From assembly GCA_035945995.1 (NCBI GenBank), contig DASYZR010000005.1:1-64000 (forward strand): a DNA stretch of 64,000 bases. Direction: 5' to 3'. Positions within the stretch are counted from its first letter, which is position 1. The number at the start of each line of letters is the position of its first letter. The DNA comes from a bacterium (GTDB lineage Bacteria > Sysuimicrobiota > Sysuimicrobiia > Sysuimicrobiales > Segetimicrobiaceae). Position numbers and translations under genes: made by a program. This document shows positions 1 through 64,000 of this stretch, piece by piece. The notes beneath the pieces are model-generated. The model did not search any database, was not told the origin of the DNA, and saw only the letters and a program-made list of their open reading frames with translations.

Positions 1-25
1 CGCGGGGCCTGCGCCGCGGCCGGGC

Positions 26-1075
26 CTACGGGCGGAGCCGCTGCTTGAGCGCCGCGATCGCCTCGACCGGGGTCGGGTCCACCCCCCGAAGATACGCGAG
101 GTAGACGCTCGTGAGATCCCCGATGAGCACGAGCGACAGCAGGCGGGCGAGCCGGCCTTCGCCGATTCCCGTGACCTCGTGCGCGGGATGCGGCATCGCA
201 TCGCGGGCGGCCGCAATCAGCCGCCGCGCCCGGTCGGTCTCGCGGCCGGAGTATAGCACGACCATCTCGAGCAGGGCGATGATCGGCTCCGGCGCGCCCC
301 ACCCGACCACCTCGTTATGGGCGGCCTCCGGAAAGACGTTCCACGCGGCGAACGTCTTGCTGTTCTCGTTGAACTGGCACTTCCACCGGCGGGCGGCGGG
401 CTCGACCTCCGGGCTCGCCGCATAGACGACGGGGATGCGGTCCAGGAAGCGCGCGGCGAGCCGTTTCGCGGAGTTGTCTTCCTCCGGGACGTCGGGGCCG
501 AGTGCTGCGGCGAGCGCGTCCAGCACCTGCCCCGCCTCCTCCACCTCGCCGCCGCACGGCGGACACAACTGCCGGCGCTCCAAAACGGCCAGCACCGGCC
601 CGAGCAGGTAGCCCAGCGACGCCCGCGGCGGCAGACCGCCCGGCACGCGGACGACCGTCTGCCCCCGGTCTTCCAACAGCGCGGCGAGGCGTCCGCCGGA
701 AGTGACGCCCAGCATCGCCGCGCCCGCCTCGAGCGCGCCCGTCGCCGCCTCCAGCGTCTCGTCGGTGTCGCCCGAATAACTGGACGCGACGACGAGCGAC
801 TGTGGTCCTATATAGGAAGGAAGCCGGCCCTCGCGCACCACGCAGGCCGGCAACCCGGCGTCGGGCACGGCCGCCAGGAGCAGATCGCCGCCGATCGCCG
901 ACCCGCCCATGCCGACGATGACGAGGTGCGCGGGCCGCCCGCGCGACGGCGCAAGCGGCGCGGCGTGGCCGAGGCGCCATCCCTCGCGGAGCTGGCGGGA
1001 CAGCGAGAGGGCGATGCCGAGCATGTCCGAGGGGTCGGGGGCGCGATGCACCGCTCGATCGTCGAGGCCGGGCAT
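26..1075 (-). CDS. bifunctional phosphoglucose/phosphomannose isomerase
   Basis: A 349-residue cytoplasmic SIS-domain protein of the bifunctional PGI/PMI family, which interconverts glucose-6-P or mannose-6-P with fructose-6-P. The sugar-phosphate glycine loop GMGGSAIGGD lies at residues 55-64 and the SSYSGDTDET phosphate-binding segment at 98-107. The family hallmark is NEN-x-K around residues 236-240 followed by PEAAHNEVVGW (249-259), which supplies the catalytic Glu and His. A Thr in the C-terminal DPTPVEAI segment matches the third family catalytic position. The length is normal for the family. It is transcribed away from the glycosyltransferase and glycogen block, which suggests a role feeding sugar phosphates into that pathway. 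The start codon has only a weak upstream purine run, so a slightly later start is possible. Confidence 0.9.
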   Translation of the reverse strand: MPGLDDRAVHRAPDPSDMLGIALSLSRQLREGWRLGHAAPLAPSRGRPAHLVIVGMGGSAIGGDLLLAAVPDAGLPACVVREGRLPSYIGPQSLVVASSYSGDTDETLEAATGALEAGAAMLGVTSGGRLAALLEDRGQTVVRVPGGLPPRASLGYLLGPVLAVLERRQLCPPCGGEVEEAGQVLDALAAALGPDVPEEDNSAKRLAARFLDRIPVVYAASPEVEPAARRWKCQFNENSKTFAAWNVFPEAAHNEVVGWGAPEPIIALLEMVVLYSGRETDRARRLIAAARDAMPHPAHEVTGIGEGRLARLLSLVLIGDLTSVYLAYLRGVDPTPVEAIAALKQRLRP

Positions 1076-1110
1076 CCTTACTACTTCAGGAACTGCGGGT
1101 TCCCGCCCTG

Positions 1111-1178
1111 CCGCAAGGCGCGGGGGCCTACCGCAAGGCGCGGGGCCTACCGCAAGGCGCGGGGCCTACCGCAGGGGC
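1111..1178. repeat. short tandem repeat, three and a half 19-20 bp units
   Basis: Units CCGCAAGGCGCGGGGGCCTA (1111-1130), then two 19-base copies with one G fewer (1131-1149, 1150-1168), then a partial unit. The array lies between the divergent isomerase and glycosyltransferase genes. A 14-base stretch of the unit recurs in inverted orientation near 3524-3540 at the end of the next-but-one gene. Function unknown. Confidence 0.8.
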
Positions 1179-1210
1179 ATGGGCGTCTCGGCCCGAACGA
1201 TTCGAGGTAC

Positions 1211-2488
1211 ATGCCTCTCCGGGGCCCCCAGGCGTCGATCGCGCTCGTCCACTTTACGAGCCCTCCGGTCATCGGCGGCGTGGAAGCGGTGCTCGGGCGG
1301 CACGCCCGGCTGCTGGCCGAGCGCGGCTGCGACGTCCGTGTCGTCACCGGCCGCGGCGGGTCGCTCGGCGGCCGCGTGCGGGTCCGCCGCGTTCCGCTCC
1401 TCGACTCCCGGCATCCGCGTGTCCTCGCCGTCACGCAACAGCTCGCGGAGGGACGCGCGACCCCCGCGTTTGCCGCCCTCTCCGCGCAGGTGCAGGAGGG
1501 CCTCGAGCGGGCGCTCGCCGGGGTGCAGGTCTGCGTGGTACACAACGCCCTCACGCTGCACAAGAACCTCGCCCTGACCGCGGCGCTGCACCGGATCGCG
1601 GCCCGCCGGCCGCCGGTCCGATTCGTCGCCTGGTGTCACGACCTCGCCTGGACGAATCCCCAGTACCGCGACGAGCTCCATCCGGGGCAGCCGTGGCGGC
1701 TTCTGACGACGCCGCTACCGGGCGCGACGTACGTCACGGTATCGCGGGACCGCCAGCGCGCGCTGAGCGCGGCCCTGCGGGTCGGGGCGTCGCACATCGA
1801 AATCATCCCGAACGGCATCGATCCCGCCGCGTTCCTGCGGCTCACGCCGACCGCCCGGTGGCTCGCCGAGACGCTGCGCCTCTGGGAGCAGCAGATCGTG
1901 CTGCTGCTGCCGGTCCGCATCACGCGGCGGAAGCAGATCGAGTATGCGCTCCGCGTCGCCGGCGAGCTGGTCCGCCGCGAGCTCACGGTGCGGCTGCTGA
2001 TCACGGGGCCCCTCGGCCCCCACAACCCGCGCAACCGCGCTTATCTCGAGGAACTGCGGGCGCTGCGGGCCGCGCTCGGGCTCGAGGAACAGGTCGTGTT
2101 CACCGGCGACGTTCCCGGCCCGGACGGGACGCCGGTCGAACTGAGCGATCGCGTCGTCGGCGATCTGTACGCGATGGCGGACGCGCTGCTGCTGCCGAGC
2201 CGCGAGGAAGGGTTCGGGCTGCCGCTCCTCGAGGCCGGTCTCGCCCGGCTGCCGGCGTTCGTGAGCGAGATCCCGCCGTTCCGCGAGATCGGCGGGGACG
2301 CGGTGCGGACGTTCGGTATCGAGGACTCGCCGGCGGCCTGCGCCCAACGCGTCATCCACGGCCTCATGGACGATCCCGGCTACCGCCTGCGCCGGCGCAT
2401 CCTGAGCACGTACACGTGGGACGTCATCATGCGGGATCGCATCGTGCCGCTCTTGACGCAGCTCACCGCGGCGGCCAAGCCCTCGTGA
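1211..2488 (+). CDS. GT4-type glycosyltransferase (GT-B fold)
   Basis: A 425-residue retaining glycosyltransferase. The N-terminal Rossmann domain begins with a glycine-rich acceptor loop (PPVIGGVEAV). The C-terminal GT1/GT4 domain carries the E-x7-E type signature SREEGFGLPLLEAG around residue 330, which binds the sugar-nucleotide donor. The open frame extends far upstream, but ATG 1211 was chosen because homologous sequence begins here with the beta strand IALVHF. The gene overlaps the next one by four bases (GTGA), so the two are translationally coupled. Its neighbour is a glucosyl-3-phosphoglycerate synthase, so a role in making a glycoside solute or glycolipid is inferred; donor and acceptor cannot be read from the sequence. 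Confidence 0.88.
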   Translation: MPLRGPQASIALVHFTSPPVIGGVEAVLGRHARLLAERGCDVRVVTGRGGSLGGRVRVRRVPLLDSRHPRVLAVTQQLAEGRATPAFAALSAQVQEGLERALAGVQVCVVHNALTLHKNLALTAALHRIAARRPPVRFVAWCHDLAWTNPQYRDELHPGQPWRLLTTPLPGATYVTVSRDRQRALSAALRVGASHIEIIPNGIDPAAFLRLTPTARWLAETLRLWEQQIVLLLPVRITRRKQIEYALRVAGELVRRELTVRLLITGPLGPHNPRNRAYLEELRALRAALGLEEQVVFTGDVPGPDGTPVELSDRVVGDLYAMADALLLPSREEGFGLPLLEAGLARLPAFVSEIPPFREIGGDAVRTFGIEDSPAACAQRVIHGLMDDPGYRLRRRILSTYTWDVIMRDRIVPLLTQLTAAAKPS

Positions 2489-3561
2489 CGCCGGACGGTC
2501 CCGGCCCCCGGGGCGGCGCCGCCGCCCCGGGCCGCCCGTGGCGCTCCGCCGTTGACGCCTGGTTTGCGCGGAACACCTTCCACGCCCGGACGTTCGGCGA
2601 CCTCACGCGCCTGGCGGCGTTGAAGCGCCGCCGGGGGGTCACGATCAGTCTCGGGCTTCCGGCCCTCAACGAAGAACGCACGATCGGCGACGAGATCACG
2701 GTCCTCCGCCGCGCGCTCATGGAGGAGGTCCCCCTGCTCGACGAGATCGCGGTCATGGACAGCGGGTCCTCGGACCGGACGGTGGCGGTGGCGCGCGCCC
2801 TCGGCGTCCCGACCTACCAGCACGCGGAGATCCTGCCGGAGACCGGCACGTTCGACGGCAAGGGCGAGGCGCTGTGGAAGAGCCTGCACGTGCTGCGTGG
2901 CGACCTCATCGTCTGGCTCGACACCGACATCCACAACATCGACCCGCAGTTTGTGTACGGACTGGTGGGCCCGCTGCTCTACGAGCCGCGCATCGCCTAC
3001 GTCAAGGGGTACTATCAGCGGCCCCTGCAGGACGGGACGTCCCAGTCGGCCACCGGCGGGGGCCGCGTGACCGAGCTCACCGCCCGGCCGCTGCTCAACC
3101 TGTTCTTCCCGGAGCTCTCGGGCCTGATCCAGCCGCTGGCCGGCGAATACGCCGGGCGCCGCGAGGTGCTCGAGCGGCTGCCGTTCTTCACCGGCTACGG
3201 CGTCGAGATCGGCCACCTGATCGACATCCTCAACCGGTTCGGCCTCGACCGCATCGGGCAGGTGGACCTCGACGTCCGGGTCCACCGCAACCGGGGCCTG
3301 CAGGCCCTCTCGCTCATGGCCTTCGCGATCATTCAGGTGGTGATGGCCAGGGTCGGCGACCGCGCGGGCCATCCGCTGCGCGCGGAGATGAACACCGCGA
3401 TGAAGCTCATCCGCACCGTCCCCTCGCTCGCCCTCGACGTGACGGAGCTGCGCGAGCACGAACGGCCGCCGATCCTGACCGTCCCCGCCTACCGCGGCCG
3501 CGCGACGGCCCCCGCGGGGCCTGCCCCGCGCCTTGCGCGGGGCGCCGCGGCGCAGGACTGA
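2485..3561 (+). CDS. gpgS: glucosyl-3-phosphoglycerate synthase (GpgS-like, GT81)
   Basis: A 358-residue GT-A glycosyltransferase predicted to transfer glucose from a nucleotide sugar to 3-phosphoglycerate, the first step of glucosylglycerate synthesis. Visible features are SLGLPALNEERTIG at about residues 53-66, the MDSGSSDRT nucleotide-binding segment, the metal-binding motif WLDTDIHNID near 145-154, and GGGRVTEL-x-ARPLLNLFFPEL, which is characteristic of the GpgS/MpgS group. GTG 2485 overlaps the upstream stop codon. The tail after about residue 330 is low-complexity Ala/Pro. No GpgP phosphatase is adjacent. Glucosylglycerate acts as an osmolyte or as a primer for methylglucose polysaccharide in other bacteria. 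The MscS channel immediately downstream supports an osmotic role. Confidence 0.87.
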   Translation: MTPDGPGPRGGAAAPGRPWRSAVDAWFARNTFHARTFGDLTRLAALKRRRGVTISLGLPALNEERTIGDEITVLRRALMEEVPLLDEIAVMDSGSSDRTVAVARALGVPTYQHAEILPETGTFDGKGEALWKSLHVLRGDLIVWLDTDIHNIDPQFVYGLVGPLLYEPRIAYVKGYYQRPLQDGTSQSATGGGRVTELTARPLLNLFFPELSGLIQPLAGEYAGRREVLERLPFFTGYGVEIGHLIDILNRFGLDRIGQVDLDVRVHRNRGLQALSLMAFAIIQVVMARVGDRAGHPLRAEMNTAMKLIRTVPSLALDVTELREHERPPILTVPAYRGRATAPAGPAPRLARGAAAQD

Positions 3562-3569
3562 CGCGGACG

Positions 3570-4391
3570 ATGTCGGCCGCCGAGATCCTCCGCCAGATCG
3601 CCGGCGACGTCACCAACCCGCGCACGTGGGCGGGCATGGTGGAGGCCGCCGCGACGCTGCTCGCGATCGCGCTCGCCGCCTGGGGCGCCCTCCGCGTCGT
3701 GCCGGCCGCCATCCGCCGGGCCGGCCGGCGCCCCGGCCGGCCCGTCACCTTCGGTCCGCTCGCCGAGAGCGCGGCGCGGTACGCGATCGCATTCGCGGCG
3801 CTCATCCTGATGCTCGGGGTCGTCCACGTCAACATCACGGCGATCCTCGCCAGCGCCGGCATCGTGAGCCTGGCCCTCGGGTTCGGCGCCCAGTACGTGA
3901 TCCGCGACCTGCTCGCCGGCCTGTTCCTGCTGTCGGAGGGCATCGTGCAGGTCGGCGACGTCGTGCGCGTCGACGGCGACACCGGCACCGTCGAGCGGGT
4001 CACCCTCCGCACGCTGCAGATCCGGAAGTTTAACGGCGAGCTCCTGACGATCCCGAACGGCGCCGTCTCCCGGATCGGCAACCTGAGCCGGGGCTTCGGC
4101 CGCGCGATCGTCCAGGTGACGGTGCCGTACGCGGCGGACGTCGGGCGCGCGCTCGAGGTCCTGCGCGACGTGGGACGCGAGTGGGCCGCTGCCCACCCCG
4201 AGGAGCTCCGGGGCGACCCCTCCGTCGACGGCATCGTGGATTTCAAAGACACGGGGGTCACGGTCCAGCTGTCCGTGCAGGTGCCGCCGGGCCGCCAGTT
4301 TGGCGCGGAAGCCGCCCTGCGCCGGCGGACGTTGGAGGTGCTGGCGGAGCGTCAAATCAAGATCGACACGCGCGTTTCTGTTACAATATAA
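3570..4391 (+). CDS. mscS: small-conductance mechanosensitive channel (MscS family)
   Basis: A 273-residue inner-membrane channel that opens under membrane tension to release solutes after hypo-osmotic shock. Three hydrophobic segments lie at about 25-45, 65-85 and 92-115. The pore helix and following region read ILASAGIVSLALGFGAQ-x-VIRDLLAG, the conserved MscS TM3 pattern. A cytoplasmic beta domain follows (VGDVVRVDGDTGTVE), then IPNGAVSRIGNLSR and an alpha/beta vestibule. It starts 8 bases after gpgS, in one operon. Pairing of a compatible-solute synthase with a solute-release channel is biologically coherent. Confidence 0.92.
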   Translation: MSAAEILRQIAGDVTNPRTWAGMVEAAATLLAIALAAWGALRVVPAAIRRAGRRPGRPVTFGPLAESAARYAIAFAALILMLGVVHVNITAILASAGIVSLALGFGAQYVIRDLLAGLFLLSEGIVQVGDVVRVDGDTGTVERVTLRTLQIRKFNGELLTIPNGAVSRIGNLSRGFGRAIVQVTVPYAADVGRALEVLRDVGREWAAAHPEELRGDPSVDGIVDFKDTGVTVQLSVQVPPGRQFGAEAALRRRTLEVLAERQIKIDTRVSVTI

Positions 4392-4461
4392 GCGGCAGAC
4401 TAACCCAGTGCGCGGACGTTCGCGGCGGGACCGGGGGTAACCGGCTCATCCTCTGAGCCGG
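4379..4461 (+). promoter_or_regulatory. extended -10 promoter and stem-loop leader before the GH57 branching enzyme
   Basis: TGTTACAAT at 4379-4387 matches an extended -10 element and overlaps the mscS stop codon; no convincing -35 is seen. About 115 bases of leader follow before ATG 4510. It contains a perfect hairpin, CCGGCTCA (4441-4448) with TGAGCCGG (4454-4461). There is no T-run after the hairpin. No known riboswitch class was recognised. Confidence 0.4.
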
Positions 4462-4509
4462 GGGGGACCACCGGCGTCGAAAGTTGCGGCGCGTTTCCCG
4501 AGAGGCCAC

Positions 4510-6231
4510 ATGGCAAAAAGCGACGCGTACCTGGTCTTCACGCTGCACACGCATCTTCCGTTCGTGCTGAACCACGGCCGCTGGCCGCACGGCAGCGACT
4601 GGCTCTGCGAAGTCGCCGTCGAATGCTACCTGCCGCTCGCGGCCGCGTTCCGGCGCCTCGCCGAGGACGACGTGCCCGCCGCCCTCACGATGAACATCTC
4701 GCCGGTGCTCTGCGAGCAGCTCGCGAGCGCCGCGTTCCGCGAGGAAGTGGACGCCTACCTCGCGCACCGGCGGGAGGCATGCGACAGCACGCGCCGGCAT
4801 TTCGTCGACCAGCACGATGAGGGCCTCGCCGCGCTGACCGACTACTGGGCCGCGCAGTACGATCGGGCGCGGGCCGATCTCGACGCGCTGCACGGGGACA
4901 TCCTTGGAGCGTACAGGCGGCTCGCGGAGCGCGGGACGGTCGAGCTCATCACGACGGGGGCGACGCACGGCTACATGCCGCTCCTCAGCCGCGACGAGAG
5001 CGTCGACCTGCAGTTCCGGGTCGCGGTCGCCACCCACACCCGGCACTTCGGGCAGGCCCCGCGCGGGGCGTGGCTGCCGGAATGCGCGTACCGGCCGCGA
5101 TACGAGTGGACCCCGCCGGTCGGTCCGCACAGCGGGAAGAAACGCTACCGCCGCCGCGGCGTCGAGGAGCACCTCGCCGCCCACAACCTCGGATTTTTCT
5201 TTACCGACACGCACCTGATGCGGGGCGGACGTGCGCTGTCGGCCTACGGCGATTACTACCCGCGGCTCCGGACGGTGCAGGGACCGGAGACGCAGCTCAC
5301 CCGGCGCGGCCGCGACCACAGCCCGTACGTGCCGCACCGCGTCGCTTCGCGCGGAGGCACGGGCGACGCCGCGGCGTACGTGCGCGACCCCGAGACCACG
5401 CTGCAGGTCTGGAGCCGCGACGCCGGCTATCCCGGCGACGGCGCCTACCTCGAATTCCACAAACGCCACTTCCCCGGAGGGCTGCGCCTCTGGCGCGTCA
5501 CCGACCCGAAGGCGGACCTCGGGCTGAAGCAGCCCTACCAGCCGGAGCGGGCCGACGAGCGGACCCGGGCCCACGCCGCGCACTTCGTCTCGCTCGCCGG
5601 TGACGTCATCGACCGCCACGCCCGCCGGCTCGGCGGGCCGGGGGTGCTCTGCACGCCGTTCGACGCGGAGCTGTTCGGGCACTGGTGGGCGGAGGGCCCC
5701 GCGTGGCTGGAGCGGGTCTTGCGCCTGACCGATGATCGCGGCGTCACCGCCACCACCGCGTCGGCATGCCTGGATCAGTTCCCGGTCCAGCAGGCCGTCA
5801 CCCTGCTGGAAGGGTCGTGGGGCGAGGGCGGCGACCACCGGGTCTGGCTGAACAAGGACACGGAGTGGACGTGGGAGATGGTCTACCAGGCGGAGGACGA
5901 CCTGTGGAGTTTCGCCGCCACGCCGGGGTGGGCGCGCCATCCGCTGCTGCGGCGGCTCGTCGCGCAGCTCGGCCGCGAGCTCCTGCTGATCCAGGCGTCC
6001 GACTGGCAGTTCCTCATCACGACGTGGGCGGCGCGCAACTACGCGGAGACCCGGTTTGCGGAGCACTGCGCGGACTTCCGCCGGCTGCACGAGTTGGCGA
6101 AGCGGGTGCGCGACGGGGGCGCGCTCACGTGGGACGAGGAGCAATTCCTCGGCGGCAAAGAGGCGCAGGACTTCTGCTTCCCCGACATCGCCGAGCATAT
6201 TGAAGCCGCCGCGGCCCTGCCGCAACCATAG
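4510..6231 (+). CDS. GH57 1,4-alpha-glucan branching enzyme (DUF1957)
   Basis: A 573-residue family 57 glycoside hydrolase of the branching-enzyme type, which forms alpha-1,6 branches in glycogen-like glucan. The first motif, HTHLP at residues 13-17, is the GH57 metal/substrate site. The predicted nucleophile is Glu191 in GAWLPECAYRPRYEW. The predicted acid/base is Asp385 in FDAELFGHWW. The C-terminal helical DUF1957 region contains a WTW-x-M-x-YQAEDD-x-W patch and the terminal FCFPDIAEHIE typical of bacterial GH57 branching enzymes. It precedes glgC by about 85 bases, consistent with a glycogen operon. There is no GH13 GlgB in this window. Confidence 0.9.
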   Translation: MAKSDAYLVFTLHTHLPFVLNHGRWPHGSDWLCEVAVECYLPLAAAFRRLAEDDVPAALTMNISPVLCEQLASAAFREEVDAYLAHRREACDSTRRHFVDQHDEGLAALTDYWAAQYDRARADLDALHGDILGAYRRLAERGTVELITTGATHGYMPLLSRDESVDLQFRVAVATHTRHFGQAPRGAWLPECAYRPRYEWTPPVGPHSGKKRYRRRGVEEHLAAHNLGFFFTDTHLMRGGRALSAYGDYYPRLRTVQGPETQLTRRGRDHSPYVPHRVASRGGTGDAAAYVRDPETTLQVWSRDAGYPGDGAYLEFHKRHFPGGLRLWRVTDPKADLGLKQPYQPERADERTRAHAAHFVSLAGDVIDRHARRLGGPGVLCTPFDAELFGHWWAEGPAWLERVLRLTDDRGVTATTASACLDQFPVQQAVTLLEGSWGEGGDHRVWLNKDTEWTWEMVYQAEDDLWSFAATPGWARHPLLRRLVAQLGRELLLIQASDWQFLITTWAARNYAETRFAEHCADFRRLHELAKRVRDGGALTWDEEQFLGGKEAQDFCFPDIAEHIEAAAALPQP

Positions 6232-6315
6232 ATGCGCAGGCGGGCGGCGCTCCATCGGAAGCCCCGGGGCCCCCGGGCGCCCGCGGCATCTCGGCGAATG
6301 CCCGGGGTGGGATAG

Positions 6316-7560
6316 GTGGCGGGGCGGTCGCGGGTCCTGGGGCTGATCCTCGCCGGGGGCAGGGGCGAACGCCTGCAGCCGCTCACGAAGGATCGCAGCA
6401 AGCCCGCGGTCCCGTTCGGGAGCAAGTACCGGATCATCGACTTCGTGCTCAGCAACTTCATCAACTCGCAGATCTACTCGCTGTACATCCTCGTCCAGTA
6501 CAAGTCGCAGTCGCTGATCGACCACATCCGGCGGGGGTGGCGGCTCGGCGGGCTCGTCCCCGAGCAGTTCATCATCGCCGTCCCGCCGCAGATGCGCTGG
6601 GGCGACAGCTGGTACCGCGGCACGGCGGACGCGGTGTTCCAAAACCTGAACCTGGTCCGGGACGTCGATCCGGATCTCGTGGCGATCTTCGGGGCGGACC
6701 ACATCTACCGCATGGACCTGCAGCAGATGATCGACGCCCACCTGTCCCACCGGGCCGACGTCACCGTGGCGACCCTGCCGACGCCGCTCGAATCGGCGAC
6801 GGGGTTCGGGATCGTCGAGACGGACGAGGAGGGCCGCGTGATCGGCTGGGAAGAGAAGCCGGCCTCGCCGCGGCCGATGGCGGGCGATCCGACGAAGGCG
6901 TTGTCCTCGATGGGCAACTACATCTTCAACACCGACCTGCTCGAGGACGTCCTCGTCGAGGACGCCCGGCGCAGCACCGACCACGACTTCGGCCGGACGA
7001 TCGTGCCCGAGCTCTACCCCTACGCCCGCGTCTTCGCCTACAACTTCACGGCCAACCAGATCCCGGGCCTGCGGCCGACCGAAGAGCGCGGCTACTGGCG
7101 CGACGTGGGGACGATCGAAGCGTTTTGGCAGGCCAACATGGACCTCCTCGGCGACGCGCCGGCGCTCGATCTGGACAACCCGCGGTGGCCGATCCTCGCC
7201 GCGCCGTTCGAGGGACCGTCGGCGCGGGTGATCACCGGCGAGGTCACGGACGCGATCCTCGGCGAAGGCACGGTGATCGCCGGCGGCACCGTCCGGCGCT
7301 CCATCCTCGGGCAGGGGGTCGTCGTCGAGCGCGGGGCCCTGATCGAGGACAGCGTGATCATGGACAACACGATCGTCGGCGGCGGGGCGCGGATCCGGCG
7401 CGCCATCATCGACCGGTTCAACGTGATCGACGCCGAACAGACCATCGGCTGGGACCGCGCGCGCGACGTCGAGGCCGGCCTGCTCGATCCGCAATCCGGC
7501 ATCGCGCTGATCCCGCGGGGCACGACCCGCGTGCGGGGAGCCATCCCGATCGCGCGTTGA
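6316..7560 (+). CDS. glgC: glucose-1-phosphate adenylyltransferase
   Basis: A 414-residue cytosolic enzyme making ADP-glucose from ATP and glucose-1-phosphate, the committed step of bacterial glycogen synthesis. The N-terminal nucleotidyltransferase domain has LILAGGRGERLQPLT (about 10-24) and KPAVPFGSKYRIIDFVLSN. The glucose-1-P region GWEEKPASP is near 178-186. The C-terminal left-handed beta helix has hexapeptide repeats (GEGTVIAGGTVRRSILGQGV). It starts with GTG and ends 10 bases before the second GH57 gene. Normal length. No glycogen synthase gene is present in the window; the GT4 protein upstream cannot be assumed to fill that role. Confidence 0.95.
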   Translation: MAGRSRVLGLILAGGRGERLQPLTKDRSKPAVPFGSKYRIIDFVLSNFINSQIYSLYILVQYKSQSLIDHIRRGWRLGGLVPEQFIIAVPPQMRWGDSWYRGTADAVFQNLNLVRDVDPDLVAIFGADHIYRMDLQQMIDAHLSHRADVTVATLPTPLESATGFGIVETDEEGRVIGWEEKPASPRPMAGDPTKALSSMGNYIFNTDLLEDVLVEDARRSTDHDFGRTIVPELYPYARVFAYNFTANQIPGLRPTEERGYWRDVGTIEAFWQANMDLLGDAPALDLDNPRWPILAAPFEGPSARVITGEVTDAILGEGTVIAGGTVRRSILGQGVVVERGALIEDSVIMDNTIVGGGARIRRAIIDRFNVIDAEQTIGWDRARDVEAGLLDPQSGIALIPRGTTRVRGAIPIAR

Positions 7561-7570
7561 GCCGACCCTG

Positions 7571-10015
7571 ATGCCCCCGGGGACCGCGGCCGCACGGCTC
7601 GTCTGCGTGCACGGGCATTTCTATCAGCCGCCGCGCGAGAACCCGTGGCTCGAGGCCGTCGAGGTCGAGGACTCGGCGCGACCCTACCACGACTGGAACG
7701 CCCGGGTGACGGCGGAGTGTTACGCGCCGAACGGCGCCTCCCGCGTGCTCGACAGCGAGCGGCGCATCCTCCGCATCGCCAACAACTACCGCCGCATCAG
7801 CTTCAACATCGGTCCCACGCTCGCCGCCTGGATGGAGCGCGCGGCGCCGGACGCCTACGCGCCGATCGTCGCCGCGGACCGCGAGAGCACTCGGGAGCGC
7901 GACGGACACGGCAACGCGATCGCGCAGGTCTACAACCACATGATCCTGCCGCTCGCGACGCGCCGGGACAAGGAGACGCAGGTGCGCTGGGGGATCGCAG
8001 ACTTCCTCCACCGCTTCGGCCGCCGGCCGGAGGGCATGTGGCTGCCCGAGACCGCGGTGGACACGGAGACCCTCGAAGTGCTGGCCGCGCAGGGCATCAC
8101 GTTCACGATCCTCGCGCCGACCCAGGCGGCCCGCGTCCGGCCCCCGGACGGCGAGTGGACCGACGTGAGCGGCGGCCGGATCGATCCCCGGCGGCCGTAC
8201 GTCTGCCCGCTGCCGAGCGGCGGGCGCATCGCGCTCTTCTTCTACGACGGTACCATCGCCCACGGGGTCGCCTTCGAAGGCCTGCTCAACAGCGGCGACG
8301 CGTTCGCGGCCCGGCTGCTCGGCGCCTTCGCCGCCGGCGACCCTGGCCCCCAGCTCGTGCACATCGCGACGGACGGCGAATCGTACGGCCACCACCACCC
8401 CTTCGGGGAGATGGCCCTGACCTATGCCCTCGCCATGATCGAGGCGCAGGGCCGGGCGCGCGTCGTGAACTGCGCCGAGGTCCTGGCGCAGCGCCCGCCG
8501 GACCACGAGGTGCAGATCGCCGAGCCGACGAGCTGGTCGTGCGCGCACGGCGTCGAGCGGTGGCGCTCGGACTGCGGCTGCCGGGCCGGGCACCCGGGGT
8601 GGTCGCAGGCGTGGCGGCGGCCGCTGCGGGAGACGCTCGACTGGCTGCGCGACCGGCTGGGCGAGGCGTTCGAGCGGCACGGGCCGCGCTATCTCCGCGA
8701 TCCGTGGGCGGCGCGCGACGCCTACATCGACGTCGTCCTGGACCGCTGGCCGGACAGCGTCGAAGCGTTCTTTGCGCTGCAGGGCCGGCCGGACCTCGAC
8801 GACGCCGGGCGGATCGCCGCGCTGCGGCTCCTCGAGATGCAGCGGCACGCGATGCTCATGTTCACGTCGTGCGGCTGGTTCTTCGACGAGGTGTCGGGCA
8901 TCGAATCCGTCCAGGTGATCAAGTACGCGGCGCGCGCGCTGCAGCTGGCCGAGGAGTTCGGCGAACGGCTCGAAGACGAGTTCACCCGCCGGCTCGCCGA
9001 GGCCAAGAGCAACGTACCCCGGTGGCGCGACGGCACGACGGTGTACCGCCGCCTGGTGCGGCCGTCGTTCGTCACGCTGCCGCGGGTCGTGGCCCACTAC
9101 GCGATCAGCTCGCTGTTCGAGCCCTACGCGGACACGGAAGAGCTGTTCTGCTTCACCGTGCGGCGGCACGACGCCCGGCGCGAGAACGGCGGCGCCCACG
9201 TGCTGGCGATGGGGCTCGTCACCGCCACGTCCCAGATCACGAGCGAGTCCGCCACCGCGGCCTACGCCGTGCTCCACCTCGGCGGCCACGACATCCAGTG
9301 CGGCGTGCGGGCGGACGCGACGCCGGAATGGTACGAGGCGATGAAGCGCGGGGTGGGGGACGCGCTGCTCGAGCACGGAGCGAGCGCCGCGGTGCGCATG
9401 TTGGACGCCCAGTTCGGCGGGTCGCTCTACGGCCTCCGCGACCTGTTCAAGGAGGAACGCCGCAAGATCCTCGAGTTGCTGATGGAGGAGCGCCTCGGAC
9501 GGTTCGAAGGGGTCTACGACGCGCTGTACGAGGAGTCCCGGCCCCTGATCAGCTTCATGCGCGACTCGGACGTACCCGTCCCGCCGGCGTTCCAGATGGC
9601 GGCCGAGGCGACGCTGATCCGGCGCATGACCGCGGAGCTCCGGAGCGCGGTCACGGAGCCGCTGTCGGACCGCGCCTTCGACCTGGCCACGGAGATGGCC
9701 GCGTTCGACCTCCCCGGGCACTGGACCGACGGCTCCCCCCTGCTTCGCCGCGCGATCGAGGCCCGCGCGGAGGGCCTGCGGCGGCGGCCGCTCGGTCCCG
9801 ACCTCGATCAGGTCCACCGGCTGCTGGATCTGGCCGAGGCCCTCGGCATCGCCCCCAACCTGTGGCAGGTCCAAAACACCTATCACGCCGCGGCGATGTC
9901 GCATCGCGACGAGCTGCGCGACACCGACGACGCGTCGGATCGCACAGCACTCTTCTGGAAGCTCGGCGAGCGCCTCCACTTCAACCTGGACGCGCTGCGC
10001 GGCGCCGCTGTCTAG
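7571..10015 (+). CDS. GH57 glycoside hydrolase with DUF3536 domain
   Basis: An 814-residue protein with an N-terminal GH57 barrel and a C-terminal DUF3536 domain, probably acting on an alpha-glucan. The motif HGHFYQPPRENPW is at about residues 14-26, the predicted nucleophile Glu160 sits in EGMWLPETAVD, and the predicted acid Asp268 in ATDGESYGHHHPFGEMAL. A TSCGWFFDEVSG-x-E segment follows near 435. The exact reaction of this subfamily is not established by the sequence; amylase-like or glucanotransferase activity is possible. It is the last gene of the glycogen block, 10 bases after glgC. Confidence 0.85.
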   Translation: MPPGTAAARLVCVHGHFYQPPRENPWLEAVEVEDSARPYHDWNARVTAECYAPNGASRVLDSERRILRIANNYRRISFNIGPTLAAWMERAAPDAYAPIVAADRESTRERDGHGNAIAQVYNHMILPLATRRDKETQVRWGIADFLHRFGRRPEGMWLPETAVDTETLEVLAAQGITFTILAPTQAARVRPPDGEWTDVSGGRIDPRRPYVCPLPSGGRIALFFYDGTIAHGVAFEGLLNSGDAFAARLLGAFAAGDPGPQLVHIATDGESYGHHHPFGEMALTYALAMIEAQGRARVVNCAEVLAQRPPDHEVQIAEPTSWSCAHGVERWRSDCGCRAGHPGWSQAWRRPLRETLDWLRDRLGEAFERHGPRYLRDPWAARDAYIDVVLDRWPDSVEAFFALQGRPDLDDAGRIAALRLLEMQRHAMLMFTSCGWFFDEVSGIESVQVIKYAARALQLAEEFGERLEDEFTRRLAEAKSNVPRWRDGTTVYRRLVRPSFVTLPRVVAHYAISSLFEPYADTEELFCFTVRRHDARRENGGAHVLAMGLVTATSQITSESATAAYAVLHLGGHDIQCGVRADATPEWYEAMKRGVGDALLEHGASAAVRMLDAQFGGSLYGLRDLFKEERRKILELLMEERLGRFEGVYDALYEESRPLISFMRDSDVPVPPAFQMAAEATLIRRMTAELRSAVTEPLSDRAFDLATEMAAFDLPGHWTDGSPLLRRAIEARAEGLRRRPLGPDLDQVHRLLDLAEALGIAPNLWQVQNTYHAAAMSHRDELRDTDDASDRTALFWKLGERLHFNLDALRGAAV

Positions 10016-10042
10016 CCGCGTGTCTGAGCCGGCTCGACCGCG

Positions 10043-10465
10043 CTAGCCTCGGTGGCGCACCCGCAAACAGTGGCCGATCCCGAAACGGCCCATCACGGCC
10101 CGCTCGACGGCGCCGAGGCCCGCGGCGGCCGCCGCGGCGGCGTCGACCACCTCGGGGTGCTCGACGGAGTACGCACGGCTTTTCCAGCGGATCACGCACC
10201 CGCCTGCCGCGCGCACATTGCGGTACCAGTCGGTGTGCTCGCCCCAGGGCATCGGGATGAGGAACCCGTCGCCGGCCGGCCGCACGACGACCGGGGTGCG
10301 GAACGTTCTCCCGGAGCGGCGGCCGCGGTGCGTGATCACGCCGTACAGAGGCAGGAACCGCGTGCCGGCGAGCAGCAGCACGAGCGGATTGAACAGTCGA
10401 GTTGCGCCGAGCAGCACTCCGTGAGAACGTGGGGTCGAGGAAGGATTTGCGCTGGACATGGTCAT
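10043..10465 (-). CDS. deazaflavin (F420)-dependent nitroreductase family protein
   Basis: A 140-residue single-domain split-barrel protein of the DUF385/Ddn-like nitroreductase group, which uses reduced F420 to reduce quinones or nitro compounds. The recognisable pattern is LLTHRGRRSG-like (here VITHRGRRSGRTFRTPV), then GDGFLIPMPWGEHTDWYRNVRAAGGC near residues 67-92, covering the cofactor phosphate and barrel region. It lies 10 bases downstream of the DoxX-like gene and is probably the third gene of the ECF sigma operon. No F420 biosynthesis gene is in this window. Confidence 0.8.
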   Translation of the reverse strand: MTMSSANPSSTPRSHGVLLGATRLFNPLVLLLAGTRFLPLYGVITHRGRRSGRTFRTPVVVRPAGDGFLIPMPWGEHTDWYRNVRAAGGCVIRWKSRAYSVEHPEVVDAAAAAAAGLGAVERAVMGRFGIGHCLRVRHRG

Positions 10466-10475
10466 CTAATCAGAT

Positions 10476-10862
10476 TCATCGAAGGTGGTCGTGAATGCTT
10501 ACGCCGGCAATGGCCAGGTCCAACACGAGCGCGGCCACGGCCAGCAGCAAGAACCCGATCGCCAAGCCGAACTGCGGGGAATAGTCGCCCGCACGCACGT
10601 GGGTGTAGATGGCACAGACGAAGAACAGGATGAGGCCGATTGCGGCAGCCGTTCCGATCAGTGGCACGCCGATGACGCCGAGCAGCAGTCCGGCCGCGCC
10701 CGCTGTTTTGAAGGTGCCTATCGGGAAGGTCAGCCAGGATTCCGGCACGCCTGCCTTGACCATGGCGGGGACGATCGGCCTGAAGTGGACGAGGGCGGCG
10801 ACGCCCGAAAAGGCGTTCGCGGCGACGGCGAGGAGGGTGACAACGACGTAGGCGGTAAACAT
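10476..10862 (-). CDS. DoxX-like family membrane protein
   Basis: A 128-residue integral membrane protein with four hydrophobic segments at about 4-22, 46-64, 68-88 and 101-120. The pattern IGTFKTAGAAGLLLGV matches DoxX-like proteins, which are small quinone or redox-associated membrane subunits. ATG 10862 was chosen over an upstream in-frame ATG because the latter lies inside the sigma factor gene, and this start is 4 bases past the sigma stop. Partner genes of ECF41 sigma factors are often such redox-associated proteins. Confidence 0.82.
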   Translation of the reverse strand: MFTAYVVVTLLAVAANAFSGVAALVHFRPIVPAMVKAGVPESWLTFPIGTFKTAGAAGLLLGVIGVPLIGTAAAIGLILFFVCAIYTHVRAGDYSPQFGLAIGFLLLAVAALVLDLAIAGVSIHDHLR

Positions 10863-10866
10863 TATC

Positions 10867-11742
10867 TTAGACCGCCCGCAATTTGTCCGGATTCCCGATT
10901 GCCCACACCGTCCGAATCCGGTCGTGATCGACCTCGATGCTGACCACAGCAAACGGCGTTCCGCCCGCCCGCTGCACCAGAAGCGTTGGTTTCCCGTTCA
11001 CGTTGGCCACCGCATACCGCGCGTCGGCGGGCGCGAACCGCGCGGTCACGCCGATCAGGAACCGCGCCGCATTCAGGCGGCCGTGCACCGGCCGCAGCGC
11101 CGCGCCCGGCACCTTGCCGCCCCCGTCGGCCCACACCGTCACCTCGTCCGCGAGCATCGTCATCAGGCCGTCGAGGTCGCCGGTGCGGGCCGCGCGCATG
11201 AACTGTTCCAGCAGGCGGCGGTGCTCGTCGGGACTGGCCTCATACCGCGGGCGGTGCTCGGCGATGTGCTCCCGCGCGCGGCTGAACAGCTTGCGACAGG
11301 CGACCTCGGAGCGGTCGAGGATCGTGGCGATCTCGTCATACTCGTACTCGAAGACCTCGCGCAGAAGAAACACGGCCCGCTCCGCGGGCGTCAGCCGCTC
11401 CAGGAGCACCAGAAACGCGAGCGAAATCGTGTCGGCCTCGGGCCCGGCCAGTTCGGGATGCGCCGCGTCCAGCACCGGTTCCGGCAGCCACGGGCCGACG
11501 TACGTCTCCCGCCGGACCCGCGCCGAGGTGAGGTGGTTGAGGCACAACCGGATCACAATCGCGGAGAGGTAGGCTTTCGGCGACTCGATGCCCTCCAAGG
11601 GCGCCGGCTGAAAGCGCAGGTAGGTATCCTGCACGATGTCTTCGGCCTCCGTCGCGCTGCCGAGCATCCGGTACGCCAGCGAGAAGAGCAGCGGACGGTA
11701 CTCCTGGAAGACGGCGGCGTGGCCGCCCTGCGCCGTGCTCAC
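10867..11742 (-). CDS. ECF sigma factor, ECF41-like (SigJ type) with fused SnoaL-like regulatory domain
   Basis: A 291-residue sigma-70 family factor. Region 2 spans about residues 10-75 (PLLFSLAYRMLGSATEAEDI). Region 4 is near 110-165 (LTPAERAVFLLREVFEY, then EIATILDRSEVACRKLFSRA). A C-terminal SnoaL-like domain carries the ECF41 hallmarks DGGGK (206-210) and NPDKL (284-288), motifs known to tune activity in that group without a separate anti-sigma factor. GTG 11742 has GGTGGAG 7 bases upstream. An in-frame ATG at 11805 would add 21 residues but lacks a ribosome site. It heads an operon with the DoxX-like and deazaflavin-reductase genes, its likely targets. Confidence 0.88.
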   Translation of the reverse strand: MSTAQGGHAAVFQEYRPLLFSLAYRMLGSATEAEDIVQDTYLRFQPAPLEGIESPKAYLSAIVIRLCLNHLTSARVRRETYVGPWLPEPVLDAAHPELAGPEADTISLAFLVLLERLTPAERAVFLLREVFEYEYDEIATILDRSEVACRKLFSRAREHIAEHRPRYEASPDEHRRLLEQFMRAARTGDLDGLMTMLADEVTVWADGGGKVPGAALRPVHGRLNAARFLIGVTARFAPADARYAVANVNGKPTLLVQRAGGTPFAVVSIEVDHDRIRTVWAIGNPDKLRAV

Positions 11743-11774
11743 GTCACCGCTCCACCGAGTCCAGACTGCTTCAT
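11739..11774 (-). other. possible 11-codon upstream ORF coupled to the sigma factor start
   Basis: ATG 11774 follows the best Shine-Dalgarno sequence in the region (GGGAGGTG, 5 bases upstream). It encodes MKQSGLGGAVT and stops with TGA at 11741-11739, overlapping the sigma GTG as GTGA. It could couple translation to the sigma gene. It also lies within the longer in-frame sigma reading frame, so it may be fortuitous. Confidence 0.3.
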
Positions 11775-11843
11775 GGTGCACCTCCCTGTTCGGGGTCTCA
11801 GCCATAGGACCGGGGAGGTGCCGATTTTGTGACGCGCGAGGCG

Positions 11844-12281
11844 TTAGATCGCCGGGCCGGGCCGCGGACGCGGGTGCGGGAGCAGCGCCGGAAAGAGAAT
11901 CGCGAGCACGATCCCGAGCAGCATGATCCCGCCGATCAGGACCGTCCATACGACCGCCGCGCGGGTCCACACCCGCTGGCAGGCGAGGAAATCGTCGAAG
12001 TCGCGCCACCGGCGGGTTTCCCAGGCGATGCGCTTGCCGTACAGCCCGTAGACGATCCAGACGATCCAGGTCGCGGGCGGCACGATCACGCTGAACACGA
12101 ACGCGATCGCCGCATGCCCCCACGCCCGCATCGCGAGGAGGTAGATCCAGTTGAAGAACGCGGCCCCGTAGGACCCGGACTCGATGACGCGGCGCCGGTA
12201 CGCGTCGTCGGCGGCGATGGCCACCGCGGGTGCGCCCGGGAGAACGGGGCCGCCCGGCGCGGCCCGCGGGGTCTCGCTCAT
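11844..12281 (-). CDS. small two-helix membrane protein, function unknown
   Basis: A 145-residue protein with a soluble Ala/Pro N-terminus, a juxtamembrane RRRVIESGSYGAAFFNWIYLL region, a long hydrophobic stretch at about 60-80 (AIAFVFSVIVPPATWIVWIVY) and a second at about 112-133 (VVWTVLIGGIMLLGIVLAIL). Between them is a charged loop (RRWRDFDDFLACQRVW). I do not recognise a named family. ATG 12281 was chosen at the end of a longer frame. It lies upstream of the sigma factor on the same strand but more than 100 bases away, and diverges from the ArsR-family gene. Confidence 0.65.
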   Translation of the reverse strand: MSETPRAAPGGPVLPGAPAVAIAADDAYRRRVIESGSYGAAFFNWIYLLAMRAWGHAAIAFVFSVIVPPATWIVWIVYGLYGKRIAWETRRWRDFDDFLACQRVWTRAAVVWTVLIGGIMLLGIVLAILFPALLPHPRPRPGPAI

Positions 12282-12334
12282 GCCGGGGCCACTTAGATGG
12301 GCCGGCCCGCGGCACCTGCCGCGCCGGCCGGCCC

Positions 12335-12380
12335 TTGACAGACGGCCCCGGCGGCGATATAGTTCAACCGCATGGTTGAA
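12335..12380 (+). promoter_or_regulatory. sigma-70 promoter with inverted-repeat operator for the ArsR-family gene
   Basis: TTGACA (12335-12340), a 17-base spacer and TATAGT (12358-12363) form a near-consensus promoter. A perfect 7-base inverted repeat, TTCAACC-GCAT-GGTTGAA (12363-12380), begins at the last base of the -10 element and runs across ATG 12372. This placement would allow the encoded repressor to block its own transcription; autoregulation is inferred. The mRNA would be nearly leaderless. Confidence 0.75.
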
Positions 12381-12740
12381 TATCCGCACCGAACGCTCGA
12401 TACCGTGTTTGCCGCGGTGGCGGACCCGACGCGGCGCGCCATCCTCGACGCGCTCGCCCGCGGCCCCGCCAGGATCACCGAGATCGCCCGGCCCTTTCCG
12501 CTGTCCCTCAACGCCGTGTCCAAGCACGTCAAGATCCTGGAGCGCGCGGGGCTGGTCCGGCGCGACGTCGTGGGCCGGGAGCACTACTGCCACCTGGATC
12601 CCCGGCCCCTGCGCCGCGCCACCGCCTGGCTCGAGCACCACCGCGCGTTCTGGGAGGCGCGTCTCGACGCGCTCGAGCGGCACGTCGCATCGACCCGCGG
12701 GCGTCCGCGCCCCGGCGTCCCGCGGATCGACCGGCCGTAG
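12372..12740 (+). CDS. ArsR-family winged-helix transcriptional regulator
   Basis: A 122-residue regulator. The winged-helix segment reads VFAAVADPTRRAILDALA (residues 13-30), the recognition helix lies in FPLSLNAVSKHVKILERAGLV, and the wing is RRDVVGREHYCHLDP. There are no metal-binding cysteine pairs like those in ArsR or SmtB, so it belongs to the metal-independent group commonly paired with SRPBCC (AHSA1) proteins, as here. It is preceded by its own promoter with an inverted-repeat operator covering the start codon. Confidence 0.88.
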   Translation: MVEYPHRTLDTVFAAVADPTRRAILDALARGPARITEIARPFPLSLNAVSKHVKILERAGLVRRDVVGREHYCHLDPRPLRRATAWLEHHRAFWEARLDALERHVASTRGRPRPGVPRIDRP

Positions 12741-12762
12741 CACGTCCGACACGGAGGTCCCG

Positions 12763-13221
12763 ATGGCGGCCGACGAGGAACGCCGAGACCGGCTGGTGGT
12801 GCGGAAAGTCATCCCCGCGCCCCGCGAGGAGGTCTTCGCGCCGTGGATCGATCCGGAGAGCCTCCGGGACTGGATGTGCCCCGGAGACATGCTGACCGCC
12901 GACGCGCAGATCGACGCGCGGGTCGGCGGCGCGTTCCGGATCGTGATGAAGGACGCCACGCGGGCCGTCCACCACACCGGAGAGTACCTGATCCTCGAGC
13001 CGCCCTCGAAGCTCGTCTTCACGTGGATTTCCAGCAGCACCGGCAACCGGCCGACGCTCGTGACCGTCGAGCTCTTCGAGCACGGCGACGCCTGCGAAGT
13101 GGTCCTCACCCACGACCGCTTCGTGGATCCCGGCGAGGTACGCCGTCACACCCGCGGCTGGGGCAGCATCCTCGACAAACTGGCGGACCGGTTTGCGCGG
13201 CAAGGAGGCACGGCGCGATGA
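12763..13221 (+). CDS. SRPBCC (AHSA1-like) domain protein
   Basis: A 152-residue START-like fold protein that forms a hydrophobic ligand cavity. The AHSA1 pattern is clear: VVRKVIPAPREEVFAPWIDPESLRDW at residues 11-36, then GGAFRIVM and HTGEYLILEPPSKLVFTW, ending with the helix RGWGSILDKLADRF. The SD sequence CGGAGG precedes ATG 12763 by 6 bases. It sits directly behind the ArsR-family regulator, a frequent two-gene module whose ligand is unknown. Confidence 0.85.
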   Translation: MAADEERRDRLVVRKVIPAPREEVFAPWIDPESLRDWMCPGDMLTADAQIDARVGGAFRIVMKDATRAVHHTGEYLILEPPSKLVFTWISSSTGNRPTLVTVELFEHGDACEVVLTHDRFVDPGEVRRHTRGWGSILDKLADRFARQGGTAR

Positions 13222-13269
13222 GGCCGGCGTCTCGCTGCGAGGTCCGACGCATCCCCGGGAGGTAGGCGC

Positions 13270-13992
13270 ATGCCGGAACGTCACACGATCGTGTCCCACG
13301 ACAGGTGGCTGGAGGCGCGTCGGAAGTTCCTCGTCAAAGAGAAGGCGTTCACGCGGCTGCGCGACCGGCTGAGCGCGCAACGCCGCGCGCTTCCCTGGGA
13401 GCGCGTCGACAAAAAGTACGTGTTCGACGGCCCGGACGGCAAAGAGACGCTGGCGGCATTGTTCGAGGGCCGCCATCAATTGGTCGTCTATCACTTCATG
13501 TTTCTCCCGGAGTGGCACGCCGGGTGCCCGAGCTGCTCGTTCTGGGCCGACAACTTTGACGACAATATCGTGCATCTCGCCCACCGCGACGTCACGATGG
13601 TCGCCATCTCCCGCGCGCCATATCGGAAACTGGCGGCCTACAAGAAGCGGATGGGCTGGCAGTTCAAGTGGCTCTCCTCGTTCGGCAACGACTTCAATTT
13701 CGACTACCAGGCCTCGTTCCGGCCGGACGCATTGGCCAGGGGACGCGCCCTGTATAACTTCAAGATCCAAAACCCGGGCATATCGGACCGTGAAGGGGTC
13801 AGCGTCTTCTATAAGACGAAGGGCGCTGTGTTTCACACTTACTCGGCCTACGCCCGCGGGATCGACATGTTGAACACGGCCTACCACTACCTCGATCTCG
13901 TGCCCAAGGGCCGGGACGAGGCCGGCCACGCCTTCACGCAGTTTTGGGTCCGGCGGCACGACGAATACGACCGGCCCGCCCGCCGGCGATAG
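13270..13992 (+). CDS. DUF899 thioredoxin-like protein
   Basis: A 240-residue DUF899 family protein with a thioredoxin-type fold of unknown substrate. Family marks are LPWERVDKKYVFDG (about residues 41-54), YHFMF-x-PEW-x-AGCPSCSFWAD (75-94), which holds a CPSC pair at the thioredoxin active-site position, and the C-terminal YHYLDLVPKGRDE. It is the third gene of the ArsR/SRPBCC group. A partial copy of its last codons occurs about 90 bases downstream. Confidence 0.85.
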   Translation: MPERHTIVSHDRWLEARRKFLVKEKAFTRLRDRLSAQRRALPWERVDKKYVFDGPDGKETLAALFEGRHQLVVYHFMFLPEWHAGCPSCSFWADNFDDNIVHLAHRDVTMVAISRAPYRKLAAYKKRMGWQFKWLSSFGNDFNFDYQASFRPDALARGRALYNFKIQNPGISDREGVSVFYKTKGAVFHTYSAYARGIDMLNTAYHYLDLVPKGRDEAGHAFTQFWVRRHDEYDRPARRR

Positions 13993-14014
13993 GAGGGAGC
14001 CATGTCCGAGCCGC

Positions 14015-14068
14015 ATGCACGACCGGCCGCAATTTTGGGTGCGGCGCCGCGATGAGTACGGTCGGTAA
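14015..14068 (+). pseudogene. remnant of a second DUF899 gene (C-terminal codons only)
   Basis: An 18-codon frame reads MHDRPQFWVRRRDEYGR and stop. Its last 36 sense bases (14030-14065) match 28 of 36 bases of the intact DUF899 gene at 13939-13974 (QFWVRRHDEYDR). Most differences are at third codon positions, which suggests a diverged paralogue reduced to its tail rather than a recent duplication. Confidence 0.5.
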
Positions 14069-14343
14069 CCCGCACGGGAGCGCCGGCCTAGTCCTCGGCG
14101 GGCTCGCCGGCGTCGCCGGCGCGTCGTGGATCCTACCTTGCCACCGGCGCGGGGCTGGGTCCCGCCATGCGCGGGACGGACATGACCGGCGGCGGCATGA
14201 TACCGATGGCGCCCGGGTGGACGCCCGGCTACGCCGCGCTGATGCTCGGCATGTGGACCGTCATGACGACGCTCGCCGGCCTCGTGGTGGCGGCCGTCGG
14301 AGTCTACCAGTTGACCCCGCTCAAGCGCTTGGCTCACGGATGA
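14052..14343 (+). pseudogene. degraded DUF2182 membrane protein gene
   Basis: From ATG 14052 the frame reads to SWI at about 14132. One extra base then shifts the reading, and the next frame continues with YLATGAGLGPAM, a tail containing MLGMWTVM and LAGLVVAAVGVYQLTPLKR, stopping at 14343. The YQLTPLKR motif and W-x-VM helix are marks of DUF2182 predicted metal-binding membrane proteins, which are normally more than twice this length. The piece shows a frameshift, an internal deletion between MWTVM and LAGL, and loss of the C-terminus. Its end overlaps the 3' end of the opposing helicase gene. Confidence 0.6.
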
Positions 14344-16615
14344 GCGCGCGCAGGAGCAGCACGGCCGCGCCCTTGTCGAGCGGCTCGTTCAGGTTGCCGC
14401 ACTTCGGGGACTGAATGCAGGAGGGACAACCGGCCTCGCAGGGACACGAGTCGATCACTTCGAGCGTCCGGGCGAGCAGGCCGTCCAGCAGTTCATACCC
14501 CTTCTCCGTCACGCCGACGCCGCCGGGATAGCCGTCGTAGATGAAGATCGTGGCGCGGCCGGTCTCGGGGTGCACCGGGTAGCTCACCCCGCCGATGTCC
14601 CACCGGTCGCACATCGCAAACAGCGGGAGCAGGCCGATCGCGGCGTGCTCGACGGCGTGGATGCCGCCCGCGAGATCGAGCCCGCGGTCCTCGACGTCGC
14701 GGGCGAGTGACGGCGGAAGGACGAGCCACAGCGCGGTCGTCCGCAGTTCTTCCTCCGGCATGTCGAGCGGATGCACGCCGAGGACCGTCTCGCTCGTGAG
14801 TTGCTTGCGGCGGTATTCGACGACCTGCTGCGTGACGCGTACGTCCCCAAAACAGGCGACGGCACCGGTGTCCCCGCCGGCCGGCCGCGAGGCCCGCTCC
14901 CCGAGGATCGCAAGATCCGTGAGCACGCGGGCCTCCGTGTAGTAGCCGCCGTCGTTGCGCTCGACGAGCGCGAGCCGCGCCTCCAAGTCCAGCCGGGCCA
15001 CCCGGTAGGCCTCGCCCTGGTGCAGGTAGATCGCCCCCGCGTGCACCTGCTCGAAGGCCCGTGAGGCATCCACGGTGCCGATGAGCCGACGCGATGTCGC
15101 CTCGACGATCCGGTAGGTGTCGCCCGACGCCGCCCGAATGTCGACGTGCCGCGCCGGGTACGTCCCGCTCCGCAGGTGCCACTTGTCGCGGCGCCGCACC
15201 AACTCGCCGAGCCCATCGAGGGCGGTCGCGACTTCCACCATGCGCGGCCCAAACAGCGCCCCATCGACCGGCGCAAGCGCAAGCTCGGCCGCGGCGCAGC
15301 GCAGGTGGGCGGCGAGAATGTACGGGTTTTCGGGGTCCACCGTGGCGTGCTCAACCGGCCGCCCGAAGAAGTACGCCGGTCGCCGCATCAGGTACTGGTC
15401 GAGCGCGTCCTCGAGCGCGATCAGCACCGCGAGCGCCTCCCCGGTGCCCCGCCCCGCCCGGCCCGCCCGCTGCCAGACGCTGGCCATCGTCCCCGGGTAG
15501 CCGACCATCACGGCGGCGTCGAGGGCGCCCACGTCGATCCCGAGCTCGAGCGCGCTCGTGCTGACGACGCCGAGCAGGTCGCCGCGAAAGAGCCGCTGCT
15601 CGATCGCCCGCCGTTCCTTCGGCAGGTACCCGGCCCGGTACGGGCTCACGCGGGCGGCCACCTCGGGCTGCTCGGCCAGGGCGTCCGTCGCGTACCGATA
15701 AATCAGTTCGGTGATCTTACGGGCCTTGGCAAACACGATCGTGCGCACGGCCTGCCGGACGAGCGAAGCGAACAGCCAGGCGGCCTCCGCGTACGGACTG
15801 CGCCGCCGCATCTCGGCGCGGCCAACCACCGGCGGATTCCACAGCACGAAACGGCGAGGCCCGCGGGGCGCGGCGTCGTCCGCGATGAGCCGCAGCGGCC
15901 GGCCGGTGAGCCGCCCGCCGAACTCCTCCGGGTTGGCGATGGTCGCCGACGTGCAGATCACCTGGGGATCGGCGCCGTTGACCCGGCAGGCCCGCCACAG
16001 GCGCCGCAGCACGAGTGCCACGTGGCTGCCGAACACGCCGCGGTACACGTGCATGTCGTCCACGACCACGTAGCGCAGCGAGCGGAGGAACGGCCGCCAC
16101 CACCGGAAGTGCTGCGGGAGGATCCCGACGTGCAGCATGTCGGGATTGGTGAGGAGGATCCGCCCCGCCTGCCGCAGCCGGCGGCGCTCGTCGGCCGGCG
16201 TGTCGCCGTCGTACGTCCCGTAGACGAGCCCGGGGAGCAGCGAGCCGAACTCGCCGATCGCATCGGCCTGATCCTGCGCGAGCGCCTTTGTCGGATAGAT
16301 GAACAGCGCGCGGGCGTCGGGATCCCGGACGAGCGTCTCGAGGACGGGCAGCAGGTAGCACAGCGTCTTGCCGCTCGCGGTCCCGGTCGTGACGATGACC
16401 GACGCCCCGTCGCGCGCCGCGTCGAGCGCCGCCGCCTGATGCGCGTAGAGCCGGGCGACGCCGCGTTCGCGAAGTGCATGAGCCAGCGGCGCGGGGAGGG
16501 GCCGCGCCGGGTCGGCATACCGCCCCGGTCGCGCCGGGAAACTCTCCTCGTGCACAATCTGGTCGCGGTAGCGGGGATCGCCGCGGAGTTCCTCGAGGAC
16601 GGCGGCGAGGTTCAT
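14321..16615 (-). CDS. mrfA: DEAD/DEAH-box helicase of the MrfA/YprA type with DUF1998 zinc domain
   Basis: A 764-residue superfamily 2 helicase. The Q-motif region reads YAHQAAALDAARDG (55-68), motif I TGTASGKT (77-84), and motif II is VVVDDMH, where DDMH replaces DEAH. Motif III is CTSATIANPEE, and the helicase C domain has TSALELGIDVGALD and WQRAGRAGRG. The C-terminal DUF1998 domain ends in a cysteine cluster (CPCEAGCPSCIQSPKCGN) that binds zinc in Bacillus MrfA, a mitomycin/crosslink excision repair factor. The repair role is inferred from the family. Full length. Confidence 0.88.
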   Translation of the reverse strand: MNLAAVLEELRGDPRYRDQIVHEESFPARPGRYADPARPLPAPLAHALRERGVARLYAHQAAALDAARDGASVIVTTGTASGKTLCYLLPVLETLVRDPDARALFIYPTKALAQDQADAIGEFGSLLPGLVYGTYDGDTPADERRRLRQAGRILLTNPDMLHVGILPQHFRWWRPFLRSLRYVVVDDMHVYRGVFGSHVALVLRRLWRACRVNGADPQVICTSATIANPEEFGGRLTGRPLRLIADDAAPRGPRRFVLWNPPVVGRAEMRRRSPYAEAAWLFASLVRQAVRTIVFAKARKITELIYRYATDALAEQPEVAARVSPYRAGYLPKERRAIEQRLFRGDLLGVVSTSALELGIDVGALDAAVMVGYPGTMASVWQRAGRAGRGTGEALAVLIALEDALDQYLMRRPAYFFGRPVEHATVDPENPYILAAHLRCAAAELALAPVDGALFGPRMVEVATALDGLGELVRRRDKWHLRSGTYPARHVDIRAASGDTYRIVEATSRRLIGTVDASRAFEQVHAGAIYLHQGEAYRVARLDLEARLALVERNDGGYYTEARVLTDLAILGERASRPAGGDTGAVACFGDVRVTQQVVEYRRKQLTSETVLGVHPLDMPEEELRTTALWLVLPPSLARDVEDRGLDLAGGIHAVEHAAIGLLPLFAMCDRWDIGGVSYPVHPETGRATIFIYDGYPGGVGVTEKGYELLDGLLARTLEVIDSCPCEAGCPSCIQSPKCGNLNEPLDKGAAVLLLRALIREPSA

Positions 16616-16696
16616 GTCGTGCTGTTCGGGACGGAGCGGTTGGACGCCTCGCGGACGCTGCCGCCCGACCGGCGACGACAGGCGAAGCGCGTTACG

Positions 16697-16945
16697 TCAA
16701 TGGCCGGCGAACCTGAACCCCACCGGGAGCAGGATGGAAACGACGAGCAAACCGAGGACCCAAAAGAACTGCCGGTCCATCCTCGCAAGGAACTCGCTTC
16801 TGAGGCTAATCTCGATCCGGTGCATCTCGCCTTGCAGGCTGCTCTCGATGCCGTGTATCGCCCTTCCGAGCCCTGCGATCTCCGCGCGAACTTGTGCGAA
16901 TCCTCCCCACCCAGTATAACATCGGCCATCCTGGAGCGTGATCAC
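16697..16945 (-). CDS. small coiled-coil protein with C-terminal membrane anchor
   Basis: An 82-residue predicted protein with an amphipathic heptad-like helix at about residues 16-55 and a C-terminal hydrophobic segment (FFWVLGLLVVSILLPVGF, 60-77). It is 25 bases downstream of the VirD4-like stop on the same strand, so it may be the last gene of the secretion operon. I recognise no family. XhlA-type small anchored coiled-coil proteins have a similar layout, but no homology is claimed. Confidence 0.5.
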   Translation of the reverse strand: MITLQDGRCYTGWGGFAQVRAEIAGLGRAIHGIESSLQGEMHRIEISLRSEFLARMDRQFFWVLGLLVVSILLPVGFRFAGH

Positions 16946-16970
16946 GGCATGAGTGTAGATAAAGGCGCCC

Positions 16971-18914
16971 TCACGATCGCATCCTCTCGACGGTGATCAA
17001 ACGATCTTGTAGATCTCGGCTCAAGATTTCAAGAGCGCGCCGCTCGAGCACAAAGACGGGCCGCACCCGTTTGACCCAACGAAGCGCGGCCCATCGAACT
17101 ATCGTCGCCTGGGCTCTGTCACCGCCGCCGAGGAGCCGGAATGCCAAGGCGGAATCGACTCGAGCTTCGGCAGGCCGGCTGCCACGGCACACCACCCGCA
17201 CCCGGGGGTCGTCGGCGCCGCCGCGGTCGAGGAGAGCGTCAACAAACGCGCAAAGTATCGATCGATCATCGTGGACGCCGTCATCCTCCAGATCGCCTGA
17301 CTGGGCGGCTGCCATGGACGACGGTGCGGCGGCGACGGCCCCGAGTGGTGACGGCGCTGGCTCCAGAGGTGCCGTCACAGGGAGAAGCGGCCTCGAGAAC
17401 GGGGCGCAATCAGACGACCGCCCTGTCTTGCGCCACTGCCATACGAGACGGTGCCGGATCGCGATGTCGATCGTGTGCGGCGGGACATCCGGGACAAGTG
17501 CACGATACTCAGGCCGCGCGTGAAACGGCGGACACCACAACCGCGCCGGCGGAAGCCGGGGACAGCGGACCACGATCTCGTCCTCGAATGCGTCGACACC
17601 TTGGAGAGACTCGGGACGCCGCAGCGGCACTTCGATGGCCCGCGTCTGCTCGCTCTCCTGTCTGCCCGCGCCTCCCCACCCTCGACTCCGTGACACTTGG
17701 TTGACGACCGCTGTGCCGAGCGCACGGCTCAGCCGCGCGGCATCCGGGTCCGCCAACGACGGAAAATAAATCTTGCTGACGAAGTTGGCCGTGATCGCCG
17801 CCCACCCGGCCGATCCGTATACGGCCTCCCCCTGCGCGTCGCTTTGCACGGTCGCAAAGATCGCCACGTCGCGGCTGCGAAAGGTTGCGAGGTGGTCGGC
17901 CAAACCCGGGAGCGGGCCCCAGGCAGGCAACTCCTCAAGCACAAACAACACGGGAACTGTGTGCTCCGGTCCGCGGGGGAGCAGCAGAAACGCGGCCAGC
18001 GTGCGCATGAACACGTGGCACAATACGCGGAGCCGGGGCAGCGCGGCCTGAGGTACGCCGACAAGCAGCAGCGTGGGTTCACGCCGCAACCGCGCCAGAT
18101 CGATCTCGTCCCACGATCCCGCGGGATGGCCCTCCACGGTCGCCCGCGAGACGCGTTCGTCCGCCCACGGGTCAAGGCGCGCGGCAATGCCCTGCAGGAT
18201 GCCCGCTTGATCCTTCGGCAGCATTGCACGGTACGCGCCAAGGCGGAGCGCAAGATTGGAGGCCTGAGGGTGGCGGCGGGCGTAGGCGGACACCGCCTCA
18301 GGGCCGGCTTCGGCCAAGGCGCGAAGCCGGCTCACGGAGCGGCCTCCCTCGTCTGAGCACAGCGCCCATGCCAGCACCGCACAGACATGGCGTTCCGCAC
18401 CCGTCCAGTACGCAGGATCGGCTTCCTCGCTCGGACCGTCGGGAAACAGCTGTACGGCGAAGTCATATGCGGCGGCGAACGACCGGCACGCCGCGAGCGG
18501 ATTCCATCGCAGTGTGGCGGAGTCGAGCGGCGCAAAGACGAGCACGTCACGGCGGTTGCGCCACCATTCGGGTGCAGCACCGGCAAGACTGTCGCGCTCG
18601 GCATACTTCAGATCAAATGCCACCACGGAGACGCCGGCGCGGGCCGCCTCGAGCAGAACGGGCAGCGTGAGCGCCGTGGTCTTGTGCGCGCCGGTAAGAC
18701 CCGTCACAAGAACGTGCCGGGCCAGATCCGCGTTCGGGAGACAGAGCAGCGGCCCCCGCAGAAGCCGCGGGACCGGCGCGTCCGACAGCCGTCGCCACGC
18801 CCCGACCGCGCGCGGCCAGGTTGGGAGGTATCCCAGCGGAAACCAGGCGGCCTCCGTCGGACGGAGCCGGGCCCGCAGTTCACTCCTGCGCGCGAACCGC
18901 GCACCGGGGCGCAC
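16971..18914 (-). CDS. VirD4/TraG-like type IV coupling ATPase
   Basis: A 647-residue hexameric-ATPase-type coupling protein that would bring DNA or protein to the secretion channel. The nucleotide site is HVLVTGLTGAHKTTAL at about 67-82, followed by VVAFDLKYAERD, the conserved VirD4 D-x-K-x-E segment. A Walker B-like VLFVLEELPAWGPLPGL lies near 318-334, with FRSRDVAIFATVQSDAQ and WAAITANFVSKIYF after it. The His before the catalytic Lys in motif I and Glu in place of Asp in motif II are unusual. The N-terminus has no membrane helices, unlike VirD4. After about residue 450 there is a poorly conserved 200-residue extension. It starts 3 bases after the preceding stop. Confidence 0.82.
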   Translation of the reverse strand: MRPGARFARRSELRARLRPTEAAWFPLGYLPTWPRAVGAWRRLSDAPVPRLLRGPLLCLPNADLARHVLVTGLTGAHKTTALTLPVLLEAARAGVSVVAFDLKYAERDSLAGAAPEWWRNRRDVLVFAPLDSATLRWNPLAACRSFAAAYDFAVQLFPDGPSEEADPAYWTGAERHVCAVLAWALCSDEGGRSVSRLRALAEAGPEAVSAYARRHPQASNLALRLGAYRAMLPKDQAGILQGIAARLDPWADERVSRATVEGHPAGSWDEIDLARLRREPTLLLVGVPQAALPRLRVLCHVFMRTLAAFLLLPRGPEHTVPVLFVLEELPAWGPLPGLADHLATFRSRDVAIFATVQSDAQGEAVYGSAGWAAITANFVSKIYFPSLADPDAARLSRALGTAVVNQVSRSRGWGGAGRQESEQTRAIEVPLRRPESLQGVDAFEDEIVVRCPRLPPARLWCPPFHARPEYRALVPDVPPHTIDIAIRHRLVWQWRKTGRSSDCAPFSRPLLPVTAPLEPAPSPLGAVAAAPSSMAAAQSGDLEDDGVHDDRSILCAFVDALLDRGGADDPRVRVVCRGSRPAEARVDSALAFRLLGGGDRAQATIVRWAALRWVKRVRPVFVLERRALEILSRDLQDRLITVERMRS

Positions 18915-18917
18915 TGT

Positions 18918-19544
18918 CTAGCGCACGAACGGAATACCGTACCCCTCAGGCACCGCGCGGAGCGTCACGCCGCACCGCCACCCTTGCCAAGTAATGAATG
19001 CGAAGACGGCGTACCCGTCTCTTTCGTAGGTCGCCAAATCGGCGATCAGGGGGGCCCACGCTTTCACGGATTCGAGGAACGGGTCACCCGGCGTGCGCAG
19101 GCTCGAGGACATACGCATGAGATCGTCGTGCTCACCGGCCTCCCCGCGCCCTGTCTCCCGGACCGCGGTTGAAAGCCGCGCCGCAATGTCTGGGAGTCGC
19201 GCGAGGCGACCCTCATTCGACGAGAACGCGCCGGGCGGCGACGCCGCCGGGCCGGTCACGAGAATCATGACGGCGCCTGGCCCGGGACAACCGTTCCAGA
19301 AATAGGGGACAAAAGGATACACATCGACGTCGACCGGGGCCTCCGGCCAGTGACGCGCGATCTCAACGCGCCCCGCGGCCCCGTCGACGAACGACAGAAC
19401 CGCGGCCGTGGACCCGGCCGGGTGAATCTGGCCCCGAACCGGCTCCGCGCCGTCGCACAACAGGCACAGCATGGCAACAACGGCAACCAAGCCGGCCGCG
19501 CGACGCGTCTTCGCGCACGCCGAGAGTCGGGCGCGGCGGTTCAA
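18918..19544 (-). CDS. exported protein of unknown function in the T4SS operon
   Basis: A 208-residue protein with a basic N-terminus and hydrophobic segment at about residues 17-30 (GLVAVVAMLCLLCDGA), consistent with a signal peptide or lipoprotein-like leader (LLC). The mature part has VDVDVYPFVPYFWNGCPGPGAVMILVTGP and two Trp-rich beta-like stretches near the end. The start is inferred as TTG 19544, which overlaps the upstream TGA and has GGAGGT 7 bases before it. No family was recognised. Its place between the VirB6-like and VirD4-like genes suggests an envelope component of the apparatus. Confidence 0.7.
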   Translation of the reverse strand: MNRRARLSACAKTRRAAGLVAVVAMLCLLCDGAEPVRGQIHPAGSTAAVLSFVDGAAGRVEIARHWPEAPVDVDVYPFVPYFWNGCPGPGAVMILVTGPAASPPGAFSSNEGRLARLPDIAARLSTAVRETGRGEAGEHDDLMRMSSSLRTPGDPFLESVKAWAPLIADLATYERDGYAVFAFITWQGWRCGVTLRAVPEGYGIPFVR

Positions 19545-20578
19545 TGCCAGGACCTCCGGTGACCGCGCAACGGGGTGGCTTCCTGGGCGCCCCCGTGCCC
19601 GCTCGCGCCTGCCGGCGGCACGTCGAGCGGGATCACGGCATCGGTCACGTTGACCTCCGGAATCCGGTGCGCCGCCCGGATGTACGAGGCCGCGATCTGG
19701 CTGCGAAGCCACATCGGACCTGCCAGAACGGCGTCGCCGAACGACGCCCCCTCCACGAACTGCCCAACGAGCCTCTCCACTCGCAGCATCGCGTAGACGC
19801 CCACGCCCGTGCCGACCAGCATGAGAAACAGCAACGCGGTAAGACGCCACAACAATGACCCGAGTGCCACCGGGCCCACGTCCGCCGGCGGAACGGGCAA
19901 CGCCGCCGCGACGTCACGAAACGGCACAATCACCGCAAGATACAACGTCGCCGCGTGGACCACTCGCACGCAGAACACGACGAGGCCGACGCGAATCACG
20001 ATCAGGGCCCACCTGGCGGTCCACCGCTGGGTGGACGGAGTCCCGAGCAGCGCGACCGCCAGCGGCGCCAGGAACAAGGCAAGCAGCAGCGTCAGGTGCG
20101 CGAAGAACAGAATCCCAAGATAGACGGCGGCGCCGACTGCGAACAGCACAACGCCCAGGCCGGCGCCCGCAGCGAGCACGGCTATGGCCCACGGATAGGC
20201 GAACCACGCGGACGATACGCGAAGCATCTGTTCAAACTGCGGCACCAGCGTGTCCTGAACAAACTGCACCCACGTCTGACCGATGAGCCCGTTGAGCACG
20301 GCGGCCCCCGCGCTCCGAAAGGTGTCAAAGCCCAGGAGAATCACGCGCGTGAGACCGCCGATGCCGGAGAGCAGTCCTCCGGCAAGAACCAAGCGGGCAA
20401 AGGCGCCGACGAGGTCAGGCTCGCGGCCGGGGCGGATCGAAATCGCGACGTGGCCGAGCCACAACACCGACAGGACGGCCCACGCGAAACGCATAACCGA
20501 CTCTGTCGCGCCGGTCGACACGAGCCACGTCTGGAAGGCTGAGAAGACCTCCCCGATACCTCGCTCGATGCCGGTCAC
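19541..20578 (-). CDS. VirB6/TrbL-like polytopic membrane protein
   Basis: A 345-residue inner-membrane protein with about six hydrophobic segments (near 30-48, 58-82, 127-150, 152-180, 190-212 and 230-252) and a hydrophilic C-terminus of about 80 residues. This layout and the conserved central Trp/Pro-rich loop fit VirB6/TrbL proteins, which form the inner-membrane platform of conjugation machines. Assignment rests on topology and operon position more than on sequence motifs. It overlaps the next gene at TTGA. Confidence 0.75.
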   Translation of the reverse strand: MTGIERGIGEVFSAFQTWLVSTGATESVMRFAWAVLSVLWLGHVAISIRPGREPDLVGAFARLVLAGGLLSGIGGLTRVILLGFDTFRSAGAAVLNGLIGQTWVQFVQDTLVPQFEQMLRVSSAWFAYPWAIAVLAAGAGLGVVLFAVGAAVYLGILFFAHLTLLLALFLAPLAVALLGTPSTQRWTARWALIVIRVGLVVFCVRVVHAATLYLAVIVPFRDVAAALPVPPADVGPVALGSLLWRLTALLFLMLVGTGVGVYAMLRVERLVGQFVEGASFGDAVLAGPMWLRSQIAASYIRAAHRIPEVNVTDAVIPLDVPPAGASGHGGAQEATPLRGHRRSWH

Positions 20579-20587
20579 CGCGGCCCT

Positions 20588-21580
20588 TCAGTACAGCGGA
20601 TCGAGCCGAATCTCGGCGCCGGGCTCTCCCGCTCCCGCGAGCAGCTGCCGGAAGAGCGCGGCGCCGCCCCGCGCGGCATCGGCCACGCCGAGGCGGGCAT
20701 CGAGGGCGCGACGGTCCCGCTCCAGATTGCGCTCCGTCAGCACGCCGATCGTGCCGGCGAGTGCGCCCATCTGTCCGCTCAACTGCGCGGTCTGCTGGAG
20801 CAGTCCGGTGATGCGATCCGCGAGGGCGACGCTGAGCGCGGCCTGGTGTCGTAGGCCGGCGCCCATGCCGGCAACCAGCAATTCGATGCCGGCGCGCGCG
20901 CTGGGCAGCCCCCGCGCATCGCCGATCAGCTGGTCGCCGGTTGCCTGCGCGGCATCGGCGGCCGCCGGCAGCGCCGGGTCCCGGACCGCCGCTACGGCGA
21001 CCGCGGCGGACGCGCGAATGGCCACTTCGTGCTCGACGGCGCCGGAGATCACTTGTTGGTCTGCGGCGACGATCGTGCCCGCCTCGTGGGAAAGCTCGGG
21101 GCTGTCCGCGATCTCGGCGGCGCGGCGTGTGCTGGATCCATCGGACGACGCCGGCACGCCGACCTTGGCCAGGGCGGCTGCGACAATCGCCCGCCATTGC
21201 TCGGGCAACGCGGCAAGCTCCGCCACGATGTCGGCGGGCCCGGCGCCCGCCGGAGAGTCCGTCGGCAGGGGCACGACGATCCGCGTAAGCGTCCCGGCCG
21301 CGGCCTGACGAAGCAGCTCGACCCATTGCGCCAAACGGTCCACGCCGTTCTGCAAGGCCGCAAGGGCGGCATGCAGCGACGCAGCCAGCGCGCCGGGATC
21401 GAGTGGACCGGTCGCCGGTGCCGGGGGCGCCGTCACAAACGGTACCGGCGCGGGCACCGGTGGCGGCCACGGCAGGAACTGCATCGGCGCGGACTGGGCG
21501 GAGACCGCGCCCGCACCGGCCGGGGCGGCGGCGCTCAGGGCGCAAACCAACACGACGGCGATCGCAACAATCCTATGCAT
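20588..21580 (-). CDS. secreted TrbJ/VirB5-like protein
   Basis: A 330-residue exported protein with a signal peptide at residues 1-28 (hydrophobic core IVAIAVVLVCALSAAAP, cleavage near AGA/VSA). A Pro-rich stretch follows, then a largely alpha-helical, Ala-rich region with coiled-coil character, ending with helices (LLQQTAQLSGQMGALAGTI, NLERDRRALDARL) typical of TrbJ/VirB5 pilus-tip proteins. ATG 21580 has GGAGG 4 bases upstream and overlaps the VirB4 stop by 8 bases. The family call is based on topology and order. Confidence 0.65.
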   Translation of the reverse strand: MHRIVAIAVVLVCALSAAAPAGAGAVSAQSAPMQFLPWPPPVPAPVPFVTAPPAPATGPLDPGALAASLHAALAALQNGVDRLAQWVELLRQAAAGTLTRIVVPLPTDSPAGAGPADIVAELAALPEQWRAIVAAALAKVGVPASSDGSSTRRAAEIADSPELSHEAGTIVAADQQVISGAVEHEVAIRASAAVAVAAVRDPALPAAADAAQATGDQLIGDARGLPSARAGIELLVAGMGAGLRHQAALSVALADRITGLLQQTAQLSGQMGALAGTIGVLTERNLERDRRALDARLGVADAARGGAALFRQLLAGAGEPGAEIRLDPLY

Positions 21581-24056
21581 GGGGCCTCCGTTGGTCCGCA
21601 AGACGTTCGATCGCAGGCCAGACGCCGATCTCGGCTGCGAGCCGGTCGCGCTCGCGGCGTTCTGCCGCCGTGGTCGTACCGATGAGGTAGTCTTCAGGAA
21701 TCTCGCGCACGGAAACGACGCCGCCCTCGCGGCCTTCCATGAGATCGAGCAGGATCAACACCTCGTTGTAGACGCCGCGGTGCTGCGTCAGCCCCTTCCA
21801 GAGCGCCCGATGCTGATCGTTCAGATTTAGGATCGGCGCGACACGGTCGACATCGGCGGCGCGGGTCAGGATCTTGAGCGGTGCGTTTTCGAGGATGCCG
21901 CGCGCATGCTCGTTCTCGAAGTCTCCCAGTCGCTGGCTGATCGCCATGATCCCGGCCCCGAACTTTCGGAAACGCCGGAACATGCCGACGAGCGACTCGG
22001 CCGCGACTCGATTGAGCAGCGCGGCCCACGTTTCGTCGCTCACCACATATTTGAGCCGGCCCGTGTCCGCGCGGACCCGCTGATAAATTAGGTAGTTGGC
22101 AAGAAGCGCGACGATGGGCGCCAGCTCGGGATACTGTTCGTCGAGACCCTCGGTATCGAGACAGACAATATCCGCGCGCAGGTCGACGGTGGACGGCCGA
22201 TCCAGGAGCCGGCCGTAGAGACCGTCCCCGCACCAGAGGTCAAGACGTGCCGCGATGTCCCGGGCCATCCGCCACTCCTCGGGTCCGGCGTCGTGTCCGC
22301 CCCCCTGTTCGAACGTGCGGAGCGTGTGGACTACGTCGTGGAGAAACACCGGCGCGGCGGCGGCCCGTGCATAGGCCTGGCGGAGGGCGGTATCGATCAC
22401 CGCCATCTCGCGCCGCCCCGGCGCGTCGTCCGGCTCGGCGACCATCAACGCCACCAGGCTGCGAAGGAGTCCGAAGTGCGCCGTATCGGGCTCGTGCTCG
22501 CCGGGAAGCAGCGCAAACGGATTGATGGATACGTCGGCCCCGGGGTCGACATGCACGTGCTGCCCGCCGTACACATCGCAAAACGTCCGGTACGCGCCGC
22601 CCTTGTCCACGATGAACACGATCGGATCCAAGGCCAGGAGACGCGACAGCCAGGCAAGCGCAAAATGGGTCTTGCCGCCACCGGACTCGCCGACCACGAT
22701 CGCGTTCCACGAAGGCAGGCGGGGATCAAACGGGTCGAGCGCGACGAGCGTATGCGCCCGCGTCGTGAGCAGACAAACCGGACGCGCGGCGCCCCGCCAG
22801 GGAGAGGAGCACGGGACAAAATCGGCGGCGTTGCTCGTCAGCATGCGCAGCAGCCGTTCGTTGGGCAGCCCGCTGAAGGGCGCGAGCTGAAAGAACTGCC
22901 GCCGGAGGGCCACGGACTCGACTCGCGCGTCGACGCCGGGGATCTGCCGGAAGGCATCGAGCGCACGGCGGGCCGCGTCGCGGGCTTCTTCAGGGCTTCG
23001 CTCCTGCACGAGAACGGCCACGCCGACCCGCACGACCCGCTCACTCGTCAACTGAATCAGATCCAACGCGCTCGAGACCTGCTGTTCAACCGCGCGGGCA
23101 TTGGAATCGCCGCCGTCCTGAGCCAGAACGGCCTGACGGCTCAACCGGCTCTTCAGTTCGAGACGCTTCAATTGATCCGACCTGCGATCGTTCCATACCT
23201 CGACGATCAGCCAGTAGGTTCCCGGCAACTCGAGCAACGGTACCACCGTGTTGGGCGTCGTCGGTCGATCGGGCAGGAGGTCCATGGCCACGACGGCATG
23301 CGCGTGCCCGTCCATCCAGAGAAAATCCCAGCGCCGGTACAGATCCGAACGCACGACGGCGGTTCGGAGCGACCCGCGGCCCAGCGAGGGCGAGGCGGCA
23401 AGCAGATGCCTCGGAATCTCCAAGTCGAGATCGGTGGGCACGGGCGGCGGTTGTTCGGTTCGCTTTCGTCCCGGGTTGAAATAGCGCCACATCGTCGCCA
23501 CGAGCGCGGCATCGCCCAACGGACGCGCATGGAATCCGCATCGCGCGCAATGCGTCACCATGGCCTCACGCAACGCATGGAGCTCGACTTGATGAAGCCG
23601 GTAGGTCGCCGTATCGATCGATCTCCACCAACGGCGGGCGCGGCGCGGCGGATGGTATGAGAGATCGAACACCAGCCGGTAGTTGACGAGGCGGCCGGCA
23701 TCGTGCGCCTTGGCAAGTGCCGCGGTGCGCCGGCGGTGCAGGTCTCGGACGCGGTCATGCCGGCTCTCCGCGACCGCCGAGTACGCGCGCAATACGTCCC
23801 GACAGTCGTCATGAACCTCGAGGAGAATCCGGAGGCACTCGCCTTCCGGCACGGCCGCATTGAGCAACGCGCGCAATTGGTCGTTACTCCGCGATAATTG
23901 CGCGGCGTCCCAGACTTCCGTGCCCGGCAGGGTGACGGCGAAGCCGAGGCGGTAACTGCCGTCGCGCAATATGACCGCGCCGTCTCGAACCATCCAATAC
24001 GGCAATTCGCGCGTGAGATTGCCGGGCAATTCGAGCGGCGACACGCGCGTGTTCAA
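21573..24056 (-). CDS. VirB4-family secretion ATPase
   Basis: An 827-residue conjugative ATPase that powers pilus assembly and substrate transfer at the inner membrane. The Walker A motif VVGESGGGKTHFALAW is near residues 448-463 and Walker B is YVVSDETWAALL near 667-678. Between them are VDKGGAYRTFCDVYGGQHVH and SINPFALLPG, and after them RRFRKFGAGIMAISQRLGDF, all conserved in VirB4/TraC. The N-terminal third is the variable CagE/VirB4 domain. The start is taken as TTG 24056 overlapping the upstream TGA; a GTG four codons later is the alternative. Confidence 0.9.
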   Translation of the reverse strand: MNTRVSPLELPGNLTRELPYWMVRDGAVILRDGSYRLGFAVTLPGTEVWDAAQLSRSNDQLRALLNAAVPEGECLRILLEVHDDCRDVLRAYSAVAESRHDRVRDLHRRRTAALAKAHDAGRLVNYRLVFDLSYHPPRRARRWWRSIDTATYRLHQVELHALREAMVTHCARCGFHARPLGDAALVATMWRYFNPGRKRTEQPPPVPTDLDLEIPRHLLAASPSLGRGSLRTAVVRSDLYRRWDFLWMDGHAHAVVAMDLLPDRPTTPNTVVPLLELPGTYWLIVEVWNDRRSDQLKRLELKSRLSRQAVLAQDGGDSNARAVEQQVSSALDLIQLTSERVVRVGVAVLVQERSPEEARDAARRALDAFRQIPGVDARVESVALRRQFFQLAPFSGLPNERLLRMLTSNAADFVPCSSPWRGAARPVCLLTTRAHTLVALDPFDPRLPSWNAIVVGESGGGKTHFALAWLSRLLALDPIVFIVDKGGAYRTFCDVYGGQHVHVDPGADVSINPFALLPGEHEPDTAHFGLLRSLVALMVAEPDDAPGRREMAVIDTALRQAYARAAAAPVFLHDVVHTLRTFEQGGGHDAGPEEWRMARDIAARLDLWCGDGLYGRLLDRPSTVDLRADIVCLDTEGLDEQYPELAPIVALLANYLIYQRVRADTGRLKYVVSDETWAALLNRVAAESLVGMFRRFRKFGAGIMAISQRLGDFENEHARGILENAPLKILTRAADVDRVAPILNLNDQHRALWKGLTQHRGVYNEVLILLDLMEGREGGVVSVREIPEDYLIGTTTAAERRERDRLAAEIGVWPAIERLADQRRPHA

Positions 24057-24373
24057 CCGACGTAGGGATTGGCGTCCTGGTCCGCGGCCAGAACGTAGGC
24101 GTTCGGCTCGCCGAGAAACTCCACAAGATGGCGGAGGAAATGCCGCGGTGCCCGTTCTCGCACACGCCGCCATGCGAAGAACAACAGGCCGGTGGCGGAG
24201 ACGGAAACCGCGGCCTCGGCCCGCGGCCAACCGAACGCCTGCCCCACCACCAGATCGCTGAGCCGGGACAGAACGACGAAAGCGATACCGAGCCCGAACC
24301 AATCTTCCAGCTCGACTCCAAGAAACGTAACCGGCGCATCAAGCTTGCGGTACACCGGGTGCCGGGGCAGCAT
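24053..24373 (-). CDS. VirB3/TrbD-like membrane protein
   Basis: A 106-residue inner-membrane protein. The N-terminal HPVYRKLDAPVTFLGVELEDWFGLGIAFVVLS layout is typical of VirB3: a short basic N-terminus, then two adjacent hydrophobic helices at about 22-40 and 50-66. A cytoplasmic tail of 40 residues follows. It lies directly before and overlaps virB4, the universal VirB3-VirB4 pairing. Confidence 0.82.
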   Translation of the reverse strand: MLPRHPVYRKLDAPVTFLGVELEDWFGLGIAFVVLSRLSDLVVGQAFGWPRAEAAVSVSATGLLFFAWRRVRERAPRHFLRHLVEFLGEPNAYVLAADQDANPYVG

Positions 24374-24419
24374 GCTTCACCTCCCGCGGCCGGCCGGGCG
24401 CGTCCAATGCCTCCGCGCT

Positions 24420-24722
24420 CTAGCCATGAATCATGCGGATGATTTGACCGCCGAAGAACAACACGACAGAACCAATGATGACCCACAGCGCGTTGCGAAT
24501 GCCGTTGCGATGATCGGCGATGATAACCGCTCCGGCCACGAGGAGAGCGGCCGTGGCGTAGGCCAATCCGAACGCGCCGGAGAGACTCAGTGCGGCCTGA
24601 TTGAAGAGGTTCGTGAGGGGCGCGAACAGATCACCCGACGGTACCCCCGGCGTCTGGGCGTCCGCGCGGGCGGCAACGCCGGACACCAGTATGAGCGCGA
24701 ACGCGCAAGCGGCGTACCGCAT
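24420..24722 (-). CDS. VirB2/TrbC-like major pilin subunit
   Basis: A 100-residue prepilin. A signal peptide covers residues 1-22 with an Ala-x-Ala cleavage site (ARADA). Two long hydrophobic helices follow at about 42-66 and 78-94 with a short positive loop (DHRNGIRN), ending in GGQIIRMIHG. This is the standard TrbC/VirB2 architecture that polymerises into a conjugative pilus. It starts 1 base after the VirB10-like stop. Confidence 0.88.
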   Translation of the reverse strand: MRYAACAFALILVSGVAARADAQTPGVPSGDLFAPLTNLFNQAALSLSGAFGLAYATAALLVAGAVIIADHRNGIRNALWVIIGSVVLFFGGQIIRMIHG

Positions 24723-24723
24723 C

Positions 24724-26067
24724 TCATGGCGCCTCCGTGATGAGAATCACGCATGACGTCCCCGCGGGAATCTCGACCGTCTTAATCGTCCCGGACGCCT
24801 GCGCCCTCAAGGTCTCGGCGAGACGTGCGGCCACGTACGTCCAGCCGGGAGCGGGTGCGCCGAGCGACACCTGCTCCGTGCCGTCTGTTACGGTAACTTG
24901 TCCGGCGTGTGCGAGGGCGGCGGCGTAATCGGATGCCGCCTGGAAGACGGCGCCGATCGCGGCTGCGGCCGCGGCCCGGCGGCGGATGACGACGCGGCCC
25001 GGCAATCCCGCCGATAGCCGACCGGGCTCAAGCGCCACACCGCGGAGCGGGGCCGTGCCCGGCACGGGGAGGCTGCCGGGCGGCGGCATCAACTCTACCC
25101 GGGAGCCGTCTGCGTCCGCCGACTGAAACGAGAGCTGAATGCGGTCGTCCGGTCCCGCAACGGCTCGACCAAGCCACGCCGACCCATCGGTCACACCTTC
25201 CGCCACAACCGGAACCGGCGGAGCGCCGGGCGCCACCACGACTCCGGTGACGAGACGCGCCAACAGCCGATCGCCGGGCCTGCGCACCCCCGGCCGCTCA
25301 ACACCGGCGGCGATTCGCGGCCATGCCGGAGGCGAATCCGGGGCATCGGCGGCGCCATCGCGGGCATAGACGACGGGAGAGGCCGGTGCACTATCGGCGC
25401 CACGCACCCGTGTGTCACCCGGCACCGCCCGGTTGAAGACGATCGCGGGCGGCGGACCGCCTGCCGCTTCTCGGCCGAAAGGGAAGGGCGGCAGCGGCAG
25501 CGCCGGCACGGGCGGCAACTGCGGCGACGGACGGAGCGGCGGGGGCGCAGGCATGTGCGATAGCTTTGTCCGGCCAACGATTCGGCGGCGTTCCGTCCCC
25601 GACTGCCGCACGGACGGCTGCGGAATCGACTCCGCCACCAACTCCAATGCAGCGGGTTTTGCGCGGGACGCACGCGCCGCCGGCCGTGCCGCCGATGCAC
25701 TGTGCGACCGATGCAGCAACGCCGAGCATCCCCCCACAATCAGCATGACCGCCGCAAGCCCAATCGGCGCCGCCGCCGCCAACCGGCGCTTGGCGAGGAG
25801 CCGGTCGCCCGCTTCACTCTCGTATTCACCCCACCCGAAGACCGCGCGACGCAGTGCGGCGCGCCGATGCCGCCGATGAAGAGTCCGCTCGCTGTCGAGC
25901 TGGATCTGGGAGCCGGACAGTTCGCTCAGCACCTGCGAGTAAACGTCCGGCGCGTCTTCGGCGAGCCGCGCGAGCACCTGCGGCACGGCGCCCGGCGAGA
26001 GATCAACGGTAGCTCCGAGCACCGCCCGAATCCGCGCCTCGGAGTGCGGGGCGAGCGCGATTTCCAC
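24724..26067 (-). CDS. VirB10/TrbI-like envelope-spanning protein
   Basis: A 447-residue protein with a cytoplasmic N-terminus, one membrane helix at about 97-115 (APIGLAAVMLIVGGCSALL), a long Pro-rich periplasmic stretch (170-200), then a C-terminal VirB10-like beta barrel domain containing GDRLLARLVTGVVVAPGAPPVPVVAE near 262-287. VirB10 links the inner-membrane ATPases to the outer channel. The start is GTG 26067 with GGGAGG upstream. It is the first gene of the operon. VirB10 proteins usually work with VirB7/9, and none is seen here. Confidence 0.78.
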   Translation of the reverse strand: MEIALAPHSEARIRAVLGATVDLSPGAVPQVLARLAEDAPDVYSQVLSELSGSQIQLDSERTLHRRHRRAALRRAVFGWGEYESEAGDRLLAKRRLAAAAPIGLAAVMLIVGGCSALLHRSHSASAARPAARASRAKPAALELVAESIPQPSVRQSGTERRRIVGRTKLSHMPAPPPLRPSPQLPPVPALPLPPFPFGREAAGGPPPAIVFNRAVPGDTRVRGADSAPASPVVYARDGAADAPDSPPAWPRIAAGVERPGVRRPGDRLLARLVTGVVVAPGAPPVPVVAEGVTDGSAWLGRAVAGPDDRIQLSFQSADADGSRVELMPPPGSLPVPGTAPLRGVALEPGRLSAGLPGRVVIRRRAAAAAAIGAVFQAASDYAAALAHAGQVTVTDGTEQVSLGAPAPGWTYVAARLAETLRAQASGTIKTVEIPAGTSCVILITEAP

Positions 26068-26089
26068 GACCGCCTCCCATGGTGTCAGG

Positions 26090-26130
26090 ATATGTACATA
26101 TGTTTAGATGTGTGCACCTGCCAATATACT
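26090..26130 (+). promoter_or_regulatory. 12-bp palindrome and candidate Lon-like gene promoter
   Basis: ATATGTACATAT (26090-26101) is a perfect palindrome lying in the 5' leader of the secretion operon. On the plus strand TTTAGA (26103-26108) and TATACT (26125-26130), spaced by 16, are a weaker candidate promoter for the Lon-like gene. The two -10 boxes overlap head-on. A protein bound to the palindrome could affect both directions; this is inference. Confidence 0.5.
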
Positions 26131-26150
26131 CCACCCCCGATTCCCGTCAA
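26116..26150 (-). promoter_or_regulatory. promoter of the type IV secretion operon
   Basis: On the minus strand TTGACG (26150-26145), a 16-base spacer and TATATT (26128-26123) form a good sigma-70 promoter, with initiation expected near 26116, about 48 bases before GTG 26067. Confidence 0.7.
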
Positions 26151-26189
26151 GAGGCGAACACATGGTCTTGGACGAACGTGGAAGGCAGA

Positions 26190-28766
26190 ATGAGTTCCCC
26201 CCTCACGGACGACCGGCGCCTTCCGCCCGATGCGCTCCGCCGCACCTGCGATCCGGCGAGCCTCGGGTTTGCCACGACCCGCGACCTCAAGCTCGACGGC
26301 CCGATGCACCTCGTCGGGCAGCCGCGGGCGGTGCGCGCGCTCGACTTCGGGCTGCGGGTGGACCAGCCCGGCTACAACCTCTTTGTGAGCGGGCCGCCCG
26401 GGACGGGGCGCATGACGTACACGCGCTCCGCGGTCGAGGATGCGGCGCGGACCGGACCGGTCCCGCCGGACTGGTGCTACGTCCGCAACTTTGCCGCGCC
26501 GAGCCAGCCGATCGCGATCTCGCTGCCGTCCGGGACCGGCCGGAAGTTCCAGCACGACGTGCAGGAGCTCATCACCGAGATCCGCGAGGGGCTCCGCCAG
26601 GCGTTCACGAGCGAGATCTACGAGCGCCGGCGCGCGGAGGTCGTGAAGCGGTACGAGCAGCGCGTCGCGGAGATCTGGGAAGGCCTCGAGGCCACGGCGC
26701 GGACCAAGGGCCTGATGCTCCAGCGGACCCCGACCGGGATCGCGACCGTCCCGGTCGACCTCCAGGGCAAGCCGATTCCCGAAGAGGTCTTCAACCAGCT
26801 CCCCGAGGCCGACCGGACAAAGTTGCAGCAGCGCACCGGGGAAATCGGGGACGCGGTCACGGAGGCCCTCCGGCAGGTGCGGGCGCTCGAGCGTGAAGGG
26901 CGCGACGCCCTGCGCCAGCTGGAGCGGCAGACGGCGCAGTACATGATCGACGCGCCGGTGGGCCGGCTCCGCGACCAGTACGCGGACCACCCGCGCGTGA
27001 CCGCGTACCTGGACGCGGCCAAGCAGGACATGCTGGACCACCTTTCCGAGATCACGCAGACCGGCGACGAGGAAGGCCAGACGCCGCAGGTGCAGCTGCC
27101 CGGGATGCCGCGGCGCGATCCGTTCGCCCGCTATCAGGTCAACCTGCTCGTTGACCACGCGGAGACGAAGGGCGCCCCGGTGATCTTCGAGACCAACCCG
27201 ACCTACTACAACCTCGTCGGCCGCGCCGAGCTCCGCGTCGAGTTCGGCGCGCTCGTGACCGACCTCACGATGATCAAGCCGGGGGCGCTCCACCTCGCGA
27301 ACGGCGGCTATCTCGTCCTGCACGCGCGCGACGTGCTGACGAGCCCGTTCGCCTACGAGGGGCTCAAGCGCGCGCTGCGCAGCCGCGAGATCCGCATCGA
27401 GCCGCTCGGCGAAGCGGCGGGTATGCTGCCCACGGCGACGCTGCGGCCCGATCCCGTCCCGCTCGACCTCAAGATCATCCTCGTCGGCACGCCCTACATC
27501 TACCACCTGCTCTACGCGCTGGACGAGGACTTCGAGGAGCTGTTCAAGATCCGCGCCGACTTCGACGTGACGGTGGAGCGCACGCCCGAGACCATCCGGG
27601 AGTACGCGCGGGCCGTCGGCGAGATCGTGCGCGGCTGCGGCCTCTGCCAGTTCGACGCGGGCGGCGTGGCCGAGATCATCGACCACAGCACGCGCATCGC
27701 CGGCGAGCAGGGCAAACTCAGCACGCGCTTCAACGAGGTCATGGAGATCGTCTTCGAGGCGGCCGCCTGGGCCACGCAGGCCGGGCGCGACGTGGCGGCG
27801 CGCGACGACGTCCGCCGGGCGATCGAGGAGAAGGTCCTCCGCAGCAACCTGATCGAGGAGAAGATCCGGGAGCTCATCGAGACCGGGACGATCATGGTCG
27901 ACACGCAGGGCCGGGTGGCCGGCCAGATCAACGGGCTCTCCGTGCTCGCACTCGGGGACTACATGTTCGGCCAGCCGAGCCGGATCACGGCGCGGGTCTT
28001 CGTGGGCTCCCGCGGCGTGGTCAACATCGAGCGCGAGACGCAGATGTCGGGGCGCATCCACAGCAAGGGCGTGTTCGTGATGGCCTCGTTTCTCGCGAGC
28101 CGGTTCGCCCAGCAGGCGCCCCTCAGCCTGTCGGCGTCGCTCACGTTCGAGCAGCTCTACTCCGACGTCGACGGCGACAGCGCGAGCTCGACGGAGCTCT
28201 ACGCGCTCCTGAGCGAGCTCTCCGGCCTGCCGATCGATCAGGGCATCGCGACGACCGGCTCCGTCAACCAGCGCGGCGAGCTGCAGCCGATCGGCGGCGT
28301 CAACGAGAAGATCGAGGGCTTCTACTACACCTGCAAGGCGAAGGGCCTGACCGGCGGCCAGGGCGTCCTCATCCCGCAGCAGAACATCCGCAATCTGATG
28401 CTGCGGGGCGAGGTCGTGGACGCCGTGCGCGCCGGCCGGTTCCACGTCTGGGCCGCGCGGACGATCGACGAGGGCATTGAGATCCTGACGGGCGAGGCGG
28501 CCGGGGCCCCGGACGGCGACGGCAAGTACCCCCCGGACTCGATCAACGGCCGCGTCCAGGCCCGCCTGGCGCAGCTGGCGCGCAGCCTGCAGCTGTCCGG
28601 CGCGGACCGGCGGGACGGCACACCGGCGACGATCATCGTCCCCGCGGCGCCGGCGCCGCCGCCGGTGCCGGGTCCGCCGCCCGGTCCTCCCGAGCCTCCG
28701 CCCCCCGGCGAACCGCCTGGGCCCGGCACGCCGCGGACGTCCCGCGGCCCGGCCTCAGATCGCTGA
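26190..28766 (+). CDS. Lon-family ATP-dependent protease (AAA_32/LonB-like)
   Basis: An 858-residue cytosolic protease of the Lon-related group with an N-terminal AAA_32 region rather than the LonA substrate domain. The P-loop-like GPPGTGRMTYTR (about 67-78) has Arg where Walker A normally has Lys. A coiled-coil insert runs about 145-300. The C-terminal S16 peptidase has a Ser-Lys dyad, Ser664 in DGDSASS and Lys707 in GGVNEKIEG, 43 residues apart as in E. coli Lon. A Pro-rich tail follows residue 820. ATG 26190 follows a GGAAGG site. It is divergent from the secretion operon. Confidence 0.88.
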   Translation: MSSPLTDDRRLPPDALRRTCDPASLGFATTRDLKLDGPMHLVGQPRAVRALDFGLRVDQPGYNLFVSGPPGTGRMTYTRSAVEDAARTGPVPPDWCYVRNFAAPSQPIAISLPSGTGRKFQHDVQELITEIREGLRQAFTSEIYERRRAEVVKRYEQRVAEIWEGLEATARTKGLMLQRTPTGIATVPVDLQGKPIPEEVFNQLPEADRTKLQQRTGEIGDAVTEALRQVRALEREGRDALRQLERQTAQYMIDAPVGRLRDQYADHPRVTAYLDAAKQDMLDHLSEITQTGDEEGQTPQVQLPGMPRRDPFARYQVNLLVDHAETKGAPVIFETNPTYYNLVGRAELRVEFGALVTDLTMIKPGALHLANGGYLVLHARDVLTSPFAYEGLKRALRSREIRIEPLGEAAGMLPTATLRPDPVPLDLKIILVGTPYIYHLLYALDEDFEELFKIRADFDVTVERTPETIREYARAVGEIVRGCGLCQFDAGGVAEIIDHSTRIAGEQGKLSTRFNEVMEIVFEAAAWATQAGRDVAARDDVRRAIEEKVLRSNLIEEKIRELIETGTIMVDTQGRVAGQINGLSVLALGDYMFGQPSRITARVFVGSRGVVNIERETQMSGRIHSKGVFVMASFLASRFAQQAPLSLSASLTFEQLYSDVDGDSASSTELYALLSELSGLPIDQGIATTGSVNQRGELQPIGGVNEKIEGFYYTCKAKGLTGGQGVLIPQQNIRNLMLRGEVVDAVRAGRFHVWAARTIDEGIEILTGEAAGAPDGDGKYPPDSINGRVQARLAQLARSLQLSGADRRDGTPATIIVPAAPAPPPVPGPPPGPPEPPPPGEPPGPGTPRTSRGPASDR

Positions 28767-29369
28767 CCGCCGGCTCGGCCCCGGGCGGCGGTGGGCCACC
28801 TTGGGAAGGGCGGCCGCCCGCCGGGGTCCCCAGGAGCCCGAGAGCAACTGCCCGATCCGCTCGTAGATCCGCCGCAGGCCGCCGGTCGTATTGGGATCGT
28901 CGGCGTCGCTGCGGGTCAGATAGTCGTGCAGCACGCAGAGAATGAGCCCGGACGACATCCGGTTGAGCAGCCGGCGCCTGGCGCGGGCGATGGCCTCCAA
29001 CTCGACCACCTGCTCTTCCAGCACGTCGTCGTCGAGGTCTTCGCCGGCGCGCTGCCGGCGCGCGTGCACGAGCTCGTGCAGGACCGTGAACTGCTTTTCG
29101 GGTTCGGGCAGGCCGGCCTCGACCCAGATCTCGTTGCCGTCCTCCCCCATGTTGAGCAGCCCGTCAAAGGTCGTATCGGGGCTGAGCGGGATGTCCGTCA
29201 GCTGACGCGCAAGCGTGCGGAACTTCCGGAGATACTTCTCCCGAATGACATACGAGCGCTTCGGCAGCCGCGTCACGCGGGCGGCGCGCTTCCAGGGCCG
29301 AATGAGACCGACGGCGCGGCGTGCCCGCCGCCTCAGGCGCACGGCGGCGGCCCGTGTCGTACTCGACAT
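28755..29369 (-). CDS. putative zinc metalloprotease-like protein (HExxH, IrrE/ImmA-like)
   Basis: A 204-residue protein with a very basic Arg-rich N-terminus (residues 1-45). The motif TVLHELVHARR near residues 95-105 is an HExxH zinc-binding site. About 20 residues on, EEQVVELEAIARARR may supply the third ligand Glu, an arrangement like IrrE/ImmA (DUF955) metallopeptidases. The C-terminal part is helical. No DNA-binding domain is visible. Substrate unknown. Its 3' end overlaps the Lon-like gene by 12 bases. Confidence 0.6.
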   Translation of the reverse strand: MSSTTRAAAVRLRRRARRAVGLIRPWKRAARVTRLPKRSYVIREKYLRKFRTLARQLTDIPLSPDTTFDGLLNMGEDGNEIWVEAGLPEPEKQFTVLHELVHARRQRAGEDLDDDVLEEQVVELEAIARARRRLLNRMSSGLILCVLHDYLTRSDADDPNTTGGLRRIYERIGQLLSGSWGPRRAAALPKVAHRRPGPSRRSAI

Positions 29370-29592
29370 ATATCCTCCTGTTGCGAAACAACCTGATGCG
29401 GTGGTGTACCGGGCGAAACGTGGGCCTCGCGCGGAATGTTCCAGATCCCATAAGGGGACCTGCGATCACACGTTCGTTTTTCGGCCCGCGGCCCGCACCC
29501 GATCTTTTCCCAGGGGCACGCCGTGCCCATAACCCGCCGTTGATCGCCGCCGGCTTTGCAGGCTCTCGCCGTCGTATGCTAATGTGGGGGCG

Positions 29593-29670
29593 GCCCCGAT
29601 CGTCTAGGTCGGCCTAGGACATCGGCCCTTCAAGCCGGTAACGCGGGTTCAAATCCCGCTCGGGGCACCA
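29593..29670 (+). tRNA. tRNA-Glu (anticodon UUC)
   Basis: The acceptor stem GCCCCGA (29593-29599) pairs with TCGGGGC (29660-29666). The anticodon loop CCTTCAA sits between TCGGC and GCCGG and gives anticodon TTC. The T-loop GGTTCAAATCC is standard. A discriminator A and an encoded CCA end at 29670. The 220 bases between the upstream protein gene and this tRNA contain no recognisable gene. Confidence 0.95.
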
Positions 29671-29724
29671 TCGAACACATGCGCGGCCTGGGGCCGCCGC
29701 GCCGTCGCGGGTCCGGGGGGCCGC

Positions 29725-30549
29725 GTGTTCATCGAGATACTGCTCGTTTCCAGTTTTGCGGGGGTCGCCGGCGCGCTGCTCGGGCTCGGGGGCGGCATCA
29801 TCATCGTCCCCGCCCTCACGCTCCTCATCGGCCTGCCCATCCGGTACGCGATCGGGGCCAGCATCGTCTCGGTCATCGCCACCAGCAGCGGCGCGGCCGC
29901 GGCCTACGTGCGGGGTGGGATCGCCAACCTCCGGATCGCGATCGCCCTCGAGGTGGCGACGACGATCGGGGCCGTCTCCGGCGCGTTCCTCGCCGGGCAC
30001 GTGCCCGTCCGGGCCCTCTACATCATCTTCGGCCTGCTGCTGGCCTACTCGACGGTCGCGCTGCTCGAGCGGGTGAAACTCGAACTGCCGGGCGAGGTCC
30101 CCTACGACCCCCTGGCGGGGCGGCTGCAGTTCCGCGGCGACTACTTCGACCACGTGCTGGGGCGGCGCGTCGCCTACACGGCGACCGGCGTGATCCCCGG
30201 CGCCCTCATGATGTACGGCGCGGGGCTCATGTCGGGGCTGCTGGGCATCGGCAGCGGCCTGTTCAAGGTGCTCGCGCTCGACGTCGTCATGCGCCTGCCG
30301 ATGAAAGTGTCGACCGCGACCAGCAACTTCATGATAGGCGTGACGGCCGCCGCGAGCGCGGGCGTGTACTTCGCGCGCGGCGACATCCATCCGCTGGTGG
30401 CCGCGCCGGTGGCGCTCGGCGTGCTGGGCGGCGCCTGGGGCGGGACGCACGTCATGGAACGCCTGCGCAGCACGACGCTGCGGAAGCTTTTCGTTCCGGT
30501 CCTCGCCGTCGTCGCGATCGAGATGATCTTGCGCGGCCTGGGAGTGTAG
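29725..30549 (+). CDS. TauE/SafE family anion exporter
   Basis: A 274-residue polytopic inner-membrane protein (about eight helices) with the internal duplication typical of TauE/SafE (DUF81) transporters, proposed to export sulfite, sulfoacetate or related organosulfur anions. The paired glycine motifs are GVAGALLGLGGGIIIVPAL (12-30) and GLMSGLLGIGSGLFKVLAL in the second half. GTG 29725 was used as the start. It is followed after 4 bases by a DUF1634 gene, a common partner. Confidence 0.88.
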   Translation: MFIEILLVSSFAGVAGALLGLGGGIIIVPALTLLIGLPIRYAIGASIVSVIATSSGAAAAYVRGGIANLRIAIALEVATTIGAVSGAFLAGHVPVRALYIIFGLLLAYSTVALLERVKLELPGEVPYDPLAGRLQFRGDYFDHVLGRRVAYTATGVIPGALMMYGAGLMSGLLGIGSGLFKVLALDVVMRLPMKVSTATSNFMIGVTAAASAGVYFARGDIHPLVAAPVALGVLGGAWGGTHVMERLRSTTLRKLFVPVLAVVAIEMILRGLGV

Positions 30550-30553
30550 CGGC

Positions 30554-30970
30554 GTGCGCGAGCCCCTCGCGGTGACGGAGGCCCAGGGCAAGGTGGACAT
30601 GACCGGCCGGGTGCTCGGCACGATCCTGCGCTGGGGGGTGCTGTGCTCCGCGGCGATCATCCTGCTCGGCGTGGTGCTGTTCGTGGAGCGGCGCGGGCTC
30701 CGCGTCATCCTGCTGGCCCCGCGCGGCATCCCCGTCGGCGCGGAGGACGATCCCCGCACCCTGCATCAGCTGCTCACCGACTTCGAGGGCAACGCGCACG
30801 TGCCGACGGCCGTGACCGACATCGGCCTCCTCACGCTCATGGTCACGCCGGTCCTGAGCGTGATCGTCTCGCTCGTGGCGTTTGCGCGCGGGCGCGAGTG
30901 GACCTACGTGCTGCTGGCCGCGATCGTGCTGTGCATGCTCGCGCTCGGCACCGTGATCGGACGAATCTAA
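30554..30970 (+). CDS. DUF1634 family membrane protein
   Basis: A 138-residue protein with three hydrophobic segments at about 22-44 (LRWGVLCSAAIILLGVVLFV), 90-108 and 115-135. The DUF1634 pattern (GRVLGTILRWGVLCSA, then DIGLLTLMVTPVLSVI) is recognisable. It nearly always sits beside a TauE/SafE gene and is thought to be an accessory subunit. GTG start 4 bases after the exporter stop. Confidence 0.85.
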   Translation: MREPLAVTEAQGKVDMTGRVLGTILRWGVLCSAAIILLGVVLFVERRGLRVILLAPRGIPVGAEDDPRTLHQLLTDFEGNAHVPTAVTDIGLLTLMVTPVLSVIVSLVAFARGREWTYVLLAAIVLCMLALGTVIGRI

Positions 30971-31034
30971 AAGGAGGGGACCGGCCCACGCGAGCGCCCG
31001 GGCCACTAAAGCATTCGTCCGCTCTCGGCTGACG

Positions 31035-31121
31035 CTACCCGCCGCGCCTGACATACCCAAGCCGCCGAAGCGCCCGAACGAGCGTTGGCCCGTCCAAATC
31101 CCCCGGCAGCTTGTCGGTCAC
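31035..31121 (-). pseudogene. hicA: truncated HicA-type toxin
   Basis: GTG 31121 overlaps the antitoxin stop (GTGA) and encodes 28 residues resembling the HicA N-terminus (LPGDLDGPTLVRALRRLGYV), then stops at 31035. The GSH-containing catalytic half of HicA, about 45 residues, is missing, so the toxin should be inactive. Confidence 0.6.
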
Positions 31122-31347
31122 GCGGGGATGCGCACTTCCTCGATCGTCACCTCGGTGTCGTCTGGGATGGGGAGCTTACGATGGCGGAGTGAATCCACGT
31201 ACAGGTGGATGGCGTCGGCTGCATTCGCGAGCGCTTCGTCCTGCGTCTCCCCCTGCGTCACGATGGCCGGAAGGCCGGCACGGTGACGGTGAACCCGCCC
31301 TGATCGTTCCGTTCGAGCACCACCTTGTACCGTCTCGCGTCGCCCAT
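31118..31347 (-). pseudogene. hicB: frameshifted HicB-type antitoxin
   Basis: ATG 31347 begins MGDARRYKVVLERNDQGG, then FTVTVPAF, and a stop is met near 31265. In the next frame the HicB core continues: TQGETQDEALANAADAIHLY, then VDSLRHRKLPIP, ending in EEVRIPA at 31118. A single missing base around 31265-31280 would restore one frame. Order and overlap with the HicA fragment match HicBA loci. Assembly error at the frameshift cannot be excluded, but the truncated toxin supports decay. Confidence 0.65.
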
Positions 31348-31416
31348 ACCATCACCCGGCTTAGTCTACCACAGTGCGTCATCCACTCTCCCTGGTCCGG
31401 CCCCGGCGGTCTGGCC

Positions 31417-31995
31417 CTACCCGAGCAGGAGCGCCTGCAGCAGCACCACCGCGCCCGCGGCGCCGGCGATCATCCCGCCGTACAACAGCGGCGGCCGGCG
31501 GACGATCGCCGCGACCGAACACAACACGATCCCGACCTGAAACGACGCCACCGCGCGGCCGAACCGTTCGTGAAGCGCGTCGTACCGCTCGGCGACCTGC
31601 TGCGCGCGGTCGCGGCGGCGCTCCAGCGCCTGCGCGTCTTTGCTGATCTTGGTCTGATCCGAGGTGTACCGCGTCACTTCGCGGTCGTAGCGGGCCGCCA
31701 GGGCGGCGGCCCGCGGCGTGCTCTGGAGGCGCAGCACGTCGCGCTGCACTTCGAACACGTGGCGCTTGATGCCCTTGGCCTGATAAAACGCCCACTGATC
31801 CGACGCTTGGTTCTGCAGCACCGCGGCTTCCGTCAGGCTGGCGAGCGAATCGTGGACCGCCTTGCCGCCGGCGAAACTGGCATAGGCCGCCAGCACGGCG
31901 AGCAGCGCGGTCGTGATCGCGACGGCCGTGACGAGCCAGCGCGGGTGGCCCTCAGCCGGCTCGCCCTTCGACTCGACTTCGAACCCCTCTTCCAC
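31417..31995 (-). CDS. DUF4337-type membrane protein with coiled coil
   Basis: A 192-residue protein with a membrane helix at about 20-42 (LVTAVAITTALLAVLAAYASFAGG), a soluble helical segment containing NQASDQWAFYQAKGIKRHVF, which is the DUF4337 signature, a coiled coil at about 100-145, and two C-terminal hydrophobic segments. Function unknown. GTG 31995 with GGGAGG upstream was chosen over the longer upstream frame, which is low-complexity Arg/Pro. Confidence 0.75.
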   Translation of the reverse strand: MEEGFEVESKGEPAEGHPRWLVTAVAITTALLAVLAAYASFAGGKAVHDSLASLTEAAVLQNQASDQWAFYQAKGIKRHVFEVQRDVLRLQSTPRAAALAARYDREVTRYTSDQTKISKDAQALERRRDRAQQVAERYDALHERFGRAVASFQVGIVLCSVAAIVRRPPLLYGGMIAGAAGAVVLLQALLLG

Positions 31996-32059
31996 TGCGC
32001 CTCCCGGCCGCGACGGACCTCCGTCGCGGCGCGACCCCGGTGACGGCGGTCGCGACTCG

Positions 32060-32262
32060 ATCGTTTTTCCGGGCCGCGCGCGCGCACTCCTGCGCATGCG
32101 CGGCGAAGTACCGGCGGGTGGTCTCGATGAACCGCGCGAGGGCCGCCGACACAAACGCGTCCCGGCGGCGCACCAGCATGATCGTCACCCTCGCGTCGTC
32201 CGGCGGCAGCGCGTGCAGGGCCACCCGGCCCTCGGAGGCCGCGCGGGCGGCGACGGCTAAGG
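32060..32262 (-). pseudogene. remnant of a LysR-type regulator (substrate-binding C-terminus)
   Basis: The minus-strand frame just upstream of the racemase gene contains GRVALHALPPDDARVTI and MLVRRRDAFVSAALARFIET, which resembles the last strand and helix of a LysR substrate-binding domain. The helix-turn-helix and most of the effector domain are absent and there is no start codon. A divergent LysR gene beside an enolase-superfamily gene is a normal arrangement, so this is probably a decayed regulator. Confidence 0.4.
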
Positions 32263-32272
32263 AGGCGTCACG

Positions 32273-33361
32273 ATGCAGGCGGCCCGGTTGACGGTTCGGG
32301 ATGTGCGCGCGCGTCCGGTCAATGTGCCGGTCGATCCGCCGCTCGAGACGGCGAGTGGCACGATCGGCACGGCACCATTCGTGCTGATCGACGTCCTCAC
32401 GGAAGAAGGCGTGACCGGCCTGGGGTACGTGTTTTGCTATACCACGACGGCGCTGCACCCCACGGCGCGCCTGGCGGCCAACCTGGCGGATCTCCTCCGC
32501 GGCGAGCCGGCGATCCCCGCGGTGGTCGAAGGGCAACTGCAGCGGCATTTTCGCCTCCTCGGCCCGCAGGGCCTCACCGGCATGGCCGCCGCCGGCGTGA
32601 ACATGGCCTTGTGGGACGCGCTCGCCAAGGCCTGCCGCGTCCCGCTCGCCACCCTGCTCGGCGCGGCGCCCAGGCCGGTGCCGGCGTACGCCAGCCTCCG
32701 CGCCATGAACCCGGAGCGGGTCGCGGCGGAGGCGGAGGCGGCCCTCGGCGCCGGGTTCATCGCGATGAAGTTGAAGGTCGGGAGCGGCGATCTGGCCGCG
32801 GACCTCGCGGCGATTCGCGCGGTCCGGCGCGTCGCCGGCGATCGGACGGCTCTGATGGTGGACTACAATCAGTGCCTCACCGTCCCGGAGGCGATCCGCC
32901 GCGCCGCGGCGCTCGACGGCGAAGGCCTCGCCTGGATCGAGGAGCCGGTACAGGGGGACGACGACGCGGGGCACGCGGCGGTCGCGCGCGAGGCGCGGAC
33001 GCCGATTCAAATCGGCGAGAACTGGTGGGGACCACGCGACACGGCCAGGAGTCTGGCCGCGGGCGCGTCGGACTGCGTGATGGTGGACGTCGCGAAGATC
33101 GGGGGGGTCGGAGCCTGGCTGCGCGCCGCCGCGCTCGCGGAGGCCGCCGGACGTCCGGTGTCGAGCCACATCTTCCCGCACGTGAGCGTCCATCTGCTCG
33201 CGGCCGCGCCCGCCCGCCACTGGCTCGAATACCTGGACCTCGAGGCCCCGCTGCTCGCGAGACCGCTCGCGCTCGAGCGCGGGCACGCCCTGGTACCGTC
33301 CCGTCCCGGCATCGGCCTCGAGTGGAACGACGAAGCCGTGAAGCGGTTTCTCGCGGACTGA
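32273..33361 (+). CDS. mandelate racemase-like enolase-superfamily enzyme
   Basis: A 362-residue enzyme of the mandelate racemase subgroup. All catalytic and metal residues of Pseudomonas mandelate racemase are present with a constant offset of +2: Lys166 and Lys168 (KLK), metal ligands Asp197, Glu223 and Glu249, His299 in SSHIFPH, and Glu319 in HWLEYLD. The sequence VMVDVAKIGGVGAWLRA and the C-terminal GHALVPSRPGIGLEW also follow that enzyme. Racemisation of mandelate or a similar 2-hydroxy acid is likely; substrate is not proven. SD AAGGAGG precedes ATG 32273. The neighbours encode enoyl-CoA hydratase and aminotransferase on the opposite strand. Confidence 0.87.
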   Translation: MQAARLTVRDVRARPVNVPVDPPLETASGTIGTAPFVLIDVLTEEGVTGLGYVFCYTTTALHPTARLAANLADLLRGEPAIPAVVEGQLQRHFRLLGPQGLTGMAAAGVNMALWDALAKACRVPLATLLGAAPRPVPAYASLRAMNPERVAAEAEAALGAGFIAMKLKVGSGDLAADLAAIRAVRRVAGDRTALMVDYNQCLTVPEAIRRAAALDGEGLAWIEEPVQGDDDAGHAAVAREARTPIQIGENWWGPRDTARSLAAGASDCVMVDVAKIGGVGAWLRAAALAEAAGRPVSSHIFPHVSVHLLAAAPARHWLEYLDLEAPLLARPLALERGHALVPSRPGIGLEWNDEAVKRFLAD

Positions 33362-33419
33362 GCGCGGCCGTACCGCGCGCCGGACGGCGGGACGCGGGGA
33401 GTCCGGCGCCCCGCCGTGG

Positions 33420-34199
33420 CTACCGCCCGGTCCAGCGGGGCGGACGCCGTTCCAGAAACGCGGCGATGCCTTCCCGGCAGTCGTCGCTCGCATAGAGCAT
33501 CCGCTGGAGGTCGCCTTCGAGTTTGAGGCCGTCCTCGAACGGGTGCGTGAGGCCGAACCGGATCGCCTCCCGCGCCGAGCGAACGGCCAGCGGCGCGTTC
33601 GCCGCGATCGTGCGCGCGGCCTCCTCGGCGGCCGCCCCGAGGCCGGCCCCGGGAACGACCGCGTCGACCAGACCGAGGCGGTGCGCCTCCGCGGCGCCGA
33701 CCCGCCGGCCCGTCAGCACGAGATCCATCGCGCGCGCCGGCCCGATCAACCGGCCGAGGCGCTGCGTCGCGCCGGCCGCGGGCATGATGCCCCTCGTCAC
33801 CTCGGGGCACCCCAACTCCGCGGTGTCCGCGGCCCACCGCAGGTCGCAGCCGAGCGCGAGCTCGCATCCGCCGCCGAGGGCCAGGCCGTTGATCGCCGCG
33901 ATCGTCGGAATCGGCAGCCGTTCGAGTGCGAGCGGGATCTGAAAAATGGCCCGGTTGTGCTTCCACATGTCCTCCGCCGTGGCGCCGATCCGTTCCCGGA
34001 GGTCGGCCCCGGCGCAAAACGCCCGTCCCTCGCCGGTGAGGATGAGCACGCGGGCCGCCCGATCCCGGCCGGCCTCGTCGAGTGATGCGGCCAGATCCCG
34101 GCACAGCGCGGTGCTGAGCGCGTTGAGCGCCTCCGGCCGCCGCATCGTCAGCGTGACGATGCCGTCGCGCGCCTCGAGCGAGACCATCGAGCCCGTCAT
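33420..34199 (-). CDS. enoyl-CoA hydratase/isomerase family protein
   Basis: A 259-residue crotonase-fold enzyme. CoA-binding and oxyanion-hole motifs are FCAGADLRER (about 61-70) and INGLALGGGCELALGCDLR (103-121). The predicted catalytic Glu sits in ELGCPEVTRGIMP (about 131-143), with a second acidic position not obvious. It starts with ATG 34199, SD GGAGGGAG, and overlaps the aminotransferase stop by 4 bases. Probably part of a carboxylic acid degradation operon. Confidence 0.88.
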   Translation of the reverse strand: MTGSMVSLEARDGIVTLTMRRPEALNALSTALCRDLAASLDEAGRDRAARVLILTGEGRAFCAGADLRERIGATAEDMWKHNRAIFQIPLALERLPIPTIAAINGLALGGGCELALGCDLRWAADTAELGCPEVTRGIMPAAGATQRLGRLIGPARAMDLVLTGRRVGAAEAHRLGLVDAVVPGAGLGAAAEEAARTIAANAPLAVRSAREAIRFGLTHPFEDGLKLEGDLQRMLYASDDCREGIAAFLERRPPRWTGR

Positions 34200-35578
34200 C
34201 TGCGCTCCCTCCCCATGTTGGCGGCCGTCCGCGCCGTCCGCGTCCGCGCGCCGGCCAGCGCGCCGACCGCGCCGGCGATCGCGTCGGCCAGTTCGTCGGC
34301 GTCCCGGTCGGTCATGGTCAGCGGCGGCGCCGCGATGACCGGATTGTCGATGAAGCACAGCACGCCGCGCTGCCGGACCTCGCGCTCCAACCGGTCGAGG
34401 CCGCGGGTCCCCAGCGCCAGCGGGGCGCGCGTGTCGCGATTGGCGACCAATTCCACCGCCGCCATCATGCCGATCCCGCGGATTTCGCCGGCGATCGGAC
34501 AGCCGGCCAGACGCGCGGCGAGCCCGCCTGCCAGCCGGCGGCCGAGGGCCGCGGCCCGCTCGACGAGGCCTTCGCGCTCGATGATCCCGAGGCAGGCGAG
34601 CGCCGCGGCGCAGGCGGCGGGATGCCCGCTGTAGGTGAACCCGTGGGGAACCTGCCGGCGTGCGAGCCGCTCGGCGACCCGGCGCCGCAGCGCCAGGGCG
34701 GCCAGCGTCTGATAACCGCCGGTCATGCCTTTCCCGAGGATCATGATGTCTGGGACGACCCGCCAGTGGTCGCAGGCGAACCACCGGCCGGTGCGGCCGA
34801 ATCCCGTCACGACCTCGTCCGCGACGAGCAGGACGCCGTGTCGGTCGCAGATCTCGCGGAGGCGCGGCCAGTACGCCGCGGGCGGCACGAGCACGCCGCC
34901 GGGCCCGGGCACGGGCTCGGCAAAGACCGCGGCGACGCGGTCCGCCCCCGCGTCGAGGATCGCGCGGTCGACTTCGTCCGCGCAGGCGAGCGTGCACTCG
35001 CCCAACGCGGCGCAGTGCGGGCACCGGTAGCGGTACGGCGCGCGCACGAACCGGATGCCCGCCAGGCGCGTGCCGATGCCGCGGAGGAGCCCGCGATCGG
35101 GATCGCTGAGCGACGATCCGGCGTACGTGCTGCCGTGCGCGGAGTACTCCCGGCTGATGATCACGCGCCGGCGGCCCGCGCCCGCGGCGCTGTGGTACAG
35201 CCGCGCGAACTTGAGCGCCGTGTCGACGGCTTCCGACCCCGTCGGCACCGGGACGATGGTCTCGAGGTCGCCCGGGAGGACCGTGCGGAGGTGTTCCGCC
35301 AGGGCTTCGACGAGAGGGGAAGCGGCGTCGGTCAGCGGCGCAAAAGACAGCGTCCGCAGCTGTCCGGCGATCGCGTCGATGATCTCGGCGCGGCCGTATC
35401 CGACGAGGGCCGCCCACAGCCCGGACCGCGCATCGAGGTAACCGCGCCCGTCCGCGTCCCACACGCGCGTGCCGGCGCCCCGAACGAGACGGAGGGGCCC
35501 GCCGCGGCGGGCGAGTGTCGCCTGGACTTGGCCCTGGTACCAGACGGCGGGTGGAGACGGCGGGCGGTGCGCGGGCAT
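34196..35578 (-). CDS. class III PLP-dependent aminotransferase
   Basis: A 460-residue fold-type I aminotransferase of the omega-amino acid/GABA group. Seen are GSEAVDTALKFARLYH (about 112-127), LLVADEVVTGFGRTGRWFACDH with the PLP ring-contact Asp, and ILGKGMTGGYQTLAAL with the PLP Lys. A cysteine set, RCPHCAALGECTLAC near 183-197, occurs in a subset of these enzymes. The amino donor is unknown; beta-alanine, GABA or taurine are possible. It diverges from the aldehyde dehydrogenase gene, the expected next step. Confidence 0.87.
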   Translation of the reverse strand: MPAHRPPSPPAVWYQGQVQATLARRGGPLRLVRGAGTRVWDADGRGYLDARSGLWAALVGYGRAEIIDAIAGQLRTLSFAPLTDAASPLVEALAEHLRTVLPGDLETIVPVPTGSEAVDTALKFARLYHSAAGAGRRRVIISREYSAHGSTYAGSSLSDPDRGLLRGIGTRLAGIRFVRAPYRYRCPHCAALGECTLACADEVDRAILDAGADRVAAVFAEPVPGPGGVLVPPAAYWPRLREICDRHGVLLVADEVVTGFGRTGRWFACDHWRVVPDIMILGKGMTGGYQTLAALALRRRVAERLARRQVPHGFTYSGHPAACAAALACLGIIEREGLVERAAALGRRLAGGLAARLAGCPIAGEIRGIGMMAAVELVANRDTRAPLALGTRGLDRLEREVRQRGVLCFIDNPVIAAPPLTMTDRDADELADAIAGAVGALAGARTRTARTAANMGRERR

Positions 35579-35711
35579 CGGGACACAGTTCTCGGCGATG
35601 GAGTCTGTCACCCCTCCGTGATCGTCGCGGGCCGCGACGGCGCGTGCAGGAAGCCCCGGGACCCCGCAGGAAATCGTCACGATACCCGAGGATCGCGAAG
35701 GGGGTACCGTA

Positions 35712-37166
35712 ATGGCGGTCAAGCAGTATCCGCTGTTCATCGACGGACGCTGGGTCGACGGCAACGGGCGCGGACGGTTCGACGTGCTGAATCCGGCGAC
35801 GTCCGAGCCGATCGCCGCCCTCCCGGACGGCGGTCCCGACGACGCCCGCGCGGCCGTGGACGCGGCGGCGCGCGCCTTCCCCGGTTGGGCGGCGCGCACG
35901 GCGCTCGAACGCGGCGCCATTCTATTGAAGGCGCGCGACATTCTCGCGGGCCGGCTCGACGCGCTGGCGCACCTCGTCACCGAGGAGAACGGCAAGCCCG
36001 TCGCGGAGGCGCGCGGCGAGGTCGCCTTCGCGATCCAGTACCTCCCGTGGTTCGCCGAAGAGGCCCGCCGCGTCTACGGCGAGATCGTGCCTCCGCCGGT
36101 GCCGCACAAGCGGCTGTGGGTGGTGCACCAGCCGCTCGGCGTCGTCGGGGCGATCACGCCGTGGAACTTCCCCGCGACCATGGTGCTCCGCAAGATCGCC
36201 CCCGCCCTCGCCGCCGGATGCACCGTGGTGCTGAAGCCGGCGAAAGAGACGCCGCTGACCGCGATCGAAATCGCGCGGGCGTTCGAGGAGGCCGGCCTGC
36301 CGCCCGGGGTGTTCAACGTCGTCGTGGGGCGGCGCGCGGCGCCGATCGCCGAGGTGTTCCTTGGGGACCCGCGCGTGCGCAAGATCGCGTTCACCGGGTC
36401 GACCGAGGTCGGCAAGATGCTGATGCGGGGGGCCGCCGATCAGCTCAAGCGGCTGACGTTCGAGCTCGGCGGGAACGCGCCGTTCATCGTCTTCGACGAC
36501 GCCGACCTCGACCGGGCGGTCGCGAACGCGGTCGCGATCAAGTACCTGCGGGTCGGCGGCCAGTCGTGCATCTGCGCGAACCGGCTCTACGTGCAGCGGA
36601 GCATCGCCGACCGCTTCGTCCCCAAGTTCGTCGACGCGGTCCGGGCGATCAAGGTCGGGCCCGGCACGGAGCCCGGCGTGCAGGTCGGACCGCTCATCAA
36701 CGCCGAGACGCTGGAGAAGGTCGAAGGAATGGTGACGGAAGCCGTGGGGCAGGGCGCCCGGTCCCTCGCCGGCGGGCGGCGGCTGACGGACGGGGCGTTC
36801 GCGCGCGGGTTCTTCTACGCGCCCACCGTGCTCACCGACGTGCGCGAAGAGATGCGGGTCTCGAAGGACGAGACGTTCGGCCCGATCGCGCCGCTCCTCC
36901 TCTTCGACACCGAAGACGAAGTCGTCGCGCGCGCCAACCACACCTCCTTCGGCCTGGCCGCGTACCTGTCGTCGCGGGACCTCGCACGCGTCGTCCGCGT
37001 CGGCGAAGCGCTGGAGTACGGGCTGGTCTGCGTCAACGACGCCACCGGCTACACGCACGAGATTCCGTTCGGCGGTTTCAAGGAGAGCGGCCTCGGGCGC
37101 GAGGGCGGCCGCCACGGGATGCACGAGTACACCGAGGTCAAGTCGATCTCCGTCAACATCAGTTAG
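35712..37166 (+). CDS. gabD: NAD(P)-dependent succinate-semialdehyde-type dehydrogenase
   Basis: A 484-residue aldehyde dehydrogenase. The catalytic Cys286 lies in GGQSCICANRLYV, with Cys288 two residues on as in E. coli GabD. The general base Glu251 is in FELGGNAPF, the cofactor-binding Asn in TPWNFP (149-154), and Lys in VLKPAKETPL. The order of motifs and length fit the succinate/glutarate-semialdehyde group. With the divergent class III aminotransferase it could complete degradation of an omega-amino acid. GTACCGTA spacing gives a poor SD. Confidence 0.88.
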   Translation: MAVKQYPLFIDGRWVDGNGRGRFDVLNPATSEPIAALPDGGPDDARAAVDAAARAFPGWAARTALERGAILLKARDILAGRLDALAHLVTEENGKPVAEARGEVAFAIQYLPWFAEEARRVYGEIVPPPVPHKRLWVVHQPLGVVGAITPWNFPATMVLRKIAPALAAGCTVVLKPAKETPLTAIEIARAFEEAGLPPGVFNVVVGRRAAPIAEVFLGDPRVRKIAFTGSTEVGKMLMRGAADQLKRLTFELGGNAPFIVFDDADLDRAVANAVAIKYLRVGGQSCICANRLYVQRSIADRFVPKFVDAVRAIKVGPGTEPGVQVGPLINAETLEKVEGMVTEAVGQGARSLAGGRRLTDGAFARGFFYAPTVLTDVREEMRVSKDETFGPIAPLLLFDTEDEVVARANHTSFGLAAYLSSRDLARVVRVGEALEYGLVCVNDATGYTHEIPFGGFKESGLGREGGRHGMHEYTEVKSISVNIS

Positions 37167-37184
37167 CCGCGCCGCCCGCGGCGA

Positions 37185-39119
37185 ATGCAGATCACCTCCC
37201 AGGTCTCGGACATCACGTGCGACGTGCTCGTCTGCGGCGCCGGCCTCGGCGGCGTGGCCGCGGCCCTGCGCGCGGCCCGGTTGGGCCTCCGCGTCTGCCT
37301 GATCGAGGAGACCGGCTGGCCGGGCGGCCAGATCAGCACGCAGGGCGTGTCGGCCTTCGACGAACACGAGTACATCGAGACGTTCGGCGGCACCGCCCTG
37401 TACTATGAACTCCGCAGCGCGATCCGCGCCTACTACCGCGAGCGCTACCGGCTCTCCCCGGCCGCCGAATTCGGGGGGCCGTTTAACCCCGGCAACGCCT
37501 GGGTGAGCGGGCTGTCGTTCGAACCGCGCGCCGCGGCGGCGGTGCTGGAAGGGATGATGGCCGGTCCGCACAACTCGGGGGCCCTGCAGATCTTCTATCA
37601 CACCCGCGCGGTCGCGGCGGAAGTCTTCAGCGGACAGGTCCGGTCCGTGCTGACCCGGCAGACTGAGAGCGGGGCGCTCATCCGGTTCCGGACAGCGTTC
37701 GCGCTCGACGCGACCGACCTCGGCGACCTGCTGCCGCTCACGGCGACGCCGTACGCGGCGGGGGCCGAATCGCGGGCCGAGACGGGCGAACCCTCGGCGC
37801 CCGATGCGGCGGACCCGACGTGCTTCCAGTTTCTCACCTTCTCGTTCGCGGTCGAATTCCGGCCGGGCGAGACCCACACGATCCCGATGCCCGACGGCTA
37901 CGCCACCAACCGCGCGGCGCAGCCCTACTCGTTCGTGTACCGGACGACCGATCCGGAGGCCCCGGCGTATCAGATGTTCGGCCGGGCGCCCGGCACGCAC
38001 GGCGCGTTCTGGACCTACCGGCGGGCGCTCGACGCCTCGAACTTCGAGGATCCGCAGGTGCCCAATGACGTCAGCATCGTCAACTGGACCAGCAACGACT
38101 ACCGCGGCCCCTCGCCGGTCGACCGGCCGCCGGCCGAGCAGGCGCGGCTGCATCAAGACGCGCGTCTCTTGAGCTTCGGGTTTCTGTACTGGCTCCAGAC
38201 CGAAGCGCCGCGGGACGACGGCGGCACCGGCTATCCGGAGCTGCGGCCCCGGCCGGACCTCATGGGCAGCGTCGACGGCCTGTCGCAGATGCCGTACATC
38301 CGCGAAGGACGGCGCCTCCGGGCCCTGACGACGATCCGCGAGCCGGACATCGCCGCATCCGCGCAGCCCGGGGCGCGGGCCGCGCCGCAGACCGCGGCCG
38401 CGGGCATCGGCCTGTATCCGATCGACCTGCATGGCTGCAGCGTGAACACCGTGACCATCCCGGCCCGGCCGTTTCAGATTCCGCTCGGCGCGCTCATCCC
38501 GGTCCGGACGGTCAACCTACTGGCCGCGGGCAAGAGCCTCGGGACCACGCATCTGACCAACGGCGCGTACCGCGTCCACCCGGTGGAGTGGGCGGTCGGC
38601 GAGGCCGCGGCGGTGCTGGCGGCGTTCTGCCTGCGCGCCGGCCGCACGGCGCACGAGGTTCACGACAGTCCCTGGCTCGTGCTGCGCCTGCAGGTGCTGG
38701 CGCTGGATCAGGGCATCCCGCTGTACTGGTACGACGACGTCCCGCTCGGGCATCGCGCGTTTTTCGCCACCCAGCTCCTCGCCGTGGCCAACGTCTGGCC
38801 GGGTAGTACGGACACGCTGTCGTTCCGGCCCGACGAGCCGTTGACCCAGCTGGACGCCAAGCGGGCGATCATCGCGACGGCGGAGCTGGTGCAGGCTGCG
38901 GGCGCCGGCGCGAACCCCGCGGCGCTCAGCCTGACGTTCGGCGACGCGCCGGTCCCGATGCCCCGCGACGCCGCGATCCAGGCCCTCGCCAGCGCCATCC
39001 CCGGCGCGAGCCCGCCGCCGGACAACCCGCTCGCCGATCCGCCCACGCGCGCCGATTTCGCCCGCTGGCTCGGCGCGATTGTCCGGTCCGCGATCGAGCG
39101 CGATCGCGGCGGCGGCTGA
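37185..39119 (+). CDS. FAD-dependent oxidoreductase with SLH-like C-terminus
   Basis: A 644-residue flavoprotein. The FAD site is DVLVCGAGLGGVAAALRAAR (13-32), followed by the acidic Glu of LIEE and GWPGGQ-x-STQGVSAFDEH, typical of the FAD_oxidored (PF12831) family. The segment GRRLRALTTIREPDI is also family-typical. After residue 530 there are two stretches like S-layer homology repeats (SFRPDEPLTQLDAKRAI and PPTRADFARWLGAIV). There is no signal peptide. Substrate unknown. It follows the dehydrogenase by 18 bases. Confidence 0.78.
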   Translation: MQITSQVSDITCDVLVCGAGLGGVAAALRAARLGLRVCLIEETGWPGGQISTQGVSAFDEHEYIETFGGTALYYELRSAIRAYYRERYRLSPAAEFGGPFNPGNAWVSGLSFEPRAAAAVLEGMMAGPHNSGALQIFYHTRAVAAEVFSGQVRSVLTRQTESGALIRFRTAFALDATDLGDLLPLTATPYAAGAESRAETGEPSAPDAADPTCFQFLTFSFAVEFRPGETHTIPMPDGYATNRAAQPYSFVYRTTDPEAPAYQMFGRAPGTHGAFWTYRRALDASNFEDPQVPNDVSIVNWTSNDYRGPSPVDRPPAEQARLHQDARLLSFGFLYWLQTEAPRDDGGTGYPELRPRPDLMGSVDGLSQMPYIREGRRLRALTTIREPDIAASAQPGARAAPQTAAAGIGLYPIDLHGCSVNTVTIPARPFQIPLGALIPVRTVNLLAAGKSLGTTHLTNGAYRVHPVEWAVGEAAAVLAAFCLRAGRTAHEVHDSPWLVLRLQVLALDQGIPLYWYDDVPLGHRAFFATQLLAVANVWPGSTDTLSFRPDEPLTQLDAKRAIIATAELVQAAGAGANPAALSLTFGDAPVPMPRDAAIQALASAIPGASPPPDNPLADPPTRADFARWLGAIVRSAIERDRGGG

Positions 39120-39223
39120 AACCGCGGGAGCGGCCGGTCACGAACGCGGCCCGGCCCATCGGCGATGCCCCGGGCGCACGCGCGCCGCATCGCGTCCCCG
39201 CCCTGCCCCGGCTGCCCTGGCCG

Positions 39224-40594
39224 GTGATCGCGACGGTCTGCCTCGGCACGTTCATGGGCGCGCTCGACTCCAGCGTCGTCACCGTCGCGTACCCGACCTT
39301 CACGGCGACGTTCCGCGTGCCCGTCTCCATCGTCGGGTGGGTGGGCGTCGCGTATCTCCTGACGTCCTCCAGTCTCGTCGCCGTCTTCGGCCGCGTCTCC
39401 GACATGGTCGGGCACAAGCGGATCTATGTCGCCGGCTTTGCGGTGTTTCTCGCGGGGTCGGTCCTCTGCGGCGCCGCGACCGGCATCGGCGCACTCATCG
39501 GGTTTCGGGTGCTGCAGGCCGTGGGGTCGGCGATGCTGGTCGCGAACAGCGTGGCGATCCTGGCATACACGGTCGCGGCCGAGCGCATGGGGACCGCGCT
39601 CGGCGTGCTGGAAACCGCGGTGTCGGTCGCGCTGGTGGTCGGCCCCGTGGTCGGCGGCCTGCTGATCCAGACGTTCGGCTGGCGGATGATCTTCTACGTC
39701 AACGTCCCGGTCGCGATTGGGACGATGTTGCTCGCCCGGCGCGTCCTGCCGCCGCTCGAACGGCCTGGCCCGCGGGAACGGTTCGACGTCGCGGGAGCCG
39801 TGACGTTCGGCGGGGGCCTCGGCGCGCTCCTGCTCGGCGCGAGTCTCGGCCCGGTTTCCGGCTGGACCGCCGCTCCGGTGGACGCCCTGCTCGCCGGGGG
39901 GGCGGCGCTCGTGGCGGCATTCTTCTCGATCGAGGCGCGGGTCCGGCCTCCAATGCTCGATCTCTCGCTGTTTCACAATCGTGTCTTCGCGCGCGCCAAC
40001 GCCGCCAAGCTCTGCGCCTACGCGGGCTCGTTCACCGTCGTGTTCGTCGTGCCGTTCTATCTCCAGCACCTACTGCACTACAGCCCGGGGCGCGTGGGCA
40101 TTGCGATGGCGCCGATGCCAGCCGCCCTCGCCGCGGGATCGTTGCTCGGCGGTCCGTTGTCCGACCGCGCCGGCTCGCACGTGCTGGCACCGCTCGGCAT
40201 GGCGATCGCCACGGCCGGCGGCTTTCTCTTCACGCGGGTGTCGCCGGCGCACGGGTACGGGGCGCTCGCCGCGGCCATGGTGGTGTTCGACTTCGGCCTG
40301 GGGCTCTTCATCGCGCCCAACGACGCCGTGATCATGAACAACGCGCCGCGCGACAAACGCGGCGTCGCGGGCGGGGTGCTCGCGATGATGCGGAGCGTCG
40401 GGATGATCACCGGCCTCACGCTCGCGGCCACGCTGCTGCAGGCGCGGCTGGGCGCCGCAGCCGGCGGGGGCGGCGGCATCGCTCCCGCGGCGCTCGCCCG
40501 CGGCATCCAGGACGTCTACCTGGCGACGATCATCCTCTGCCTGCTCTCGACGGCGCTGTCACTGCTTCGGGACCGGGCGCGCGGCGGCCCGTGA
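39224..40594 (+). CDS. MFS drug/metabolite exporter (DHA2, EmrB/QacA type)
   Basis: A 456-residue proton-driven exporter of the 14-helix DHA2 group. The N-terminal CLGTFMGALDSSVVTVAYPT (residues 6-25) is motif D1, FGRVSDMVGHKRIYV is motif A, and GVLETAVSVALVVGPVVGGLL is motif C. A large central helical bundle follows. The start at GTG 39224 matches the usual family N-terminus; no in-frame ATG exists just upstream. It probably exports an organic compound related to the upstream catabolic genes, which is inference. Confidence 0.85.
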   Translation: MIATVCLGTFMGALDSSVVTVAYPTFTATFRVPVSIVGWVGVAYLLTSSSLVAVFGRVSDMVGHKRIYVAGFAVFLAGSVLCGAATGIGALIGFRVLQAVGSAMLVANSVAILAYTVAAERMGTALGVLETAVSVALVVGPVVGGLLIQTFGWRMIFYVNVPVAIGTMLLARRVLPPLERPGPRERFDVAGAVTFGGGLGALLLGASLGPVSGWTAAPVDALLAGGAALVAAFFSIEARVRPPMLDLSLFHNRVFARANAAKLCAYAGSFTVVFVVPFYLQHLLHYSPGRVGIAMAPMPAALAAGSLLGGPLSDRAGSHVLAPLGMAIATAGGFLFTRVSPAHGYGALAAAMVVFDFGLGLFIAPNDAVIMNNAPRDKRGVAGGVLAMMRSVGMITGLTLAATLLQARLGAAAGGGGGIAPAALARGIQDVYLATIILCLLSTALSLLRDRARGGP

Positions 40595-40625
40595 CGGAAC
40601 GGCGCCGCGGATGGCGCGCGCAGGC

Positions 40626-41099
40626 CTACGCTTGATCGTAGGCCTGCTTCAAGTGCGCGATGTCGATCTTCTCCATCCCCAACATCGCCTGCATGACGCG
40701 TTGCGATTTCTGGGGATCCTTGTCCTGCAGCATCGTGCCCAAGACGCTGGGAACGATCTGCCACGACAACCCAAACGTGTCTTTGAGCCAGCCGCACGGA
40801 CCCGGTGCGCCGCCCGCCGACAGCGCCTCCCACAACGCGTCGATTTCCCGCTGCGTCTCACAGGTGACGAGAAACGAGACCGCTTCGGTGAATGTGAACT
40901 GCGGGCCGCCGTTTAACGCCATGAACTTCTGTCCCTCCAGCTCGAACGTGACCACCATCACGGCGCCCTTCGGTCCCGGGCCGGCGTCTCCGTAGCGGGT
41001 GACGCTCAGGATCTTCGAGTTCTTGAAGATCGAGACATACAGGCGCGCCGCCTCTTCCGCCTGATCATCGAACCACAGAAACGGCGTGATCTTCTGCAT
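40626..41099 (-). CDS. VOC-family protein (PhnB/3-demethylubiquinone methyltransferase-like fold)
   Basis: A 157-residue glyoxalase-fold protein. Beta-alpha-beta modules are [18 protein letters not shown] and [19 protein letters not shown], with [20 protein letters not shown] and SWQIVP-x-LGTML following. The pattern matches the PhnB-like VOC group that is often mislabelled as a methyltransferase. Function is not established. ATG 41099 (MQKITPF) was chosen because GGAGG lies 8 bases upstream; the ATG two codons earlier is too close to it. Confidence 0.82.
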
Positions 41100-41217
41100 C
41101 GCCATGTCCTCCTTGGGGTACGGCGCACGACCGGAATGCTCCACCACCGGATAGTCGTGCGGCGACCCGGGAATCGACAGGCCGTCCCGCCCCCACCGGT
41201 CAACCCCGCCGGGCGGT

Positions 41218-41553
41218 TCAGGGCGTCAGATATTCTTCCCGCAGCGGGTGGAAGACGTCCAGGACGATCGCCCGGCCGTTGACCGGACGGCCGCCGTGCG
41301 GGGTACCGCCGGCGATCATGTACATGTCGCCCTTGGACAACACCTTGCGCTCGTCGCCGATCCACATCTCGAACTGCCCCTCGACGACCATGCCGCCCTG
41401 CTCGTGCGGGTGGCTGTGTGTCGGGACTTCGCTGCCGGGGGCCAGTTCCACGTAGCTCAGCATGACGTTCCGCCCCGGCAGCGGCTTCATCATGACGCCT
41501 TTCGCGATCTCCTTGCCGCGCAGTTCCGCCGCGGACGTGAAGTGACTCGGCAT
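41218..41553 (-). CDS. cupin-domain protein
   Basis: A 111-residue single-cupin protein. The metal-binding motif 1 reads [19 protein letters not shown] (residues 44-62), with two His and a Glu-like position (HEQ), and motif 2 contains [14 protein letters not shown]. It has the length of small sugar- or polyketide-related cupins. No neighbour points to a substrate. Confidence 0.85.
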
Positions 41554-41575
41554 CGGTCGCCTCCCGAGTGACGCG

Positions 41576-42352
41576 TCAGTGCGATGGTGCGAGCGCGTAG
41601 ATTACGGTCACCTCGACCCGCCACAAGCCTTCGCCCGGCCGGACGAAGACCGGGTGCGGCGGGCCGACCGTCAGGCGCTGCAGTGGGCCCAACGACACGC
41701 CCAACTGCGCCGCGGCCGCGCGGACCGCCGCCTCGGCCTGCCGGGTGGCCTGGCCGACGGCCGGCGCGAGCGCCGCCTCCCCCGGCACCGCCATCCGCTG
41801 GACGCTCGGAAAGGCCGAGACGGAGGTCGCGCCGCCCGTCAGGACCGCCCGCATCACGGCATCGCCCAGAGGGGGACCGGAAATATCCACCTGCAGGGTG
41901 CGGTTTACGATGTACCCGCGGATCACCGGCTCGTCCCCAGGGGATGGCGTCGGGCCGTATTCCGGGGAGACGCTCATCGCCATGGTGCGGATGTGCAGGG
42001 GGGAAATCCCGAGGGCCTGCACCGATGCCCGCACCCCCGCGGCCTTCCGGTCGGCCGCCTCGACGGCGCTCCGAAGGTCCGCGCCGTTGGCGCGCGTCTG
42101 AAGATACACGGTGACGGTGAGTTGCCGCGCGGCGGCGCCGCTGTCCCACACGTCGCCGATGCCGGTCGCCGACACCACGCGGCCCCCGACGGACACGGCG
42201 GTAATGCTGACGCTCGAGCCCGCGGTTCCGGGGACCGGGGTAAGCGGTGGGGTGATGTTGGCCGGCGGCTGCCCCACCGCGGCCTGGCCCAGGGCACCCA
42301 GGAATCCGATCACGAAAGCGAGCACCACGCCGGTCCGGCGCACCGTCCGCAT
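41576..42352 (-). CDS. SIMPL (DUF541) domain exported protein
   Basis: A 258-residue protein with a signal peptide (about 1-27, AVGQ) and a SIMPL domain: VSATGIGDV-like strand, LQTRANGADLRSAVEAADRKAAGV helix, then VSPEYGPTPSPGDEPVIRGYIVNRTLQV, a hallmark segment. The C-terminal half repeats the alpha/beta pattern. Members assemble in the periplasm or on the surface; function unclear. ATG 42352 is the only start with a signal sequence. Confidence 0.85.
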   Translation of the reverse strand: MRTVRRTGVVLAFVIGFLGALGQAAVGQPPANITPPLTPVPGTAGSSVSITAVSVGGRVVSATGIGDVWDSGAAARQLTVTVYLQTRANGADLRSAVEAADRKAAGVRASVQALGISPLHIRTMAMSVSPEYGPTPSPGDEPVIRGYIVNRTLQVDISGPPLGDAVMRAVLTGGATSVSAFPSVQRMAVPGEAALAPAVGQATRQAEAAVRAAAAQLGVSLGPLQRLTVGPPHPVFVRPGEGLWRVEVTVIYALAPSH

Positions 42353-42428
42353 ATCACCCCCGCAGTCGTCGATCTGGGAACATTCTACCGTAGTATCGGC
42401 GGGCCGCGCGGAGACATCGCGCCGACCT

Positions 42429-42461
42429 CGCGGCGCGGCAGGATTCCCCTGCCGCGCCGCG
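42429..42461. other. perfect 14-bp inverted repeat (strong hairpin)
   Basis: CGCGGCGCGGCAGG at 42429-42442 pairs with CCTGCCGCGCCGCG at 42448-42461 around a 5-base loop. It lies between the SIMPL gene start and a small membrane ORF on the other strand. There is no following T-run, so a classical terminator is unlikely; it may block read-through or pause RNA polymerase. Confidence 0.6.
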
Positions 42462-42503
42462 AATCCCGTGGCAGGGGAGATCGTACGGAAGGAGGTGGAT
42501 CCC

Positions 42504-42575
42504 GTGGCATTTGTCGCATTCCTCGCGCTCATCGGCCTCATTTTGTGGGCAACAGGCCACCTGATCCTCCGCTGA
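42504..42575 (+). CDS. small single-helix membrane protein
   Basis: A 23-residue frame, almost entirely hydrophobic: FVAFLALIGLILWATGHLIL flanked by a C-terminal Arg. It is preceded by an excellent ribosome-binding sequence (GGAAGGAGGT) with GTG 42504 as start; GTG 42495 would add three residues. It is too short for typical gene calling but well supported by the SD and composition. Function unknown. The next 240 bases hold no recognisable gene. Confidence 0.55.
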   Translation: MAFVAFLALIGLILWATGHLILR

Positions 42576-42817
42576 TCCAAGCCAACACGATTGCCACGCA
42601 CCACCCGCGATTCGGCGAGGGGAGCGGCGGCCCACAGGGCACCGCGCCCCTCCCGTCGTTTTCAACCTTGTCTGCGCCCCGGTTCGACTTCGCGCCACGC
42701 TAGGTCGAGGCCGATCCGGGGAAAAGCGGGAAGAAGGAACCTCTACACCAGTTCCGGCGTTTGCCCCAGGTGGCGGAGCGCAACGTCCGCCGTACGCCGT
42801 TCGGAGGTGAGTAGATC

Positions 42818-43627
42818 GTGCGACACACGACAATCCAGGGACTCGCGGCACTCGGCGTGCTCATCGCAGTCGCGATCGGCGGGCCGGCGACCGTGCCGGC
42901 GTCCGCGCAGTCGGCGCCCGCGCAGCCCGTCGCCATCCAGCTCGACAGCGTGGTACTGGCCCACGGGGTCAAGTCCGACAATCTCTTCGGCCAGGGCGAC
43001 GTCACACCCATCAACCCCGGCACCTCGTTCACCACCACGGATCTGCCCTACGCGCTCGTCAAGGTCAAGTCCGCACCGGCCGACACGACGGTGACCCTCC
43101 GGCTGCTGGACCCGTCGGGCTTGGCCTATTCCGTCGATACGAGGACGCCCAAGCGGCGCGATACCAAGCCGTGGCAGTCGTTCCAGTTCGCGGCGCCGCT
43201 CTACATCCTCGGGACCGATCTCGAGTCGAGCACGGGCACCTGGCACTTCCAGGTCGTCATGAACAACAAGGTGCAGAACGATACGCCGTTCCAGTGGCAG
43301 CCGGCGACCGTGCTGTCGCTCCCCAACGTCAAGGCCGCCGTCGACGCCTCCCCGATGCAGGCGGACCTGCACTGGCGGTACGGCGCGGCGCTCGCCCTCT
43401 TCAACCACAACGCCGAGGCGATCACGGAGCTTCGCAACGCGATCCAGTTGGATCCGAAGTATGCCCTCTACCACATTACGTTGGGGCGGGTCTATGAGCG
43501 CGCCGGCAGGAAGGCCGACGCGATGCGCGAGTTCGAGGCGGCCCTCACCATTCACGGCAGCTTCTACGACGCCGTGTTTGGCGGCTGGGCGCAGGCGCAC
43601 CTCAACCACCTGAAGGCCGCCCAATAG
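42818..43627 (+). CDS. exported protein with C-terminal TPR repeats
   Basis: A 269-residue protein. A signal peptide covers about residues 1-30 (hydrophobic VLIAVAIGGPATVPA, cleavage near ASA). The middle is a beta-rich domain (TTVTLRLLDPSGLAYSVDT, WHFQVVMNNKVQ). From about 185, two tetratricopeptide-like repeats follow (DLHWRYGAALALFNHNAEAI, and YALYHITLGRVYERAGRKAD). GTG 42818 was used. TPR regions bind partner proteins; the partner is unknown. Confidence 0.78.
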   Translation: MRHTTIQGLAALGVLIAVAIGGPATVPASAQSAPAQPVAIQLDSVVLAHGVKSDNLFGQGDVTPINPGTSFTTTDLPYALVKVKSAPADTTVTLRLLDPSGLAYSVDTRTPKRRDTKPWQSFQFAAPLYILGTDLESSTGTWHFQVVMNNKVQNDTPFQWQPATVLSLPNVKAAVDASPMQADLHWRYGAALALFNHNAEAITELRNAIQLDPKYALYHITLGRVYERAGRKADAMREFEAALTIHGSFYDAVFGGWAQAHLNHLKAAQ

Positions 43628-43689
43628 GGCCGGGTGCACCCCGCGGGGGTAGGGCGGCACGACGCGTCGACGTCCGCACGCTCTGCTTC

Positions 43690-44136
43690 GTGCGGGACGG
43701 CGATCGCATACTGCTCCTGCGCCGGCGGCACCCGCCCAACGAGGGGCGCTACAACGCCCCGGGCGGGAAGGTCGAGACGGACGAGGACCCGTACGAGGCC
43801 TGTCTGCGCGAGATCCGCGAAGAGACGGGCTTCGACCTGCCCCACGTCCGCCTGCGCGCTGTCCTGACCGTCATCGTCCGCGACACCGGGGCCCAGTGGC
43901 TGCTGTTTGCCTTCGTGGCCGAGCGGCCGGCCGGCGAGGCCGGTCCGATCACCGACGACGAAGGCGAGCTGCGGTGGGTCCGCATGGACGAGATCGCCGC
44001 GTTGCCGGTGGTCTCGGACATTCCGGTGATCCTGCCGCACCTGTGGTCGGCCGAGCCGGGCGTGCTCATGGCAAAGATCGATTCCGCCACCGACGACGCC
44101 GACAGCATGCTGGGATACCGGTTGCAGATGAGTTGA
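43690..44136 (+). CDS. NUDIX hydrolase (8-oxo-dGTP diphosphatase-like)
   Basis: A 148-residue NUDIX protein. The NUDIX box is GGKVETDEDPYEACLREIREETGF (broken here at D for length) at about residues 25-48: G-x5-E-x7-REIREETGF. The family's usual N-terminal strand (RTLCFVRDGDRILLLRR) is present, but it begins before the first available start codon, GTG 43690. No in-frame ATG/GTG/TTG exists between the upstream gene and this point, so the N-terminus is uncertain. Predicted role: cleaning oxidised nucleotides, next to an OGG glycosylase and another NUDIX gene. Confidence 0.82.
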   Translation: MRDGDRILLLRRRHPPNEGRYNAPGGKVETDEDPYEACLREIREETGFDLPHVRLRAVLTVIVRDTGAQWLLFAFVAERPAGEAGPITDDEGELRWVRMDEIAALPVVSDIPVILPHLWSAEPGVLMAKIDSATDDADSMLGYRLQMS

Positions 44137-44192
44137 GCGGTCGCCGCGGCCGCCCGCCAGGATTCCCTGCGCCCGAACACTAACACCCTTCC

Positions 44193-44831
44193 GTGCCCGA
44201 ACAAGTCCTCGTCGTGCCGCGCGCCCGGCTGTTTCCGAACGGCGGTTTCTACGGCTTCAGCCGCGAGGGATTGTCGGCATATCTCGCGGCCATCGCCGCG
44301 CATGCGTTTTTTGCGCGCCGGGACCAAGTGGAGGAAGACCCCTCTCTCAAGCAGATCATCCCGTACGCGGTCGTCCGGCACGACGCCCGGATCTTTCTCG
44401 CCGGCCGCACGCGGCGCGGCTCGGAAACGCGCCTCAGGGAGAAACTCTCGGTCGGCCTCGGAGGTCATATCAATCCGGTGGACAATCAGGCGGACTTATT
44501 CGCCGGGGCTTCGGCCGGAGCCGCCGTCGAGCCCGGGGCAGGCACGCTGGTCGACGCGGCCATGGCCCGCGAACTGATGGAAGAAATCGAGCTGCCCGCC
44601 GGCTGGACGGCGCGGCCGATCGGCGCGCTCAACGACGACGTCGAGGCGGTCGGCCGCGTGCACTTCGGTCTCGTCTACCTCGCCGACGTACCGTCGCCCG
44701 ACGTGCGGATCCGCGAGACGACCAAGCTGACCGGAGCCTTTGCGACGATGGCGGAGATCCGGGACGCGTACCCGCGGCTCGAGTCTTGGTCCCAGTTCAT
44801 CGTCGACGGCGTCGACCTGCTGGACGCGTGA
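44193..44831 (+). CDS. NUDIX-fold hydrolase, second paralogue
   Basis: A 212-residue protein with GLGGHINPVD (about 89-98), a low-complexity insert, then LVDAAMARELMEEIELP (127-143), a NUDIX-like box of the form x-RE-x2-EE, and LNDDVEAVGRVHFGLVYLAD. These fit a NUDIX subfamily annotated as phosphoesterase. Substrate unknown. It overlaps the OGG start by 4 bases (GTGA), so the two are translationally coupled, and repair of nucleotide damage is a plausible shared theme. Confidence 0.78.
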   Translation: MPEQVLVVPRARLFPNGGFYGFSREGLSAYLAAIAAHAFFARRDQVEEDPSLKQIIPYAVVRHDARIFLAGRTRRGSETRLREKLSVGLGGHINPVDNQADLFAGASAGAAVEPGAGTLVDAAMARELMEEIELPAGWTARPIGALNDDVEAVGRVHFGLVYLADVPSPDVRIRETTKLTGAFATMAEIRDAYPRLESWSQFIVDGVDLLDA

Positions 44832-45748
44832 CCGGCGCGGGCACGCGGCTCGCCGGCAGCGCGGGCGTCGACCTCCGCCGCACGCTCGACTCCGGCCAGG
44901 CCTTCCGGTGGCGCTGGGACGATCGGGTCTCGCCCGTCGCCGTCGGAGTCGTCGGGCGGCGCGTGGTGCGCCTCGTGCAGGACGACGGCGGCATCCGGCT
45001 CCTCGCGCCCGACACGCCGGAGGCGCGCGAGACGCTCCGCCGCTACCTCGGCGTGACCCCCCGCGGCGGACATCCCCGCCGCGCGGAGGCCGCGCTCGCG
45101 GCCGATCCGGTGCTGGCCCGGGTGCTGGCGGAGACGACGGGCATCGCGCTGCTGGCGCAGGACCCCTGGGAGATGCTGATCTCGTTCATCGTCTCGCAGA
45201 ACAACAACATCCCGAAGATCCGGCATTCGATCGAACGGCTGGCCCGGGCGCTCGGGGACCCGCTCGACGATGGGGTCGCGGCGTTTCCGTCGCCGGAGCG
45301 CCTTGCGGCCGCGTCGATGCCTACGCTCGCGGCCTGCGCGCTCGGGTACCGCGCGCCCTACGTGCGCGCCGCATCGCGCCTCGTCGCGGCGGGGCGGCTG
45401 AACCTCGCCGCACTCTCGCGGCTGGATCATGCCGCCGCCCGGGAGGCCCTCCTCGAGGTGCCGGGCATCGGCGAGAAAGTGGGCGACTGCGTCCTCTTGT
45501 TCGGCCTCGGCCATCACGCGGCGTTCCCCGTCGACGTATGGGTCCGCCGCGCGGTCGAACGGCTGTATTTCCAGGGCCGGGCCCGGCGGCTGCGGGACAT
45601 CCAGGCGTTCGCCCGAGAGCGCTTCGGCCCGCTCGCCGGGTACGCGCAGCAGCACCTCTTCGCGTACGCGCGCGCCCGGTGGCGGACGGCGCCGTCTACG
45701 CCGCGCACGGCCCGCGAGCGCACGGTTTCGAGCCGGGGCGTTTCGTAG
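44828..45748 (+). CDS. ogg: 8-oxoguanine DNA glycosylase (OGG1-like)
   Basis: A 306-residue base-excision repair enzyme. The N-terminal domain has the OGG signature SGQAFRWRW (residues 22-30), and QNNNIPKI is near 124-131. The helix-hairpin-helix GIGEKVGDCV supplies catalytic Lys217 and the downstream Asp236 lies in FPVDVWVRR, as in eukaryotic and clostridial OGG. The final 15-20 residues are low-complexity. It starts at GTG 44828 within the NUDIX stop. Its 3' end overlaps a minus-strand methyltransferase gene by 235 bases, which is unusual. Confidence 0.88.
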   Translation: MTGAGTRLAGSAGVDLRRTLDSGQAFRWRWDDRVSPVAVGVVGRRVVRLVQDDGGIRLLAPDTPEARETLRRYLGVTPRGGHPRRAEAALAADPVLARVLAETTGIALLAQDPWEMLISFIVSQNNNIPKIRHSIERLARALGDPLDDGVAAFPSPERLAAASMPTLAACALGYRAPYVRAASRLVAAGRLNLAALSRLDHAAAREALLEVPGIGEKVGDCVLLFGLGHHAAFPVDVWVRRAVERLYFQGRARRLRDIQAFARERFGPLAGYAQQHLFAYARARWRTAPSTPRTARERTVSSRGVS

Positions 45749-46128
45749 ACGAGCGGGAGGAGCTTCTTGACGCGCCGGCGGTAGCCGGCATATTGCGGGT
45801 ACGTCCGGGCCAGCCAGTGCTCCTCGCGGCGCGACTTGAGATCGAAGAGCGCGAAAAGGAGCACGCCGAGACCGAGCGTCACCGGACTGCGCCACACGAG
45901 GGCCCAGCCCAACGCGCCGAGACTCACGCCTCCATATATGGGATGCCGGACCATGGCGTACACACCGTCTTCCACCAACGTCGCACCGCGTTTCGGATGA
46001 GGGAACGGGCTGAGGTTCTTGCGACCCAGGCTCCCGAGCCCGGCGAGACCGAGGAGCAGTCCCGCCCCGCCGATCAGGACGCCCGCATACTCGCCCCGCG
46101 CGTTGCGCCACCACGCGGCGCCGTTCAC
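45514..46128 (-). CDS. isoprenylcysteine carboxyl methyltransferase-like (PEMT-type) membrane protein
   Basis: A 204-residue SAM-dependent membrane methyltransferase of the ICMT/PEMT group. Signature segments are EDGVYAMVRHPIYGG (about 54-68), then FALFDLKSRREEHWLARTYPQYAGYRRRVKKLLP-type ending, with the conserved E-x2-L-x3-YP-x-Y. The domain is complete at about residue 130. The remaining 75 residues are Arg-rich and lie antisense to the ogg coding region, so they may be non-functional read-through caused by a lost stop codon. GTG 46128 has GAGAGG upstream. Confidence 0.75.
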   Translation of the reverse strand: MNGAAWWRNARGEYAGVLIGGAGLLLGLAGLGSLGRKNLSPFPHPKRGATLVEDGVYAMVRHPIYGGVSLGALGWALVWRSPVTLGLGVLLFALFDLKSRREEHWLARTYPQYAGYRRRVKKLLPLVYETPRLETVRSRAVRGVDGAVRHRARAYAKRCCCAYPASGPKRSRANAWMSRSRRARPWKYSRSTARRTHTSTGNAA

Positions 46129-46285
46129 GTGTCGCCTCTCGTGCAGGATGGCACCGGCGCCCTCCCGGTCAGGCCTGTCCGTTGGGACAGGCGGTCTCCC
46201 GACCATTGTACCGGTGGAGCGGCGCCGGCGCGGCGGGTATTCTGGTGTGCAAAGGCCGGCCCTTCGCCGGAGCAAGGAGGACGCC

Positions 46286-47023
46286 ATGTCTGTTCGTGGC
46301 GCTGGTGATCAGATCAAGGCAATCGTATCCACATGGGACGGAATCAGCCCGCAGGCGCACCGGTTCGGTGGGACCGAGTACCGCCTGGGCAGCCGCGAGA
46401 TCGGCCACGTCCACGGCGATCGTCTGGTCGATATCCCGGTCCCCACCAACGTGCGGAACGAGCTGGTGGCGGCGGGACAAGCCGCACCCCACCACGTCCT
46501 CCCGGACAGCGGGTGGGTCAGCTTCTACATCCGGGAACCGGCCGACGTGCGGCGGGCGATCGCCCTCCTCCAGCGGTCGTACGACATCGCGGTGGCCCAG
46601 AGGACAAAGCCGCGCCCGGGGGGATGCCTCGCGGCCGGCGTGAGCGACGTCACGGGGAAGGCCGAACCGCCGGGGAGGCCCATGATGATCCACCAACTTC
46701 GGATCTACGAGATCTTCGAGCGGAACAAGCCCGCGTTCCATGCGCGCTTCCGCGACCACGCCGCGCGCATCATGCGCGGCTACGGCTTTGACATCGTCGC
46801 CATGTGGGAGGCGCGGACCCCCCGGCGGACGGAGTTCGTCTACCTGCTGGCATGGCCGGACGAGGATACGAAGACGGCGGCGTGGGCTCAATTCATGGCG
46901 GACGAGGAGTGGAAGGAGATCAAGCGCGTGACGAGCGCCGCGCACGGCGACCTGGTCGGCGAGATCGAGGACCGCGTGCTCGTGCCGGCCGGGTACTCGC
47001 CCCGGCCCCTGCCCGGGCGCTGA
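46286..47023 (+). CDS. DUF5519 (luciferase-like) and NIPSNAP fusion protein
   Basis: A 245-residue two-domain protein. Residues 1-115 match DUF5519: HRFGGTEYRLGSREIGHVHG, LVDIPVPTNVRNELVAAGQA and HHVLPDSGWVSFYIR. Residues 135-240 are a NIPSNAP domain (HQLRIYEIFERNKPAFHARF, EFVYLLAWPDEDTKTAAWAQF). The two are in one frame with no stop. GGGGAGG lies just before an ATGATG at the domain junction, so the NIPSNAP part could also be translated alone. SD AAGGAGG precedes ATG 46286. Function unknown. Confidence 0.78.
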   Translation: MSVRGAGDQIKAIVSTWDGISPQAHRFGGTEYRLGSREIGHVHGDRLVDIPVPTNVRNELVAAGQAAPHHVLPDSGWVSFYIREPADVRRAIALLQRSYDIAVAQRTKPRPGGCLAAGVSDVTGKAEPPGRPMMIHQLRIYEIFERNKPAFHARFRDHAARIMRGYGFDIVAMWEARTPRRTEFVYLLAWPDEDTKTAAWAQFMADEEWKEIKRVTSAAHGDLVGEIEDRVLVPAGYSPRPLPGR

Positions 47024-47076
47024 CCGCCGGCGAATCTCGGCCGGCGGTTCCCGTTGCGCGTTCCACGCCCGGACGC

Positions 47077-48126
47077 TCAGCCGAGAACGGCGATCTCCCC
47101 CCGCCCCGGTCCGGTGATCTCGCCGATCACCGCGGCCACGGGCAGGCCGCCCGCCTGCAGCGCCTGCACGAGCGTGTCGCACCGCGCTTCCGGTACCGCG
47201 ATGAGGAGGCCGCCGGAGGTCTGCGCGTCGCAGAGGAGCACTTGGGCGTCCTCGCCCACCCCGTCCCACGACACCACGTCCTGCAGCGACTCGCGGTTGC
47301 GCTGCGTGCCGCCCGGGATCGCGTGGGCGTGCACGAGCGGCCAGGCGGCGTCGATGATCGGCACGTCGCGAAGCCTGACGCGCGCGCCGACCCCGGCCCC
47401 GCGTGTCATCTCCGCCAGGTGCCCCAGCAGGCCGAACCCGGTGATATCGGTCGCGGCGGACACGCCGACCGCCATCATCACTTCCGCGGCGGGCTTGTTG
47501 AGCGCCGCCATGATCCGGATCGCCTCGCCGACCGCCTCCGGCGGGGCCTTGCCCTGCTTGAGTCCGGTCGTGAGAATGCCCATCCCGAGCGGCTTCGTCA
47601 GGACCAGCCGGTCGCCGGGGCGGGCCGCCGCGTTCGTGATGACGCGGTCGGGGTGGACAAACCCGGTCACGGCCAGCCCGTACTTCGGCTCGGGGTCGTC
47701 GATCGTGTGCCCGCCGATGATGGTCACCCCCGCTTCCGCGCACTTGTCGGCGCCGCCGCGGAGGATCTCGCCGAGCACGCTCAGGGGGAGTTTCGCGCGG
47801 GGGAAGCCCGCGAAATTCAGCGCCAGACGCGGCGTGCCGCCCATCGCGTAGACGTCGCTGAGCGCGTTCGCCGCCGCGATCATCCCGAACCAGTACGGAT
47901 CGTCGACGACCGGCGTGAAGATGTCGATCGTCTGCACGAGCGCCATCTCCGGCCCGAGGCGGTAGACGCCCGCGTCGTCGGCGGTGCTCGTGCCGACGAG
48001 GACGTTGGGGTCGGTGATCGGTGGCAGGTGGCGCAGAACCTGCGCCAGGTCGCTCGGACTCAGCTTGGACGCTCAGCCCGCGCAGGCCACCATGCTGGTG
48101 AGCCTGATCCGCTCGCGGTCGCTCAT
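47077..48126 (-). CDS. selD: selenide, water dikinase with in-frame UGA (selenocysteine)
   Basis: A 349-residue selenophosphate synthetase that makes selenophosphate from selenide and ATP for selenocysteine and selenouridine synthesis. From ATG 48126 (SD GGGAGG) the frame reads MSDRERIRLTSMVACAG, then TGA at 48075-48073, then ASKLSPSDLAQVL and the rest of SelD. The TGA is codon 18, where SelD has its catalytic Cys or Sec (position 17 in E. coli). Downstream motifs GGHTIDD, TKPLGMGI and DITGFGLLGHL are intact. A gene call stopping at the TGA would lose the first 60 residues. The hairpin after the TGA supports selenocysteine insertion. It diverges from a LysR gene. Confidence 0.9.
48030..48075 (-). 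promoter_or_regulatory. bacterial SECIS-like hairpin downstream of the selD UGA
   Basis: After UGA 48075-48073, 26 bases on, GGCGCAG (48046-48040) pairs perfectly with CTGCGCC (48036-48030) around a GTT loop. The loop starts with G about 33 bases after the UGA, within the spacing range used for bacterial SECIS elements that recruit SelB. This is the expected place and shape. Confidence 0.65.
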
Positions 48127-48168
48127 GCGGCCTCCCGGGGGCGGCCGGTCTCGCCGCCGCCGGGATCA

Positions 48169-48198
48169 ATTGTAGCACGGGCCGGCCGCTGCTATAGT
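48169..48198. promoter_or_regulatory. interlocked divergent promoters of selD and the LysR gene
   Basis: Plus strand: TTGTAG (48170-48175), a 17-base spacer and TATAGT (48193-48198), driving the LysR gene. Minus strand: extended -10 TGCTACAAT ending at 48169, driving selD. The LysR -35 and selD -10 share the same bases, so the two polymerases would exclude each other. Confidence 0.6.
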
Positions 48199-48213
48199 AT
48201 CGCCGGGGCCACC

Positions 48214-49140
48214 ATGGCGATCAATCTCCACCTGCTGAAAATCTTCCACGCCGTCGCGCGATCCGGCAGCTTCTCGCGCGCGGCCTCAGAACTGGCGATC
48301 AGCCAGCCCTCCGTCAGCATTCAGGTCGGCGAACTCGAGCGGCAGTTCGGCGTGGAGCTCTTCGAGCCCGCGGGCAAGTCGGTGCGTCTGACCGAGGCGG
48401 GGCGGGTCTGCTACGATTACGCCGGCCGCATCCTCACGCTGATCGACGAAGCACAGCGGGCCATGGACGACGTCAAGGGGCTGCAGCGCGGCCGGCTCCT
48501 GCTCGGCGCGACGCAGGTCCCCGGGACCTACATTCTGCCGGCGCTGCTGGGCCGGCTGAAGGCCCAACTGCCTCGCCTCGAGATCGCACTGCGAATCGAC
48601 GAGCCGAGAAAGATCCAGGAGATGGTGCTGCGGCACGAGCTCGACCTCGCGGTCACGGGCTCGCGGATCGCCCTGCCGGATCTCGAGGCCGTTCCGCTGG
48701 CCACGGACGAGCTGGTGCTGATCGTCGGGCCCGCGCACCGGTTCGCCGGCCTGTCCGAGGTCGCGGTCGGTGACCTCGCGGCGGAGCCCTTCGTCCTGCG
48801 CGAGCGCGGGTCGGGCAGCCGCGAGCTGCTCGACGACGCGCTGCACCGCGCCGGCGTGTATGTCACGCCGGCGCTGGAACTCGAAGGCGTCGACGCGGTC
48901 AAGCAGGCCGTGATCGCGAACCTCGGAATCTCGATCCTCTCCCGCTGCGCGATCGACCTTGAAGTCGCGGCCGGCCGGCTCCACGTGATCCCCGTGCGGG
49001 GGCTCGCGGTCCGCCGGACGATCTGGCTGGTCCGGCACCGCGACCGGCAGCTGCCCCGCGTCGCGCAGGCGTTCCTGACGCTCGTCACGGCGCCGCCGGG
49101 CATCGCGGCCGCGCCGGCGGCACCACAGGCGACAGGATGA
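48214..49140 (+). CDS. LysR-family transcriptional regulator
   Basis: A 308-residue LysR regulator. The N-terminal winged helix is MAINLHLLKIFHAVARSGSF with SRAASELAISQPSVSIQVGELE (residues 1-42), then the linker helix and a substrate-binding domain (GRLLLGATQVPGTYILPALL, HELDLAVTG, GLGISIL-type strand as NLGISILSR). It resembles the CysB/CbbR type. It is transcribed divergently from selD with interlocking promoters. LysR proteins often control the divergent gene, so regulation of selenium or sulfur use is possible but unproven. Confidence 0.88.
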   Translation: MAINLHLLKIFHAVARSGSFSRAASELAISQPSVSIQVGELERQFGVELFEPAGKSVRLTEAGRVCYDYAGRILTLIDEAQRAMDDVKGLQRGRLLLGATQVPGTYILPALLGRLKAQLPRLEIALRIDEPRKIQEMVLRHELDLAVTGSRIALPDLEAVPLATDELVLIVGPAHRFAGLSEVAVGDLAAEPFVLRERGSGSRELLDDALHRAGVYVTPALELEGVDAVKQAVIANLGISILSRCAIDLEVAAGRLHVIPVRGLAVRRTIWLVRHRDRQLPRVAQAFLTLVTAPPGIAAAPAAPQATG

Positions 49141-49191
49141 TCGCCGGCGCCGAAGGAGATCCACAACTCTGCCGGAGCCGCTGATGCGAGG

Positions 49192-49659
49192 GTGAGCGCC
49201 GCGCTGCGCCGCCAGGCGTTGGAGTATCTGGGGACGCATAACACCCTGACCGTGGCCACGGCCGGCCCGGGCGACGTCTGGGCGGCCGCGGTCTTCTACG
49301 TCAACGACGCCTTCGTGTTGTACTGGCTTTCCGATCCCGCGAGCCGCCATTCCCGGAACATCGCGCACCATCCGGACGTGGCGATCGCCATCCATGAAGA
49401 TTACCGGGACTGGCGCGTGATTCAGGGGATGCAGATGGAGGGGACGGCCCACGAAATCGGGCCGATTCGAGCGGCCGACCGCGCCGTGCGGCTGTACGCG
49501 GCCAAGTACCCGTTCCTCGGCGACTGGCGAAATCCGCCACCCGCCCTGGCCGCGGCGCTCGAGGGTACGCGGGTCTACCGATTCACCCCGCGCAGGGTCT
49601 TCTTCATCGACAACACCCGGGAATTCGGACACCGCGAAGAGATCGATCCGGCCGGGTAG
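49192..49659 (+). CDS. pyridoxamine 5'-phosphate oxidase-like protein
   Basis: A 155-residue split-barrel flavin-binding protein. The pattern TLTVATAGPGDVWAAAVFYVNDAFVL (about 18-43), then LSDPASRHSRNIAHHPDVAIAI and IQGMQMEGTAHEI, is typical of the PNPOx-like family, which includes heme-utilisation and F420/FMN enzymes. Substrate unknown. Start GTG 49192 with a weak ribosome site. It follows the LysR gene by about 50 bases on the same strand. Confidence 0.8.
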   Translation: MSAALRRQALEYLGTHNTLTVATAGPGDVWAAAVFYVNDAFVLYWLSDPASRHSRNIAHHPDVAIAIHEDYRDWRVIQGMQMEGTAHEIGPIRAADRAVRLYAAKYPFLGDWRNPPPALAAALEGTRVYRFTPRRVFFIDNTREFGHREEIDPAG

Positions 49660-49709
49660 CCGGCTGCGACTAAACGGCCCATGCGTTCTCCAATCCGATC
49701 CCGGCCGCG

Positions 49710-50441
49710 GTGCGAACGGCAGGGTGTATGGTGCAGGTCGCCGCGCTCGTGCTGTACGCCGCCGCCCTGCTCGCCGTGGACCAGTTTGTCGACCGCGGCG
49801 GGCAAGTGGTACTCGGGTGCGTGACGGCCGCCGTGCTCGTTGTGGCCTGCCGGCCCCTGTCCACCGAAGACCGCGTGCAGGTCGTGGTGGTGGTGCTCGT
49901 GGCCACGTGCTTCGAGGTCATCGGTTCGGTCCTCTGGGGACTGTACCGGTACCGGCTCGGCAATCTGCCCCTGTTCGTGCCGCCCGGTCACGGGCTCGTG
50001 TACCTGACCGGCCTCCAGGTCAGCCGCCTCGCACCGGTGATTCGCCATGCCCGGAGCTTCGTCCGGCTCGTGTTCGCGCTCGGCGTCGCCTGGGCCGCCG
50101 TCGGTCTCTCGGGCGTCCTCGGGAGAGTGGACGTGTTTGGCGCAGTCGGGGTCTTGGTGTTTTCGACCTATCTGGTCCGCGGGCCGGCCCCGACGGTGTA
50201 CGGAGGTGTCTTTCTGATGGTCGCCTGGCTGGAACTGTACGGAACGGCGCTCGGAACGTGGCGTTGGGCGGCGTTCGTGCCGGGTATCGGGATCCCGGAC
50301 GGCAACCCGCCGTCCGGTGCGGCGAGCGGCTACGTGCTGTTCGATATTCTGGCGATGGCCGCTACGCCGCTGTTGATCGCCGCCGCGCGCCCGCACAGCG
50401 TTCGAGTCGGCCCGCGGGTCCCAGCCCCGGCCGCCGCCTGA
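49710..50441 (+). CDS. polytopic membrane protein of unknown function
   Basis: A 243-residue protein with about seven hydrophobic segments. A conserved-looking loop, GNLPLFVPPGHGLVYL at about residues 84-99, follows the third segment, and PDGNPPSGAASGYVLFDILA lies near the end. I recognise the loop pattern from uncharacterised membrane proteins but no function. GTG 49710 starts the frame. There is a CMVQVAA segment near the N-terminus. It ends 24 bases before a convergent small membrane protein gene. Confidence 0.7.
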   Translation: MRTAGCMVQVAALVLYAAALLAVDQFVDRGGQVVLGCVTAAVLVVACRPLSTEDRVQVVVVVLVATCFEVIGSVLWGLYRYRLGNLPLFVPPGHGLVYLTGLQVSRLAPVIRHARSFVRLVFALGVAWAAVGLSGVLGRVDVFGAVGVLVFSTYLVRGPAPTVYGGVFLMVAWLELYGTALGTWRWAAFVPGIGIPDGNPPSGAASGYVLFDILAMAATPLLIAAARPHSVRVGPRVPAPAAA

Positions 50442-50464
50442 GAACGTTCACAACGCCTCGGGCT

Positions 50465-50692
50465 CTATTCCGGGAACAGCCAGATGCCGAACATGAGGGC
50501 CGTCCCGATCACCGCGATCAGCACCGGGCTGCCGACGAAGAGCGGAAAGACGGTTAGGACGCTGCCTCCGATGACGGCCCCGATCCGGTCGGTTTTCCGG
50601 CCATAGGCGATCGCCGCCATGCCGATGAGGCTGAAGAAGCCGCCGAGAATCAAGGTTGCCGGCGTGAAGCTCAGCATCTCGTACCGATTCAT
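50465..50692 (-). CDS. small two-helix membrane protein
   Basis: A 75-residue protein with two hydrophobic segments (LILGGFFSLIGMAAIAYG, about 14-31, and a longer run LTVFPLFVGSPVLIAVIGTALMF broken into about 46-68). ATG 50692 was chosen; the longer upstream frame is out of character. Resembles small DUF-type amino acid transport-like proteins, but no family is claimed. Confidence 0.6.
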   Translation of the reverse strand: MNRYEMLSFTPATLILGGFFSLIGMAAIAYGRKTDRIGAVIGGSVLTVFPLFVGSPVLIAVIGTALMFGIWLFPE

Positions 50693-50806
50693 GCCCGCGC
50701 GCGTGCGGGAATAGACACGGCCGGGCGAAACTTGGGTGACCCTCGGCCGCACAGCAGCCGAGAACGAAGAGGAAACCGGGATGGAATCCTTCAATACAAT
50801 TCCGAT

Positions 50807-51976
50807 ATGTCTCGGCTCGACGCCGGCAAGCGGGCCGGCCTTCCGAACAGCGCTTTCGCCTACATCGACGCTCGCGGCCGGCGGCGGCTGCCGATCCACG
50901 ACGAGGCGCACGTGCGGAACGCGCTCGCGCGCTTCAACCAGGTCGCCTTCGAGGACGATGCCGCGCGGGAGCGCGCCCGCAAGCGGCTGCTGAACGCGGC
51001 GAAGAAGTACGGGCTTGTGCCTGTCGGTTTCATCACGGGTCAGCTGCAATACGAGCAGAAACTGGGGAAGACCGGTCGCCTCGTCATCGAGCTCGGCCGG
51101 AACGGGGCTCCCGGTGAGCTCGAACAGCGCTTGCGCCGCGTCCTCCGGGATCCGACCCTCACGGTCCTCCACTGGTCGGACGCAGCGGGAGCATACCTCG
51201 ACGCCGCGGGCAAGCCGGTCCCGCTCCCCGCCGAAGAGGGGCGGCGCGCGGTGACCTATCTCGAGCGCCACGGTCGACCGATGACTGCGCTGGTGCACGA
51301 TCCGGCGGTGCTCGACGATGCGGATCTCGTGGAGACCGTGCTGGCCGCCGTGCGCTTCGTCGTCGAAAACGACCGCGCGCACGGGCAGATTCAGGCAACG
51401 GCAACCGATGCGGCGGCGCTCCCCACCGGGTTCGTCACTCTGCTGATGACCGATATCGAGCGCTCCACCGCCCTTCTCCATCGACTCGAGGACCGCTACG
51501 GCGACCTGCTGGACGGAGTCCGACGCGTACTCCGGGCAAACGTGTCGCAGGCGAGCGGCCGCGAGATCGATTCACGAGCGGACGAGTTCTTCGCGGTCTT
51601 CGGGCGCGCCGCCGACGCCGTCGGGGCGGCGGTGTCCGTCCAGCAGGCGCTGCGCCAGCGCGATTGGCCCGACGATCTTGACGTCCGGGTCCGCATCGGT
51701 ATCCACAGCGGCCGGCCAACCCTCACCGATGTTGGCTACATCGGCCTACCCGTCCACACGGCGGCCCGCGTCTGCGCGGCGGCCCACGGGGGACAGATCG
51801 TCATTTCCGGTGAGACGAAGGCAGCCGTGGAGGGATCGGTACCGGCCGGCATTCGCTTCCGCAGCCTGGGCCGGCATCGCCTGCCCGGTCTGGCGAATGC
51901 CGAAGCGCTCTTCCAGGTCGAGGCGGACGGCCTGTCCGTCGACTTCCCGCCGCCCCGGATAAAGGCCGCAGAATAA
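50807..51976 (+). CDS. class III adenylate/guanylate cyclase-domain protein
   Basis: A 389-residue protein. The N-terminal 55 residues (AFAYIDARGRRRLPIHDEAH, RNALARFNQVAF) resemble a short DUF6582-type domain with a KYGLVPVGFI end. A middle region of about 120 residues has no recognised motif. The C-terminal cyclase domain starts at FVTLLMTDIERSTAL (about 210-224), with metal-binding Asp, then REIDSRADEFFAVFGRAADAV, RVRIGIHSG and GLPVHTAARVCAAA. The second metal site DE is present (ADEFF). It probably makes a cyclic nucleotide; substrate specificity cannot be read. ATG 50807 lacks a clear SD. Confidence 0.8.
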   Translation: MSRLDAGKRAGLPNSAFAYIDARGRRRLPIHDEAHVRNALARFNQVAFEDDAARERARKRLLNAAKKYGLVPVGFITGQLQYEQKLGKTGRLVIELGRNGAPGELEQRLRRVLRDPTLTVLHWSDAAGAYLDAAGKPVPLPAEEGRRAVTYLERHGRPMTALVHDPAVLDDADLVETVLAAVRFVVENDRAHGQIQATATDAAALPTGFVTLLMTDIERSTALLHRLEDRYGDLLDGVRRVLRANVSQASGREIDSRADEFFAVFGRAADAVGAAVSVQQALRQRDWPDDLDVRVRIGIHSGRPTLTDVGYIGLPVHTAARVCAAAHGGQIVISGETKAAVEGSVPAGIRFRSLGRHRLPGLANAEALFQVEADGLSVDFPPPRIKAAE

Positions 51977-52010
51977 AAATCCTGGCGTTCTCATTGGCGA
52001 GAGTACTGTG

Positions 52011-52040
52011 TTGACCCATTCTGCGGCGGTCTGTTATGAT
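52011..52040 (+). promoter_or_regulatory. promoter of the serine operon
   Basis: TTGACC (52011-52016), an 18-base spacer and TATGAT (52035-52040) lie just upstream of the T-box leader; transcription should begin near 52047. Confidence 0.7.
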
Positions 52041-52059
52041 GCAGAAAATCATACGGGCG

Positions 52060-52310
52060 ATGACGGAGACCCGAAGTCGCGCGATCCCCTAAGAGAGCCG
52101 GTGATCGGGTGCAAGCCGGTGGAATCGCGGACCTAGTCCACTCCTGAGCCCGCGGCCGAACGCGCCCGGTCGTCCCGGCGCCAAGGCCGCCGGGTCTGCC
52201 CGTTATCGCTGTCGAGCGCCGGCCCTCCGCCCCACGCACATACCAAGGGGCCGGCAGAGGAGTGGCACCGCGAGCGCTCTCGCCTCCTGTGGCGGGAGCG
52301 CCGTCATTTT
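52060..52310 (+). ncRNA. T-box leader (tRNA-Ser-sensing) of the serine operon
   Basis: The leader has the stem I region with AAGAGAGCCGG (AG-bulge side) and the T-box itself, GTGGCACCGCG at 52262-52272, where the uncharged tRNA 3' end pairs. The specifier region reads TCC followed by A in GTCCACTCCTGAG (about 52135-52150), pointing to a UCC serine codon and tRNA-Ser(GGA). The downstream genes are a class V aminotransferase, serA and serS, so the predicted effect is expression when tRNA-Ser is uncharged. Confidence 0.8.
52274..52310 (+). terminator. T-box terminator hairpin
   Basis: GCGCTCTCGCC (52274-52284) pairs with GGCGGGAGCGC (52291-52301) with one mismatch, then CGTCATTTT. It competes with the antiterminator formed around the T-box sequence. 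Confidence 0.6.
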
Positions 52311-52386
52311 GCGGCGGTGCCCCGAGCACATGATTGAAACGGCGCGCCCCTGGGACGCGTCGATGCCAAGCACCTGGAGGACCGCG

Positions 52387-53556
52387 ATGCGCGAGTTGCC
52401 GGACGACACTCTGTTGATCCCCGGACCCACGCCCCTGCCGCCCGAGGTCCTCGACGCCATGCACCGGCAGATGACCAACCATCGCGGACCGGCGTTCGGC
52501 GCGATCATGCGCGAGATCCTCGAGGGTCTCCGCGAGGTGTTTCAGACGCGCCACGACATCCTGACCTTCGTCACCTCGGGCACCGGCGGACTCGAGGCCG
52601 CGGTGGTCAACCTCATCTCCCCGGGCGACCGCATCCTGTCGGTCAACAACGGCCATTTCTGCGAGCGGTGGGCCGAGGTCGCGGAACGCTTCGGCGCCAC
52701 GGTGGACCGGATTACTGCGCCGTGGGGCGAGCGGGTGCCCGTCGCGGAAGTCGCGGCCCGCCTGCGCGCCGATGCCGGTGGCGATTATCAGGCCGTCCTC
52801 GTGACGCAGAGCGAGACGAGTACGGGCGTGCACAACGACGTGCGGGCGATTCGCGAGGCGATGGGCGGCCACCCGGCGCTGCTGATGGTCGACGCGATCA
52901 GCAGCCTGGGCGCGATCCCGCTCGCGACCGATGCCTGGGGAGTGGACGTCGTGGTCGCCGCCTCTCAGAAGGCGCTGATGAGCCCGCCCGGCCTCGCGTT
53001 CCTGAGCGTCGGCGACCGCGCCTGGGCGGCCGCGGAGCGCTGCGCCACGCCGCGGTTCTACCTCGACTTCGCACGGGCCCGGACCGCGGCGCGGCTGGCC
53101 AACCCGTCCACGCCGTTTACGACGGCGGTGACGGTCGCGTACGCGGTGCAGGCGGCGCTCCGCCTGATTCGGCAGGAGGGGCTCGAGCAGGTCTACGCCC
53201 GGCACCGGCGGATGGCACGCCTCGTCCGGGCCGGCGTTCGCGGCATGGGACTCCAGCCGTTCGTCGACGACGCCGCGGCCGTGGACACGGTCACGACGGT
53301 GCGGATGCCCCAGGAGGTCGACGGCCTCAAGGTCGTCGCGCATGCCCGCGAGCGGTACCAGGTCCTCCTGGGCAGCGGCATCGGGCGCCTCGAGCACGAC
53401 GTCATCCGCATCGGCCATCTCGGCTACACGCGGTCGGAGTGGCTGCTCGACGGGCTCGAGACTCTCGGGCGGACCCTCGCCGACCTCGGACACCCGGTGC
53501 GCACCGAGGACGGCCAGCGGGCCGCGAAAGACGTGCTCGAAGCCGCGGTGGGGTAG
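52387..53556 (+). CDS. class V aminotransferase (serine-pyruvate/alanine-glyoxylate type)
   Basis: A 389-residue PLP enzyme. Recognisable are LLIPGPTPLPPEVLDAM (residues 8-24), the HRGPAFGAI loop, TSGTGGLEAAVVNL, and DAISSLGAIPL with the Lys in VVVAASQKALMSPPGL that binds PLP. The C-terminal IGHLGYTRSEWLLDGL is also typical. In the serine operon with SerA it may perform the phosphoserine aminotransferase step; that is inferred from context, since no serC is visible. ATG 52387 has GGAGG 6 bases upstream. The operon is controlled by the T-box. Confidence 0.87.
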   Translation: MRELPDDTLLIPGPTPLPPEVLDAMHRQMTNHRGPAFGAIMREILEGLREVFQTRHDILTFVTSGTGGLEAAVVNLISPGDRILSVNNGHFCERWAEVAERFGATVDRITAPWGERVPVAEVAARLRADAGGDYQAVLVTQSETSTGVHNDVRAIREAMGGHPALLMVDAISSLGAIPLATDAWGVDVVVAASQKALMSPPGLAFLSVGDRAWAAAERCATPRFYLDFARARTAARLANPSTPFTTAVTVAYAVQAALRLIRQEGLEQVYARHRRMARLVRAGVRGMGLQPFVDDAAAVDTVTTVRMPQEVDGLKVVAHARERYQVLLGSGIGRLEHDVIRIGHLGYTRSEWLLDGLETLGRTLADLGHPVRTEDGQRAAKDVLEAAVG

Positions 53557-53566
53557 GAGCGCCGCG

Positions 53567-55156
53567 ATGCGCGTCCTGGTCGCGGACGGCCTCTCCGACG
53601 AGGGCCTGCGGCGCCTCGCCGCCGCCGGCGAGGTCGTGGTGTGCGCCGGCGTCCCGGAGGACGAGCTCCGGACGCTGCTGCCGGCGTTCGACGCGCTGAT
53701 CGTCCGGAGCCGCACGCGCGTGCCGGCCCGGGCCGTCGAAGACGCCGGTCACCTGCGGGTCATCGCGCGCGCCGGCGTCGGGGTCGACAACATCGACGTC
53801 GAGGCGGCGACCCGGCGCGGCATTCTCGTGCTCAACACTCCGGAGAGCAGCACGACGGCCGCGGCCGAGCACACGTTTGCCATGATGCTCTCGCTCGCCC
53901 GCCACGTCCCGAGCGCCGCGCAGGCCCTCGCGCGCGGGGAGTGGGCCCGCGAACGGTTCGTCGGCACGGAATTGACCGGCAAGACTCTCGGCGTGGTGGG
54001 GCTCGGCAAGATCGGCAGCGAGGTGGCGCGGCGTGCGCTGGCCTTCGCCATGCACGTCGTGGCCGCGGACCCGTACGTGTCGGAGGAACGGGCGCGCCGG
54101 CTCGGGGTCGAGCTCGCGCCCTGGCCGGCCATCCTCGAGGCGGCCGACGTCCTCACGCTCCACGTCCCGCTCGGGGCGGATACCCGCGCGCTCATCGGTC
54201 CGGACGAACTCGCCCGCATGAAGCCCGGCGCGTTTCTGATCAACTGCGCGCGGGGCGGGCTCGTCGACGAGGCGGCGCTGCTCGCGGCCCTCGACCGGGG
54301 ACAGCTCGGCGGCGCGGCGCTCGACGTGTTCGCCCACGAACCGCCGGACGCCGATCATCCCCTGCTGCGCCATCCGCGTGTCGTCGCGACGCCGCACCTG
54401 GGCGGCTCGACGGTCGAGGCGCAGCGCTCGATCGCCGTCGAGGTCGTCGATCAGCTGCTGGCCGCGCTGCGGGGCGAGCCGGTGCGGGGCGCCGTGAACG
54501 CGCCGGCGCTCGGCGAGGACGCCTGGCAGCGGTTGGACCCCTTCATGCACCTGGCCCGCGCGCTCGGCGGCCTGACCGGGCAGCTCGCCGACGGCCAGAT
54601 TCGCGCGGTGGCGCTCGCCTACGAAGGCGAAGTCGCCCGGCTCGACACGCAGCCGCTCACGGCCTCGGTCCTCGTCGGCCTGCTCCGCCACGCCTCCGAC
54701 CAGCCTGTCAATCTGGTCAACGCGGTGCTCCTCGCCAAGGAGCGCGGGCTGCGCGTGAGCGAGGCCCACGCCGACATCTGTGAGGACTTCGCCAGCCAAC
54801 TCGTGGCCGAGGTCGAAACCTCCCGTGGGGCGCTGCGCCTCGGGGGGACCGTGTGGGGGCATCGCGAGCCGCGCATCACCCGGCTCCAGGAGTGGCGCCT
54901 CGATCTCGCGCCGGCTCCGCACATGTTGTTCGTGTGGAACGCCGACCGGCCGGGCATGATCGGCCACGTCGGGACGATCCTGGGCCGGCGCGGCGTCAAC
55001 ATCGCCAACATGCACGTCGGGCGCCGCGACGCGGGCGGGACCGCGGTCATGGTGCTCACGCTCGACGCCGCCCCGCCGGCCGACGTGGTCCGGGAGATCG
55101 GCCGAAGCGACGGCATCACCGCCGTCCGGGCGACCCAGCTGCCGCGGGAGTTGTGA
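53567..55156 (+). CDS. serA: D-3-phosphoglycerate dehydrogenase
   Basis: A 529-residue SerA of the long type. The substrate-binding domain ends with ARAGVGVDNIDVEAATRRGI (68-87). The NAD domain has GVVGLGKIGSEVARR (about 144-158). The catalytic region includes NCARGGLVDEAALL, HEPP and PHLGGSTVEAQ with the active His. Residues 310-440 are the ASB-type regulatory domain and the last 80 an ACT domain (HMLFVWNADRPGMIGHVGTIL), which usually binds serine for feedback control. Ten bases after the aminotransferase gene. Confidence 0.95.
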   Translation: MRVLVADGLSDEGLRRLAAAGEVVVCAGVPEDELRTLLPAFDALIVRSRTRVPARAVEDAGHLRVIARAGVGVDNIDVEAATRRGILVLNTPESSTTAAAEHTFAMMLSLARHVPSAAQALARGEWARERFVGTELTGKTLGVVGLGKIGSEVARRALAFAMHVVAADPYVSEERARRLGVELAPWPAILEAADVLTLHVPLGADTRALIGPDELARMKPGAFLINCARGGLVDEAALLAALDRGQLGGAALDVFAHEPPDADHPLLRHPRVVATPHLGGSTVEAQRSIAVEVVDQLLAALRGEPVRGAVNAPALGEDAWQRLDPFMHLARALGGLTGQLADGQIRAVALAYEGEVARLDTQPLTASVLVGLLRHASDQPVNLVNAVLLAKERGLRVSEAHADICEDFASQLVAEVETSRGALRLGGTVWGHREPRITRLQEWRLDLAPAPHMLFVWNADRPGMIGHVGTILGRRGVNIANMHVGRRDAGGTAVMVLTLDAAPPADVVREIGRSDGITAVRATQLPREL

Positions 55157-55160
55157 GGCC

Positions 55161-56450
55161 GTGCTGGACCTGCGCCTGATTCGGGAACGGCCGGAGGAGA
55201 TCAAAGCCGCGATCCGGCGCAAGGGCGCCGATCCGGCCCTCGTCGACGCGGTCCTCGAGGCCGATCGGCGGCGCCGCGACGCGCTCTCGCGGGTCGAAGC
55301 CCTGCGCGCCGAGCAAAACCGCGCGTCCCAGGAGATCCCGCGCCTCGCCGGCCGGGAGCGCGAAGCGCGCATCACCGAGATGAAGCGGCTCGCGACCGAC
55401 CTGCGCGCGACCGAGCCCGTCCTCGCGGCCGCGGACGCGGGGCTCGACGCGGCACTCCGGCGCCTCCCGAACCCGCCCCACCCGGCGGTCCCCGACGGCG
55501 GGCCGGAGTCGAGCGTGACGCTCCGGACGTACGGCGAACCGCCGCGTCCGCCGTTCGAGATGCGCGATCACGTCGAATTGGGGACGCGGCTCGACATGCT
55601 CGATATGGAGCGGGCCGCCAAGATCTCCGGATCGCGATTCACCCTCCTGCGCCGGGACGGGGCGCTCCTCGAACTGGCGCTCGCGCGCTTCGCGGTCGAC
55701 CGTCTCGTCGGCCGGGGGTTCGTGCCGGTCATCCCGCCCGTGCTCGTGAAGCGCGAGAGCCTGCTCGGCACGATGGGTGGCGACGGGCTCGACGAGCAGA
55801 TGGTCTACCGGATCGAAGGCGAGGATCTCGCCCTCGTCGGCACGTCGGAAGTCGCGCTCGGCGCGATGCTCGGCGGAGAGGTGCTCGACGAGGACGATCT
55901 GCCGATCCGGCTCGTCGGCGTCTCCACGTGCTTCCGGCGCGAGGCCGGCACGCACGGCAAGGACACGCGGGGGATGTTCCGGGTGCATCAGTTCGACAAG
56001 GTCGAGATGTTTTCGTTTTGCCATCCGGAGCAGTCCTGGGACGAGCACGCCCGCCTCGTCGAGATCCAAGAATCGCTCTGGCAGGAGCTCGGGCTCCCCT
56101 ACCGGGTGATCGACATCGCCGCGGGCGACCTCGGCGACCCGGCCGCTCGCAAGTACGACATCGAGACGTGGATGCCGGGCCGCGGCGGCTACGCGGAGAC
56201 GCAGTCGTGCAGCAACTGCACCGACTTCCAGGCCCGGCGGCTCAACGTGCGCTTCCGGCCGCGGGGGCGGCGCGGATTGGACTACGTGCACACGCTCAAC
56301 GGGACCGCGGTCGCGGCGCCCCGCACGATCATCGCCATCATGGAAAACTTCCAGCGGGCCGACGGCGGCATCCGCATCCCGCAAGTGCTGTCGCCCTACA
56401 TGGGCGGCCGGACGGAGATCGGGCCGCCGCAAGAGCCGGCGCGACCGTAG
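55161..56450 (+). CDS. serS: seryl-tRNA synthetase
   Basis: A 429-residue class II synthetase. The N-terminal coiled-coil tRNA-binding arm (about 30-100) is followed by motif 1 and GTSEVALGAM (about 231-240). Motif 2 is CFRREAGTHGKDTRGMFRVH and motif 3 is NGTAVAAPRTIIAIMENFQ. It charges tRNA-Ser, so the T-box sensing uncharged tRNA-Ser would directly adjust its own supply. GTG 55161 lies 4 bases after serA. Confidence 0.95.
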   Translation: MLDLRLIRERPEEIKAAIRRKGADPALVDAVLEADRRRRDALSRVEALRAEQNRASQEIPRLAGREREARITEMKRLATDLRATEPVLAAADAGLDAALRRLPNPPHPAVPDGGPESSVTLRTYGEPPRPPFEMRDHVELGTRLDMLDMERAAKISGSRFTLLRRDGALLELALARFAVDRLVGRGFVPVIPPVLVKRESLLGTMGGDGLDEQMVYRIEGEDLALVGTSEVALGAMLGGEVLDEDDLPIRLVGVSTCFRREAGTHGKDTRGMFRVHQFDKVEMFSFCHPEQSWDEHARLVEIQESLWQELGLPYRVIDIAAGDLGDPAARKYDIETWMPGRGGYAETQSCSNCTDFQARRLNVRFRPRGRRGLDYVHTLNGTAVAAPRTIIAIMENFQRADGGIRIPQVLSPYMGGRTEIGPPQEPARP

Positions 56451-56559
56451 CGCATCGGCGGTGCCGGATGCGCCCATCTGCGAGGCCACGAAGCCGGGCA
56501 AGAAGGAGATCATCGGCAAGAAGCAAATCGCGGGTAAGTCAAAACATAGGGGGGACGAG

Positions 56560-57297
56560 ATGATGCGACTTCGTGTGCTCGCAGCCTTCGCGGTTCTGGC
56601 CTGTGGCCTGGGTTTCTGGCCCCGGGCGGCTTCGGCGGCCACCGCCGGGCAGTTTGAGCTGAAGATCAACTACTGGCCCGCCAATTCGAGCTGGACGTTC
56701 AATCCCGGCGGGGTGAGCGGCGCCTGGAACTCCCAATTTCTCGGTGGAGACTTCCGTTGGACCAGCAACTCGGGATGGGGCATCCACCTGAAGTACGACA
56801 CCGGCCCCGAATCGGCATGGAGCGGCTATTTTCAAACCGGCGTCGGCACGACCTCGGGCCAGGACACCATCTGGAGCGGCGATGTCTTTTACGCGTGGCA
56901 GCTCAGCACCGCCACACTCCGGGGGTTTGTAGGATACGGCCACATCGAATTCAGCGACACGGATCCTATCTTCGGCAACGTGGACATCACGGCCACCGGA
57001 TATCGGTTGGGCGCCGACGTGACGATTCCGATCTCCGGCACCGGGTTCTCCTTCAACGCGAACGCGGCGTGGTATCCGTCCAACAGCGAGGCCTTCAGCG
57101 ACAGATTTGTTTCATCGTCGGGTAGCGGGACCGCCCTCGACTACGGCGCGAGTTTCCAATATACGTGGACGTCGGGATGGCTCGTCGAGGCGGGGTACCG
57201 GTGGGCCCATTCGGACACCTCCAGGCTCGTGGGAACCGGATGCCCCTGCACCCTTCTGTCGAGCGGACCGGTCCTTACGGTCGGCTATCACTGGTAA
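56560..57297 (+). CDS. exported beta-barrel-like protein
   Basis: A 245-residue protein. A signal peptide covers residues 1-27 (LRVLAAFAVLACGLGFWPRAASA). The mature part is made of alternating hydrophobic/polar strands rich in Trp, Tyr, Ser and Gly (FELKINYWPANSSWTFNPGG, WGIHLKYDTGPESAWSGYFQ), ending in VLTVGYHW with a terminal aromatic residue as in outer-membrane proteins. Suggests a diderm envelope. Function unknown. ATG 56560 follows GGGGGGAC; the frame extends further upstream. Confidence 0.65.
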   Translation: MMRLRVLAAFAVLACGLGFWPRAASAATAGQFELKINYWPANSSWTFNPGGVSGAWNSQFLGGDFRWTSNSGWGIHLKYDTGPESAWSGYFQTGVGTTSGQDTIWSGDVFYAWQLSTATLRGFVGYGHIEFSDTDPIFGNVDITATGYRLGADVTIPISGTGFSFNANAAWYPSNSEAFSDRFVSSSGSGTALDYGASFQYTWTSGWLVEAGYRWAHSDTSRLVGTGCPCTLLSSGPVLTVGYHW

Positions 57298-57316
57298 GGC
57301 GGCGGCTTCACCCTTT

Positions 57317-57613
57317 TCACGCTGTGTAGAACGGGGCACCGGGGTGCCTCGCGTCCCGGTGCCCGGCTTTGACCCCTCGTAGCGTCTGTGGCGCGCCTAT
57401 CCCCCGGCGAGCTCGCCGCGGGCGAATGCGGCCAGACTTCCGCGCCACCCGCTCACCGACGGCCTGTCCGATGGCCGCATCGGTCATCGTCGGCAGATGC
57501 GGTCCGTGCTGCTCCACCGAGGCCGCCACGATCACGACGGTCCGGACGCCGGCGTCCAGGGCTTCCTGAACCTCCGGCCAGGACAGTTCCTCCAGCAGCA
57601 CGGTGTCTTTCAC
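57317..57613 (-). pseudogene. truncated creatininase-family amidohydrolase
   Basis: From GTG 57613 the frame reads KDTVLLEELSWPEVQEAL, then DAGVRTVVIVAASVEQHGPH, then LPTMTDAAIGQAVGERVARK, the N-terminal part of creatininase proteins (normally about 250 residues), including the Glu-x-His metal site EQHGPHLP. Homology ends near 57435 and is followed by unrelated Arg-rich sequence to a stop at 57317. About three quarters of the enzyme is missing. The 440 bases from 57298 to 57737 otherwise contain only the hairpin. Confidence 0.6.
57334..57370 (+). terminator. hairpin after the barrel gene
   Basis: GGGCACCGGG (57334-57343) pairs with CCCGGTGCCC (57355-57364), an 11-base loop, followed by GGCTTT. 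The T-run is short, so this is a probable but not strong terminator. Confidence 0.5.
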
Positions 57614-57737
57614 GCCTCCACCCCTCCCGCTTGGGCCAGACGGTACGGACGTCGTTCGCCGGACGAGGGCCCGAATCCCGGCGTAGCGCAATCCGGCGCC
57701 GCGGGAAGAGCGCGCCCCGCCGGGGAAGCATCCCCGC

Positions 57738-58574
57738 GTGCACTTGCGCCTCGAAGGCCTCACGCTCCGATACGGCGACCGGCTCGCGCTTGATGACGTG
57801 AGCGCGTCGCTGGAGGGCCGCATCATCGGCCTGCTCGGCGCGAATGCCTCGGGGAAGACGTCGCTGCTGCGGATCCTCGCCGGCGTGCAGGCCGCGGCGC
57901 GTGGACGCGCCTTCATCGACGGCCTGGAGATTCACGTCGGCCGGCGTCCCGGCCTCTCCTATTTGCCGCAGGAGATCGGAGGGTTCCCGTTCTGGCAGCG
58001 GCCCGCGGAAACGCTGTCGGGAACGTTCATCCTGAAGGGCATTGCGGGGCACGACGAGCGGGCCAAGGAACTGTTGGCGGCGGTCGGGCTCGGGAACGAA
58101 GATCGGTCGGCGGCCGAATTCTCCGGGGGGATGAAGCAGAAGCTCCGGATCACCCAGGCCCTGTCCCATGCGCCGCAGGTGCTCATCATGGACGAACCCA
58201 CCACCGGTCTCGACACCCGCGAGCGCTTTCGCCTGCTGCGGATCATCGAGCGGCTGCGCGATCGCGTCTCGGTCCTGTTCTCCACGCACCAACCCGAGGA
58301 CGTGGCGGCGGTGTGCGACGTCGTCCTGATCCTCCACCGCGGCCGCGCCGCGGCGTCGGGCACGCCGGACGCCATCGCCGGGATGGCAAAGGGCCGGGTC
58401 TACGAGGTCGGCGTCCCCGCCTCGACCCTGCCCGCGGAGTCCGAGTATGAGATTGCCGCGGTCGGACGGACCGATGGAACACTACGGATTCGCGTCGTCG
58501 GTGAGCCGCCCGCCGGCGCCACCCCGGTCGACCCGCGGCTCGAGGACGCCTACCTCTTGTTGACGCAACACTAG
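57738..58574 (+). CDS. ABC transporter ATP-binding protein (orphan)
   Basis: A 278-residue ATPase subunit. Walker A GANASGKTSL is at about 34-43, the signature FSGGMKQKL at about 129-137, and Walker B VLIMDEPTTGLD at about 149-160, with a His switch in STHQ. Such subunits usually power ABC-2 type efflux or export. No membrane subunit is adjacent, so its partner is elsewhere. GTG 57738. It follows the creatininase remnant on the opposite strand. Confidence 0.85.
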   Translation: MHLRLEGLTLRYGDRLALDDVSASLEGRIIGLLGANASGKTSLLRILAGVQAAARGRAFIDGLEIHVGRRPGLSYLPQEIGGFPFWQRPAETLSGTFILKGIAGHDERAKELLAAVGLGNEDRSAAEFSGGMKQKLRITQALSHAPQVLIMDEPTTGLDTRERFRLLRIIERLRDRVSVLFSTHQPEDVAAVCDVVLILHRGRAAASGTPDAIAGMAKGRVYEVGVPASTLPAESEYEIAAVGRTDGTLRIRVVGEPPAGATPVDPRLEDAYLLLTQH

Positions 58575-58618
58575 GTGCATCGAAGAGCCGGCACCGGGGG
58601 CTGCGCGCGGGTGACAGA

Positions 58619-59110
58619 TCACTCCAGCGTCCCGTCGAAGGAGAAGATCCGCTCCGGACGCAACTCCAGCATGGCGGCCGCCCAACTGGGCGCGCTCCCG
58701 TGACGCGCGCGCCAGGCGTCGCCGAACACGGCGTCCGCCTCGACGATACGGGCGCGCTCATGGATGATCACGGGGCCTTCGGCGATGACCGCGCGATGGC
58801 GGGTCCGTTCGTCGCCCTCCATGACCACGAGCGACGCGTAGGGACGGGTCCGGAGATTTCGCAGGCGGGCGCCTTCGACCGTGGCGATCCAGAAGGCTTC
58901 TCGAAAGAAGCTGAACGCGATGGGAGCGGCGTGAGGACGTCCATCCCGGCGCCCCGTCGCGAGTACGGCGTAGCGGATGCGGCCCAAGAAGGCGGCCAGG
59001 CCCGGGCCGTCCATGGCAAGGTGTGGCGGATACGAGTCGCGGATGCCCGATCCCGCGTGAGCGTAACTGCGACTTTGAATCTCGATCAGGGAGCGGACGT
59101 TGTCGTTCAT
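58619..59110 (-). CDS. PNPOx/F420-family split-barrel protein
   Basis: A 163-residue flavin- or F420-binding split barrel. Residues 37-60 (GLAAFLGRIRYAVLATGRRD) are followed by PHAAPIAFSFFREAFWIATV and ARLRNLRTRPYASLVVMEGD, the PNPOx-like pattern. It is the second such protein in this window (the other at 49192). Substrate unknown. The N-terminal 30 residues look unstructured. ATG 59110 was used. Confidence 0.78.
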   Translation of the reverse strand: MNDNVRSLIEIQSRSYAHAGSGIRDSYPPHLAMDGPGLAAFLGRIRYAVLATGRRDGRPHAAPIAFSFFREAFWIATVEGARLRNLRTRPYASLVVMEGDERTRHRAVIAEGPVIIHERARIVEADAVFGDAWRARHGSAPSWAAAMLELRPERIFSFDGTLE

Positions 59111-59143
59111 GGCGCCTCAGCGCACGACACGGTTCCCCCCGAA

Positions 59144-59425
59144 TCAACGATCAGGCCATTGCTGCGCTGAGTGCAGGACACGGAGAATCTCAACCGCGTC
59201 GCCTTGGACACGGTAGGGCAACAGATACGGCGTCCCGCCGATGACGAGCTCGCGCGTCTCGGGCACGCGGCCGGGGCGCCCGGCACCCGGATAGTCAGCC
59301 AGCATCCCGACCGCGTCGCGTATCCGCCGCGCGACTTCCGCGGCAGCGGCCGGGTTGTCCCGGGCGATATACGCTCGGATGGCCGTGAGGTCGCCCACCG
59401 CCTCGGCAAGCCACCGAATCTTCAC
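59144..59425 (-). CDS. ParE/RelE-family toxin
   Basis: A 93-residue RelE-fold toxin. Matching segments are WLAEAVGDLTAIRAYIARDNPAAA (broken at residues 6-29), RIRDAVGMLADYPGAGRPGRVP, TRELVIGGTPYLLPYRV and EILRVLHSAQQWP. The YRV and H-x-x-x-W ending are typical of ParE, which targets DNA gyrase in known systems. It overlaps the antitoxin stop by 4 bases. Confidence 0.88.
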   Translation of the reverse strand: MKIRWLAEAVGDLTAIRAYIARDNPAAAAEVARRIRDAVGMLADYPGAGRPGRVPETRELVIGGTPYLLPYRVQGDAVEILRVLHSAQQWPDR

Positions 59426-59709
59426 CGAATCGGCTTACGTTCCTGCGGCGTCCCCCACGTGGCGAGCCAGGCGTCGACTTCTTCTTGCGTGAAGAACTTC
59501 GCATCGCGGCGGTTCGCGAGTGCGACGGCTTCGCGAATCACTTTGATCTGCCACTCGTTCAAATCAAGATACGTTTTCACGGCCTGGGCGGCCAGCCACG
59601 CTTTCGAACGGTCGGTGGCCCGAGCCAGTGCATCGAGACGCCGAAGATCGGCGAGCTCGAGACGAAGCGTCATGGTCCGGCTGGAAGCACCATTTTTTTG
59701 TGTTCGCAT
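59422..59709 (-). CDS. ribbon-helix-helix antitoxin (ParD-like)
   Basis: A 95-residue antitoxin with a CopG/RHH DNA-binding core (TLRLELADLRRLDALARATD and RSKAWLAAQAVKTYL) and a C-terminal toxin-binding tail (FFTQEEVDAWLATWG). It precedes the ParE gene and overlaps it by 4 bases. ATG 59709 was used; ATG 59673 would remove 12 residues. Antitoxins of this type usually repress their own promoter, which is seen just upstream. Confidence 0.87.
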   Translation of the reverse strand: MRTQKNGASSRTMTLRLELADLRRLDALARATDRSKAWLAAQAVKTYLDLNEWQIKVIREAVALANRRDAKFFTQEEVDAWLATWGTPQERKPIR

Positions 59710-59715
59710 GTACTC

Positions 59716-59744
59716 AAAATATCACAACCGACTTCACCGTGCAA
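59716..59744 (-). promoter_or_regulatory. promoter of the toxin-antitoxin operon
   Basis: TTGCAC (59744-59739), 17 bases and TATTTT (59721-59716) on the minus strand, ending only 7 bases before ATG 59709. The AT-rich patch contrasts with its GC-rich surroundings. Confidence 0.65.
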
Positions 59745-59794
59745 TATGCTCCGTGCGGGCGCGTTGGATGTGATTACACGCGGGTTTTTGAACC

Positions 59795-60415
59795 CTAAGC
59801 TTGCTCCGCCCCGACCCTCGGCATCCACTCCGGCCGCGCCGCCTCGTAGGCGGCGATGGCGTCGTCGTGCTGGAGCGTGAGGCCGATCGGGTCCAGGCCG
59901 TTCAACAGGCAGTGCTTCTTGAATGGATCGATCTCGAACCGGTCGGTCCGGCCGAACGCGTCGGTCACCGTCTGCCGCGCCAAGTCCACGGTGATCTGGT
60001 ACCCTTCCCGGGTCTCTGCGGCGTTCAGCATCTCGCGCACGCGCGACTCGGGCAGCGCGATCGTCAGCAGCCCGATCTGGGCGCAGTTGCCGGCGAAGAT
60101 GTCCGCGAACGACGGCGCGATGATGGCCTTGAAGCCGTAGTCCTGCAGCGCCCACGGCGCGTGCTCGCGTGAGGAGCCGCATCCGAAATTCCGGCCCGTG
60201 ATCAGGATCGTACCGTCCCGGTACTCGGGCTTGTTCAGCACGAAGTCGGGGTTGGGCGAGCCGTCCGCGAGGTACCGCATGGGGTAGAAGAGCACGTCGC
60301 CGTACCCGGTGCGCTCGATGCGCTTCAGGTACCGCGCCGGCGTGATGAGATCGGTGTTGACGTCCGGCATTCCCAGCGGGACCGCGACCCCGTTATGCGT
60401 GCGAAACGGCTCCAT
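59795..60415 (-). CDS. leuD: 3-isopropylmalate dehydratase small subunit
   Basis: A 206-residue LeuD subunit. It has DVNTDLITPARYLKRIERTG (19-38), GRNFGCGSSREHAPWALQ (75-92), the conserved loop with the catalytic Ser, and PSFADIFAGNCAQIGLL. With LeuC it isomerises 2- to 3-isopropylmalate in leucine synthesis. It follows leuC after one base. Slightly longer than the short archaeal type, consistent with a bacterial LeuCD. Confidence 0.94.
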   Translation of the reverse strand: MEPFRTHNGVAVPLGMPDVNTDLITPARYLKRIERTGYGDVLFYPMRYLADGSPNPDFVLNKPEYRDGTILITGRNFGCGSSREHAPWALQDYGFKAIIAPSFADIFAGNCAQIGLLTIALPESRVREMLNAAETREGYQITVDLARQTVTDAFGRTDRFEIDPFKKHCLLNGLDPIGLTLQHDDAIAAYEAARPEWMPRVGAEQA

Positions 60416-60416
60416 G

Positions 60417-61823
60417 CTAGACTCTCCACTCCCGCACGTCGACGAAGTGCCCGGCGATCGCCGCGGCCGCGGCCATGGGCGGGCTCACGAGATGCGTCCG
60501 TCCGCCGGGTCCCTGCCGGCCTTCGAAGTTGCGGTTGGACGTCGACGCGCACCGTTCCCCCGGGCCCAGAATGTCGGGGTTCATCCCGAGGCACATCGAG
60601 CATCCGGCCTCGCGCCACTCGAAGCCGGCGTCGGCGAAGATGCGGTCGAGGCCCTCCCGCTCCGCCGCGGTCTTGACCAGCTGCGAGCCCGGCACCACCA
60701 TCGCGCGCACCTTCGGGTTGACGCGGCGCCCGGCCACGATGCGCGACGCCGCGCGCAGGTCTTCCAGCCGGGCGTTGGTGCACGACCCGATGAACACGCG
60801 GTCCACCGCGATGTCCTGGATCGGCGTCCCCGGCCGGAGCGCCATGTACTCCAGGGCCCGCGCGACGGCGGCGCGCGCCTGCGGATCGGACTGCGAGTCC
60901 GGATCGGGCACGCGGCCGGTCACCGGTTCGGCCTGTCCGGGATTGGTCCCCCACGTGACAAAGGGCGCAATGGCGGCCGCGTTCACCGGCACCGTCGCGT
61001 CGTAGCGCGCCTCCGGATCGGTCGGGAGCGCCCGCCAGGCCTCCAGCGCCTGCTGCCAGGCCGCCCCGCGGGGGGCGTACGGGCGGCCTTCGACGTAGGC
61101 CAACGTCGTGTCGTCCGGCGCGATGAGGCCCGCCCGGGCGCCGCCTTCGATCGTCATGTTGCACACGGTCATGCGCCCTTCCATAGAAAGCGCGCGGATC
61201 GCGGGCCCGGTGTACTCGGCGATGTGCCCCGTCCCGCCGCCGACGCCGTTCTGCCGGATGATCCCAAGAATAAGGTCTTTCGCCGTGGTGCCCGGCGGCA
61301 GCTCGCCGTCGACCCGGATCTCCATCGTCTTGGGCCGCCGCTGCGGCAGGGTCTGCGTGGCGAGCACGTGCTCGACTTCGCTCGTCCCGATGCCGAACGC
61401 GAGCGCCCCGAGCGCCCCGTGGGTCGCGGTGTGGCTGTCGCCGCACACGATCAGCGTCCCGGGCAGCGTCAGGCCGAGTTCGGGGCCGATGATGTGGACG
61501 ATGCCCTGGCGGGGGCTCAGCCGCCCTTCGAGCCGGATCCCGAACTCTTCGGCGTTGCGCTCGAGCGCCTCGACCTGCACCCGGCTCGTGGGATCCGTGA
61601 TCGGCTCCGTCCGCGGCGTCGTCGGTACGTTGTGGTCGAGCGTGGCGTACGTGAGATCCGGCCGCCGCACGCGCCGACCGGCCAGCCGCAGCCCCTCAAA
61701 CGCCTGCGGGGAGGTGACCTCGTGGACGAGGTGCATGTCGACGAAGAGGAGATCCGGCTCCTGGTTCCCCCGCACGACGACGTGGGCGTCCCAGATCTTC
61801 TCCGCGAGTGTCTTGGCGGTCAT
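60417..61823 (-). CDS. leuC: 3-isopropylmalate dehydratase large subunit
   Basis: A 468-residue aconitase-family subunit carrying the [4Fe-4S] cluster. The cluster Cys residues are visible in [16 protein letters not shown] (about 344-359) and [11 protein letters not shown] (about 405-415), and [20 protein letters not shown] is near 128-147. Its start overlaps the ykuK stop by 4 bases, so leuC and leuD share the ykuK promoter. The dehydratase acts in leucine biosynthesis in the cytosol. Confidence 0.95.
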
Positions 61824-62362
61824 GCCTGCCCCTCGGCCGGCGGCGCCTGCGCCCGCTTGGGACGCGGCAGCGGCCGCGGCCGCACACCCATCTTCCCGGT
61901 CTCGCGATCGGCGACTTTGCTGGCCCCGTAGCTGTCGGGCTTGGTGACCGCGGCGTAGCCGCTGCCCTGCACCATGCCGACGACCTCGCGGATGATCCGC
62001 TTCGTCTCACCGCGGTCGCCGACGTCGAGGTGAATTTCGAGCGGCAGTTCGCTGAACCCGTTCTTGGCCAGCTCGGCGCTGATCTGGCTCGCCGCCTCCA
62101 GGCTGAGCGACGTCTCGAACAGGATCCGTTGTCGCAGGCTCTCGATCTTGCGGTTGCGGAACTTATGGTAGAAGTAGCGTCCGCCGTGCCCGACGCGGTG
62201 GATGACGACCGCGGTCACGAAGCACGTATCGTCGCCGAGCAGCGAATCGGTGCCGATGATCAGGTTGTACGACTTGTCCCGCTGCTCTTCCATGTAATCT
62301 ACGATGTGCGCAAACATGCGCTCGAAGCTCAATTTGCCGTGCGTCGGCGAGACGAACTCCAT
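61820..62362 (-). CDS. ykuK: YkuK-type ribonuclease H-like protein
   Basis: A 180-residue DUF458 protein with an RNase H-like fold. Matching features are [20 protein letters not shown] (8-27), IIGTDSL with Asp, and the pattern [20 protein letters not shown], plus EIHLDVGD and the C-terminal [19 protein letters not shown]. Nuclease activity is not proven. A basic Pro/Arg tail of 20 residues is appended. It has its own promoter and leads leuC-leuD. Confidence 0.85.
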
Positions 62363-62379
62363 GTGATCACCTGAGCCTC

Positions 62380-62408
62380 AGTATACTGGGGAGCGTCGGG
62401 CCGGACAA
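62380..62408 (-). promoter_or_regulatory. promoter of the ykuK-leuC-leuD operon
   Basis: TTGTCC (62408-62403), 17 bases and TATACT (62385-62380) on the minus strand, in the 50-base gap after recR. Initiation near 62373 leaves an 11-base leader. Confidence 0.65.
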
Positions 62409-62412
62409 GGGA

Positions 62413-63012
62413 CTAGAGTTCCCGGCGTCCCTCGAGGGCGCGGGCGAGGGTCACCTCGTCGGCGTACTCCAGATCGCCGCCGACCGGCAGGCCGTGGGCG
62501 ATGCGCGTCACGCGCACGCCGAGCGGCTTGAGGACGCGCGACAGGTAGAGGGCCGTCGCCTCGCCCTCGACGCGGGGGTTCGTCGCAACGATCACTTCCC
62601 GCACGTCACCGGCGGACACGCGGCGCAGCAGCTCTTCGATCCGCAGGTCGTCGGGACCGATGCCGTCGAGGGGCGAGATCGCGCCCTGCAGCACGTGGTA
62701 GACGCCCGTGAATTCGCGGGTGCGCTCCATCGCCGCGATGTCGCGGGGATCCTCGACGACGCAGATCACCGACTGCGTGCGCCGCCCGTCCGTGCAGATC
62801 GCGCACGGATCGACGTCCGTGATGTTGCCGCAGACGGAACAGTGGCGGATCAGCCGCTTGGCGTCGAGCACGGCCGCGGCGAGCGCCTCCGCGTCGGCCT
62901 GGGGCATCGAGAGCATGAAGAACGCGAGCCGCTGCGCGGTCTTAGGCCCGATCGTGGGCAGCTTGCCGAGCTCGTCGATGAGGCGCTGCAGGGGCGCCGC
63001 GTAGAGCGACAT
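62413..63012 (-). CDS. recR: recombination protein RecR
   Basis: A 199-residue RecR. The N-terminal helix-hairpin-helix [20 protein letters not shown] (16-35) is followed by a C4 zinc finger [16 protein letters not shown] (57-72), the Toprim domain ([15 protein letters not shown], and [17 protein letters not shown]) and the C-terminal Walker-like [15 protein letters not shown]. It works with RecF/RecO in gap repair. It follows ybaB by about 20 bases in the conserved dnaX-ybaB-recR order. Confidence 0.96.
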
Positions 63013-63031
63013 AGCGGCCGCCGCGACGGTC

Positions 63032-63364
63032 CTACCGGCCGAGGCCGGGCAGCCCCGGCACCGCGAGGCCGCCGGTCACGGCCTTCATGCGCTCCCCGGC
63101 GACCTCGCGCGCCTTCCGCAGCGCTTCGCCGACCGCGGCGAGCACCAGGTCTTCCAGCAGCGAGACGTCGTTGGGGTCGACGGCGCCCGGATCGATCTTG
63201 ATCTCGAGGAGATCCCCGTGGCCGTTCACGACGGCCCGCACGACGCCGCCGCCGGCCGTGGCCTCGATCCGTTCTTGGCCCAGCTGCTCCTGGACCCGGG
63301 CCATGTCTTCCTGGACCTTCTGCACCTGTTTCAGCATCTTCTGCATGTTAAACAACCGCATCAC
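63032..63364 (-). CDS. ybaB: YbaB/EbfC nucleoid-associated protein
   Basis: A 110-residue DNA-binding protein. The helix [20 protein letters not shown] (about 9-28) precedes [24 protein letters not shown], which is the conserved YbaB core, and [20 protein letters not shown]. It forms a tweezer-like dimer that binds DNA. Its place between dnaX and recR is the standard one. ATG 63364 or 63361 could be the start. Confidence 0.95.
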
Positions 63365-63401
63365 TCCTCCCGCCTAGGCGGGGCCGCGCCGGCCCGGCCC
63401 G

Positions 63402-64000
63402 TCATTCCGGGCGCCGCACCTCTTGGACCGGGTTGCCGAACCGGCGAATCGCTTCCTCGACCAGCGCGTGCTCGCCCTGGACGTCCGCCTCCGCCGTTTC
63501 GTCGAGCATGAACCGGACACGAAACGGCGCGCCGAACACCCGCGTGACCGCGTCGCCGACGACGTCGCGGTTCTTGCCCTCTTCCAGCCGCTCGAGGTGG
63601 AAGGGGTGGCGGACGCCGAGCACGATCTCGTTGCCGGCGACCGCGCGCGGCGCGCTCTCCAGGAGGTAAGCATGGACGGCCCGCGTGCGCTGCTTGACCG
63701 CATCCATCACATCGGTCCACCGCGTCCGCAGGCCGTCGATCGTGAGATCCCCGGGCACGGACGGCGGATGCGCCGCGGACGCCGGACGCTCGTCACGCGG
63801 GCCGGGGGCCGCCGATCGCGACGGCCGGTCGCGGCCGGCCTCCGGCGCTTCCCCGCCCTGCGGCGGCGCCGGCTCGGCGGACCGTTCCGGCGGCGTGACG
63901 CCCGCCGTGCGCTCCAGCGCCGCGACCCGTGCGGTGAGACTCGCGAGCGACGGATCCAGATCCGGCCGTGCCGCCCGCAGGAGCGCCATCTCGAGCACCA
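63402..64000 (-). CDS. dnaX: DNA polymerase III subunit gamma/tau, C-terminal part (cut by window end)
   Basis: Only the C-terminal part (about 199 residues) is in the window; the 5' end lies beyond 64000. The visible beginning (MLEMALLRAARPDLDPSLASLTARVAALER) is the end of the domain III/IV region. A Pro/Ala linker follows, then a folded tail, ITVDGLRTRW-like (LTIDGLRTRWTDVMDAVKQR) to the end, characteristic of DnaX in many bacteria. The identification is supported by the ybaB-recR order. Confidence 0.85.
   Translation of the reverse strand, partial: VLEMALLRAARPDLDPSLASLTARVAALERTAGVTPPERSAEPAPPQGGEAPEAGRDRPSRSAAPGPRDERPASAAHPPSVPGDLTIDGLRTRWTDVMDAVKQRTRAVHAYLLESAPRAVAGNEIVLGVRHPFHLERLEEGKNRDVVGDAVTRVFGAPFRVRFMLDETAEADVQGEHALVEEAIRRFGNPVQEVRRPE

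Follow-up and report, generated by a model that had tools for sequence, protein, structure and literature searches.

Conjugation machines usually belong to plasmids and integrative elements, and ComEC is the standard, near-universal DNA-uptake channel of bacteria. Type IV secretion systems (T4SSs) domesticated for moving DNA have a precedent in the Ced and Ted systems of hyperthermophilic archaea, which import DNA, are chromosomal, lineage-fixed and free of a relaxase, and are built around a VirB2/VirB4/VirB6-type core without VirB10 (PMC9905601, PMC11868833). In Helicobacter pylori, DNA uptake is the function of ComB, a chromosomal T4SS with VirB2-B4, B6 and B10 parts that also has VirB7-B9, contains no VirD4 and acts together with ComEC (PMC12857230). 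A T4SS of the monoderm MPF-FATA type, mostly lacking a relaxase, occurs throughout the Patescibacteria (PMC12102498).

Comparison with known systems

The stretch of DNA analyzed here (64,000 nucleotides; hereafter, the window) comes from an uncultured soil bacterium of the family Segetimicrobiaceae, phylum Sysuimicrobiota (CSP1-3). Its T4SS operon consists of head-to-tail genes on the minus strand, running from 26067 to 16697 and mostly overlapping or separated by no more than 50 bp. Like a domesticated DNA importer of the Ced/Ted kind, with which it shares the VirB2/VirB4/VirB6-type core, the locus is chromosomal, fixed, vertically inherited and devoid of MOB-P, MOB-F and MOB-Q relaxases; unlike Ced and Ted, it encodes VirB10, VirB3 and VirD4, and the DNA import known for the archaeal systems would here be a putative function. 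It differs from ComB in having VirD4, in the absence of a VirB9 match and in the lack of ComEC as a partner, and from the Patescibacteria T4SS in its component family.

The closest relatives were the transfer systems of the Thermus plasmids pTA69 and T. thermophilus TTHNAR1 plasmid 3, which VirB4 matched at 31 % over 94 % and VirD4 at 31-32 %, while VirB10 was homologous to that of pTA69 (hhalign 99.1 %, E = 1.3e-18). The order VirB2-VirB3-VirB4-(B5)-(B6)-VirD4 is shared as well, the correspondence of VirB5 and VirB6 being positional, since their profiles gave no match to the Thermus counterparts, and neither system has a MOB-P/F/Q match. In contrast to the family locus, the Thermus systems are plasmid-borne, have virB10 divergent from virB2 with a Replic_Relax-like neighbor, carry lytic transglycosylase and SpoIIIAA/VirB11-like genes downstream, and yielded no counterpart of the exported protein termed X below. 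T4SSs from other Sysuimicrobiota families (genomes G015, G017 and G029) share the order VirB10-B2-B3-B4-B5-B6-X, with VirB4 47 % identical. However, in G015 and G017 virB10 is preceded by VirB9-like and VirB11-like genes and X has no VirD4 next to it; G029 combines VirD4 with a Replic_Relax gene and has SSB-like and primase-zinc-finger genes in the vicinity; and all three genomes contain ComEC. Since the mobile relatives (Thermus plasmids and same-phylum elements) keep a Replic_Relax-like gene adjoining virB10 and, in some of them, a VirB11-like ATPase, whereas tblastn matched neither a Replic_Relax-like gene nor a SpoIIIAA/VirB11-like ATPase in the window or in the other family loci, the locus is a captured, stripped conjugation system and not a recent remnant. 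The trimmed conjugative element that the original prediction had offered as one option thus holds as a description of its history.

Composition of the operon

That one T4SS operon here provides pilin, platform and both ATPases, as had been predicted, was borne out by Pfam and fold matches together with gene spacing. The presence of VirB4, VirB6 and VirB3, of VirD4 and of a VirB10-type C-terminal domain places it in the type IV secretion superfamily, and the identities of VirB10, VirB2, VirB3, VirB4, VirB6 and VirD4 are supported. A promoter of its own had also been proposed, and a consensus scan found a candidate sigma-70-like box, TTGACG-16-TATATT, on the minus strand at 26150-26123 (10/12 matches). 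All genes described in this section lie on the minus strand.

The VirB10-like protein (24724..26067; 447 aa, GTG start) has a cytoplasmic N-terminus, one membrane helix (~96-114), a proline-rich stretch and a C-terminal VirB10 domain. Its match to Pfam TrbI was weak by sequence (E = 0.02), and the VirB10 fold was confirmed at the level of the predicted structure: the AlphaFold model of the C-terminal domain (pLDDT 82) had significant PDB matches to VirB10-type proteins only, namely DotG, VirB10, TraB, CagY and TrwE (best E = 8e-8). The VirB2/TrbC pilin (24420..24722; 100 aa) was recognized by Pfam TrbC (E = 1.9e-9), and VirB3/TraL (24053..24373; 106 aa), although weak singly (0.037), by the TraL matches of six family members (best 2.8e-7). 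The VirB4 ATPase (21573..24056; 827 aa), whose TTG start overlaps the VirB3 stop, matched the TraG P-loop (2e-21), TIGR02746 (6.3e-59) and TrwK in the PDB (3.5e-7), and its Walker A motif, GESGGGKT, is intact. VirB6/TrbL (19541..20578; 345 aa) is a polytopic membrane protein with five hydrophobic segments and a TrbL match below the cut-off (E = 4.4e-4). The VirD4 coupling ATPase (16971..18914; 647 aa) matched T4SS-DNA_transf (1.3e-25) and, in the PDB, Cag5/TrwB; it has the Walker A motif GLTGAHKT, a C-terminal domain of its own and no clear N-terminal membrane anchor.

The exported helical protein of about 330 aa encoded between VirB4 and VirB6 (20588..21580) is a putative VirB5/TrbJ by this position and by its coiled-coil-like sequence; no profile supported the TrbJ/VirB5 label that it had been given, and its matches were helical-bundle-like only. 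The other exported protein of the original prediction is real: protein X (18918..19544; 208 aa) has relatives in 14 other loci, with 27 residues invariant across the 15 sequences, and is part of the system. It carries an N-terminal signal or anchor, two highly conserved Cys and a C-terminal VPEGYGIPFV motif, and it is a single-copy protein of one conserved family, always present and free of toxin-like variability. X matched nothing in Pfam, NCBIfam or the PDB, and its AlphaFold model was set aside (pLDDT 49). Sequence searches of the PDB with X, VirB5, VirB6 and VirB10 profiles retrieved no useful relative, tblastn with X and VirB10 gave no plasmid match, and no VirB4 relative was present among the viral contigs searched.

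Absence of mobilization genes

No relaxase, integrase, VirB8, VirB9 or VirB11 was detected among the operon and neighboring proteins scanned, and genome-wide there was no match to PF03432, PF08751 and PF03389 (MOB-P, MOB-F and MOB-Q) or to PF03524 (VirB9). MOB-P/F/Q relaxases were likewise absent from ten other family genomes, near-complete or partial, while a single member of the family, G001, encodes a MOB-F relaxase away from the locus. Direct repeats of at least 18 nt around the locus were imperfect and GC-rich, none of them framing it, and the sole tRNA gene, for tRNA-Glu, is 3.5 kb off with two genes in between. The original prediction of a system without relaxase, integrase, VirB11, VirB8/9 or visible attachment ends therefore stands within these searches, which set the locus apart from conjugative elements and, through VirB8, VirB9 and VirB11, from the canonical VirB/D4 (MPF-T) type. 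Reading the missing VirB8, VirB9 and VirB11 as decay of a VirB system was dropped because the nearest Thermus-plasmid relatives are likewise without a VirB9 (CagX) match.

Fixation of the locus in Segetimicrobiaceae

The T4SS locus occupied the same chromosome position, near an MrfA-type helicase gene, in 12/12 Segetimicrobiaceae genomes examined, spanning at least four genera. In the window, this downstream flank is an MrfA/TIGR03817 DEAH helicase (14321..16615, minus strand; Pfam MZB 9e-28, TIGR03817 above cut-off), and the divergent upstream flank, a LonB/LonC-like protease (26190..28766, plus strand; Pfam AAA_32 1.5e-53), is common to the family by synteny. Trees of the T4SS and of flanking genes from 10 genomes had identical topology, and dN/dS indicated purifying selection (~0.05-0.13 for virB3 and virB4, 0.12-0.27 for virB6, 0.16-0.31 for X). 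The VirB4 proteins of the family form a single clade, and VirB4 occurs only sporadically in the rest of the phylum. VirB2, VirB4, VirB6 and VirB10 make up a constant core; VirD4, with its own C-terminal domain conserved in the alignment, is found in 11/12 family genomes and is missing from the locus in G004. The locus is damaged in G004 and G006; in the latter, faulty assembly could account for this.

The apparatus is thus fixed in this lineage, the other option that had been put forward, and its capture by the chromosome followed by fixation in the family is nearly certain. Within the family, it shows neither the sporadic distribution nor the host-discordant history of a conjugative element. 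No clean empty site can be shown in other families, where the genes surrounding the helicase are arranged differently. The helicase itself was considered as a machine part, an idea weakened by its status as a phylum core gene (39/43 genomes), mostly without an adjacent T4SS.

ComEC and DprA

ComEC was found in 0/12 family genomes as against 27/31 other genomes of the phylum, including 19/19 near-complete ones. DprA was present in 10/12 family genomes, encoded in a comM-comF-dprA-topA cluster, and absent from G004 and G006, precisely the pair in which the T4SS locus is damaged, a coincidence with a chance of 1 in 66 that rests on metagenome-assembled genomes 96-97 % complete. In G006, the dprA cluster and its flanks, with or without dprA, were not found in the roughly half of the genome sampled. 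DprA is also common among bacteria not known to be competent. On the tree, ComEC was lost a single time and the T4SS became fixed a single time, so the match between them amounts to one data point, and one evolutionary event does not suffice on its own to prove replacement. Secretion systems go unmentioned in the paper that described the phylum, and our literature search found none joining CSP1-3 with type IV secretion; the link between ComEC, DprA and a T4SS in Segetimicrobiaceae is new.

Possible function

We propose that the chromosome of the Segetimicrobiaceae ancestor captured a conjugation apparatus, which lost its mobilization functions and was retained as a cellular machine. In this model, VirB10, VirB6, VirB3 and VirB2 would form an envelope channel and a short pilus, with VirB4 powering assembly, VirD4 engaging the substrate at the inner membrane and X serving as an exported accessory part. 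Since the family is without ComEC, the T4SS may by now serve the cell's own DNA traffic, its substrate presumably being chromosomal DNA that cells exchange or take up, with the T4SS in the lost channel's place; this account as a whole we regard as evenly poised. The original prediction had left the choice between DNA transfer, DNA uptake and effector delivery undecided, and the ComEC/DprA pattern leans, without proof, toward DNA exchange or uptake, the function that we favor at slightly under even confidence. Rather doubtful is the narrower proposal that the T4SS replaces ComEC as the entry route, with VirD4 as inner-membrane motor and DprA as strand receiver, in a bacterial, ComEC-independent counterpart of Ced/Ted. 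Bacterial VirD4 normally exports, and ComB, the known bacterial uptake T4SS, has no VirD4 and works with ComEC, which counts against uptake. A bacterial family that fixed a conjugation machine stripped of its mobilization genes and lives without ComEC raises a testable question: whether a T4SS can replace ComEC as a bacterial DNA entry route.

Fixed, contact-dependent secretion of protein effectors into other cells, as in the killing T4SS of Xanthomonas, with X or proteins encoded elsewhere as cargo, is unlikely. It would suit the retention by most family genomes of a VirD4 whose C-terminal domain is distinct, as well as an exported, ever-present X evolving faster than VirB3 and VirB4, and the VirB10 C-terminal fold resembles Xanthomonas and Dot/Icm proteins, though equally conjugative ones. 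However, the operon has no effector- or immunity-like gene, X lacks the variability of a toxin, G004 keeps the remainder of the locus without VirD4, and the ComEC/DprA pattern is left unaccounted for. Quite improbable is an immobile, relaxase-free exporter of chromosomal DNA from donor cells to neighbors or the medium, with an outcome like that of the gonococcal island or of Thermus push-type transfer: VirD4, the kinship to Thermus plasmid systems and the helicase gene directly downstream in the same direction agree with it, but no relaxase was found, the operon has no nuclease to make the substrate, and the proximity of a helicase that is a phylum core gene mostly without a T4SS beside it may mean nothing. 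An adhesive or sensing pilus that transports nothing is very improbable, for although the core is constant and VirD4 can be missing, as in G004, such a pilus would not need the VirD4 that, with a conserved C-terminal domain of its own, nearly all family genomes keep. That the locus is a still-mobile element or a recent, decaying remnant served by a relaxase or integrase elsewhere, as the sporadic phylum elements with mobility-type genes, the G001 relaxase and the damaged loci might suggest, is barely credible, being largely refuted by synteny and congruent trees and opposed by purifying selection and by the lack of framing repeats and of MOB-P/F/Q relaxases in the ten other genomes.

The operon ends with a gene on the minus strand (16697..16945) for a small protein of 82 aa with a C-terminal membrane helix, which is 34 % identical to the product of a gene in G002 and 45 % identical to that of a gene located close to the second T4SS in G005.

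Gene content of the type IV secretion operon

All results were drawn from metagenome assemblies; the one containing the window contig measures 4.15 Mb and is 98.8 % complete. The predicted type IV secretion system (T4SS) operon was confirmed on the minus strand, where one tight gene run leads from 26067 down to 16697 and encodes VirB10, VirB2, VirB3, VirB4, a protein in the VirB5 position, VirB6, an exported protein here called X (18918-19544, minus strand, 208 aa), VirD4, and a small membrane protein. VirB2, VirB4, and VirD4 were clearly identified with Pfam and NCBIfam, VirB3 was clear via its relatives (TraL, 2.8e-7), and for VirB6, which is polytopic, the Pfam TrbL match fell below threshold. 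The VirB5/TrbJ label originally given to the protein in that position was without any profile support. By sequence alone, the identity of VirB10 was doubtful. Its C-terminal domain was folded using 14 family sequences, and the resulting model (pLDDT 82) gave significant PDB matches solely to VirB10-type proteins (DotG, Xanthomonas VirB10, TraB, CagY, and TrwE). In X, a hydrophobic N-terminal segment precedes some 170 residues, in which 27 positions are invariant across 15 sequences; the protein also has a pair of conserved Cys residues and, at the C-terminus, the motif VPEGYGIPFV. It had no known match in Pfam, NCBIfam, the PDB, or plasmids (tblastn).

The P-loop of VirD4 (16971-18914) reads GLTGAHKT or GLTGSHKT in eight family genomes, with His replacing the usual Gly; the alignment shows the canonical GLTGAGKT in genomes G007 and G009, and GGTGAGKT in G029. 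The VirD4 proteins of one genus (g1) are missing the N-terminal membrane segments.

Fixation in the family

The host family includes ANGP1, Candidatus Segetimicrobium genomatis (Candidatus Segetimicrobiaceae, phylum Sysuimicrobiota, also CSP1-3; PMC11604079). A search of 43 genomes of the phylum revealed VirB4 in 11 of the 12 that belong to the family and in just four outside it, and the twelfth (G010, 64 % complete) carries VirD4, X, and VirB6 at a contig end beside the same helicase gene. This MrfA-type gene (14321-16615, minus strand) lies near the locus in all 12 genomes, at a distance of 5-7 kb in G005 and G007, while the LonB-like gene (26190-28766, plus strand) adjoins the locus wherever the contig covers that side, except in G006. 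For ten genomes, a tree of VirB3, VirB4, VirB6, and X was identical in topology to one built from the two flanking genes, and the VirB4s of the family form one clade. Rough dN/dS values, several with high dS, were about 0.05-0.12 for virB3, 0.07-0.09 for virB4, 0.12-0.27 for virB6, and 0.16-0.31 for X. The shared position, matching trees, and dN/dS bear out the original suggestion of an apparatus fixed in this lineage. The family T4SS is a single old acquisition retained by selection, its capture and fixation being near certain.

This helicase is a full TIGR03817 member; the family owes its name, 'helicase/secretion neighborhood', to its tendency to occur close to secretion genes elsewhere.

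Mobile relatives

The nearest annotated relatives are Thermus plasmid systems, which have homologous VirB4 and VirD4, a homologous VirB10 beside virB2, and the same gene order as the family locus (B2-B3-B4-x-x-VirD4). Within Sysuimicrobiota, relatives occur sporadically, in G029, G036, and as a second system of G005 (contig C11). A Replic_Relax-family gene lies divergent to or beside virB10 in G029, G036, and Thermus pTA69 (sub-threshold Pfam matches), and its relatives occupy that place in T. thermophilus and G005 (at tblastn level). Moreover, a SpoIIIAA/VirB11-like ATPase (mutually 42-69 % identical) is found in the two Thermus plasmids, G015, G017, and on G005 C11, and a VirB9-like protein in G015, G017, and G029. 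None of these three had a match in the window, at the remaining T4SS loci of the family, or in the half of G006 that was sampled. The family system therefore looks like a mobile system that has shed some parts, the mobilisation gene among them, which agrees, as history, with the trimmed conjugative element proposed originally. Across the whole of the window's genome, neither the common relaxase families (MOB-P, MOB-F, and MOB-Q profiles) nor VirB9 (CagX) were found. The sole family relaxase found by the three profiles is a MOB-F (TrwC) protein of G001 (stretch L075, G001:C39:18382-22110, a 1076-aa open frame), on a contig other than that of the T4SS locus.

The distant second T4SS on G005 C11 (stretches L036, L071, and L072), probably an integrated element or plasmid, is accompanied by SSB-like proteins, a ParM-like ATPase, and the VirB11-like ATPase. 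A protein related to the 82-aa small protein is also encoded there, and an X paralogue lies roughly 10-20 kb off. The related T4SS of two other families, f5 and f7 (L032, 5106-15586; L033, 4574-13786), have VirB9-like and SpoIIIAA/VirB11-like genes and X, lack a VirD4 next to X, and adjoin chromosomal genes, in genomes retaining ComEC; they could represent a second captured system. The Thermus plasmids L063 and L064 are typed by MOB-suite as non-mobilizable, with no MOB-P/F/Q match, although a relaxase was assigned to pTA69 in its genome paper (PMC4605624). The Replic_Relax-like gene beside virB10 on Thermus plasmids is a candidate unrecognised mobilisation protein.

ComEC, DprA, and a possible role in DNA uptake

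ComEC was not found in any of the 12 family genomes, versus 27 of the 31 others in the phylum, among them every one of the 19 with at least 90 % completeness; whatever Fisher's test gives, this contrast amounts to a single event on the tree. DprA turned up in 10 of the 12 family genomes, its gene lying within a comM-comF-dprA-topA cluster in those inspected, and its presence is not proof of competence. The two genomes without DprA, G004 and G006, are also those with a damaged T4SS, a coincidence with a chance of 1 in 66 that was spotted post hoc. An MFS gene occupies the place of VirD4 in G004; in G006, virB2 is truncated at the 5' end, the LonB-like gene lies about 66 kb off, and no virB10 was seen in 60 kb upstream. 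On the opposite strand, a primase-polymerase-like gene adjoins the broken virB2 (G006:C34, L105), which suggests that a small element was inserted or the region rearranged, though the break could be an assembly join.

The missing ComEC, and the missing DprA where the locus is damaged, suggest that the T4SS may be a DNA importer. The simplest joint reading is that it imports DNA in ComEC's stead, and that DprA is no longer retained once the T4SS breaks. DNA exchange or uptake is the most likely role of the putative transporter, with a roughly even chance of being correct. VirB2 would form the pilus, VirB10, perhaps with X and the VirB5-position protein, would span the periplasm, and VirB3, VirB4, and VirB6 would constitute the inner platform. 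At the inner membrane, VirD4 would move single-stranded DNA, which DprA would pass to RecA. Secretins occur in 11 of the 12 family genomes, so an outer membrane is probable, which would make sense of how far VirB10 reaches. G015 and G017 retain ComEC, and no VirD4 lies next to X in their T4SS loci, a pattern that may reflect a two-step, ComB-like arrangement in these genomes.
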